A stretch of 27,887 bases of DNA, taken from positions 1-27,887 of the forward strand of contig MNYV01000023.1 in NCBI GenBank assembly GCA_001873285.1, given 5' to 3'. Positions 1 to 27,887 of this stretch are shown here, piece by piece. A program made the position numbers and the translations under genes. Below the pieces are notes generated by a model that had not been told where the DNA came from, did not search any database, and worked only from the letters and a program-made list of their open reading frames with translations. Source of the DNA: Nitrospirae bacterium CG2_30_53_67. Lineage in GTDB: Bacteria; CG2-30-53-67. Within the stretch, counting starts at the first letter, position 1. Each line of letters starts with the position of its first letter.

Positions 1-165
1 ACCCGGAAAGAAGAGCTCTTGATCGACAAGGACGACCTGAACCGGATCTGGGTCTTACGGAAACTCCTGCACCCCATGGGGACCGTGGAAAGCATGGAGT
101 TCCTGCTCGACAAACTCAAAGGGACCAAAAGCAACAAGGATTTCCTGGCCTCCATGAACCAGTAA
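1..165 (+). CDS. rho: Transcription termination factor Rho, C-terminal end (partial)
   Basis: The first frame is open from base 1 to a TAA at 163-165 and encodes the last 54 residues of Rho, the hexameric RNA-dependent ATPase/helicase that ends transcription at C-rich sites. The visible part matches the end of the RecA-like ATPase domain: TRKEELL, then RIWVLRKLLHPMG, then MEFLLDKL and a short tail ending in FLASMNQ. These are strongly conserved Rho C-terminal blocks (E. coli has TRKEELL and the IHPMG segment at the same place). The N-terminal and RNA-binding domains lie outside the window. It converges with the minus-strand genes that follow. Its strand and family differ from the dcw run, so it is a separate transcription unit. 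Confidence 0.93.
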   Translation, partial: TRKEELLIDKDDLNRIWVLRKLLHPMGTVESMEFLLDKLKGTKSNKDFLASMNQ

Positions 166-186
166 GCCCTGCTACATACCGTCCTG

Positions 187-214
187 CCGGCCCCGCGAAG
201 CCATGCGAGGCCGG
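187..214 (+). terminator. GC-rich hairpin after rho (possible terminator)
   Basis: A strong inverted repeat lies 22 bases after the rho stop: CCGGCC (187-192) pairs with GGCCGG (209-214), and CGC (194-196) pairs with GCG (205-207) inside it, with one mismatch between. No T-tract follows on either strand, so it is not a textbook intrinsic terminator. It could still end or stabilise rho mRNA, or serve both converging units. The rest of 166-290 shows nothing else recognisable. Confidence 0.35.
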
Positions 215-290
215 TCGAGTAAATAAACTGAACCAACGAGGACTGATAACCAACCTCAGAGCAGATTCAGATTTTTGTATTTCTGCTATT

Positions 291-818
291 TCACCTCTCC
301 GAAGCATTCCATCGGTCTGCTGGAATGTATGGAATCAATCCTTTTTCAAATGCAATCACTTGTACTTCTCGATGCATGTTGCGGATGTCAACCATCATGT
401 CATTGACTTGCAATATCCAAATCAAAGGGTTGTCGTCTACTCGGCTTTGCAAACACCAGTTTGGATCAAGTTGATACATTTTCAGCAGGTCGCGAATAAA
501 TTTCGCCTTATTTGCTCCGCTACTTTGACTAACGCCAAACGCGGCGCATAACTCATCTGCCCGCATGTGTGGCGTCTGTGATTTATCAAAGAAAAAATTG
601 ACTGTACCGAGAGCGTAGAGAATAGCGCATGCCCAAATTTCTGGTTTCCCCCCTGTGATAGGAGAAGGTCGTTTGCGGGCAAGAGTGGCTGCCAAACGAC
701 GAGCGAGCATTGCATATTCGCTATTCAGGTGTTGATTGCAAACAGCTTCTATCAAATTGATGATCGCCAAATAAACAGGCTCAACGGCCCGCTTGAGGTG
801 CGCACGGTGCGTCAGCAC
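291..818 (-). CDS. DUF6398-like protein, 5' end replaced by an attC site
   Basis: The frame encodes up to 175 residues. From about residue 20 it resembles a family I know as DUF6398: an EAVCNQHLN-EY segment, LARKRPSP, PEIWACAILYALGTVNF, then SQTPHMRADELCAAFGVSQ, which looks like a helix-turn-helix, and a DPNWCL segment. Function of the family is unknown. The start is the odd part. The only upstream start in frame is a GTG at 818, inside the attC site at 779-848, so the first dozen residues would be encoded by attC. The next start is a TTG at 770. No good ribosome-binding site precedes either. The native 5' end therefore looks replaced by recombination and the gene may be weakly expressed or dead. 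It lies downstream of the 73-residue gene in the same orientation. No second attC is visible after its stop. GC content appears lower than in the dcw genes. Confidence 0.7.
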   Translation of the reverse strand: MLTHRAHLKRAVEPVYLAIINLIEAVCNQHLNSEYAMLARRLAATLARKRPSPITGGKPEIWACAILYALGTVNFFFDKSQTPHMRADELCAAFGVSQSSGANKAKFIRDLLKMYQLDPNWCLQSRVDDNPLIWILQVNDMMVDIRNMHREVQVIAFEKGLIPYIPADRWNASER

Positions 819-848
819 CGCGCGTCGCTCTCGAAGCGGTTGTTATGC
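779..848 (-). other. Integron-type attC recombination site
   Basis: Read on the minus strand, the 70 bases begin with GCATAAC (848-842; consensus RYYYAAC, one mismatch) and end with GTTGAGC (785-779), a perfect GTTRRRY core site. Inside, CCGCTTCGAG pairs with CTCAAGCGG, leaving one unpaired C: the extrahelical base that marks the bottom-strand hairpin recognised by integron integrases. The centre, GGTGC-TGAC-GCACC, closes the hairpin. Length, order of boxes and the single extrahelical base all match attC. The site starts 2 bases after the TAA of the 73-residue gene, the usual cassette geometry. No integrase gene is in the window. Confidence 0.8.
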
Positions 849-849
849 G

Positions 850-1071
850 TTACCGGGAAACGGCTACCGGCTGGAGAGAAAATACGCGCGCGAGCTTTGC
901 GGCGGCCGCGATATCGCCGCGTCTCAATGCATCGCGCACATCGTCAAGCTTGTATGCGTCCTCTACCGACAAGTACGGAGACCATTCCGTTTCATCTTCG
1001 AGAAGCTCGACATCCACCTCGGCAACGTACTTGCCTTCGTGCACAAATTTGACTCTATGGCGCTTACTCAT
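850..1071 (-). CDS. Small unknown protein, integron cassette-type gene (73 aa)
   Basis: An ATG at 1071 is preceded by GAGG six bases upstream, a good ribosome-binding site. The 73-residue product is acidic in its first half (VDVELLEDETEW) and ends in an Arg/Ala-rich part (DVRDALRRGDIAAAAKLARVF). No signal peptide or membrane segment is seen. I recall similar short proteins beginning with an HEGKYVAEV-type segment as conserved hypotheticals, possibly antitoxin-like, but cannot assign a function. The stop codon abuts the attC site at 779-848, so gene plus attC form a typical mobile gene cassette. A candidate promoter lies far upstream at 1302-1330. Confidence 0.75.
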   Translation of the reverse strand: MSKRHRVKFVHEGKYVAEVDVELLEDETEWSPYLSVEDAYKLDDVRDALRRGDIAAAAKLARVFSLQPVAVSR

Positions 1072-1301
1072 CTTTGCCTCTTCGCTTGGTAAAGGTCCCG
1101 TCCCATCGTTCGGGATCGGGGCGATATGCGGTTACAACTACTGCCGGAAAAGTGAACCCCTTCTAGAAAAATAGGGACAGCGACCATTATTTTCCTTCTC
1201 GTGGCCTACCTCTCAGCTTTGCCATAAGGGGACGAAAATAGGTACATCGTCCATTAAGCAGTCTTCCACTTTTCTTGCTCTTTTGCCACCGTTAAGCGTT
1301 A

Positions 1302-1330
1302 TTTATCATCCAAATACAAATTCATGTCAA
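1302..1330 (-). promoter_or_regulatory. Candidate promoter reading toward the cassette gene
   Basis: On the minus strand a perfect TTGACA (-35, bases 1330-1325) is followed after 17 bases by GATAAA (-10, 1307-1302; 4 of 6 matches). The start of the 73-residue gene is about 230 bases downstream, so the leader would be long. This could act like the promoter that drives an integron cassette, but the -10 box is only moderate. Confidence 0.35.
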
Positions 1331-1387
1331 GATGATTTTAAGGTTTGATCCTGATCTTGTAGAGTAAATCCAGTTTGTCTGGCATAG

Positions 1388-1410
1388 ATCCCCCGATCAA
1401 GTCGGGGGAT
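1388..1410. repeat. Perfect 9-bp hairpin after yggU (dispersed repeat or terminator)
   Basis: ATCCCCCGA (1388-1396) and TCGGGGGAT (1402-1410) are exact inverted copies around a 5-base loop. The element lies 45 bases after the yggU stop, at the 3' end of the whole dcw run. There is no T-tract, so intrinsic termination is uncertain. The hairpin plus its flank (GTCATTGCTTCAATCCAG on the minus strand) is a style of short intergenic repeat that I recall from many genomes. Confidence 0.5.
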
Positions 1411-1454
1411 GACACCTGGATTGAAGCAATGACGACAGAGCAAATGAGTATGCT

Positions 1455-1748
1455 TTATATAGAAAGCCTGTCCCTGACCTCCCCGGATGTGAGGCCTTGC
1501 ACACGGAGGATTTTTTCTCGGCTTCGCTCTCCGCGTAGGATGGAGATTCTGGACTGAGCAATCCGGAGTTTTTTGGAGAGGAACCGGATACAACGCTTGT
1601 TGGCCGCACCCTCGACGGGCGGGGATGTGAGCCGGATCCGCAGGGCGCCCTCCACCACACCGACGATTTCGTCGCGTGATGCGCCGGGCTGGACCCGGAC
1701 TTTCAAGGTGACTCCCCGCTCATCTTTTTTGGAAATGAATTCGAACAT
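1455..1748 (-). CDS. yggU: DUF167 / YggU family protein
   Basis: The 97-residue protein has the DUF167 signature: LKVRVQPGASRDEIVGV near residues 15-31, LRIRLTSPPVEGAANK in the middle, and an ILRGERSREKILRV strand-helix near the end. The family is small and widespread with no settled biochemical role. Length is normal. The ATG at 1748 overlaps the divIVA stop by one base (TGATG), so it is probably translated by coupling. It is the last gene of the dcw transcription unit. The yggT-divIVA-yggU order at the end of a division cluster is a recurring arrangement in bacteria. Confidence 0.9.
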   Translation of the reverse strand: MFEFISKKDERGVTLKVRVQPGASRDEIVGVVEGALRIRLTSPPVEGAANKRCIRFLSKKLRIAQSRISILRGERSREKILRVQGLTSGEVRDRLSI

Positions 1749-2254
1749 CAGATCATTTGAACATCGCTGTCGATATGCAGTTCGGTATCAAAACTCTGCT
1801 GGTCCTGCTCGATGATCTTCTTGTAGGAGTCGACCAGACTTCCCACCTTGGCCAGAAACTCCCTTCGCATTCTTTTGAGATGCTGGACCTCGTTCTGCAG
1901 GGCGGACTGCTCTTCCCTGGCCTTCGCCAGGATTTCCGAGGCCTTTAACTCCGATTCCCGGATGATCTGCTTTCCCTGCTGCTCGGATCGGGTCCTCTCC
2001 TCGTTCAGGATCTGCTGGAGCCCCTCCAGGGTTTTCCGCATGGAGGATTCCCGGTCCTTGATCTCCCTGATCTCGATCTCTTTCTGATCAACCGTTTCCC
2101 TGAGGGCTTGATTCTTCGCGGTCAGCTGTTCGAGCTCCAGGCTGATCATCTCCAGGAAGGTCTGAACCTCCTTGACGTCGAACCCCCGGAAGGTTGTTGA
2201 GAACTGTTTTTTTCTGACATCAAGCGATGTGATGTTCATATTTTCTTCAGGCAT
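1748..2254 (-). CDS. divIVA: DivIVA-domain cell division / polarity protein
   Basis: The N-terminus reads MNITSLDVRKKQFSTTF-RGFDVKEVQTFLE, the conserved DivIVA membrane-binding head with the F-RG-D--EV--FL pattern. It is followed by a long heptad-rich coiled coil (about residues 30-130, rich in E, K, Q and L) and a short tail. DivIVA proteins sense curved membrane and recruit septal or polar partners; in non-Firmicutes the role is less defined. Two consecutive ATGs stand at 2257 and 2254. AAGGAGG lies 3 bases before the first and 6 before the second, so I prefer 2254; a further start at MNIT, 5 codons on, is also possible. About 168 residues. It follows yggT by some 20 bases and overlaps yggU by one base. 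Confidence 0.9.
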   Translation of the reverse strand: MPEENMNITSLDVRKKQFSTTFRGFDVKEVQTFLEMISLELEQLTAKNQALRETVDQKEIEIREIKDRESSMRKTLEGLQQILNEERTRSEQQGKQIIRESELKASEILAKAREEQSALQNEVQHLKRMRREFLAKVGSLVDSYKKIIEQDQQSFDTELHIDSDVQMI

Positions 2255-2277
2255 CATGATCCTCCTTACAGGGTTCT

Positions 2278-2574
2278 CTAACGCAGCCGATAGGCAAAAT
2301 CACTCAGGGTTTTAACCACAAACATATCCAAAAAGTAAAGGATCAGGATCAAGACAAAGGGTGAAAAATCAATCCCCCCGAAAACGGGGAGAAACCGGCG
2401 GATCCGGTACAGGACCGGGTCCGTAGCCCCTCTTAAAAACCGGACCACGGGATTATAGGGGTCCGGGTTCACCCACGAAAGCAGGGCCGCAATGATCACG
2501 ACCCAGATATAGACGGAGATGATCATGTGCGCAATCTGTGCGGCGGCGCTCAGCAGGTTTCCGAAGATAAACAT
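2278..2574 (-). CDS. yggT: YggT family membrane protein
   Basis: A 98-residue protein with two hydrophobic segments, about residues 12-34 (IAHMIISVYIWVVIIAALLSW) and 74-90, separated by NPDPYNPVVRFLRGATDPVLYRIRRFLP. That loop is the YggT family signature (W--P-NP---FL---T-P-L---R---P). Family members are small inner-membrane proteins found beside proC and yggS, with roles suggested in osmotic tolerance or division. The ATG is preceded by GGGGGAA that lies inside the end of proC, and the proC stop directly abuts this gene, so the two are co-translated. Confidence 0.92.
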   Translation of the reverse strand: MFIFGNLLSAAAQIAHMIISVYIWVVIIAALLSWVNPDPYNPVVRFLRGATDPVLYRIRRFLPVFGGIDFSPFVLILILYFLDMFVVKTLSDFAYRLR

Positions 2575-3390
2575 CTATTCCCCCTTCCCGAGTTCCTTTG
2601 ATCGTTGTGTGGCCGCCTCCACGGCATTGTACAGGGCGGCCCTGAACTTCCCCTTCTCCAGCGCATGGAGCCCGGCGATGGTAGTCCCTCCCGGGGATGT
2701 CACCATGTCCTTGAGTTCCCCGGTATGGCGCCCGCTTTTCAAAGCCATGCCGGATGCGCCCCGCACGGTCTGCACCGCGAGACGCGTGGCCACATCCCTG
2801 GGGATCCCCTGCCGGACTCCGGCATCGGAGAGGGCCTCGATCAGCACAAAAACGTAGGCCGGACCCGACCCGGAAAGTCCCGTGACCGCATCCATGATCT
2901 TCTCGTCCACCACGACCGTCTCCCCCACGGCATTGAGGAGACGGACCGCGAGCTTCTTGTCCTGAGAGGTCACATGACTGTTGAAACTGAGGGCGGAGAT
3001 CCCTTCCTGGATCAGAGCGGGGGTATTGGGCATGACCCGGGCCGCCCGGACCTTCTTCCCGATCCCCTTTTCGATCCTAAACAATGAGACTCCGGCCGCA
3101 ATCGAGATCAGAAGTGTCCGGGGGGCGATTGTTTCAGCAATCTCCTTCAAAACCTGGTCTATGATCTGGGGCTTGACCGCGAGGAGGATCACATCAGACC
3201 TTGCCGAGAGATCCTGATTATGACGGGCCGCCTTGACCTTGAACCTTCGTACGACGTGACGAGCCTTTTCAACATCGGCATCGCTGACCAGAATGTCCTG
3301 AGGCCGCGCCGTTGAGGATGAGATCCATCCCTGCAGCAGTGCGCCGCCCATGTTCCCTGCTCCGATCAGTCCGATCTTCGGTCGTTTCAT
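2575..3390 (-). CDS. proC: Pyrroline-5-carboxylate reductase
   Basis: ProC reduces 1-pyrroline-5-carboxylate to L-proline with NAD(P)H, the last step of proline synthesis. The 271-residue product opens with IGLIGAGNMGGALLQGW, a Rossmann dinucleotide-binding loop. It continues with DVILLAVKPQ, LISIAAGVSLFRIE, ARVMPNTPALIQEG and VTGLSGSGPAYVF, and closes with the signature TSPGGTTIAGLHALE near the C-terminus. I chose the ATG at 3390 because it gives the usual start just before the Rossmann strand. A TTG at 3426 would add 12 residues and overlap the yggS stop (TTGA), and cannot be excluded. yggS lies directly upstream and yggT downstream, the classical yggS-proC-yggT order. Confidence 0.96.
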   Translation of the reverse strand: MKRPKIGLIGAGNMGGALLQGWISSSTARPQDILVSDADVEKARHVVRRFKVKAARHNQDLSARSDVILLAVKPQIIDQVLKEIAETIAPRTLLISIAAGVSLFRIEKGIGKKVRAARVMPNTPALIQEGISALSFNSHVTSQDKKLAVRLLNAVGETVVVDEKIMDAVTGLSGSGPAYVFVLIEALSDAGVRQGIPRDVATRLAVQTVRGASGMALKSGRHTGELKDMVTSPGGTTIAGLHALEKGKFRAALYNAVEAATQRSKELGKGE

Positions 3391-3422
3391 TCTCTGTGGT
3401 TTCCTTTTTTTCCTTTGCAGGT

Positions 3423-4160
3423 TCAACCCCGCTCTCCGAAGATGGCGGTCCCGATCCGGATCAGCGTCGCCCCTTCCTCCACGGCCGTCTCAAAATCGTG
3501 GCTCATGCCCATGGAGAGATGGGTCATGCGGACGCCCGGAATCCCGGTTTGATGGATCCGGTCCCGCATCTCCCGAAGACGGCGGAAAACCCATCTAAAT
3601 TTTTCCGGGTCCTCGTCATAAGGGGGCATGGTCATCAACCCTTGCACCTTAAGGTTTCCCATCCCGGCCATGGACTGGATCAGGGTCATGGTCTCTTCGG
3701 CATTGACCCCGGACTTGCTCTTCTCTCCCGATATATTCACCTGGACCAGAACCGGCAATGGCTTTCCCAGCTTTCCTGCCTCCTCATTCAGGGCATCAGC
3801 CGCCCGCAGGCTGTCTACCGAGTGGACCATGTCAAAAAGGTCTGCGGCCTCACGGGCCTTGTTGGTCTGCAGATGGCCGATCATATGCCACTGCACGCTC
3901 TTCCCCATCCTCCGGATCTTGTCCCCGGCCTCCTGGACCCGGTTTTCGCCCAGCAAGGTGATGCCGGCGGAAACGGCCTCCTGTATCCTTTCAACATCCA
4001 CGGTCTTGGTCACGGCTACGATGGTGATTCCTTCAGGGTCTCTCCCTGCATGCCGTGCCGCTCTTTCGACGCGTTTCCGGATTTTTTCAATATTCTCTGC
4101 AACAGACAAAGGATCCTTTTCCCAGATCTTAGCGGCCCTATTCGTAAATACGATTGACAT
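3423..4160 (-). CDS. yggS: PLP homeostasis protein, YggS/PLPBP family
   Basis: A 245-residue alanine-racemase-fold protein that binds pyridoxal phosphate and helps keep free PLP and amino or keto acid pools balanced; no catalysis is established for the family. The PLP lysine is expected at Lys52 in ITIVAVTKT. Other landmarks are LLGENRVQEA, QWHMIGHLQTNK, VHSVDS, VNISGEKSKSG, GLMTMPP and the terminal LSMGMSHDFETAVEEGATLIRIGTAIFG, the family signature with the SMGMS phosphate-binding loop. The ATG at 4160 is preferred; a TTG at 4169 is in frame. Its N-terminus before the SVAENIEKIRKRV helix is slightly longer than usual. It sits after a 259-base gap, so it may have its own promoter besides dcw read-through. 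Confidence 0.95.
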   Translation of the reverse strand: MSIVFTNRAAKIWEKDPLSVAENIEKIRKRVERAARHAGRDPEGITIVAVTKTVDVERIQEAVSAGITLLGENRVQEAGDKIRRMGKSVQWHMIGHLQTNKAREAADLFDMVHSVDSLRAADALNEEAGKLGKPLPVLVQVNISGEKSKSGVNAEETMTLIQSMAGMGNLKVQGLMTMPPYDEDPEKFRWVFRRLREMRDRIHQTGIPGVRMTHLSMGMSHDFETAVEEGATLIRIGTAIFGERG

Positions 4161-4210
4161 GGATTGCAAAATCTCCCCTCTCCCCTCAGAGGGATAACTC
4201 CCCCCCCTTG

Positions 4211-4232
4211 CCCCCTCTTAAATAAGAGGGGG
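4211..4232. repeat. Perfect hairpin between pgeF and yggS
   Basis: CCCCCTCTTA and TAAGAGGGGG are exact inverted copies with a 2-base centre. On the minus strand no T-run follows it; on the plus strand it is followed by AAAA. It could slow transcription or be a dispersed repeat. The rest of the 4161-4419 gap is AT-rich near 4310-4350 and otherwise without recognisable features. Confidence 0.45.
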
Positions 4233-4419
4233 AAAACCTTTAGAAAAGGGAGGCGAGAGCCTGCCCTCGAATGGGTTTATCGGGGGAGGGATTTATAGAG
4301 ATCATGTCGTTCCAATTTTTAAATTTTAAGACCTTTAATAAAATCTCTCCCTGGATCTGGAGGCATCAGAACCGGAAACAGCATACCCTCGCCGGACCCG
4401 ATGCATGGACCTGCCGGAA

Positions 4420-5256
4420 TCAGGAGTTCTCCTCATGGATGAGCATGATCATCGCCATCATCCGCCCTGTATCCTTTCCGTTGCTTTTCCGATGGGAGTA
4501 AAACGTCCGAGGAGCGCAGGCGGTGCAAAGGTCGACATGATGGATGTTGTCCTCTTTCACGCCGCAGTTTACAAGCTCCATGTGGTTCATCTTCCTGAGA
4601 TCCAGAAAATAAGATCCCCCCTCGTGAATCAGGGCCTGTTTTTGGACTGGGTGATTATGGTTGACCCGCTCAGCGACTTCCTCCCCCACCTCATAACAGC
4701 CGGCTTCAATGCACGGGCCTATGGCGGCCCGAAGATCACCGGATGAAGACCCGAAATCCTTGTGCATCCTCTCGACCACGTTGGAGATCAGATGATGGAG
4801 GCTCCCTTCCCTGCCTGCATGCACCGCGGCAACGGCCTTCTTTTCCGGATCAACCATGAGGATGGGGACGCAGTCCGCCGTCAAGACGCCGATGGCCGCG
4901 CCGGGCTGATCGGTGATGATGGCATCGGCCTGGGCCTGCCTGTACTCTTCAGCCGGGTGGTCCCTGGTCTCGATCCTGAGGACCCGGGTGCCGTGCATCT
5001 GACGGACGGTATAGACCTCAGGGTTCCCGGCATTCAGGGCCTTGACAAACATGCACCGGTTGATCTCCACCAAGTCCTTGTCCTCGCCGGAATTCAAGGA
5101 GAGATTCATCCCCTTGAACGGGCCCGAGCTCACTCCTCCCACCCGTGTGCTGAACCCGTGGCGAACGAGGTTCAACGCTTCAAAGGCGGGGATGACGATG
5201 AACTTCACCCCTTCGTTTTTACGGACATCGTATGATTTCTCCTTTTTTTTAGCCAT
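4420..5256 (-). CDS. pgeF: Multicopper oxidase-fold protein, PgeF/YfiH/YlmD family
   Basis: Members of this family (DUF152) were called laccase-like and, in E. coli, act as a peptidoglycan editing factor that corrects L-Ser for L-Ala in the stem peptide; purine nucleoside activity is also reported. The 278-residue product shows HGFSTRVGGVS, NLSLNSGED, VRQMHGTRV, IGVLTADCVPI, AAVHAGREGSL, IGPCIEAGCYEVGEEV and the terminal DLCTACAPRTFYSHRK. The Cys and His residues of the metal site (ADC, HAG) are present. The usual HAGWRG reads HAGREG here, so Trp is Arg and the following Arg is Glu. The ATG at 5256 has AGGAAGG just upstream and overlaps the end of the radical SAM gene by 8 bases, indicating coupling. 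Location in a dcw operon fits a role in cell wall quality control. Confidence 0.92.
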   Translation of the reverse strand: MAKKKEKSYDVRKNEGVKFIVIPAFEALNLVRHGFSTRVGGVSSGPFKGMNLSLNSGEDKDLVEINRCMFVKALNAGNPEVYTVRQMHGTRVLRIETRDHPAEEYRQAQADAIITDQPGAAIGVLTADCVPILMVDPEKKAVAAVHAGREGSLHHLISNVVERMHKDFGSSSGDLRAAIGPCIEAGCYEVGEEVAERVNHNHPVQKQALIHEGGSYFLDLRKMNHMELVNCGVKEDNIHHVDLCTACAPRTFYSHRKSNGKDTGRMMAMIMLIHEENS

Positions 5257-7012
5257 GACCTTCCTCGGAGCCCCCGCAGACGCCGCACCGGTGACACGCC
5301 GAATCATCGGGACAGGCGGGGGTCAAACGCCCTGAAGCGGACCGTTGATACTCCCTGTACAGGTATTCCCGGCGGCAGCCCGGTTCCACAATATCCCATG
5401 GAAAGATCTCATCTTTCTCCCGCTCGCGAAAAGGCGAACCGGCCAGATCCGGACCCGCCTCTTTCAGGGCCTGGGCCCAGTTTCCGGACCTCCCGGCCAC
5501 GGAGATCAGCAAGGCGCCGGCCCGCCGGTCTCCCCGTGACAAAAGCCCCTGGATCACCGACCATTTGGGAAGGTCCTGTATGACCGTCATATTCCCCTTA
5601 CCGTTCAGCCGTTTTTTAATATAACCTATTTTTTTTGTCAATGCATCTTTTTTGTTCATGGGAAACCACTGGAAGGGCGTATGAGGCTTGGGGACGAAGC
5701 TGTTCAGGCTCACGGTGATCCCCCCGATCCGGCCCTGCTCCCTCCCCGCCTGCCTCTGAATTTCCTTGATTTTTAAAACAAGATCCACCAGGGCCTCGAT
5801 ATCCTCGTTCTCCTCGAAAGGGAGACCCACCATGAAATAAAGCTTGAGATTCAAAATCCGATACCCCAAGGCCATCCGGCAGGCGTTTAGGATATCCTGC
5901 TCGTCAATCCCCTTGTTCATGATCTCCCGCATGCGCCGGCTCCCGCCCTCCGGGGCCAAAGAGATGGTTTTATGCCCGCTTTCCGCCAGGGCGGACATGA
6001 GTTCAGGGATGAGGGAATCGGCCCGGAGGGAAGAGACGGAAATCCTCGCCCCGCAGGCACGGATCTCCCTGACCAGATCAGCCAGCCGGGGGTAATCCGA
6101 GACCGCAGCGCCCACCAGCCCGATCCTGTCGGTATAATAAAGTCCTTCACGAACCGATTTCATGACCCCATCAAGACTCCGGAACCTGGGCGGCCTGTAG
6201 ATATATCCGGCGGCGCAAAACCGGCAATGCCGGCCGCACCCCCGAGAGAGCTCGATCAGGAACATGTCGTTCAGTTCCGTATCCGGGGTCATCACCCTGG
6301 ATACGGCCGGAAGCCGGTCCAGATCCCCGGCCCAGCGCCGCTTGATTCTCGGCGGAAAATCCGGATCGTGTTCGATCTTTGCCACCCGCCCAAGGGAGTC
6401 ATAATGAAACGCATAGGCATGAGGAAAATAGACCCCCTCCAGCCCCAGGCATGCCTCAGAGAATCGTTTGAATCCGGCAGGGTCCCTGACCGGGTTCCCG
6501 GCGAGCGCATCCATGACCTCCAGGATCATCTCCTCGGCTTCGCCGATGAACATGACATCGGCGAAATCGGCAAGGGGCTCCGGATTGATGGAGAGTGCGA
6601 CACCGCCGATCCAGACCATGGGATCCCGCCCGTATTTTCTCCGGTTTCTTAAGGGATGGATCTTGTTTTTTTGAAGAATCTCGACCAGGTGGAGATAGTC
6701 CAGTTCAAAGGAGACGGAAAAAGCGAGGATATCAAATGTCCGAAGCCGGCGCCCGGACGGTATCGACCGGCAGAAATCTTCACGCCCTCCGGCCTTTTCC
6801 CTCTCCTCCCTGTCGGGCAGAAAGACCCGTTCACAGGTCACATCGTCCCTCTGGTTCAGGATATGATAGATGGTCTGAAACCCCAGATTGGACATCCCCA
6901 CGGAGTAGGTGTTCGGATAGACCAATGCCGCCCGGATCCCGCCTTTCACAGGCTTCCAGATCTCTCCATATTCGGAAGCGAAACGTTTCTTGATTTTTTC
7001 TTCAAAGCGCAT
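5249..7012 (-). CDS. B12-binding-type radical SAM protein of unknown function
   Basis: The 587-residue protein has an N-terminal domain (about 1-190) of the cobalamin-binding radical SAM type: VYPNTYSVGMSNLGFQTIYHILN, then DILAFSVSFELDYLHLVEIL, then WIGGVALSINPEPLADFADV and FIGEAEE. The radical SAM core follows, with IELSRGCGRHCRFCAAGY giving the CX3CX2C cluster ligands Cys259, Cys263 and Cys266, and later SLAPEGGSRRMREIMNKG and YFMVGLPFE. It resembles the TIGR03960-type family, but I have not verified which family it belongs to. The C-terminus holds four more cysteines (567, 573, 576, 579; C-X5-C-X2-C-X2-C) that could bind a second Fe-S cluster or zinc. The reaction and substrate are unknown. 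It sits 18 bases after ftsZ and overlaps pgeF, so it is co-expressed with division genes. Confidence 0.85.
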   Translation of the reverse strand: MRFEEKIKKRFASEYGEIWKPVKGGIRAALVYPNTYSVGMSNLGFQTIYHILNQRDDVTCERVFLPDREEREKAGGREDFCRSIPSGRRLRTFDILAFSVSFELDYLHLVEILQKNKIHPLRNRRKYGRDPMVWIGGVALSINPEPLADFADVMFIGEAEEMILEVMDALAGNPVRDPAGFKRFSEACLGLEGVYFPHAYAFHYDSLGRVAKIEHDPDFPPRIKRRWAGDLDRLPAVSRVMTPDTELNDMFLIELSRGCGRHCRFCAAGYIYRPPRFRSLDGVMKSVREGLYYTDRIGLVGAAVSDYPRLADLVREIRACGARISVSSLRADSLIPELMSALAESGHKTISLAPEGGSRRMREIMNKGIDEQDILNACRMALGYRILNLKLYFMVGLPFEENEDIEALVDLVLKIKEIQRQAGREQGRIGGITVSLNSFVPKPHTPFQWFPMNKKDALTKKIGYIKKRLNGKGNMTVIQDLPKWSVIQGLLSRGDRRAGALLISVAGRSGNWAQALKEAGPDLAGSPFREREKDEIFPWDIVEPGCRREYLYREYQRSASGRLTPACPDDSACHRCGVCGGSEEGHG

Positions 7013-7030
7013 GCTTCATGTCATACCCTT

Positions 7031-8179
7031 TCAGTCCAGCTGCCTTCTCAGGAAAGTAGGGATGTCCAGATCGTTTTCATCATAACGCCCCCGTGAGTCA
7101 TAACCGGTGCTCATTTTCCCCCGACGGATAAAGGTAGGCGTATCCATGGCCTTGCCGCCTGCATAGGTCTCGAAATTCACGGCCTTCTTGACCACCGCCG
7201 CCGGTTCCTCGGCCGCTGCCGGCTCTTCAAACCCCGTGGCGATGACCGTTACCTTCAGGGCGTCCCCCATACTTGGGTTGATGGCCGATCCGAAAATAAT
7301 ATTGGCGTCCTCATGCGCCTCTTCCTGGATGATGCTGGTCGCCTCATTGATCTCGTACAGGGCCATCTTTTCGGTCCCGGTGATATTGATCAGGACGCGG
7401 CGGGCGCCGCCCATGGATCCGTCTTCCAATAGAGGACTGGAGATGGCCTTATGAGCGGCCTCCACGGCCCGGCCTTCGCCGACGGCGATCCCGGTTCCCA
7501 TGACGGCTCGTCCCTTCCCGGTCATGATGGTCCTCACATCGGCAAAATCCACGTTGACCAGCCCGGGGAGGGTGATCAGGTCGGAGATCCCCTGCACCGC
7601 CTGGCAGAGGACGTCGTCGGCGATCTTGAAGGCGTCAAACAGGGCCGTCTGCTTGTCGATGATCCCGAGGAGCCTCTGATTGGGAATGACAATCACCGTA
7701 TCCACCGCGTCCTTGAGCTGCTGCAATCCCTGCTCCGCCTGTGCGGCCCTTTGCTTTCCTTCAAAGTTAAAGGGTTTGGTCACGACGCCCACGACCAGGG
7801 CCCCCGCCTCTTTGGCCATCCTTCCGATCACCGGGGCGGCGCCTGTCCCCGTCCCGCCTCCCATGCCGGCCGTAATGAAAATCATGTCCGATCCCTGAAT
7901 GCTTTCCTTGATCTGATCCTGGTCCTCCAGCGCGGCCTGCCGCCCGATCTCCGGATTGGCCCCTGCGCCGAGGCCCTTGGTTAACTTGCCTCCGATCTGC
8001 AGCTTCATCGGAGCCAGACTGGTGGCGAGGACCTGGGCATCCGTATTGACCGCGATGAAATCCACTCCCTCGAGCTGGGACTGGATCATGGTATTGACCG
8101 CGTTGTTCCCGCCGCCTCCTACACCTATAACCATGATCTTCGCCTGGCTCGGCACATCTCCTGCAAATTCAAAATTCAT
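7031..8179 (-). CDS. ftsZ: Cell division GTPase FtsZ
   Basis: FtsZ is the tubulin homologue that forms the Z-ring scaffold at mid-cell. The 382-residue product carries [13 protein letters not shown] (about 17-29), the tubulin signature [13 protein letters not shown] (about 103-115), PNQRLL, and the T7 loop region [12 protein letters not shown] (GTPase activation). A short variable linker follows. The last residues, [11 protein letters not shown] (372-382), are the C-terminal peptide that binds FtsA and other partners. A second copy-like motif DTPTFIRR lies at 346-353. The start is preceded by AAAGGGGG; two consecutive ATGs stand at 8182 and 8179, and I prefer the second for its 6-base spacing. 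It begins about 20 bases after ftsA ends. Confidence 0.98.
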
Positions 8180-8201
8180 CATATTCCCCCTTTCTATAAA
8201 T

Positions 8202-9434
8202 TTAGAAAAACTCACTGACCCACTTTTTTATTTTCATCCATGCTTTTTTGACTGCATGCTCTTCGGGCTGGGCCGACATGGAACTCCGGGAAAGGTTCTG
8301 GAATCCGTACTGTACCAGCCCCACGGCCGTGGCATACATGGGGCTGGAGACCACGTCCACCAGTCCGCCGATATTCATGGGGACCCCCAGCCTTGCGGGC
8401 AGGCCCATCACCTCTTCAGCAATCTCCACCATACCGTCCATGATGGAAGTCCCGCCGGTTAAGACAACACCCGATGTGATCATGTCTTCATACCCGGTCT
8501 TCACAATCTCCCTCTTGACCAGACTGAAAAGCTCCTCCACCCTCGGCTCGATGATCTCGCTTAAGATCTGCCTGGAAAGGACCCTGGGCGGCCGCCCCCC
8601 CACGCTCGGCACCTCGATGGTTTCGTCGTCCCGGACCATGGAGGTCTTGGCGCATCCGTACTTGATCTTGATCCGCTCCGCTTCGCTGATGGGCGTGCGG
8701 ATTCCCACGGAGATGTCGTTGGATATATTGTTCCCGCCGACGGTGATGATGGAGGTATGCCAGATGCTTCCATCCAAAAAAATGGCAAGGTCCGTGGTCC
8801 CGCCGCCCAGATCAAAGAGAGAGACACCCATCTCTCTCTCCTCGGGTGTCAGAACAGCAAGGCTCGATGCAAAAGATTCGAGGACGATGTCCTTGACCTC
8901 CAGACCAGCCCGGTTGCAGCTCTTGATGATGTTCTGTATGGATGTCACGGATGCGGTCACGATATGCACCTCCGCCTCCAGCCGGACGCCGGACATCCCG
9001 ATGGGATCCTTGATTCCATCCTGGTCGTCCACAATGAACTCCTGAGGAAAGACATGGATCACCTCCCGGTCCATGGGAATGGAGATGGCCTTGGCCGCGT
9101 CGATCACACGGTCCACATCCAATGAGTTGACCTCTTTTTCCTTGATGGCCACCACGCCCCGGCTGTTCAGGCTTTTGATGTGGGCGCCGGCAATCCCCGC
9201 ATAGACCGATGTAATCTCACACCCGGCCATCAGTTCCGCCTCTTCCACGGCTTTCTTGATGGTCTCCACGGTGCTGTCGATATTGACCACCACCCCTTTG
9301 CGAAGACCTTTCGAAGGAGAAGTCCCGATTCCGATCACATCGATCTTCCCGTCGGCATTCTTGCTCCCGACAATGACGCATATCTTAGTGGTCCCGAGAT
9401 CCAACCCAACGATCAACTGATCTTTCTTGGCCAA
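8202..9434 (-). CDS. ftsA: Cell division protein FtsA (actin-like Z-ring anchor)
   Basis: FtsA links FtsZ to the membrane and recruits later divisome proteins. The 410-residue product has the actin-family nucleotide motifs: [16 protein letters not shown] at the N-terminus (phosphate 1), [15 protein letters not shown] in the middle (phosphate 2) and [13 protein letters not shown] late (adenosine loop). The FtsA-specific 1C region lies between about residues 80 and 160 ([19 protein letters not shown]). The C-terminus ends in a short amphipathic helix, [15 protein letters not shown], the membrane anchor. The start is a TTG at 9434 with a strong AAGGAGAGG 3-8 bases before it; no ATG is close. A TTG start probably limits FtsA output relative to FtsZ, which uses ATG. 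ftsQ lies just upstream. Confidence 0.97.
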
Positions 9435-9457
9435 TGTCCTCTCCTTAAAAATCGTTC

Positions 9458-9475
9458 AAACCGTTCAAACGGTTT
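9458..9475. repeat. 8-bp inverted repeat between ftsQ and ftsA
   Basis: AAACCGTT (9458-9465) and AACGGTTT (9468-9475) pair exactly around two bases, and overlap the ftsQ stop codon. In the mRNA the hairpin is followed by GAACGA and five U residues, then the ftsA ribosome-binding site. It could modulate the supply of ftsA message or be a weak attenuator; no proof from sequence. Confidence 0.4.
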
Positions 9476-10301
9476 AAGCCGTCTTTCCTGTCCCGACCAC
9501 CACCTGATCCTCAAAGCGCAGATCAATACGACGGACCGCCCAGTTTCTTCTCGCCAAATCGGCGCTCACCCTTTTCAGGAGAACCAACTTGTGCAGATAA
9601 TCTCCGGAGCCGCAGAGAATATCAAACCCTCCATCCGCCGGATGCAGGACCGCCCCCCGATTCTTCGACATCTCGATTTCCCGTATCTCAGAGAGCTCAG
9701 GATACCCGAAGCTCTTCAGGGTCTCCACAAGAGATAAGGCCTGAGACAGCTCCTCCTTCCAGAACCCGTCCTTGTCTTGACGAAGCCCTGAAATGACCGG
9801 CAGGATTTTGCCGGTCTTCTTTCCCGCGGATTCCAGGATCATACCTTCTTTATCGATCAGATATTCACGGCCCTCCATCCTCAGAACGGCGTATGGGATT
9901 CGCTCTTCGATCCGGATATAAACCCGGTCCGGAAGCTCTCTCCTGAGATCGGCATCCCTGACATAAGGCTCCTTGAGAAGTTCTTCCCGGACCGAGATGA
10001 GGTCCAGCATAAAAATATTCCTGGTGAGCCGATCCTCATACTTGCGAAGATCCTGTTCCTTGAGATGGGTATTCCCTTCCAGGATGATATGTTTCACGAG
10101 AAACCGATGAGAAGTCATCACGATACGCCCGCACAGGCCTGCGCCCCAGACCGAAAGGACGATCATAAACACGGAGCCCACTCTGCGGATCACACGCCCC
10201 AGGGCGTGCTGCATCTGCTCCTTGCGAAAAACCTTCCTGCGTATATTGCGCAGGAGCACTCCCTTTTCATTTCGGATCCCGTTTTTTTTCAAGTCTTTCA
10301 T
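9474..10301 (-). CDS. ftsQ: Cell division protein FtsQ (POTRA domain)
   Basis: FtsQ is a bitopic inner-membrane protein that, with FtsL and FtsB, links early and late divisome parts. The 275-residue product has a basic cytoplasmic N-terminus (RRKVFRKEQ and similar), one membrane span at about residues 40-60 (VGSVFMIVLSVWGAGLCG), then a POTRA domain from about 68 (FLVKHIILEGNTHLKEQDLRKY) through DRVYIRIEERIPYAVLRMEG, and an FtsQ-type beta domain (EYLIDKEGMIL, LPVISGL, then a segment ending RIDLRFEDQVVV). Length is normal. It is 60 bases after ddl and 39 before ftsA, the classical ddl-ftsQ-ftsA order. Confidence 0.93.
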   Translation of the reverse strand: MKDLKKNGIRNEKGVLLRNIRRKVFRKEQMQHALGRVIRRVGSVFMIVLSVWGAGLCGRIVMTSHRFLVKHIILEGNTHLKEQDLRKYEDRLTRNIFMLDLISVREELLKEPYVRDADLRRELPDRVYIRIEERIPYAVLRMEGREYLIDKEGMILESAGKKTGKILPVISGLRQDKDGFWKEELSQALSLVETLKSFGYPELSEIREIEMSKNRGAVLHPADGGFDILCGSGDYLHKLVLLKRVSADLARRNWAVRRIDLRFEDQVVVGTGKTA

Positions 10302-10344
10302 GGTCTCTTCGCCATTAGGGGTTCATTAAATTTTCCTACGCAAA

Positions 10345-10364
10345 TCGAAAACAGGACCACTTAG
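10345..10364 (-). repeat. Short 3'-end motif after ddl
   Basis: On the minus strand CTAAGTGGTCCTGTTTTCG runs straight from the ddl stop codon. Nearly the same word follows the STAS gene stop (24887-24868) and forms the outer end of the inverted-repeat element after murG (13752-13732). All three read in the same orientation relative to the gene before them. It is probably the end of a repeat family; a function in RNA stability is speculative. Confidence 0.5.
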
Positions 10365-11287
10365 CCCCTTACCGCCGCCGTCAGGATACGCTCGACCAGA
10401 TCATCAAAAGAGATCCCCGCCTCTCTTGCCGCCTTGGGCAGAAGGCTCGTCTCCGTCATCCCGGGGATGGTGTTCACTTCAAGAACATAAGGATCATCCC
10501 CATCGGCAAGCATGAAATCCACGCGGCTCGCCCCGTTGCAGCCGAGCGCCCGATGTGCGGACAAGGCAAGCTCCTGCACCCTCTTTGAGACCCTCCTTAA
10601 GAGGGGCGCAGGGACCCGATACTCGGTCCGTCCGGGTGTATACTTGGACTTAAAATCGTAAAAACCGCTCATCGGCCGGATCTCCACCACCGGCAGGGGA
10701 AGGTCGTTCAGAATCCCGACGGTCAGCTCTCTCCCTTGGATGAATTTTTCAATCAGAACTTTGGGGCCGAACCTCCGGGCAATACGTATGGCCTTTTCGA
10801 GATCCTTTTTGACGCTGACCCGGCTCACCCCGATGGTTGACCCTTCGGTTGCGGGTTTCACGATCACAGGAAGAGCGATCCTTTTGCCGGTGGTCCTGCC
10901 GTGTTCATTCACGGAAAAGTCCGGCGTGGGTATCGCATGATAGATCAGAAGTTTCTTGGTCACGATCTTGTCCATGGCCGCGGCGCTGGCCAGCACTCCG
11001 GATCCTGTATAAGGGATCCCCATAAATTCCAAGAGCCCCTGCACGGTCCCGTCTTCTCCAGGAGTTCCATGGAGGCAGATGAAGGCGGCATCCACCTTTC
11101 GCCTTTGCAGAATCAGGCCGAGGTCGGGGGCCGGGTCGATGCAGACCGCATCATACCCCTTGCGCTTCAGGGCTTCGAAGACCGCCTTGCCGCTTCTCAG
11201 AGAAATCTCCCTTTCCGACGAGAGGCCTCCCATCAGGACCCCGATCTTCATGCCTTTCAGCAGGCGCCCGTATGACGAACTTTTCAC
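10361..11287 (-). CDS. ddl: D-alanine--D-alanine ligase
   Basis: Ddl joins two D-Ala with ATP to give the dipeptide that MurF adds to the peptidoglycan precursor. The 308-residue product has the ATP-grasp ligase landmarks: KIGVLMGGLSSEREISLRSG at the N-terminus, FICLHGTPGEDGTVQGLLE, IPYTGSGVLASAAAMDK, LPVIVKPATEGSTIGVSRV (ATP binding), EKFIQGRELTVGIL, and the C-terminal VDFMLADGDDPYVLEVNTIPGMTETSLLPKAA (metal and substrate loop). I give the GTG at 11287, which has GAGAGGA 7 bases upstream. An ATG at 11251 with GAAAGG would start right at MKIGVLMGG and is equally possible. Placed between murB and ftsQ as usual. Confidence 0.96.
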   Translation of the reverse strand: MKSSSYGRLLKGMKIGVLMGGLSSEREISLRSGKAVFEALKRKGYDAVCIDPAPDLGLILQRRKVDAAFICLHGTPGEDGTVQGLLEFMGIPYTGSGVLASAAAMDKIVTKKLLIYHAIPTPDFSVNEHGRTTGKRIALPVIVKPATEGSTIGVSRVSVKKDLEKAIRIARRFGPKVLIEKFIQGRELTVGILNDLPLPVVEIRPMSGFYDFKSKYTPGRTEYRVPAPLLRRVSKRVQELALSAHRALGCNGASRVDFMLADGDDPYVLEVNTIPGMTETSLLPKAAREAGISFDDLVERILTAAVRG

Positions 11288-11313
11288 GCTCTATTCCTCT
11301 CATGCGTACCGGG

Positions 11314-12180
11314 TTAGACCGGCTCGCCCAGAACCTGGATCTCCAGCTCCAGTCTGACCCCGAACCTCCGCTCCACCTTTTCCCTGACCTTGCGGATCAG
11401 GGCAAGCACATCCGATGCCGAGGCCCTTCCCCGGTTGATGATGTAGTTGGCATGCAGCTCGGAGACTTCGGCATCTCCGACCCGTTCTCCCTTCATTCCC
11501 GCCGCCTCGATCAACCGACCGGCAAAGTCCCCCGGAGGATTCTTGAAAATGGACCCGGCGGAGGGAAACTCAACAGGCTGTTCCTTGCGCCGGCCATTCA
11601 TTCTCTCCCTGATCTTCTGTTCGATCTCATTAGGGTCCATGGGTTTGAGTTCAAGCCCTGCCCCGGCGATCCAGACGTCGGGAGGAAGCTCCATCCAACG
11701 ATAACCGAAGACCAGGTCCGATCTCTCCCTTTTTTTGAGTCTCCCCGACCGGTCAAGGAGGGTCACGGCAATCAACCGGTCGGCGATACTCCCTTCACGG
11801 GTTCCGGCATTCATCCTGACTGCGCCTCCCACGCTCCCCGGGATCCCGGTTAGGCATTCCAGACCGCCGAGGCCCCTTCGGGCAAGCTTCCGGAGGAGTC
11901 CCTGGAGCAGGACTCCGGCGCCCACCCAAACTCTGTTCTCTTTCACCCGGATCCAATCCAATCCGCCGGTATGGACCACGGTCCCTCGGACTCCCCGGTC
12001 CGATACAAGAAGGTTGCTCCCTGCGCCCATTAGGGTGATCTTCTCTCCCCGATGGGACTCCTTAAGAAGCGTCTTAAGGTCACTGATCCCCAACGGGACC
12101 ACAAAGCGATCGGCAGGTCCTCCGACCCTGAAGGTGGTATGCCGGGACATGGGTTCATCATAAAGGATCGGCACTTTCAC
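11314..12180 (-). CDS. murB: UDP-N-acetylenolpyruvoylglucosamine reductase
   Basis: MurB reduces UDP-GlcNAc-enolpyruvate to UDP-MurNAc with NADPH and FAD. The 288-residue product shows [16 protein letters not shown] at the start (FAD domain), [38 protein letters not shown], and [26 protein letters not shown], which holds the catalytic Ser of the S-x-G-S-x-F motif. [20 protein letters not shown] is the C-terminal family block. The MNAG sequence and length indicate the shorter type II MurB. The start is a GTG at 12180 overlapping the murC stop (GTGA), so it depends on coupling. Confidence 0.96.
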
Positions 12181-13550
12181 TTTTTTTTCAGCCTTCGCAG
12201 CAGTTCTTCTCCGACCTTGTAGATGTCTCCGGCGCCCATGGTCAGGACCAGATCCCCTGGTTTAAGGATGCCTTCGAGGTGATCCACAATCTTCTTCATA
12301 TCCTGGATATAGGTCACATCCCTGTGACCGTGCTCTTTCATCCCCCGGTAGATGTTCTCTGCGGAGACCCCTAAAATCGGGGCCTCGCCGGCCGGGTAGA
12401 TATCGGTCAGGACCACTATGTCCGACTGGTTAAAACAGGTCACAAACCGGTGAAGCAGGGCCCTCGTCCTGGTATATCGGTGCGGCTGAAAAACCGTCAC
12501 AATCCGCCCGGCCTGAACCTCCTTGGCCGCAGCGAGCGTGGCCTCGATCTCGGTCGGGTGGTGGCCGTAATCATCCACCACCATGACTCCACCCGCCTCG
12601 CCCAGCAGAGTGAACCTGCGATGGACTCCGGAATACTCATCCAGCCCTTCCCGGATCACCTGGGGTGAAAGCCCCAGTTCCAGTCCGACGGCAATGGCTG
12701 CCAGGGCATTCAGGATGTTGTGCACACCGTGGGCATGAAGACGGAAATGCCCCAGACTCTTCCCCTTATGGTTGACCTTGAATTCACTCCCGAAGACCTC
12801 CTGCCGGAACTCCTCGGCCTGGAGATCCGCCTGTGCCGAAGTCCCGTAGGAGAGAAACCTCTTTTTGACGCCCGGAATCAGGCCCTGAACGTGGGGATTA
12901 TCCAGACAGAGCACGGCCAGGCCGTAAAAAGGGACCCGGTTTACGAATTCGAGAAAGGTCTTCTTGATCTTTTCCAGATCCCCATAAAAATCCAGATGCT
13001 CCTCATCGATGTTGGTGACCACGGCGATGGTGGGGGAGAGCTTCAGAAAGGAACCATCGGACTCGTCCGCCTCGGCCACGAGAAAATCGCTCTGACCAAG
13101 ACGCGCATTGCTCCCGATACTGTTCAGACGCCCCCCGATCACGACCGTGGGATCGATGCCTCCGTGTCCGAGTACCGTGGCAATCATGGACGTGGTGGTG
13201 GTCTTGCCGTGGGCGCCGGCCACGGCAATGCCGTATTTCATCCGCATGAGTTCGGCCAGCATTTCAGCCCTCGGAATCACCGGAATGAGCTGAGCCTCGG
13301 CTGAACGGACCTCCGGGTTTTCCCTGGAAACGGCGGACGAGATCACCACCACGTCCACATCGGCGACGTTCTCCTCGGCGTGTCCGATAGTGATCCGGGC
13401 GCCCATCTTCTTCAAGCGGTCGGTCACGGGCGAGGATTTGAGATCCGATCCGCTGACCTGATGCCCCATATTGATCAGGACCTCGGCAATCCCGTTCATC
13501 CCGGATCCGCCGATCCCCACGAAATGAATCTTCTGTACTTTTTTATACAT
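12177..13550 (-). CDS. murC: UDP-N-acetylmuramate--L-alanine ligase
   Basis: MurC adds L-Ala to UDP-MurNAc with ATP, the first amino acid of the stem peptide. The 457-residue product begins with a Rossmann-like UDP-binding domain ([17 protein letters not shown], residues 9-25). The Mur-ligase P-loop GAHGKTTTT follows at 112-120, then [61 protein letters not shown] and [13 protein letters not shown], all MurC-specific blocks. Length is typical. The ATG is preceded by GAGG at 5-8 bases. It follows murG across a 218-base gap that holds the inverted-repeat element. Confidence 0.98.
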
Positions 13551-13577
13551 GATATCCTCAATCCGGCAGCCAACCTG

Positions 13578-13752
13578 GACTTAGTGGTCCTGTTCGTAAA
13601 TATGGTGACGTACCGAGAGGGTCGTAGGGCGGTCTCATCTCCGCGCGCAACTGAGGTGTACCCCTCTGTTACGCCGCAAGAAGCGGAACTTTGATCCGAC
13701 CGCCCTACGGCACTCGAATGCCACCGTATTTACGAATAGGGCCACTTAGGAT
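13578..13752. mobile_element. Inverted-repeat element (MITE-like) between murG and murC
   Basis: Two arms of about 55 bases are imperfect inverted copies: 13578-13633 (containing CTTAGTGGTCCTGTTCGTAAATA... and ending CGTAGGGCGGTC) and 13698-13752 (its mirror, ending ATTTACGAATAGGGCCACTTAGG). The central 64 bases (13634-13697) hold no gene. Total length about 175 bases. Short size, terminal inverted repeats and lack of a coding gene fit a miniature non-autonomous transposable element or a large RNA hairpin. A target-site duplication is not obvious. It lies wholly outside the flanking murC start region and murG stop. Confidence 0.7.
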
Positions 13753-13768
13753 CCTGACAAGCCGCCCA

Positions 13769-14866
13769 TCAAGAGGCGTTGATGAGCCGCTCCAGATCTT
13801 CGACCACGGCCTTTGCCGCATGCGGCCGAGCATGAGCAAGCGCCGCCTCCCTCATCCCTCCGAGACGGACAGGGTCCGCCAGCAGGGCCCGGATGCGCTC
13901 CCCCAGCTTTTTCGAAGTGAGATCCTCCTGCAAAAAAACCTCGGCTGCGCCGGCGCCGGCCATCACGTCGGCATTGCGCTTTTGGTGCTCGTCCGTTGCA
14001 TAGGGAAAAGGGATCAGCAGCGAAGGGACTCCGGATACGCAGAGTTCCGACAGGGCCACGGCCCCGGCCCTGGATACGGCAAGATCCGCCGCAGCATACG
14101 CCAGGGCGATCTCATGCACATAAGGGCGCACGGAGGCCCGGACCCCTGAGACTTCATAGGCCTTTAAAACCTCCTGATAATCCGCCTCGCCGGTCTGGTG
14201 GAGAAACTGAACCGGGATCCCGGCCCAGTCCGAGGTTTTGACCATATCCGATACCATGAGATTGATCGCGTGCGCCCCCAGGCTTCCTCCCAGGACGAGG
14301 ATCGTTCTCTGATCCGGATCCAGACCGAAATGCCTGACGGCCTCTTCCCGATTCCCTGATCCAAGACCCTCCCGGATGGGATTCCCGGTCTCTGAGATCT
14401 TCTCTTTGGGGAAATAGACATGGGATTCCGGATAGGCCGTATAGATTCGGTCCACCAGTTTTCCGAGTATCCGGTTGGTGATCCCCGGGATGCTGTTCTG
14501 CTCCTGAAGGGCGGTCCTGCGTCTCGAGAGAAAAGCGGCCAGAACCAGGGGCCCGGAGGCATAACCGCCGACGCCAACCACGGCATCCGGCTGAAAGGAT
14601 CGGAGGATAGAAAACGATTCCATCAGGGCCCGCGGCAGGGAGAGCAGGGCCCGCGCCTGTTCCATCCTCTTCTTCCCCTTCAAACCTCTCACCCGGATGG
14701 TTTTCAATTCCAGTCCTTCCCTATAAAGGATGCGCGATTCTATTCCTTCAGGGGTCCCCACGAAGAGGACCTTGGATGCCGGGTCCCTCTTCAGGATCTC
14801 CCGGGCCATGGCAATCGCCGGGTAGAGGTGCCCTCCTGTCCCTCCACCGGCAAAGATCACCTTCAT
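13769..14866 (-). CDS. murG: UDP-GlcNAc transferase MurG (lipid II synthesis)
   Basis: MurG transfers GlcNAc from UDP-GlcNAc to lipid I, giving lipid II on the inner face of the membrane. The 365-residue product starts MKVIFAGGGTGGHLYPA, with the conserved glycine loop GGTGGH at 8-13. It continues with VGVGGYASGPLVLAA, LQEQNSIPGITNRIL and ETGNPIRE, then LVLGGSLGAHAIN (second Rossmann domain). The donor-binding region AVSRAGAVALSELCVSGVPSLLIPFPYATDEHQ follows, with the conserved E and H..Q. The frame stays open for about 147 codons upstream, but that part is antisense-free shadow of ftsW; the ATG at 14866, overlapping the ftsW stop as ATGA, is clearly the start. Confidence 0.98.
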   Translation of the reverse strand: MKVIFAGGGTGGHLYPAIAMAREILKRDPASKVLFVGTPEGIESRILYREGLELKTIRVRGLKGKKRMEQARALLSLPRALMESFSILRSFQPDAVVGVGGYASGPLVLAAFLSRRRTALQEQNSIPGITNRILGKLVDRIYTAYPESHVYFPKEKISETGNPIREGLGSGNREEAVRHFGLDPDQRTILVLGGSLGAHAINLMVSDMVKTSDWAGIPVQFLHQTGEADYQEVLKAYEVSGVRASVRPYVHEIALAYAAADLAVSRAGAVALSELCVSGVPSLLIPFPYATDEHQKRNADVMAGAGAAEVFLQEDLTSKKLGERIRALLADPVRLGGMREAALAHARPHAAKAVVEDLERLINAS

Positions 14867-15957
14867 GTGACACGCGTCCACTTCGAGATATTCAATAGGA
14901 TCCCTGCTCCCGCAAGGGTCATCACCAGGGATGACCCTCCATAGCTGATCAGGGGAAGCGTCAAGCCCTTGGTGGGAAGAAGTCCCACCACAACCCCGAA
15001 ATTGACCAGGGCCTGAATCGATATCATCGCGGTCAGACCGAGCGACAGGTACCTGCCGAACGGATCCACAGACCGGATGGAGATCAGCATCCCCCTGTAG
15101 AAGAAAAGCGCAAATGCCGCGACCACCAACAGGGCGCCTATGAATCCGAGCTGCTCGCCGATCACGGCAAAGATGAAATCGGTGTGCGGTTCCGGAAGAA
15201 AAAGGAATTCCTGTTTCCCCTCCCCCAGACCCACCCCGGTCAAACCGCCGCTCCCGATCGCCAAAAATGACTGGATGATCTGGAAACCGGCCCCGGAGGC
15301 ATCCTTCCATGGATCACAGAATGCCATAAACCGCTCCCGCCGGTAATCCTCGCTCATGATCATGACATAAAGCAGGGGAATCGAGACCAGAAAGAGACCC
15401 AAAAGGTACCGGATCCGTGTCCCGGCCATGAACAACATCATCAGGATCACGGCAGCAAGGCTGACCGCCGTTCCGAAGTCGGGCTGAAGCATCATCAGCA
15501 TAAAGAAGATTCCCATGATCACCACATAAGGGACAAAACCATAGGCGAAATCCCGGATCTTGTCCTGTTTCCGCATCAAGGAGTAGGCGATGTAAATCAC
15601 CAGTCCGAACTTGGCCGGCTCCGAAGGCTGAAAAGTCAGCATCCCCGCCGAAAGCCACCTTCGGGCCCCCCCGGCCTCGATTCCGATGCCGGGAATGAGC
15701 ACCAGAATCATCAGGAAGAGACAGAAGATCAAAACGGGGAATACCATCCAACGGAGGTGGACATAGTTGACATTGGCCGTGATGAGCATGCCCGCAATGC
15801 CGATCATAAAGAAGATCAGTTCCTTCTTCAGGAAGTAGAAGGGATCGTGAAAACGAACCATGGCCGTATAGGCGCTGGCCGCATAGACCATGACGATGCC
15901 GACGACCGAAAGAACAATGACATCGGTCAGCAGGATCTTGTCAAAAGACTGTTTCAT
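14863..15957 (-). CDS. ftsW: Lipid II polymerase FtsW (SEDS family)
   Basis: FtsW polymerises glycan strands at the septum together with its partner FtsI. The 364-residue product is a polytopic membrane protein with about ten hydrophobic spans. SEDS landmarks are GARRWLSAGMLTFQPSEPAKFGLVIYIAYSL, LQPDFGTAVSLAAV (with the conserved Asp), QSFLAIGSGGLTGVGLGEGKQEFLFLPEPHTDFIFAVIGEQLGFIGALLVV, and the C-terminal PTKGLTLPLISYGGSSLV. It could in principle be a RodA, but position between murD and murG supports FtsW. It overlaps murG by 4 bases. A 110-base gap with an inverted repeat separates it from murD. Confidence 0.97.
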   Translation of the reverse strand: MKQSFDKILLTDVIVLSVVGIVMVYAASAYTAMVRFHDPFYFLKKELIFFMIGIAGMLITANVNYVHLRWMVFPVLIFCLFLMILVLIPGIGIEAGGARRWLSAGMLTFQPSEPAKFGLVIYIAYSLMRKQDKIRDFAYGFVPYVVIMGIFFMLMMLQPDFGTAVSLAAVILMMLFMAGTRIRYLLGLFLVSIPLLYVMIMSEDYRRERFMAFCDPWKDASGAGFQIIQSFLAIGSGGLTGVGLGEGKQEFLFLPEPHTDFIFAVIGEQLGFIGALLVVAAFALFFYRGMLISIRSVDPFGRYLSLGLTAMISIQALVNFGVVVGLLPTKGLTLPLISYGGSSLVMTLAGAGILLNISKWTRVT

Positions 15958-15992
15958 GATTCTCTTTCATCTCAACCGTATGACCAGAATCC

Positions 15993-16060
15993 AACCACAG
16001 AGAACACAGAGAATTCTTTAAATTCTTTTGGCAGAGTATTTCTCTGTGCACTCTGTGGTT
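15993..16060. repeat. Inverted repeat in the murD-ftsW gap
   Basis: AACCACAGAG at 15993-16002 mirrors CTCTGTGGTT at 16051-16060, and the adjacent ACACAGAGAA mirrors TTCTCTGTG near 16040, so the arms pair over about 20 bases around an AT-rich middle. This CACAGAG-type repeat is a style I recall as a dispersed intergenic element in several environmental bacteria. It would form a hairpin in the mRNA between murD and ftsW. Confidence 0.55.
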
Positions 16061-16067
16061 TCATGTC

Positions 16068-17486
16068 TTATCCTTTTCTTTCAACTTCTGACTCTTTCAA
16101 CCTTCTCACCTCCGCCGCAAACACCCTGCCGCGATCTTCAAAATCCGTAAACATATCGAAACTGGCACACGCCGGGGAAAGAAGCACGTACTCCCCGCGG
16201 AGCGCCCTTTTAAATCCGGTCTGAACCGCCTCTCTCATGGTTGAGGCGCGGCGGATCTCGGTCGTCCCTTTGAGGTCCCGTTCCATATCGTCCGCCGCCT
16301 CGCCGATCAGGATCAAGGTCTGGACGCGCTCGGAGATGAGTTCACGAAGCGGGTGGTATCCGGCCCCCTTTCCCCTGCCGCCGGCAATCAGATGAATGGC
16401 TCCGGTCAGGCTCTGAAGGGAACGGATCACCGCCCCGATGTTGGTCCCCTTGGAATCATTGATAAAGCGGATACCGCGGATCTCATCGACAAACTCCATG
16501 CGGTGCGGCAGGCCCGGGAAGGTCTTGAGCACGGCCCGGACCGCATGGAGATCGCACCCCGATACCAGGGCGGCGGCTGAAGCGGCGGCGGCATTTTCGA
16601 TATTGTGCACGCCCTGGATCTTCATCTCCCCGGTTTCGATGATCAGACCTTCAGACCGGGGAATGGTGGAAATCATCTTCCCTCCCGAACAGTAGACCCC
16701 CCCTTCCACTTTTCGGCTCAAGCTGATGGGGACGATTCCGGAGCGAAGATCCGTGGTCATGACCGTCACCCACGGGTCATCCCTGTTGACCACGGCGATG
16801 TCTTCGGGGGTCTGGTTCATAAAGATCCTGGCCTTGGCCCGGGCATACTCTTCCATCCCCGGGTAGCGGTCCAGATGATCCGGAGTGATGTTGAGGAGAA
16901 TCGCCACATCCGGCCTGAATGTCTCGATTCCTTCCAGTTGATAACTGCTCAGTTCCACGACAAAGGTCGTCTGGTCCGCGGCTCCCTGGGTCAGGGTGGT
17001 GAGAGGCATGCCGATATTCCCTCCGACCCGGACATCACGGCGCGCCTTGGCGAGCATCTCCCCGACCAGAGACGTGGTGGTTGATTTCCCGTTGGTTCCG
17101 GTGATCCCGATATATCTTCCGGCGCCGATCCGGTAGGCCAGTTCCACTTCGCTGATCACGTCCACACCCCTCGACCTCACCTTCATGATCGGAGGAATAC
17201 TCAAAGGGGCGCCTGGACTGACCACCACGAGTGCGGCGCCTTGAAAGGTTTCTTCCGAATGGTTTCCTGTCTCCACCTGGATCCCTTGGGCCAGCTGCCC
17301 TATGGCCTGCTTGAGCATGGATCCTTCCTTGCTGTCGGTCACAAAGACCCGAGCGCCCAGCTCATACAAACGGTTCGCGGCCGCAATCCCGGAACGGGCC
17401 AGCCCGACCACCACCACCTTTTTGCCGCTCATGTTCATCCTGTGCGCTTCACGTACGGATTCAGAACCCTTGAGATCCACGGGCAT
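16068..17486 (-). CDS. murD: UDP-MurNAc-L-alanine--D-glutamate ligase
   Basis: MurD adds D-Glu to UDP-MurNAc-L-Ala with ATP. The 472-residue product has KKVVVVGLARSGIAAANRLYELGARVFVTDS near the N-terminus, YIGITGTNGKSTTTSLVGEML (P-loop), VELSSYQLEGIETFRPDVAILLNITPDHLDRY, NRDDPWV, HRMEFVDEIRGIRFINDSKGTNIGAV, IHLIAGGRGKG and VLLSPACASFDMFTDFEDRG, all typical. The ATG at 17486 is preceded by AAGGGAGAGG and 8 bases after the mraY stop. It gives MPVDLKG, the usual MurD opening, but then about 14 extra residues (SESVREAHRMNMSG) before KKVVVVG. A start at 17438 (MNMSGKK) would remove them but has a poorer ribosome-binding site. Confidence 0.97.
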   Translation of the reverse strand: MPVDLKGSESVREAHRMNMSGKKVVVVGLARSGIAAANRLYELGARVFVTDSKEGSMLKQAIGQLAQGIQVETGNHSEETFQGAALVVVSPGAPLSIPPIMKVRSRGVDVISEVELAYRIGAGRYIGITGTNGKSTTTSLVGEMLAKARRDVRVGGNIGMPLTTLTQGAADQTTFVVELSSYQLEGIETFRPDVAILLNITPDHLDRYPGMEEYARAKARIFMNQTPEDIAVVNRDDPWVTVMTTDLRSGIVPISLSRKVEGGVYCSGGKMISTIPRSEGLIIETGEMKIQGVHNIENAAAASAAALVSGCDLHAVRAVLKTFPGLPHRMEFVDEIRGIRFINDSKGTNIGAVIRSLQSLTGAIHLIAGGRGKGAGYHPLRELISERVQTLILIGEAADDMERDLKGTTEIRRASTMREAVQTGFKRALRGEYVLLSPACASFDMFTDFEDRGRVFAAEVRRLKESEVERKG

Positions 17487-17494
17487 CCTCTCCC

Positions 17495-18577
17495 TTAACG
17501 AAGTTTCAACGTCCCCAGGGCCATCAAAGCCAGTATGATCGAAATGATCCAGAACCGGACAATGATCTTGGGCTCGGCCCATCCCTTCAATTCATAGTGA
17601 TGATGGATCGGCGCCATCCGGAAAAGACGTTTCCCGAAAAGCTTGAAGCTCGCCACCTGGAGGATCACCGACATGGCCTCGATCACAAAGATCCCTCCAA
17701 TCAGAACCAGAAGGATCTCATGCTTGCTGATCACGGCCACCGTGCCCAGAGCCCCTCCCAGAGCCAGGGATCCGATGTCCCCCATGAAGACCGATGCCGG
17801 ATAGGTATTGAACCAGAGAAATCCAAGGCTGGCGCCCACCATGCCGAAACAGACCAGGGTCAGCTCCCCGACCCCCTTGACATAAGGGATCTGGAGATAG
17901 CCAGCAAACTTCACGTTCCCTGTGGCATAGACAATGACCGCATAGACCATAGAGGAGATCATGACCGGGCCGATGGCCAGTCCGTCCAGGCCGTCCGTGA
18001 GGTTCACGGCATTGGATGTGCCGACGATCACCAGCATGGCAAAGGGGAGGTAGAACCACCCGAGATCCGGCATGGCCTTCTTGAAGAACGGAAGGGGGAG
18101 ACTGGTGGTAATGGAGTCTTCGGGATACAGAATAAGAACCAGACCGATGACCAAGGCCAGAAGGACCTGGAAGAAAAACTTCTGTTTCGGGCGCAATCCT
18201 TCGGAACGGTTCCGGATCAATTTCAGATAATCGTCCAGAAAACCGATCAGTCCGAAACCGAGGGTCGCAAGCAGGACCAGCCAGACATACCGGTTGGTGA
18301 GATCCGCCCAGAGAATGATGGAGACAAAAAGGGAGAGAAGAATCAGGACCCCTCCCATGGTCGGTGTCCCGGCCTTTTTCTGGTGATTCTGGGGACCGAG
18401 CTTCCGGATCCGCTGCCCGACATGATACTGCGTCAGCCACCGAATCAAATACGGACCGACCACCAGGCTGATCAAAAGGGAGGTCAGCGCGGCCACCACG
18501 GTCCGGAACGTGATGTAGCGGAAGACGTTGAAGAACTTATAGGTCTCATGCAAAGGATATAGGAGATGATAGAGCAT
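17495..18577 (-). CDS. mraY: Phospho-MurNAc-pentapeptide transferase MraY
   Basis: MraY transfers phospho-MurNAc-pentapeptide to undecaprenyl phosphate, making lipid I. The 360-residue membrane protein has about ten spans. Family landmarks are [32 protein letters not shown] (catalytic Asp pair), [40 protein letters not shown] and the triple-His motif [24 protein letters not shown] near the C-terminus. Length equals that of E. coli MraY. The start is ATG 18577. It follows murF across a 169-base gap carrying a dispersed repeat, and is followed by murD after 8 bases. Confidence 0.98.
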
Positions 18578-18625
18578 TTTTTCTTACCTGCCGGACTCAA
18601 GTGTATCTAAATTTTTTTTTCAATT

Positions 18626-18752
18626 AGAGAAAAACACTGGAACCCTTGAACCCTATGACCCTCGGCCCCTTATGTTTTTAGCGCTTCACTTGACCCCTGG
18701 AACCCTTGACCCCTGATATTTTCACCCACTCTTTTGGAGATGATCTTTAATT
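18626..18752. repeat. Dispersed 125-bp repeat, copy 1 (after murF)
   Basis: The segment starting AGAGAAAAACACTGGAACCC and ending near CTTTTGGAGATGATC is almost identical to 25483-25611. It contains phased words CTTGACCCC, CTTGAACCC and CTGGAACCC. The end of copy 1 reaches the murF stop codon (18747-18749). Differences between copies are a few substitutions and small indels. Confidence 0.85.
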
Positions 18753-20186
18753 TCTCTTGCCCCGCGTCTCTTTTTGAGAGATTGCCCCGGCGTTCTTCAG
18801 TTCCTCGGCAATCCGTTCCAGCCCCATTTTTCTTGAAGCCTTGAGCAGAATGCGGTCGTTCCCTTTTAGGATTTTCCCGAGTTTCAGCGCGGCATCCTCC
18901 CGGCTCGCGCACCTGATGATCCCTTTTGGGTTCATCCCATGGTCTTCCGCCTCCTCTGCAATCCACGCCGAGTGTTCGCCTACGGTGACCAGGATATCCA
19001 GGGAGCTTTCTGCAACCAGACGTCCGATGGACCGGTGCGCCTCCTCACTATATCCCCCAAGCTCCAGCATATCTCCGAGCACGGCGATATTCCTCCTGTG
19101 AGGTCCCAGACCCTTTAGAGTCCGAATCGCCGCCTTCATGGATTCCGGGTTCGCGTTATAGGCGTCATTGATCACCACGGCGCCGTTTAAGAGACGGAAG
19201 GTCTCCCACCTCTGGGCCAGGGGCCGGTAGGAAGAAAGTCCCCGGGCAATGATGGAGAGGGGCCTTCCCAGGACGACGGCGGCCGCGGCCGCGGCCATCG
19301 CGTTTGAGACCTGATGCAGGCCCGGAATATTCAGACGGACCTCGCTCTCCTCCCCGCCGTGTTTCAGTCTGAAGCGGGTCCCATCCTCGCCGGTATGAAT
19401 CTCTTTTGCGGTGACATCCGCGCCTTTTTCCAGACCGAAGGTCATGACTTTGCCTCTGACCCGGCCCCGCATGGCATAGACCCTCGGGTCATCCCGGTTC
19501 AAAACAGCCCACCCATCCTCGGCCATCTCTTCGAGGATCTCCCCCTTGGCCATGGCGACCTCCTCTACGGTCCGGAGGGCCATCAGGTGAGCGGCCGAGA
19601 CATTGGTGATGACCACCACGCCCGGACGGGCGATCTCCCTCAGCCTGCGGATCTCCCCTGTCCCGCTCATGCCGAATTCCAGGACAGCCTCCTCGGTCTC
19701 CCCGCCGATCCCGAAGAGGCTGAGGGGGACTCCGATATGATTGTTCAGGTTTCCCTGTGAACGGAAGACGTGATGCCCGATACTCAGAATGCTGTAGATC
19801 ATCTCCTTGGTGGAGGTCTTCCCATTGGTTCCGGTCACCGCCACAATGGGAATCCTGTACTGCATGCGGTGCGCATGGGCCAGGTCCTGGAGCGCCCTGA
19901 TGGTGTCCGGAACGGAGATCAGATTCTGCTCCGCTCCCGGCTCTTGAAAAAGGCTTTCACGGAAAGGCGCCCATCCTTCCCGGACCATCACGCCCAGCGC
20001 CCCTTTCTTCAGAACCTCTTCGCAGAAATCATGCCCGTCAAAACGGTCGCCGAGGACGGCCACAAAAAGCTCCCCTTTGCGGATGCTTCTTGAATCAATG
20101 GAGATCCCGGAGAAGTGAAGGTCTTCCCTTCCTCTCAGCCGTTTCCCGCCCGTAGCCTTTAAGACGTCCGTTGTCATAAACAGCAT
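18747..20186 (-). CDS. murF: UDP-MurNAc-tripeptide--D-alanyl-D-alanine ligase
   Basis: MurF adds the D-Ala-D-Ala dipeptide made by Ddl, completing the pentapeptide precursor. The 479-residue product shows FSGISIDSRSIRKGELFVAVLGDRFDGHDF (UDP-binding domain), the P-loop VAVTGTNGKTSTKEM at 116-128, NLNNHIGVPLSLFGI, EFGMSGTGEIRRL, NVSAAHL, NRDDPRV, NAMAAAAAAVVLG, and VINDAYNANPESMKAAIRTL with GDMLELG, all MurF features. The ATG at 20186 is only weakly supported by GGGG; a second ATG three codons in is possible. It begins 17 bases after murE ends. Confidence 0.97.
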   Translation of the reverse strand: MLFMTTDVLKATGGKRLRGREDLHFSGISIDSRSIRKGELFVAVLGDRFDGHDFCEEVLKKGALGVMVREGWAPFRESLFQEPGAEQNLISVPDTIRALQDLAHAHRMQYRIPIVAVTGTNGKTSTKEMIYSILSIGHHVFRSQGNLNNHIGVPLSLFGIGGETEEAVLEFGMSGTGEIRRLREIARPGVVVITNVSAAHLMALRTVEEVAMAKGEILEEMAEDGWAVLNRDDPRVYAMRGRVRGKVMTFGLEKGADVTAKEIHTGEDGTRFRLKHGGEESEVRLNIPGLHQVSNAMAAAAAAVVLGRPLSIIARGLSSYRPLAQRWETFRLLNGAVVINDAYNANPESMKAAIRTLKGLGPHRRNIAVLGDMLELGGYSEEAHRSIGRLVAESSLDILVTVGEHSAWIAEEAEDHGMNPKGIIRCASREDAALKLGKILKGNDRILLKASRKMGLERIAEELKNAGAISQKETRGKRN

Positions 20187-20203
20187 AGACCCCGTATACC
20201 CCG

Positions 20204-21673
20204 TTACACCTTCTCTTTTGAAACCCGTTGCCTGATGGCTTTCCTCACCTCTTCACGGTCATCAAAGTGGAACCGATGATCCCCGATGATCTGGTAATCC
20301 TCATGCCCCTTCCCGGCCACCACCACCAGGTCTCCTGTTCCCGCCTCCTCGATCCCTTGCCGGATCGCGAGACCTCGATCCTCGATGACCGAGACGTCCG
20401 AACGCATGATGCCGGCAAGGATATCCCGGATGATCATTGCCGGATCTTCGCCGCGCGGGTTGTCCGAGGTGACGATCACCCTGTCGGAGAGCTCAGCCGC
20501 CGCCCTTCCCATCATGGGCCTTTTGCCACGGTCCCTCTCCCCGCCGCATCCGAAGATGGTGATCAGCCTCCCGTTGCAGAGCGTTCTCGCATTCTCAAGG
20601 AGGCGCTTCAGGGCGTCGTCCGTATGGGCGTAATCAACCACCGCCATGAATCCTGGGCCTTGAATCTTTTCAAACCTCCCCGGAACACCGGAGACCCTTG
20701 CCATCCCTTGAAGGATGACCGGATCCGGAATGCCAAGAGACACCCCCGCAGCCACGGCGCTGAGGATGTTGTAGATGTTATAGGCGCCGATCAGAGGGGA
20801 GTTGACCGCCAGTTCCCCTCGAGGGGTCCGGATACGAAAACAAAGACCATGGATCGTGCATTTCGGATCCATGGCCCGGAAATCCGCATCCTGATGCATC
20901 CCGAAGGACCAGACCGGTCCGGAACACTCCCTGATCAATCGTCTCCCCCACGGGTCGTCCATATTGATCACGGAAGCCCCGCCGGGTTTTGCATACGCTT
21001 CATGGAAGAGTCTTTGCTTGGCCTCATAATACGATTCCATGGTCCCATGAAAATCCAAGTGGTCCCTGGTCAGGTTGGTCAAGACCCTAATATTGTAACG
21101 GCACCCGAGAACCCTCCCGAGCGCCAGGGCATGGGATGAGACCTCCATGACGCAGGCCTCCAGCCCTTTCCCGATCATCCGGCTCAGGAGAGACTGCACG
21201 CGGAGCGCATTGGGTGTGGTGTTCGGCGCGGGCAGGATCTCATCCCCGATCTCATATCGGAGGGTTCCGATCAATCCCGGTTTCATCCCGGCTTCCCTGA
21301 GGATCCCCTGAATCAGCAGGGAGACGGTGGTCTTTCCGTTGGTGCCGGTGATCCCGACCAGGGTCATTTTCTCCGACGGATAACCATAGAAATGCGCGGA
21401 AACCCTGGCCAGCGCATCCATGGAATCGGGGACCGTGATCCCTACGGCCCGCCTGAGATTCAGTTTCTTCTCCGAGATGACTGCCACCGATCCCCTCTCT
21501 TCAGCCTTGGGCACGTGGCGCAGACCGTCCGTGTGCGCCCCTTTGACGGCAATAAACAGGAACCCGGGCTCCGTCTCCCTGGAATCATCCGTGATGCCGT
21601 TCACCTCTATGTTCTCCGTCCCTCCCGTGACTTCGGCGCCGGGAAGGACCTCCAGAAGCTCGTTCAACTGCAT
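20204..21673 (-). CDS. murE: UDP-MurNAc-dipeptide--meso-diaminopimelate ligase
   Basis: MurE adds the third residue of the stem peptide. The 489-residue product has VNGITDDSRETEPGFLFIAVKG (UDP domain), the P-loop ITGTNGKTTVSLL (108-120), EVSSHALALGRVLGC, NLTRDHLDFHGTMESYYEAKQRLF (with Lys219 as the expected carbamylated lysine), IFGCGGERDRGKRPMMG, and VTSDNPRGEDP. The DNPR motif at 404-407 is diagnostic for meso-diaminopimelate rather than lysine, so the wall is DAP-type. ATG at 21673 is preceded by GGGAGCG and lies inside the end of ftsI (10-base overlap), which suggests coupling. Confidence 0.98.
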   Translation of the reverse strand: MQLNELLEVLPGAEVTGGTENIEVNGITDDSRETEPGFLFIAVKGAHTDGLRHVPKAEERGSVAVISEKKLNLRRAVGITVPDSMDALARVSAHFYGYPSEKMTLVGITGTNGKTTVSLLIQGILREAGMKPGLIGTLRYEIGDEILPAPNTTPNALRVQSLLSRMIGKGLEACVMEVSSHALALGRVLGCRYNIRVLTNLTRDHLDFHGTMESYYEAKQRLFHEAYAKPGGASVINMDDPWGRRLIRECSGPVWSFGMHQDADFRAMDPKCTIHGLCFRIRTPRGELAVNSPLIGAYNIYNILSAVAAGVSLGIPDPVILQGMARVSGVPGRFEKIQGPGFMAVVDYAHTDDALKRLLENARTLCNGRLITIFGCGGERDRGKRPMMGRAAAELSDRVIVTSDNPRGEDPAMIIRDILAGIMRSDVSVIEDRGLAIRQGIEEAGTGDLVVVAGKGHEDYQIIGDHRFHFDDREEVRKAIRQRVSKEKV

Positions 21674-23442
21674 GATGCGCTCCCGCTGATCTTCCGTATG
21701 GAAACCGGCGCATCATCGGCAGTAGAGATAATCGTCTCCGGCGACTTTTCAGGAGGCACCCTTAAATACCTGAGCGTCCTTTCCGCAATCCTCCTAAAGA
21801 CCGGCGCAGACACCACCCCCCCGTAATATGAAGAACCTTGGGGCTCATTCAACACCACAATCAGGGCGATTTCAGGATTCTTCGACGGAACCACACCCAC
21901 AAAAGAAGCCACATACTTATCCTTGGAATATCGCCTGATATTAAAATCGAATTTCTGAGACGTCCCGGTCTTGCCGGCAACCCGGTAGCCGGGAATGTCG
22001 GCAAGGGGGGCTGTCCCCTCTTTGCTGACGACCAATTCCATGGAAGAGATCATAAACTCAGCGGTCTTATCGGAGATCACTTTCGTGACCGCCCTCGGCT
22101 TATTCTCGAGGATCACCTTCCCCTCCGGGTTGATGACGTGCGAAACCACATAGGGCTGCATCCGGACCCCCTTGTTGGCGATCGCACACACAGCCGTCAG
22201 GAACTGGAGGGCCGTGACCGATACCTCCTGGCCCATGGATATGGAGGCCATGGAAAGTCCGGACCATTTGGAGACGGGCCGGAGCATACCTGGTGATTCG
22301 CCGGGAAGATCCACCTTGGTCTTCTCCCCGAGACCGAAATTTTTCATGGAGCGATAGAAATCCTTGTCCTTTAATTTTTCGCCGATCTTGATGGCCCCGA
22401 TATTGCTGCTGAGCTGCAGGATCTGGCTCACCGAAAGCCAGCCGTGCTCATGCGTGTCGTGATAGACCGTGGTGCGGAAATGATAGGCCCCGTTTTCACA
22501 GAAAAAAACATCCTGGGGTCTTACCGCTCCTTGGTCAATGGCGGTGGAGAGGGTGATCAATTTAAAGATCGACCCCGGCTCGAAGCTCTCAATGATCCCC
22601 CGGTTCTTCCGGTCCTGCGGCCGTGAATCCTGGAACTCGTTAAGATTAATCACAGGATAGCCTGCCATGGCGAGGATCTCTCCTGTAGAGGGGCGCATCA
22701 TCACCGCCATGCCCGACAGGGCCTGGTTTTCCACCACCGCTTTCTTCAGTTCCTCCTCGGTCATGTATTGGATCACCTTGTCGATGGTCAGAACCAGGTG
22801 GTTGGCGCCGGAAGGCTCCACGTAACCCTTGGCCTCGGTCATGATCTTCCGGCGCCTGGCATCCACGCTGGCAATAAACCATCCGGGCTGTCCCTTGATG
22901 TCGTTGTCGTACTGAAACTCGATCCCCTCCAGGCCCTGGTTGTCCAGACCGACAAAACCGAGGGGCCCGGAAGCCAGGGTCCGATTCGGATAAAAACGCC
23001 TGCTCTCATAAAGAAACGACACGCCATCCAGGTCGGCTTGATCCAGCTTTTGGATGACTTCAGGATTGAGTTTTCTGGCGATCCATACAAACTGTTTTTT
23101 CTTCAGGAGTTCCCTCAGAATCTTCCTGCGGTCCTCGCCCGTCATCTTCGCCAGGATGCCGGCCGCGGTCATTTTATCTTTAACCCTCGGAGGAACGGCG
23201 TAGACGGAGACCGTATCCACACTGATGGCCAGCTCGCGCATTTTGGCATCGTAAATCGTGCCTCGTTTGGGAACGATCTGCACCGTGCACTTGTGCTGCT
23301 TCTGCGCCATATCCTTGAGCATGGCATGATCCCTGATCTGAAGGGTATAGAGCCTGTAGGACACGGAGGCATACCCAAAAGCAAAAACAGCCATGATGAT
23401 CATGGCCTTGAATCGGTATCGTTTCCCGAAAAAATTCTTCAT
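21664..23442 (-). CDS. ftsI: Septal transpeptidase FtsI (class B PBP)
   Basis: FtsI cross-links the septal peptidoglycan made by FtsW. The 592-residue product has a short basic N-terminus and one membrane anchor (about 13-33), a dimerisation domain opening with VPKRGTIYDAKMRELAISV, and the transpeptidase domain with the catalytic motifs SIFK (Ser291), SSN (345-347) and KTGT (491-494). FEPGSIFKL and AGKTGTSQK are canonical. No PASTA domain follows; the protein ends about 30 residues after the last transpeptidase block, whereas some Desulfobacterota homologues carry PASTA repeats, as I recall. ATG 23442 has AGAGGAG upstream. It is 38 bases after ftsL and overlaps murE by 10. Confidence 0.97.
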   Translation of the reverse strand: MKNFFGKRYRFKAMIIMAVFAFGYASVSYRLYTLQIRDHAMLKDMAQKQHKCTVQIVPKRGTIYDAKMRELAISVDTVSVYAVPPRVKDKMTAAGILAKMTGEDRRKILRELLKKKQFVWIARKLNPEVIQKLDQADLDGVSFLYESRRFYPNRTLASGPLGFVGLDNQGLEGIEFQYDNDIKGQPGWFIASVDARRRKIMTEAKGYVEPSGANHLVLTIDKVIQYMTEEELKKAVVENQALSGMAVMMRPSTGEILAMAGYPVINLNEFQDSRPQDRKNRGIIESFEPGSIFKLITLSTAIDQGAVRPQDVFFCENGAYHFRTTVYHDTHEHGWLSVSQILQLSSNIGAIKIGEKLKDKDFYRSMKNFGLGEKTKVDLPGESPGMLRPVSKWSGLSMASISMGQEVSVTALQFLTAVCAIANKGVRMQPYVVSHVINPEGKVILENKPRAVTKVISDKTAEFMISSMELVVSKEGTAPLADIPGYRVAGKTGTSQKFDFNIRRYSKDKYVASFVGVVPSKNPEIALIVVLNEPQGSSYYGGVVSAPVFRRIAERTLRYLRVPPEKSPETIISTADDAPVSIRKISGSASCS

Positions 23443-23480
23443 ACACTCCTCTAAACCGCGGCCGAATCCGGTAACGGGGT

Positions 23481-23840
23481 TTACTTTTTCGCCCTGGCCC
23501 TGATTTCCTTCACATAAAAGATCTGATTCGCTGACGGGACCTGCAGCCCCAATTCCTTGCGGGCCCGTTCCTCGACCTTGTCCAGGGAGACCGAGGTATT
23601 ATATTCCAAAAGGAGCTTCCGTTTCTCCTGGAGAAGCTTTTCCTGGTCCTGTTTCAGCACTTGAATATCATATCCGATTCGGACATACTGCACCCTCTCC
23701 CAGACTGCAAAAATCCCGACGAATAGACAGAACAGAACCGCAAACAGATAGGACCAGTGCATCTGCAGCCGGTCGGTCTTCTTCTTGGAAAAGATGTCTA
23801 TCTTTTGAGACCCGAGCAAAATCCCTGAACTGCTTTTCAT
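23481..23840 (-). CDS. ftsL: Cell division protein FtsL
   Basis: A 119-residue bitopic protein with one membrane span (about 28-46, HWSYLFAVLFCLFVGIFAVW) and a periplasmic leucine-rich coiled coil (about 50-80, IQVLKQDQEKLLQEKRKLL), followed by LDKVEERARKELGLQVP and then QIFYVKE, which is the usual FtsL end. FtsL pairs with FtsB and FtsQ to activate FtsWI. Primary sequence is poorly conserved, so the call rests on topology and on position between rsmH and ftsI. The ATG at 23840 overlaps the rsmH stop as ATGA; an upstream in-frame start at 23891 would lie inside rsmH and is unlikely. Confidence 0.88.
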   Translation of the reverse strand: MKSSSGILLGSQKIDIFSKKKTDRLQMHWSYLFAVLFCLFVGIFAVWERVQYVRIGYDIQVLKQDQEKLLQEKRKLLLEYNTSVSLDKVEERARKELGLQVPSANQIFYVKEIRARAKK

Positions 23841-24784
23841 GGCTGTCCCTCTATCTTCTCTGCCGCCCTGAGCCTCGCGCTTCGAGCCCACGGGTTGCCT
23901 TTAACCTCTTGCGGTGAAGGGAAGAGCGGCTTTTTGGTCATCCGTCTGAGGACGGGTAATTTCCCGCAGGCACAAACAGGCATATCAGGAGGACAGGTAC
24001 ACCCCTTCTCCAGTTCACGGAAGAACTGTTTGACGATCCTGTCCTCGAGGGAATGGAAGGAGATCACACAGAGGCGGCCTCCTGACTTGAGAATCTTCAC
24101 GGCAGCCTCGATCCCTTTTCGCAGGGCATTCAACTCATCATTGACCGCGATCCGCAGGGCCTGGAAGGTCCGAGTGGCGGGATGGATCCTATATCGCCTT
24201 GCGCCGGGAAGGGCTTTTTCAATCAAGCCTGCAAGTTCTCTCGTGGTACGGATCGGACCTTTCTCTCTTGCCTTCAGGATGGCGCCTGCCACCGGCCGCC
24301 ATCTCTTCTCTTCCCCGTATTCCACAAGGATCTTCCGAAGTTCATCGATCCCTGCGCCATTCACAAGATCATAGGCCGTAGGGACCGGCTCTTCAGGGTT
24401 CATCCGCATATCGAGCGGGCCGTCCAGCATAAAGCTGAACCCGCGCAAGGGAGTAGCAACCTGAATCATGGAAACTCCCAGGTCCATCAAAACACCGTCC
24501 ACTGAATCGAATCCGGCCTCCCGTATGAGCCTGCAAAGATCTCGGAAATTCCCCTGCATGACCCGTACCCTGTTTCTGAAAGGGCTGAGCCTCTCCGAAG
24601 CCCGTGCAACGGCCTCGGGGTCCCGGTCGATTCCGATGACCATCCCATCCGGGGAGGATTTCTTGAGCATGATTTCGGCATGGCCGCCGTCCCCGAGGGT
24701 TGAGTCCACGTAGAGACCGCCCGGCCTGATATTCAGCATGGATAAAGACTCTTCCCGCATGACCGGTCTGTGTTTTTTCTGCAT
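23837..24784 (-). CDS. rsmH: 16S rRNA m4C1402 methyltransferase
   Basis: RsmH (MraW) methylates N4 of C1402 in the 30S decoding site with SAM. The 315-residue product has HRPVMREESLSML at the start, SAM-binding motif I YVDSTLGDGGHAEIML (25-40), VIGIDRDPEAV, VDGVLMDLGVS, RGFSFMLDGPLDMRM, HPATRTFQALRIAVNDELNAL and VISFHSLEDRIVKQFF near residue 245, then the C-terminal CTCPPD and CACGK segments. The usual DLGVSSPQ reads DLGVSMIQ here; otherwise ordinary. ATG 24784 has AAGG 10-11 bases upstream. It follows the STAS gene across 102 bases that contain a hairpin and a short repeat, and overlaps ftsL by four bases. Confidence 0.97.
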   Translation of the reverse strand: MQKKHRPVMREESLSMLNIRPGGLYVDSTLGDGGHAEIMLKKSSPDGMVIGIDRDPEAVARASERLSPFRNRVRVMQGNFRDLCRLIREAGFDSVDGVLMDLGVSMIQVATPLRGFSFMLDGPLDMRMNPEEPVPTAYDLVNGAGIDELRKILVEYGEEKRWRPVAGAILKAREKGPIRTTRELAGLIEKALPGARRYRIHPATRTFQALRIAVNDELNALRKGIEAAVKILKSGGRLCVISFHSLEDRIVKQFFRELEKGCTCPPDMPVCACGKLPVLRRMTKKPLFPSPQEVKGNPWARSARLRAAEKIEGQP

Positions 24785-24863
24785 GTACCATAAACCTTCT
24801 TCTTCCCGTCATGGTTTAAACGGCGGTCTTCATCCGATAGGGCGGCGCGCCGAAAGGCATAAT

Positions 24864-24889
24864 GCCCTGCTTGCAAACAGGGCCGCTTA
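24864..24889 (-). repeat. Hairpin and 3'-end motif after the STAS gene
   Basis: On the minus strand TTAAGCGGCCCTGTTTGC begins at the STAS stop codon and matches the motif after ddl (10361-10345) and the outer end of the murG-side inverted repeat. GCCCTG (24864-24869) pairs with CAGGGC (24878-24883), so the motif forms a 6-bp hairpin. The downstream leader to rsmH has an 8-base palindrome GGCGCGCC (24844-24851). No promoter is evident. Confidence 0.5.
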
Positions 24890-25324
24890 ATAGTTCTGAA
24901 GCCCGGCTGAGTTCACGGACGCCTTACCCAATCCCTTGAAGCTTTTGCCGTTGATGACCGCGACATCAAGGTCCTGAATCTGCTGGTCCTTCTGAATCTG
25001 CTGAATCCCGTTGCAGCAGCTTGTCACGTACTGAAAATCCTTGTATACGCCTACGATTTGAAAGATGTTCTTCAAATACCCGTTGACTCCCGTCAGGGCG
25101 AGCTCGCCGCCGGCCTCACGCTGCCGCTCGGCCGCCTGAGATAACCGCCTCAACCCCAGAAAGTTCACGTGATTGACGGCTCCCAAATCCAGAATGAAGA
25201 ACGTGTACCCTTTGCCGCGGGAATGATCGATGATCCCGCAGATCTGTTCCATGTCGCTCACGTCGATATCACGGTCCAGCTTCAAGATCATGATCTTCAC
25301 CTTCTGGTTCTTTAGAGTTGCCAT
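24887..25324 (-). CDS. STAS-domain protein (anti-sigma factor antagonist-like)
   Basis: A 145-residue protein with a STAS fold in residues 7-115: KVKIMILKLDRDIDV (strand), a helix DMEQICGIIDHSRGKGY, FFILDLGAVNHVNFLGLRRLS (43-62, the core strand-loop-helix), an Ala/Arg helix, and GELALTGVNGYLKNIFQIV. In SpoIIAA-type antagonists the loop reads DSSG and the second Ser is phosphorylated by an anti-sigma kinase. Here the aligned positions read NFLG (54-57), so that Ser is replaced by Leu56 and this STAS cannot be switched that way. The tail ends SFKGLGKASVNSAGLQNY. ATG 25324 has GGAGGGGAGAAC upstream. The frame continues into a repeat upstream but that extension is not supported. It lies between mraZ and rsmH, an unusual insertion in a dcw cluster; its partner is unknown. 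Confidence 0.85.
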   Translation of the reverse strand: MATLKNQKVKIMILKLDRDIDVSDMEQICGIIDHSRGKGYTFFILDLGAVNHVNFLGLRRLSQAAERQREAGGELALTGVNGYLKNIFQIVGVYKDFQYVTSCCNGIQQIQKDQQIQDLDVAVINGKSFKGLGKASVNSAGLQNY

Positions 25325-25426
25325 GTTCTCCCCTCCCAACCCGGACAAGCCGGAACCTATTTTTTCTTTCAATTCTGGCAGAAATTTTATTTGGTTCTTC
25401 TCCCATTTAGTGGGTAAAAAGGGTTC

Positions 25427-25473
25427 GAGGATTCCAGGGTTCAAGGGGTCAAGTGAAATACTAAAACGCAAGC
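25427..25473 (-). repeat. Inverted partial copy of the dispersed repeat
   Basis: The reverse complement reads GTTTTAG..TTCACTTGACCCC, TTGAACCC, TGGAATCCT, matching the middle of the forward repeat copy at 25522-25560. The two can pair as a long hairpin about 50 bases apart. It lies upstream of the STAS gene. Confidence 0.65.
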
Positions 25474-25482
25474 AAAATCTCC

Positions 25483-25611
25483 AGAGAAAAACACTGGAAC
25501 CCTTGAACCCTCAGCCCCTTATGTTTTTAGCGCTTCACTTGACCCCTGGAATCCTTGACCCCTTGACCCCTGATGTCTTCACTCACTCTTTTGGAGATGA
25601 TCCTTTTATTT
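25483..25611. repeat. Dispersed 125-bp repeat, copy 2 (after mraZ)
   Basis: Nearly identical to 18626-18752 over its full length. It stops about 9 bases from the mraZ stop codon, as copy 1 stops at the murF stop. The word CTTGACCCC is repeated. With the inverted partial copy at 25427-25473 it fills most of the mraZ-STAS gap (25325-25619). Apart from these repeats and the STAS ribosome-binding site I see nothing else there. Confidence 0.85.
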
Positions 25612-25619
25612 ATAAATTA

Positions 25620-26054
25620 CTACAAACCGAGCTGCGTGAGCGCCTCTCCCAAATCCTGTGACTCTTGAACCAAGGCCTCATGCTCCTCTTGCCGTTTCTT
25701 ATCCCAAATCTCGATCTTTTTGAACATACCGATCAGAACCGCATCTTTGGACAGACCGGCATAGTCCCGCAAATCCTGGGGGATCAGGATCCTTCCCTGT
25801 TTGTCAATGGCGCACTCAGCGAGTGAACTTAAAACCATTCTCAAGGTATCTTCCTGCGCCTGGTTTCTATACTGCTGGCTTTTTGACTTTTCGAAGGTAA
25901 TCCATTCGGACAGGGGATAGGCGCGAAGACACCGGTTGTATTTCACCACAATCAGTTTTTCCTCGTAGTTGTTGGCAAGGACTTCCCGAAACTTGGCCGG
26001 GAAATTCAGCCGTCCCTTGGCATCAATGGTATGATTAAACCTGCCCCGGAACAT
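25620..26054 (-). CDS. mraZ: Transcriptional regulator MraZ
   Basis: MraZ is a small AbrB-fold DNA-binding protein that forms ring oligomers and represses the dcw promoter. The 144-residue product opens with MFRGRFNHTIDAKGRLNFPAKFREVL (first AbrB repeat, DAKGR--FP--FR) and has a second repeat, CAIDKQGRILIPQDLRDYAGL, at about residues 80-102, giving the twin DxxGR motifs of the family. A short charged helical tail follows. ATG 26054 is preceded by GGAGG. It is the first gene of the dcw run and is preceded by a consensus promoter and a candidate MraZ operator (26060-26125). Length is normal. Confidence 0.97.
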   Translation of the reverse strand: MFRGRFNHTIDAKGRLNFPAKFREVLANNYEEKLIVVKYNRCLRAYPLSEWITFEKSKSQQYRNQAQEDTLRMVLSSLAECAIDKQGRILIPQDLRDYAGLSKDAVLIGMFKKIEIWDKKRQEEHEALVQESQDLGEALTQLGL

Positions 26055-26059
26055 CTATC

Positions 26060-26084
26060 CTCCACAAGATCCCACTTCACCCCA
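26060..26084 (-). promoter_or_regulatory. MraZ operator: 10-bp-spaced TGGGN boxes
   Basis: On the minus strand, TGGGG (26084-26080), TGGGA (26074-26070) and TGGAG (26064-26060) occur every 10 bases, each followed by 5 bases. MraZ of other bacteria is known to bind direct TGGGN repeats separated by 5 bases upstream of mraZ. The third box differs at one base and coincides with the ribosome-binding site. A fourth TGGGT sits at 26105-26101 against the -10 box. Confidence 0.78.
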
Positions 26085-26095
26085 CCAATGAGCGC

Positions 26096-26125
26096 AGTAT
26101 ACCCACCTGACTCGCACAATGTCAA
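26096..26125 (-). promoter_or_regulatory. Promoter of mraZ and the dcw operon
   Basis: TTGACA (-35, bases 26125-26120) is a perfect match and TATACT (-10, 26101-26096) matches 5 of 6, with an 18-base spacer. Transcription would start near 26089, giving a leader of about 35 bases that carries the MraZ boxes. It is the strongest promoter in the minus-strand run. Confidence 0.85.
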
Positions 26126-26336
26126 GGAATTTATTGAAATTTTTTTGGCTTGGATAGACATCCGATTTGAAAAATCTTTCATGAAAAAACAGTTTGACAA
26201 AAAAATAGAAATCCATGATCAATATATTGTGTATGAATTTTTTCTTGGTGGATATATGGCATGAGCAGGGGAACCCTGCTTGCAGGAAAAAATATGGATC
26301 AACCCGTGGTAAAAAGTGGGAGGAAAATTTACCCCG
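26126..26336. other. AT-rich intergenic region between mraZ promoter and thiD end
   Basis: No gene is supported. The part 26126-26260 is AT-rich, the usual upstream context of a strong promoter. Two small hairpins lie near 26270-26285 (GCAGGG-GAA-CCCTGC and the overlapping CCTGC-TT-GCAGG). They are about 50 bases downstream of the thiD stop and could end thiD transcription, but no T-run follows. Confidence 0.45.
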
Positions 26337-27083
26337 TTACTTTTCCAGGAACCTTTCCAAGGTGTATTGTTTGGACCGGGATACGGCTTCATTCATGGAG
26401 CAGCCGAGCGCAAGATATCCGCAGAGGGCGGACGAAAAAATGCAGCCGCTTCCGTGAAGTTCTTTAGCCGCCCTGGGTCCCGGAAACGAGACAAAATCAA
26501 TTCCGTCGTAAAGAAGGTCCATAGGATCCCCTGAGCGATGTCCTCCGGTGACAATCACGTCCCGGGGACCGAGGGCCTGTATGGACTTGCACATCCTTCT
26601 GATCCATGAATCCTCTTCCTCATCAGGAGAGCGATCCATCCCGCTTAAGATCCCGGCCTCGGAGAGGTTTGGGGTGACCGCTGCGGCAAGCGGGAAGAGG
26701 GCATCCATCATGACGGAGACGCCCTCTTCATTCAAGAGGGGAACCCCGTTCGAAGAGCGAATGACCGGATCGATCACCAGAATCCTGGGGGGGAACCGTT
26801 TCAAAAAATCCACTGTAATACGAACATGGTCCGCAGAAACAAGCATCCCTGTCTTGACCGCATCGATCCTGAAATCGCTGAGCACGGTTTCAAGCTGGAG
26901 GGAAAAGGCCTCCGGGGCCACGGGAAAGACCCCTCGGACGCCTTTCGAATCCTGGGCCGTAATCGCGGAAATCACGGAGAGTCCGTACAAACCAAGGGCA
27001 TGGAATGTCTTGAGGTCGGCCTGGATCCCTGCCCCGCCCGTGGGGTCTGATCCGGCAATGGTGAGAACGATCTTATTTTGCAC
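26337..27083 (-). CDS. thiD: Hydroxymethylpyrimidine (phosphate) kinase
   Basis: ThiD phosphorylates HMP and HMP-phosphate to HMP-diphosphate for thiamine synthesis. The 248-residue product has IVLTIAGSDPTGGAGIQADLKTFHALG at the start (HMP-binding), VKTGMLVSADH, LVIDPVIRSSNGVPLL, TPNLSEAGILSGM, VIVTGGHRSGDPMDLLYDG, and ELHGSGCIFSSALCGYLALG, in which GSGC is the ribokinase-family anion hole. Most ThiD have HGTGCTLS; here HGSGCIFS. I chose the GTG at 27083, with AAGGAG 12 bases upstream, since the predicted transcription start lies near 27121; a TTG at 27116 is in frame. It is unrelated to the dcw operon and divergent from the plus-strand gene. Confidence 0.95.
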   Translation of the reverse strand: MQNKIVLTIAGSDPTGGAGIQADLKTFHALGLYGLSVISAITAQDSKGVRGVFPVAPEAFSLQLETVLSDFRIDAVKTGMLVSADHVRITVDFLKRFPPRILVIDPVIRSSNGVPLLNEEGVSVMMDALFPLAAAVTPNLSEAGILSGMDRSPDEEEDSWIRRMCKSIQALGPRDVIVTGGHRSGDPMDLLYDGIDFVSFPGPRAAKELHGSGCIFSSALCGYLALGCSMNEAVSRSKQYTLERFLEK

Positions 27084-27127
27084 CGGCTCTACACGCTCCT
27101 TCTCCCTTGAATTCAATCCGGTTTAAA

Positions 27128-27156
27128 ATCATATCCATGGGAACCTGAAAAATCAA
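27128..27156 (-). promoter_or_regulatory. Promoter of thiD
   Basis: TTGATT (-35, 27156-27151) and TATGAT (-10, 27133-27128) are separated by 17 bases. The start site would be near 27121, which leaves a 38-base leader to the GTG at 27083 and argues against the TTG start at 27116. No riboswitch is visible in such a short leader. Confidence 0.6.
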
Positions 27157-27229
27157 GCAGGAAGAAAGCCGGCCTAAGAAAGGGATCGCGGTGTTGGGCA
27201 TTATTCCCATCAAAAATGGAGATTTGAAC

Positions 27230-27259
27230 TTGACAATAGGGCATAGGATAGGGTAAATT
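27230..27259 (+). promoter_or_regulatory. Promoter of the 27291 gene
   Basis: TTGACA (27230-27235) is perfect; TAAATT (27254-27259) matches 4 of 6 after an 18-base spacer. Transcription would begin near 27266, about 25 bases before the ATG. It diverges from the thiD promoter, with about 70 bases between the two -35 boxes. Confidence 0.55.
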
Positions 27260-27290
27260 GAAATCATTCAGATAATTTTTGGGGCATACC

Positions 27291-27728
27291 ATGGAATTTC
27301 GTCCTGCTGTTGTCGTTCATTATAAAAGTGGCGACATCAAAAAAGGGTATACCAGAAACTTCGCATTCTTCCGCAATACCTTTGACCTCACCGAAGTGGA
27401 CAGCAAGACCCAAGAAGAGCTGCAGGCCACGCAAGTACAGGTTGAGGATCTCAAGGCGGTCTTCTTTGTAAAGAACCTTGACGGAAACCCTGATTATCAT
27501 TCCCAACCCGATTCCGTTCCCGAACGGCACGGCTTCGGAGACCGCGTGGAGATCACCTTCATGGACAACGAAACCATGATCGGCTACACCCCGAGGTACA
27601 GGGAAAACAACAACGGATTCATCCTCTATCCGGCCGACCCCAAGATCAACAATGATATCGTCGCTGTGATCCGTTCCGCCGCACAAATCATCAAGCCGGA
27701 GCAGAAACATTCCTTTTTCTATCTTTAA
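27291..27728 (+). CDS. Conserved protein of unknown function (possible DUF6982)
   Basis: The 145-residue product is soluble, mostly beta-strand in look and without signal peptide or membrane spans. Visible segments are VVVHYKSGDIKKGYTRNF, FDLTEVDSK, VEDLKAVFFVKNLDGNPDYH, GDRVEITFMDNETMIGYTPRY, GFILYPADPKINNDIVAVIRSA and IKPEQ near the end. Two similar halves (K-G-Y-T-R and I-G-Y-T-P-R) suggest an internal repeat of a small barrel. I recall this pattern from a family of small proteins in Desulfobacterota and Nitrospirota, perhaps DUF6982, but do not know its function. The ATG at 27291 follows GGGG; an upstream TTG (27279) lacks support. Its last 38 bases overlap the convergent frame at 27691. 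Confidence 0.8.
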   Translation: MEFRPAVVVHYKSGDIKKGYTRNFAFFRNTFDLTEVDSKTQEELQATQVQVEDLKAVFFVKNLDGNPDYHSQPDSVPERHGFGDRVEITFMDNETMIGYTPRYRENNNGFILYPADPKINNDIVAVIRSAAQIIKPEQKHSFFYL

Positions 27729-27887
27729 ACAGGTGACGAAGACACAGCCGTAGATTCCCGGCCACGCTCTTTTTGCTGTTCATGAGGTAAAGTCTCCGGC
27801 CGAATAAAAAAATCTCATCCATCAGCCGGATGGTTTCCGGAGGATCCGAGCCCCGGCGTTCCGCACGGAGTTTCAATTCCTCCTCAA
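27691..27887 (-). CDS. C-terminal part of an unrecognised protein (partial)
   Basis: The minus frame is open from the window edge to a TGA at 27691, giving at least 65 residues. The visible part is basic and helical: LRAERRGSDPPETIRLMDEIF, then FGRRLYLMNSKKS, GNLRLCLRHLF and KDRKRN. The true start lies beyond 27887. An internal ATG could start at MDEIFLF, but the open frame running off the edge suggests a longer gene. The 38-base convergent overlap with the plus-strand gene is unusual and leaves some doubt that this is real. No family recognised. Confidence 0.4.
   Translation of the reverse strand, partial: EEELKLRAERRGSDPPETIRLMDEIFLFGRRLYLMNSKKSVAGNLRLCLRHLFKDRKRNVSAPA

Follow-up and report, generated by a model that had tools for sequence, protein, structure and literature searches.

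How did a gene cassette of integron type come to lie beside rho in the genome of Nitrospirae bacterium CG2_30_53_67, and is it really one? An initial annotation of contig MNYV01000023.1, the 27,887 nucleotides of which are referred to here as the window, placed an attC-bounded cassette at positions 779 to 1071, without an integrase, and proposed that it had either been inserted at a secondary site or was the remains of an old array. Conservation of this stretch in the relatives compared was looked for and not found. In four of the genomes compared (G002 to G005), rho and the DUF167 gene are directly adjacent and no such insert is present, whereas in the window the two genes are about 1.3 kb apart. 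The features of this gap are collected in Table 1.

Table 1. Features of the window from the end of rho to the DUF167 gene (positions refer to the window)
Feature	Positions	Strand	Basis
rho, 3' end	1-164	plus	54 C-terminal codons; protein 100% identical to rho of G001
GC-rich hairpin after rho	~186-215		read in sequence
DUF6398 gene without native start	291-785	minus	PF19935, E 2.8e-42; homology from attC crossover codon GTT
attC site	779-848	minus	covariance model R1, 36.1 bits; boxes read in sequence; cassette DNA homology ending at R' core
73-aa cassette gene, second of the DUF4258 pair	850-1071	minus	relatives at 84-99% amino acid identity
DUF4258 toxin-like gene, 3' fragment (~32 codons), 5' part missing	1064-1163	minus	frame KGFTFPAVVVTAYRPDPERWDGTFTKRRGKDE followed by stop; homology edge
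REP-like repeat, GGGACAGCGACCATT type	1164-1260		abuts truncation point; 10 further contigs of the genome carry short similar copies
DUF167/YggU gene, far side of the cassette-bearing gap	1455-1748	minus	PF02594, E 3.6e-26

The core and L boxes described for the site were all recovered. Read on the minus strand, the R'' core GCATAAC at 848-842 has one mismatch to RYYYAAC and the R' core GTTGAGC at 785-779 matches GTTRRRY perfectly, and between them lie L'' (CCGCTTCGAG), a central hairpin and L' (CTCAAGCGG) in this order. The L boxes pair over 9 positions with an indel, and a scanner with a milder gap penalty detects the site. A single extrahelical base, the C of top-strand L'', remained unpaired in the fold and would give recombination its strand polarity. 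Crossover would be expected between G785 and T784. The stop codon of the 73-aa open reading frame (850-852) is one base away from R'', with the attC beginning at 848 in the same orientation, as had been described. The strong central hairpin of the initial annotation held in part: the bottom strand does fold, with −21 kcal/mol (DNA parameters), and its z-score of −2.4 against dinucleotide shuffles shows that the fold by itself departs only moderately from expectation. Much stronger evidence came from a covariance model. This home-built model was seeded with nine other attCs, the window site being left out: three from class-1 resistance cassettes (aadA1, aadB, catB3) and six environmental ones, among them a site on contig C20 of the same genome, one of the same-genus genome G001 and that of locus L096. 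The window site obtained a high score, 36.1 bits, corresponding to E 6.9e-7 over 150 kb and E 1.1e-5 over the 2.36-Mb genome. Pairs across 19 model matches covary far above slid controls, in an alignment that was itself fitted to the model. On its boxes and its score, the stretch at 779-848 is a real attC site. The same model found no second attC in the 27.9-kb window, and an Rfam scan of the window gave zero matches. A core-and-hairpin look-alike at 24604-24705, picked up by a home-made scanner, had no covariance-model match and is probably due to chance; four other places matching TAACNANCGCNTCNAG (L013 to L016) lacked the partner half of an attC.

Public genomes yielded 134 stretches with a relative of the 73-aa protein, and 80 of these were kept. 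The closest come from metagenome-assembled genomes of Betaproteobacteria, Muproteobacteria, other Proteobacteria and Nitrospirae. Neither Pfam nor NCBIfam has a match to the protein itself. In all seven closest loci (L054 to L060) the end of an upstream gene overlaps the 73-aa gene, and in both intact examples scanned with Pfam this upstream gene is DUF4258 (PF14076). DUF4258 is listed among the toxin families of the RelE/ParE superfamily (BECR fold) in a table of PMC11980606 that gives no function for it, and the product of the 73-aa gene is likely to be an antitoxin.

Aligned with these seven loci, the window DNA has a sharp homology edge at 1162/1163. At the other end, homology stops at the R' core in L060 (779), L056 (780), L058 (782) and L055 (784), each of which then continues into unrelated DNA. 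In L059, where the site is degenerate, the limit is at 787, and in L054 and L057, which have no recognisable attC, at 851 and 837. A discrete mobile unit with its edge at G/TT is thus found in unrelated hosts (L055, L056, L058 and L060). By the model, an attC starts 4-20 nt 3' of the stop of the 73-aa gene in nine of the 80 loci (L058, L060, L062, L090, L096, L100, L101, L114 and L118), and the attC following the gene in L056 was read by eye. L054 encodes a 99%-identical protein and has no recognisable attC after it, so the 73-aa gene also occurs without attC. The cassettes of L055 and L056 start at the cores GTTATGC and GTTAGGC, some 370 bases before the 73-aa gene, and GTTAAGC is found at the corresponding start in L060. 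The window cassette has no second GTTRRRY core at its left end and is cut at 1163; with DUF4258 reduced to its last ~32 codons at the REP-like repeat, it is therefore truncated. On this comparison, 779-1163 is a 5'-truncated copy of a two-gene (DUF4258-73aa) mobile cassette. The extent of 779-1071 given by the annotation had to be enlarged accordingly, because a piece of the second gene is attached, and its one-gene cassette gives way to the two-gene unit of the homologous loci.

A literature search on DUF4258 with integron yielded no report of a DUF4258-73aa cassette. The pair resembles the toxin-antitoxin cassettes of chromosomal integrons in joining the toxin-like DUF4258 to a small second gene within attC cassettes; it differs in that no family model covers the 73-aa partner and the window copy of the toxin-like gene is broken. 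An intI above cut-off was present in seven of the 12 genomes in which the 73-aa gene has a close relative or one followed by an attC. In a Methylacidiphilum isolate (L101, 3222-3281) a 67%-identical relative is followed by an attC of 49.2 bits, and the genome of the isolate yielded no intI.

The absence of an integrase was confirmed for the surroundings of the cassette and not for the genome. In this 2.36-Mb draft of 183 contigs, with 0.96% estimated contamination, a profile search found a full-length intI at C20:2238-3182, scoring 485.7 bits against a cut-off of 265, and the motifs of tyrosine recombinases are visible in its translation. The attC of this locus is at C20:101-160, and between the two lie the genes of an EcoRV-like endonuclease (PF09233, 8.8e-118) and a D12 adenine methyltransferase, which make up the visible cassette content (L007, 101-2126). 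Both are oriented with intI and not divergent from it, a layout also seen in G001. The genome-wide search for further attCs that the annotation had suggested was also positive: the model found about seven sites on six contigs besides C20 and the window (C146, C3, C96, C125, C40 and C58), nearly all directly after an open reading frame, with two in a row on C125. Some are near contig ends, and per-genome E values are as high as 0.009 and 0.05 for the weakest two, on C40 and C58, so that the number of real attCs is uncertain. Judged from translations only, the C96 site follows a BrnT/BrnA-like pair and the C58 site a RelB/ParE-like pair. On C146 (L164, 19751-20632), 26 residues matching the C-terminal end of intI are found ~0.7 kb from the attC and may be what is left of a second integron. 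In other members of the class, intI is full-length in G001, G003 and G004 and partial in G006. The window itself does not hold a complete integron, intI being on C20 and none beside the cassette.

The DNA on the other side of the R' core belongs to the DUF6398 gene, the N-terminus of which is missing. In eight DUF6398 homologues from other bacteria the coding sequence continues further upstream than in the window. Most of them have a VPxxM segment, the last residue of which aligns to the crossover codon, and in the window the attC stands in place of the residues before this codon. The gene appears, from this alignment, to be broken at the attC crossover, which would place the right junction of the cassette inside DUF6398 coding sequence; the left junction has been lost. 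At its own end DUF6398 stops beside the rho hairpin, and the model scan found no attC between the two genes. That DUF6398 might be an old gene of the lineage was rejected, as it is absent from G001 to G007 and therefore itself accessory. None of its relatives was found in phage and viral collections.

We consider it probable that 779-1163 is an integron cassette that was inserted by IntI at an attG-type, that is non-classical or secondary, site in the 5' end of DUF6398 and that later lost its left end. DUF6398, located between rho and DUF167, would then have been the target rather than a neighbouring cassette. The likely enzyme would be the genome's own IntI, joining the folded bottom strand of the attC, at G/TT of R', to a GTT-like site, although the integrase of another element could have acted instead of the one on C20. 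Later, the left end of the cassette would have been lost at the REP-like repeat, together with most of DUF4258 and the displaced start of DUF6398, so that normal excision of the unit as a circle would have become impossible. Since this expected left half, the displaced start with a second GTTRRRY core, is absent from the window, the reciprocal junction is not demonstrable. The repeat was also seen within ~1 kb of attC sites on C20, C40, C58 and C146. It may promote cassette decay, or may simply share variable regions with the cassettes.

Alternatively, the locus would be the relic of an old array (CALIN) at rho, in which DUF6398 was the cassette next to the 73-aa one and all else, including an attC after DUF6398, has decayed. 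DUF6398 does come immediately after the R' core and has the same orientation, as would be expected of the next cassette, and both the cassette at rho in G001 and the two consecutive attCs on C125 are in keeping with an array. However, the window has a single attC, DUF6398 ends by the rho hairpin without one, and its coding homology extends as far as the core site and includes no start codon, which is not how a normal cassette is built. An old array is therefore unlikely: a DUF6398 that has neither its native start nor its own attC favours attG-type insertion, and of the two origins that the annotation had offered, the secondary site has become the better supported and the old array has been weakened.

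Two further readings concern the reality of the arrangement and of the site. In a draft of so many contigs with some estimated contamination, and in a window that starts inside rho at a contig end, the cassette might not truly be beside rho at all, its position being a product of contamination or misassembly of the metagenome bin. We rejected this as very improbable, given that rho and DUF167, neighbours in G002 to G005, flank the insert on one contig, that the rho tail is identical in protein to that of the same-genus genome and that G001 independently has a cassette after rho. A chance hairpin or an intrinsic terminator of the 73-aa gene might also resemble an attC, both attC-like hairpins and terminators being GC-rich stems after a stop codon, and the modest folding z-score would suit it. 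It is hardly credible, and was likewise rejected, in view of the genome-wide E value of a site outside the seed, the attCs after the same gene in other phyla, the end of the cassette DNA homology at the recombination point and the G001 site beside rho, which scores too.

G001, the nearest relative, carries a different cassette beside rho in the same gap and orientation, in which a ParE/RHH toxin-antitoxin pair is accompanied by a lower-scoring attC (28.2 bits). From the attC core onward it has the same 11-base junction as the window, GTTGAGCCTGT, after which the sequences diverge. Within this junction GTT is invariant, GAGC is one among 16 possible core variants and CTGT one among 256 possibilities, leaving just four bases beyond the core consensus; having been noticed afterwards, the match is therefore suggestive only. 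The rho contig of G001 stops short of DUF167, which lies on a different contig, and the whole gap is thus not seen in that genome. A Fic-domain protein is encoded near the toxin-antitoxin cassette downstream of G001 rho (L047, 4849-5979). The common junction lends support to a wider proposal, which we put forward tentatively and with some doubt: the gap after rho may be a lasting docking place, where one attG insertion in an ancestor of the genus left an attC at which IntI has since swapped toxin-antitoxin cassettes (DUF4258-73aa here, ParE/RHH in G001), lone cassettes then being standing single-slot arrays.

Insertion of cassettes at attG sites has been published (Loot et al. 2024, Nat Microbiol 9:228, as cited in PMC11023631, PMC12444791 and PMC12901181). 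The window shares with these cases a single attC cassette outside an integron, a genome with intI and a junction at the G/TT core; it differs in being a natural case from an uncultured lineage, and with its left end decayed, the two junctions are not both available for comparison with experimental attG sites. With CALINs it shares an attC without neighbouring integrase, but they consist of at least two clustered attCs and the 27.9-kb window has one. IntegronFinder 2.0 by default needs at least two attCs, and single ones can be real, as stated in PMC9024848. The CALINs described from Xanthomonas in PMC12444791 sit at fixed loci, with cassettes recurring at one chromosomal position across related genomes; these are clusters of at least two attCs, whereas here single cassettes with different genes lie beside rho in two species. 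The rho-side cassette is a fresh example of an already known phenomenon, cassettes outside integrons.

Stray cassettes dropped by an IntI encoded elsewhere are a known route of gene spread, which is apparently met here in an uncultured bacterium. With one full intI and single attC cassettes at a number of unlinked loci, the genome looks like a natural attG case; several of these lone cassettes carry toxin-antitoxin pairs, and one apparently lies inside another gene beside rho. Default searches requiring two attCs would report few of such lone sites. If cassettes are indeed swapped at lone sites, the reach of the integron would be extended to the whole chromosome.
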